Source: Ramlibacter sp. (GTDB lineage: Bacteria; Pseudomonadota; Gammaproteobacteria; Burkholderiales; Burkholderiaceae). From it: a DNA stretch of 5,638 nt. The stretch is from the NCBI GenBank assembly GCA_014376915.1, contig JACMQP010000522.1, forward strand, positions 1 to 5,638, given 5' to 3'. Position 1 is the first letter of the stretch. Every line of letters begins with the position of its first letter. A model generated the notes under the pieces. The model had not been told where the DNA came from. It saw only the letters and a program-made list of their open reading frames with translations, and did not search any database. A program made the translations under genes and the position numbers. Below are positions 1 to 5,638 of this stretch, piece after piece.

Positions 1-708
1 GTCGCGCGCAAGGGCGGCCAGGTGGTCGGCCAGGTGGTGAGCACCATGACCGGGATCTCGGAGTCGTCCCGGAAGATCTCCGACATCATCGGGGTGATCG
101 ACGGCATCGCTTTCCAGACCAACATCCTGGCGCTCAACGCTGCGGTGGAAGCGGCGCGGGCCGGCGAGCAGGGCCGCGGCTTCGCGGTGGTTGCCGCCGA
201 AGTGCGCAGCCTGGCCCAGCGCAGCGCCGCGGCGGCCAAGGAAATCAAGGGCCTGATCGGCGACTCGGTCGACAAGGTCGAGGCCGGCACCAAGCTGGTC
301 GACGCCGCCGGCAAGACCATGCAGGAGATCGTCACATCGGTCAGCAAGGTCAGCGAGCTGATCGCCGAGATTGCCGCCGCCAGCCAGGAGCAGAGCTCCG
401 GCATCGAGCAGGTCAACACCGCCATCACGCAGATGGACCAGGTGGTGCAGCAGAACGCCTCGCTGGTGGAGGAAGCCACGGCGGCAACCGAATCGATGAA
501 GGAGCAGGCCACCTCGCTGCTGCAGACAGTGTCGCGCTTCAAGCTCGGTGAGCAACACATCGATGCGATCGATCGGCCGGCCTCGCAACAGGTGCGCAAT
601 GAAAGTCTGCCTTCCTGGCGCCACGACCGTTCTTCTATGATGAATGGCCGTGACCGAATTCGAACTCAAGCTGGAAATTCCCGCACCGCGGCTGCAGCCG
701 CTGCTTGA
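1..708 (+). CDS. Methyl-accepting chemotaxis protein, C-terminal signalling domain (5'-truncated by window edge)
   Basis: This is the cytoplasmic end of a chemoreceptor that controls CheA kinase through CheW. The frame is open from base 1, so the sensor, membrane segments and HAMP domain lie upstream of the window; the GTG at 22 is internal. The 235 visible residues hold the near-invariant hairpin tip, with [20 protein letters not shown] and then [12 protein letters not shown], from about base 112. They continue through the descending coiled-coil arm with Gln/Glu-rich methylation-type segments ([24 protein letters not shown]) to SRFKLG near base 547. From memory the arm aligns without gaps to E. 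coli Tsr, suggesting the same length class. The remaining roughly 50 residues are non-conserved, end in a run of six alanines, and lack the NWETF-type CheR/CheB docking pentapeptide. The TGA at 706-708 lies 65 bases inside the next gene. The ligand cannot be inferred. Family assignment is very secure. Confidence 0.96.
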
Positions 709-2131
709 CGCGCTCAGGCAGGGCGACGCGGCGCGGCAACGGCTGCGCGCCACTTATTTCGACACCCAGGACGGCGCGCTGGTCGCGGATGGCATCGTGG
801 TGCGGATGCGCCAGGAAGGCCGCAAGTGGGTGCAGACCGCCAAGGCCCCCGGCCGCGGCCCGCTCGAGCGGCTCGAGCACAACGCGCCGGTGGCCCCCGA
901 CGAGGCCGGCCTGGTGCCAGCGGTGGACCTGGCGCGCCACAGCGGGACGGCGGTCGGGGATGCAATCCGGCGCGCACTCGGAAGCAAGGCGGACGCCGCC
1001 GTCCCGCGGCTCATTCCGCTGTACGAAACCGACGTCACCCGCCTGTCCGTGTGCGTGCGGCGCGGCGAATCCGAGGTGGAAATCGCGCTCGACGAAGGCC
1101 GCATCGTCGCTGGCGCCCAGTCGTCGCCCTTGCGCGAACTGGAACTGGAACTGAAACAGGGCCGACCCGAGGATGCGGTGCTGCTGGCGCGCGAAGGCTG
1201 CCGCATCCATGGCCTCTGGCTCAGCACCATCAGCAAGTCCATGAAAGGTCAGCGGCTGGCGGGCACGGTTGCGCCGCCGGCGCACGTCGCACGGGCACGC
1301 GGCATCGAGCGCCGCGCCGGCGGCCACGCCTTTGTGCAGGCTGTCGTCGGCGCCTGTCTGGAGCAGGTCACGGAATATGCCAGCGAAATCGCCGGCGGTA
1401 GCACAGACGCCGAACACATCCACCAGCTGCGCGTGGGCATCCGGCGGCTACGCACGGCGCTGCGGGAACTGGCCGGACTCACCGATGGAATCGATAAGGC
1501 CTGGGAAGCGCCGCTGGTCGAGGTGTTCCGGGCGTTGGGTCGCCATCGCGACCAGGGCCACCTGGGGCGCAACGTCGAACCGGTGATCGAGGGGGCGGGC
1601 GGTCCGGCCGTCGAGGCCGCGGCGCTGGCGACCGACGTTCCCGATCCAGGCCTGGCGGTGCGCTCGCCCGCGTTCCAGGACAGCCTGCTGGCACTGCTCG
1701 CGTTCGTGCACCGCGAAGCCGGTCACGACGGTCCGGGCCATGACGAGACGAAGAAGCGCGTCCGCAAGGCGCTGGCCAGACTCCATGCGCTGGTGCTCAA
1801 GGACGGCGCCCGTTTCGCCAGCCTGGACGAGCCGCACCAGCACCGCGTGCGCAAGCGGGTCAAGCGCATGCGCTATCTGGCCGAATTCGCCGCGCCGCTG
1901 TTCCGCTCACGCAAGACCCGGGCCTTCGCCGACAGCCTCAAGCCGCTGCAGGATGCACTGGGCGGGTACAACGACGAGCTGATGGCCCTGCACGCCTACC
2001 GCGCGCTGGCACCGCAGCAGCCCGAGGCCTGGTTCGCTGTCGGCTGGCTGAGTGCCCGACGTGAGCCCCATGCGCTGGCTTGCCAGCGGGCGGTCGAGGC
2101 GTTTTCCCGAACCCGCCCGTTCTGGGAGTGA
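644..2131 (+). CDS. CYTH-CHAD domain protein (predicted inorganic triphosphatase / polyphosphate-binding)
   Basis: The protein has 495 residues and two domains, like E. coli YgiF but somewhat longer. The N-terminal CYTH domain (about 1-200) shows the ExExK signature EFELK at residues 5-9, basic triphosphate-tunnel residues R54, R56, R60, K61 and K67, the YETDVTRL strand near 127, and the acidic strand RELELELK at 164-171, a usual metal-binding element. The C-terminal CHAD domain (about 225-490) has both histidine/arginine helices: [11 protein letters not shown] from residue 260 and [14 protein letters not shown] from 398. CYTH enzymes of this type hydrolyse inorganic triphosphate, and CHAD domains bind polyphosphate; both are family knowledge. 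The start is fixed by a TGA at 641-643 immediately before the ATG and by the CYTH signature at residue 5. GTG at 650 is the only close alternative. No clear Shine-Dalgarno is visible. Its tail-to-tail neighbour is an exopolyphosphatase, which supports a polyphosphate role. Confidence 0.93.
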
Positions 2132-2140
2132 AACTGCCGG

Positions 2141-3625
2141 TCACGCCAGGGCCAGGATCCAGGGCGTCTTCTGCCAGGCAATGACTTCTTCGCGCAGCAG
2201 GTGCGCCGACTGCGGCCAGGCCGCGGGCCAGTCCGGCCGCAGGCTGAGCGTGATGACATGGCCGTCGCCGCTCAACTGCAAGCCCTTGAGGTCCGGGTCG
2301 CGCCGCGCGTGGCACAAGATCACCGCCAGCCGCAGGCACAGCAGCTGGTGCACGAACAGGTCGTCCTCGAAGTCCGCATCGAGCTTGCGCAGCTTGCCGC
2401 GGTGGCCCAGCACCAGCAAGCTGAGCCGGTGCAGTTCCGGCTGGGCGAAACCGGGCGCGTCGGCATTGTCCAGAATGTAGGCGCCATGCTTGTGGTAATC
2501 GCTGTGCGCGATCTGGCTGCCGATTTCGTGCAGCTGGGTGGCCCAGCCGAGCTTGCGCTGCTGCCGGTCGAGTTCGAGCGTGCTGTCGCCGCTGCGAAGC
2601 TGGCGCAGCAACTGGCCCGCGACCTTGCCGACCCGTGTCGCCTGCGGTGCATCGACGCCAAATTTGGAGGCCAGCCGCTGCACGGTGCTGGAGCGGATGT
2701 CGGTTTCGCTATGCTCGCGGTCCAGCAGGTCGTACAGGACGCCATGCCGCAGGGCGCCCTGGGCAGCTTGCATCTCGTCGATCTCCAGCAGGTCGAACAC
2801 CGCCTGCAGCACGCTCAAGCCACCGCCGATCACCGGGCGACGGTCGTCCTTGATGCCGTCCAGCCGCAGCTTGTCGGCCGATCGCGCGGCCAGCAGGCGC
2901 TCGTGCAGCCATGCCAGGCCATCGCGGTTGATGACGCCGGGCGGCCAGCCCGCCGCCCCGAGCACGTCGGCCACCGCGCCGATGGTGCCGGAGGCGCCGT
3001 AGGCCACGTCCCAGTCGCCGCGCCGGTAGGAGCCGAGCGCTTCGTCCAGCACGGCCTTCGCCGCAACCTCGGCCCGCGTGAATGCGCTTTCGGTGAACAG
3101 GCCTTCGGGGAAGTATTTCATCGACCACGCGACGCTGCCGACCCGGTAGCTTTCGGTCACGTCGGCGGCGAAGTGCCGGCCAAGGATCAGTTCGGTCGAG
3201 CGCCCGCCGATGTCGACGACCAGCCGCCGCTCGTCCGACTGCGGCAGCAGGTGAGCGACCCCCTGGTAGATCAGCCGCGCCTCTTCCCGGCCGGAGATGA
3301 CGTCGATCGGAAAGCCGAGGATGGCGTGGGCGCGCTCCAGGAACACGTCGCGGTTGAGCGCCTCGCGCAGGGTCTGGGTGCCGACAGCGCGGACCTGTGC
3401 CTTCTTGAACCCTGCCAGCCGCTCGCCGAACCGCGCGACGCAATCCCAGCCGCGCTGCATCGCTTCGGGCGTGAGGTTGCGCCCCTCGTCCAGACCGTTG
3501 CCCTGGCGCACGGTTTCCTTCAGGTATTCGGTACGGTGGATCTGCCCGTGGTCGAGGCGGCCGATTTCGAGCCGGTAGCTGTTCGACCCGAGATCGACCG
3601 CGGCAAGCAGGGTTCCGTTTTGCAT
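2141..3625 (-). CDS. ppx: Exopolyphosphatase (Ppx/GppA family)
   Basis: This cytoplasmic enzyme should release orthophosphate from the ends of polyphosphate chains; some family members also hydrolyse pppGpp. It has 494 residues, a normal length for the proteobacterial family. The ASKHA-fold motifs are in order: phosphate-1 AAVDLGSNSYRLEIG (8-22), the acidic SGREEARLIY (111-120) expected to hold the catalytic glutamate (E114/E115), phosphate-2 DIGGRSTELILG (138-149), and YGASGTIGAVADVLGA (209-224). The C-terminal HD-like part carries LHEIG (365-369) and HSDYHKHGAYIL (374-385). The open frame extends to base 3802, but those 59 residues are unlike the family and run into the 3' end of the neighbouring gene, so the ATG at 3625-3623 (MQNGTLLAAVDLG) is chosen. 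The phosphate-2 loop reads GGRSTE where many homologues have GGGSTE. A 70-base gap follows the upstream gene, with no strong promoter, so cotranscription is likely but not proven. GppA is the main alternative. Confidence 0.93.
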   Translation of the reverse strand: MQNGTLLAAVDLGSNSYRLEIGRLDHGQIHRTEYLKETVRQGNGLDEGRNLTPEAMQRGWDCVARFGERLAGFKKAQVRAVGTQTLREALNRDVFLERAHAILGFPIDVISGREEARLIYQGVAHLLPQSDERRLVVDIGGRSTELILGRHFAADVTESYRVGSVAWSMKYFPEGLFTESAFTRAEVAAKAVLDEALGSYRRGDWDVAYGASGTIGAVADVLGAAGWPPGVINRDGLAWLHERLLAARSADKLRLDGIKDDRRPVIGGGLSVLQAVFDLLEIDEMQAAQGALRHGVLYDLLDREHSETDIRSSTVQRLASKFGVDAPQATRVGKVAGQLLRQLRSGDSTLELDRQQRKLGWATQLHEIGSQIAHSDYHKHGAYILDNADAPGFAQPELHRLSLLVLGHRGKLRKLDADFEDDLFVHQLLCLRLAVILCHARRDPDLKGLQLSGDGHVITLSLRPDWPAAWPQSAHLLREEVIAWQKTPWILALA

Positions 3626-3695
3626 CGAGCAGGGTTTCAGGGAGCGGCGGTCAGCATAGCATCCGTCCCGGTGGGAGCGGGCCTGGTCCAGGTCT

Positions 3696-4841
3696 TTAAC
3701 CGACCACCCGTCCGTCCGCGGTGAGCATGCTCTGGGTGACGTAAGTGGCGCTGCGGTGTTTCGCATCGAAGCTGACGCGATAGCCGCCCAGGTCGACCGC
3801 ACTGCGCTTCTGGAATGCTGCCAGGGCGGTTGCGCGGCTGACCGGGCCGTCGATGTCGGCCAATACCTGGTACGTGTACTGGGCGGCGATGAAGCCGGCC
3901 AGGCTCAGGGCCACCGGCGGTTCGTCGAACAGCCTTGCCATCACCTCCCGGTAGCGCCGCACGATCGGCACCGACGAGGCGGTGACCATCGGGACCGCCT
4001 GGGTCGCGATCACGGGCGTGGACTTCGCGCCGCCCATCTGCAGCACGGTCTGCAGGTTGACGTCGGCCAGCGCCACCACGTACCGCTGCCGTGCCTGCCG
4101 ATCCAACCCCTGGGTGAACTGCACCAGCTCGGGCGTGCCGCCGATGAACAGCAGGACGGCGGGGGTGGCCCGGTCCATCCGCTGGCCCAGTTGCGCCAGG
4201 TCGGTGCCGACCGGGTAGCTGCGCAGCCTGAGCCTGAGTTCGGCGGCGCTGCGGGCCGCGTCGTTGCGGTACAGGTCGTGTTCGCGGCGGGAGGCGAACA
4301 CGACGCCGACTTCCTGCACGCCGGTCGCCGACAGCGACTTCAGCGCGTGGGCGATCTGCTCCTGGCGCGCCGCGAAGATGGGAAAGGTGCGTTCATCGAT
4401 CTCCATGATCGAGCTCTGCAGCCAGGGCGCCACATGAGCGATGTTCAGTCCCTCCTTGCGCAGCAGCCCCACCAGTTGCAACGCGACCGGGTCGCTCACA
4501 GTGCCCGAGATTGCGACGCAGGCGGGGTTATCGCGGATCGACTGGACGGCGGCCGCCAGGCTGGCCGGCGTGCCGTCCACCTCGATGGCCGAATGCTGGA
4601 CCGGCCGCCCGCGCAAACCGCCGCGGCTGTTGATGTCCTGCCATGCCGCGCGCGAGCCGATCAGAAAATCCCTGGCGACATCCTGCTGCTCGTTGGATGC
4701 GTCGACGATCTGTGCCACCGTGATCGGGCGGCCCGGCAGGCGCCCGGGCTGGGCCCAGGCGGCGCCGGTGGTCGTGAAGACCGTCGCGGCGGCCGACTGC
4801 AGGGCCAGCCTGCGGCTGAGACCGGTCAGGGATGCGTTCAT
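3696..4841 (-). CDS. Periplasmic type-1 ABC substrate-binding protein (LivK / Peripla_BP_6-like), ligand unknown
   Basis: This is a predicted 381-residue periplasmic binding protein. An N-terminal signal peptide (basic SRR at 9-11, hydrophobic stretch, AWA at 28-30 before Gln31) precedes a type-1 binding-protein fold. That fold shows a first strand ITVAQIVDAS, a helix region with GSRAAWQDINSRGGLRGRPV, then PACVAISGTVSDPVALQLVGLL, a hinge-region strand VQEVGVVFASRREHDLYRNDAA, and PAVLLFIGGTPELVQFTQGL. These resemble leucine/isoleucine/valine-type receptors. The SRRLAL stretch resembles a twin-arginine motif but lacks its usual phenylalanine, so Sec export is equally possible. ATG at 4841 is preferred; TTG at 4847 would add only two residues. 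The gene starts 17 bases after the FAS1 stop codon and ends 70 bases before ppx, all on one strand. No permease or ATPase gene is in the window, so it is an orphan here. Its position behind a PhoB box hints at a phosphate-starvation role, but the ligand cannot be read from sequence. Confidence 0.85.
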   Translation of the reverse strand: MNASLTGLSRRLALQSAAATVFTTTGAAWAQPGRLPGRPITVAQIVDASNEQQDVARDFLIGSRAAWQDINSRGGLRGRPVQHSAIEVDGTPASLAAAVQSIRDNPACVAISGTVSDPVALQLVGLLRKEGLNIAHVAPWLQSSIMEIDERTFPIFAARQEQIAHALKSLSATGVQEVGVVFASRREHDLYRNDAARSAAELRLRLRSYPVGTDLAQLGQRMDRATPAVLLFIGGTPELVQFTQGLDRQARQRYVVALADVNLQTVLQMGGAKSTPVIATQAVPMVTASSVPIVRRYREVMARLFDEPPVALSLAGFIAAQYTYQVLADIDGPVSRATALAAFQKRSAVDLGGYRVSFDAKHRSATYVTQSMLTADGRVVG

Positions 4842-4858
4842 GGGCAAGCGCGCTGCAT

Positions 4859-5335
4859 TCAGCGACGCGGCGGCAGCAGGACGCGGTCGATCGAATAGAC
4901 CACGCCGTTGCTGGCCATGACCTCGTGGCCCTGGGCCATGGCGTCTTCCACCGTCACGAAATCGCCGGCCCGCGCCAGTCCGACCTCGGCACCGTTGGCC
5001 GTCTTGACGTTGCCGGTCTTGATCTCGGCAGCAGTGATGCGCGCCGGCAGGACGTGGTAGCTCAGCACTGCCTTCAATCGAGCCGGATCTTTCAGTTCGT
5101 CCATCGTTTTGGCGGGCACCGCCTTGAACGCCTCGTTGGTCGGGGCGAAGAGGGTGTAGGGCCCGGCGCCGCGGAGCATGTCGGCCAGGCCGGCCTGCTG
5201 CACCAGGCCGTTGAGTGTGCTGAGCTGCGGGTCGCGCGCCAGCGTGTCGGCCACCGACACCGGGGCCAAGGGGGTGGCGCAGCCGGCCAGCACGGCCAGC
5301 AGGGGAGCAGCGAAAAGGACGCGAAGATTCAGCAT
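4859..5335 (-). CDS. FAS1 (fasciclin / beta-Ig-H3) domain lipoprotein
   Basis: This is a small secreted protein of 158 residues with a single FAS1 domain. The N-terminus MLNLRVLFAAPLLAVLAGC is a lipoprotein signal with lipobox LAGC and lipidated Cys19. Ala at position +2 after Cys suggests outer-membrane rather than inner-membrane retention. The FAS1 domain covers about 28-156, with the H1-like motif TLFAPTNEAF (61-70), YHVLP (93-97) and the closing strand NGVVYSIDRVLLPP (143-156). FAS1 domains are commonly adhesive or extracellular; no enzymatic role is established for bacterial versions. The open frame continues upstream to 5542, but that extension has no signal peptide, runs across the PhoB boxes and overlaps pstS, so the ATG at 5335-5333 is chosen. 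No strong Shine-Dalgarno is visible. It is the first gene after the minus-strand PhoB box and is followed closely by the substrate-binding protein, so it likely leads a phosphate-controlled transcript. Confidence 0.9.
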   Translation of the reverse strand: MLNLRVLFAAPLLAVLAGCATPLAPVSVADTLARDPQLSTLNGLVQQAGLADMLRGAGPYTLFAPTNEAFKAVPAKTMDELKDPARLKAVLSYHVLPARITAAEIKTGNVKTANGAEVGLARAGDFVTVEDAMAQGHEVMASNGVVYSIDRVLLPPRR

Positions 5336-5367
5336 GGTGGTGTTGCTCGGGAGTTGGTGACCAGGTG

Positions 5368-5373
5368 AGGCTA
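5368..5373 (-). promoter_or_regulatory. Candidate -10 hexamer for the FAS1 gene
   Basis: Read on the minus strand the hexamer is TAGCCT, matching TATAAT at three of six positions. It begins exactly 10 bases after the minus-strand PhoB box, the same spacing as on the pstS side. It would place transcription start near 5361, about 25 bases before the FAS1 ATG. The hexamer is weak, which is usual for activator-dependent promoters, so the call rests on spacing and symmetry. Confidence 0.4.
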
Positions 5374-5383
5374 GGGGCGGCCC

Positions 5384-5401
5384 GTGACAGTACCGTGACA
5401 G
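5384..5401 (-). promoter_or_regulatory. PhoB box driving the FAS1 / binding-protein / ppx direction
   Basis: On the minus strand this reads CTGTCACGGTACTGTCAC: two 7-base direct repeats CTGTCAC separated by four bases. That is the architecture of the PhoB half-site pair known from E. coli (CTGTCAT, 4-base spacer, CTGTCAT). Each half site differs from that consensus only at its last base. It is oriented toward the FAS1 gene, whose ATG is 48 bases downstream, and overlaps where a -35 element would sit. Regulation by PhoB is inferred from the motif and from pstS next door. Confidence 0.82.
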
Positions 5402-5403
5402 CG

Positions 5404-5421
5404 CTGTCATGCGTCTGTCAC
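5404..5421 (+). promoter_or_regulatory. PhoB box driving pstS
   Basis: The site reads CTGTCATGCGTCTGTCAC: a perfect CTGTCAT half site, a four-base spacer, and CTGTCAC. This is an almost exact match to the known PhoB box. It lies 50 bases before the pstS ATG and takes the place of a -35 element. pstS is a classical PhoB target, so motif, orientation and gene identity agree. Two bases (5402-5403) separate it from the minus-strand box. Confidence 0.9.
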
Positions 5422-5431
5422 ACAAGCTTCG

Positions 5432-5437
5432 TAAAGT
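5432..5437 (+). promoter_or_regulatory. Candidate -10 hexamer for pstS
   Basis: The hexamer TAAAGT matches TATAAT at four of six positions and begins 10 bases after the plus-strand PhoB box, the spacing expected for PhoB-dependent sigma-70 promoters. Transcription would start near 5444, giving a leader of about 28 bases that contains the ribosome binding site. Confidence 0.55.
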
Positions 5438-5458
5438 CGCTCCAGTCCCATCCCAACC

Positions 5459-5466
5459 AGAGGTGA
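5459..5466 (+). promoter_or_regulatory. Ribosome binding site of pstS
   Basis: AGAGGTGA is a good match to the anti-Shine-Dalgarno complement and ends five bases before the ATG at 5472. It is the only strong Shine-Dalgarno in the window. It fixes the pstS start and suggests that pstS is translated more efficiently than the other genes here. Confidence 0.85.
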
Positions 5467-5471
5467 ACCCC

Positions 5472-5638
5472 ATGAACAACCAGATCCTTCGTACCGCCGC
5501 CCTGTCGCTGGCCGGTTTCTCGGTCCTGTCCTTCGCCGGCACCGCCGCCGCCCAGGACGCGACCGGCGCCGGCGCCAGCTTCCCGGCACCGCTTTATTCG
5601 AAGTGGGCCTCCGACTACAACAAGGCAACCGGCGCCAA
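5472..5638 (+). CDS. pstS: Phosphate ABC transporter substrate-binding protein PstS (3'-truncated by window edge)
   Basis: These are the first 55 codons of the periplasmic high-affinity phosphate receptor, which delivers orthophosphate to the PstC-PstA-PstB transporter. The N-terminus MNNQILRTAALSLAGF and its continuation form a Sec signal peptide with likely cleavage after Ala27 (TAAA before Gln28). The mature start TGAGASFPAPLYSKWASDYN is the hallmark PstS N-terminus: its TGAGxxFPAPxY loop contributes backbone and threonine/serine contacts to phosphate, and E. coli PstS has the near-identical TGAGATFPAPVYAKW. The start is supported by the AGAGGTGA ribosome binding site and by the PhoB box and -10 upstream. 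pstC, pstA, pstB and phoU often follow and may lie beyond the window. Confidence 0.96.
   Translation, partial: MNNQILRTAALSLAGFSVLSFAGTAAAQDATGAGASFPAPLYSKWASDYNKATGA

Follow-up and report, generated by a model that had tools for sequence, protein, structure and literature searches.

The fas1-pstS intergenic region of the window (the whole stretch of Ramlibacter sp. DNA analyzed here, 5,638 nucleotides) very probably holds a divergent pair of predicted PhoB-activated promoters, one directed toward pst and the other toward a probable fas1-BP6-ppx operon, and the 2-bp packing of their boxes would be a local compaction. According to passages of PMC4563254, PMC4971064 and PMC10294691, phosphorylated PhoB binds its box and recruits the sigma-70 polymerase. 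At low phosphate, phosphorylated PhoB would sit on each direct-repeat box of the window as a tandem dimer that takes the place of the -35 element, and the bound PhoB would recruit sigma-70 polymerase to a -10 sited 10 bp downstream, with one promoter firing toward pstS and the other, independently, toward fas1-BP6-ppx. PhoB binding, phosphate induction and independent firing are what we infer from sequence comparisons. The regulator itself is at hand in relatives, as phoB (TIGR02154, above cut-off) was found in all 5 genomes tested from the genus of G001, on the contig and strand of pstS and 3.4-3.6 kb downstream of it.

The initial annotation described two opposed 18-bp boxes separated by 2 bp, with the dyad center between 5402 and 5403 and the box centers 20 bp apart, and reading the sequence confirmed all these positions (Table 1). 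It also counted four copies of the same 7-mer; three are indeed identical (CTGTCAC on either strand), but the fourth is CTGTCAT and differs in its last base. Both boxes consist of two 7-bp CTGTCAY direct repeats with a 4-bp spacer, and nothing else in the window matches YTGTCAYN4YTGTCAY exactly. The four-repeat arrangement is far above chance: it scores 28/28 against the four-half-site template, and when the window was dinucleotide-shuffled 1000 times the best score per shuffle was 15-20. Compared with its own reverse complement, the 38-mer is identical at 30 of 38 positions. As had been claimed, a candidate -10 lies 10 bases beyond each box, and both hexamers have the T-A-...-T form. A generic sigma-70 scan gave no promoter at either box position, which is expected if the box stands in for the -35 element.

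Table 1. Features of the window and of its fas1-pstS intergenic region.
Feature	Position	Strand	Evidence or remark
MCP end and CYTH-CHAD protein	window, before ppx		window gene reading
ppx (Ppx/GppA phosphatase)	2141..3625	-	PF02541, PF21447
BP6 (Peripla_BP_6), periplasmic binding protein, 11 bp past fas1	3696..4847	-	PF13458, E 2.7e-21
fas1, 158-aa predicted lipoprotein with a single fasciclin (FAS1) domain	4859..5335	-	Pfam PF02469, E 2.9e-32; lipobox LAGC
Candidate fas1 -10, TAGCCT	5368..5373 (read 5373-5368)	-	10 bp past box; TANGCT and TANCCT commonest in relatives
fas1-side box, CTGTCAC-GGTA-CTGTCAC	5384..5401	-	exact match; half-sites 5401-5395 and 5390-5384 (GTGACAG at 5384-5390 and 5395-5401)
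2-bp gap separating the boxes (dyad center 5402/5403)	5402..5403	.	sequence
pstS-side box, CTGTCAT-GCGT-CTGTCAC	5404..5421	+	exact match; half-sites CTGTCAT 5404-5410 and CTGTCAC 5415-5421
Candidate pstS -10, TAAAGT	5432..5437	+	10 bp past box; TANAGT commonest in relatives
pstS, first 55 codons, truncated by window edge	5473..5638	+	65% identity to L001 PstS residues 5-52

The boxes are located between the starts of fas1 (5335) and pstS (5473), two divergent genes. Of the 120 protein matches listed for the window, the best that carry organism names come from Ramlibacter and Caenimonas, genera to which the source is probably close. The PstS of locus L001, to which the truncated pstS product was compared, scores above the NCBIfam PstS cut-offs. 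On the minus strand, the gene order, the short gaps (11 bp for fas1-BP6 and 70 bp for BP6-ppx) and a scan that found no terminator-like sites in window positions 2100-5000 suggest that fas1, BP6 and ppx form one probable operon, with BP6 as its second and ppx as its third gene. The ppx product matches the NCBIfam GppA and exopolyphosphatase models below their cut-offs.

The divergent gene pair is widespread among relatives. A Fas1 orthologue was found in 94 of the 399 family-sample genomes, and fas1 and pstS are divergent, 137-332 bp apart, in the 91 of 91 testable family genomes as well as in the window, L002 and L003; the family survey excluded G023 (match at the contig end) and L104 and L185 (stretches without pstS). 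These 94 loci and 24 further ones from the genus of G001 (the genus with the closest genome matches of the window, and with a Fas1 match in 28 of 60 genomes) make up a first set in which divergence was universal (118/118). A second set was drawn from another genus, with a Fas1 match in 90 of 103 genomes plus locus L283 and with known genomes, contig-edge matches and second matches excluded. Of the 85 stretches examined there, 83 carried both genes, always divergent (L265 and L326 are without pstS), bringing the total to 201 loci.

To locate promoters in these loci, each strand was searched for composites in which a box is followed after 9-11 bp by a T-A-...-T hexamer, with a promoter called at a score of at least 12; the score rewards TA...T, which in part builds in the conservation of these three bases. 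This threshold is reached by 0.5-0.6% of dinucleotide shuffles of the first set (0.5% on the fas1 side), and was reached in that set by 118/118 loci on the pstS side and 108/118 on the fas1 side, and by 83/83 on each side in the second set. Although 9-11 bp were allowed, the best composite has exactly 10 bp between box and -10 in 201/201 loci for pstS and 200/201 for fas1, a distance fixed nearly throughout, as for a box sitting in the -35 place. Strict spacing of the pho box to the core promoter is described in a passage of PMC10294691. The initial annotation had staked its reading on conservation of the left-hand repeats in relatives, and these are conserved, all but one of the best fas1-side boxes having a -10 at exactly 10 bp.

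The pstS side shows two half-sites only across the first 118 loci. The fas1 side is more extended in the same loci: a third one is usually present at -11, with a score averaging 4.2 (base 1.7), and at -22 there is a partial fourth. The third half-site is absent from the window and from its nearest kin, L186, L187 and L188. As regards the spacers, the available description of the E. coli pho box gives an A/T-rich 4-bp spacer, whereas across the 201 loci the spacers are 48% AT on the pstS side and 58% on the fas1 side, against an intergenic background of 49%, and in the window they read GGTA and GCGT. Because the 4-bp spacers are not A/T-rich, we file the boxes as a predicted clade variant working like a pho box and not as a strict E. 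coli-type box.

While the two predicted promoters are conserved in many relatives, their tight packing is a rare local variant in the genomes compared. The gap between the boxes ranges from 2 to 156 bp in the 201 loci, with a median of 55: 3 loci have 2-3 bp, none 4-15, 19 have 16-30, 165 have 31-75 and 14 more than 75. The three gaps below 16 bp (2, 2 and 3 bp) belong to the window, L081 and L197. A scan of relatives for the four-repeat arrangement, as the initial annotation proposed, showed it to be rare, TGACA-N6-TGACA-N0-30-TGTCA-N6-TGTCA occurring in 6/399 family genomes and 1/369 class genomes; both pattern searches were centered on G001, which is the sole class match and also belongs to the six. 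A four-repeat arrangement of TGACA/TGTCA was also seen at 1501-1543 of L089, a stretch without pstS or fas1. The proposal that the 38-bp symmetric element is a unit coupling both promoters is not supported, as the spacing is free and in the closest relatives compared the boxes are 36, 60 and 69 bp apart (Fas1 89, 87 and 81% identical); Fas1 proteins with 90-91% identity (P0001-P0003) are encoded on metagenomic contigs. A coupled divergent switch of 38 bp would call for a conserved spacing, and none was found across the 201 loci. Coupling as a general feature is therefore unsupported by these comparisons; coupling specific to the few tight loci is possible. In a tree of Fas1 plus PstS, to which the window contributes 54 PstS residues, both tight-gap groups are nested among wide-gap loci (clade support of 1.0 for the window with L186, L187 and L188, 0.92 for L081/L197/L192 and 0.53 for the L081-L197 pairing), so that tight packing probably arose at least twice.

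We also analyzed pstS loci without fas1. The gene was found in 354 of the 399 family genomes, and its promoter is present in 79 of the 81 loci without fas1 that have enough upstream sequence; L241 and L250 show no box within 200 bp upstream. These two (L250 is a second pstS copy) and L253, which is too short, were excluded. Of the 79 loci left, 22 belong to the genus of G001 and 57 were obtained in the family search (40 picked by place and 17 ready loci). The nearest recognized neighbor of pstS is BP6 in 22 of them, ppx in 44 and another gene in 13. A left promoter scoring at least 12 lies beside BP6 in 20/22 loci, two of the 20 (L402 and L357) having no TA...T hexamer, and beside ppx in 31/44, the remaining 13 scoring below 12. 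Between the recognized gene and pstS there are 119-223 bp in the 13 ppx loci without a left promoter and from 142 to at least 350 bp in the 31 with one. The left promoter is also present beside divergent PhoX (L222, L243) and ABC ATPase (L386) genes, is weaker beside PPK2 (L380, score 11.5; the same score was obtained for L381, whose neighbor is without domain assignment), and is absent beside NrdD (L238), a GGDEF protein (L413) and hemerythrin (L392). Where the upstream gene is co-directional with pstS, as judged by eye in 5 loci, L233, L246, L248 and L399 have no left promoter and L237 scores 12.0. This pattern indicates that the left box mostly tracks fas1, BP6, ppx and other phosphorus-related divergent genes. 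Where fas1 is missing, phosphorus-related genes (L222, L243, L386, L380) can fill the divergent slot, with varying strength of the left box. A second pstS-like gene lies close to the first in G412, G414 and L399, and about 10 kb away in G402. Against the reading as two PhoB-activated promoters we count the spacers that are not A/T-rich, the boxless L241 and L250, the 13 ppx loci below 12, L402 and L357, and L237.

Some of these points would fit a simpler reading in which the pstS box alone is functional and the left repeats serve either as a decoy or as an accessory site upstream of pstS, since the 13 ppx loci with a low left score retain the pstS promoter, and L237 carries the left repeats with no divergent gene recognized. 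We consider it very improbable, because the left box has its own -10 at the fixed distance, faces away from pstS at a distance from it that varies freely, and is mostly lost beside unrelated or co-directional genes. Still more improbable is that the 14-bp perfect palindrome formed at the center, TGACAGCGCTGTCA, serves as the operator of another dimeric regulator. In the window this inverted repeat is perfect, and a perfect palindrome of such form also occurs at the pstS box of the wide-gap loci L107 and L117, which raised our estimate very slightly; however, L081 has the same spacing with an asymmetric center, TGACAGGGGTGTCA, and yet keeps both boxes, and in only a small minority of the 201 loci does a half-site in fas1 orientation lie 2 bp away from the pstS box, while boxes and -10s are nearly universal. 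In L107 and L117, these palindromes consist of opposed half-sites 2 bp apart, and the fas1 box is 41-50 bp off.

It is unlikely, though less so, that the window and the few loci like it carry a coupled switch, in which PhoB dimers and polymerases touching at 2 bp would lead to co-activation or mutual exclusion. The geometry would allow it: the 20 bp between box centers are about two turns, and the inferred starts are about 83 bp apart, so that, given the footprint of the polymerase, the upstream edges of the two polymerases would abut. Gaps of 2-3 bp also appear in two groups, the window and L081/L197, among wide-gap kin, with the empty interval of 4-15 bp above them. In its fuller form, PhoB dimers abutting at 2-3 bp would make a compact bidirectional promoter with at least two independent origins, where one shared, possibly mutually exclusive complex links pst with the fasciclin lipoprotein and Ppx/GppA operon; this we hold to be distinctly unlikely. 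Two further hints of coupling were followed up. The gap histogram of the first 118 loci suggested a period (p 0.0025 for the maximum over T 9.5-11.5, with duplicates removed), and nearest-pair gap differences gave p 0.0006-0.012 with all non-zero differences and 0.04-0.28 without differences below 3 bp. The phasing hypothesis was then fixed beforehand at T = 10.5 and 11 and run on the 83 fresh loci, which, projected on the phase of the first set, gave p 0.66, 0.76, 0.27 and 0.047 at T = 9.5, 10, 10.5 and 11; 70 of these 83 gaps are continuous from 48 to 60. Helical phasing is thus at best marginal at the pre-named periods, and our reading does not depend on it. In 14/201 loci, a count that includes related sequences and both the window and L081, a half-site in fas1 orientation lies 2 bp away from the pstS box; the null gave a mean of 1.3 and a maximum of 6 in 200 draws. 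An inverted half-site at 2 bp was found in 0/79 pstS loci without fas1 (2 have one at 3 bp and 2 at 4 bp), and we rejected it as a general feature of the pstS box. The periodicity and the half-site excess are hints without explanation, and against the coupled switch stand the wide gaps of the closest relatives. We favor two independent predicted promoters, the window being a compaction that misses the family-typical spacer and the third fas1-side half-site and not a dedicated 38-bp switch.

The predicted promoter pair resembles the PhoB promoters of E. coli (pstS, phoA and others) in its two 7-bp direct repeats 4 bp apart with an 11-bp period, the rigid distance to the -10, the site upstream of pstS and, in relatives, a nearby phoB. 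It differs from them in that the spacer is not A/T-rich, that two promoters stand back to back, and that 3-4 half-sites are usual on the fas1 side in relatives, against two in the window. For Halomonas aioBA, a passage of PMC4563254 places a single 18-bp Pho box close to the start codon of aioB, on the antisense strand. The PhoB site on the other strand is common to both, but a pair with two complete predicted promoters is found here. Diniz 2011 is said to report multiple Pho boxes at V. cholerae phoBR, which would likewise place several PhoB sites near one gene. The portions of the literature covered by our searches held no description of this divergent arrangement of Pho boxes.

These comparisons make the FAS1-domain lipoprotein gene a candidate unrecognized member of the Pho regulon. 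The portions of the literature covered held no link of fasciclin with the Pho regulon, PhoB or phosphate limitation, and in the available part of a microbial-mat study fasciclin transcripts are tied to low stream flow and not to phosphate. By our analysis, the predicted Pho regulon of 94 of the 399 family genomes (91 with the promoter region) would include a fasciclin lipoprotein, whose gene is followed by those of a binding protein and a Ppx/GppA phosphatase. Moreover, the natural series of inter-box distances makes the mutual influence of divergent PhoB promoters testable with native sequences. Among the 201 loci, L204, L195, L202, L207 and L209 carry fas1-side arrays of about 4 half-sites in 11-bp phase, the far end of which lies 2-4 bp from the pstS box.
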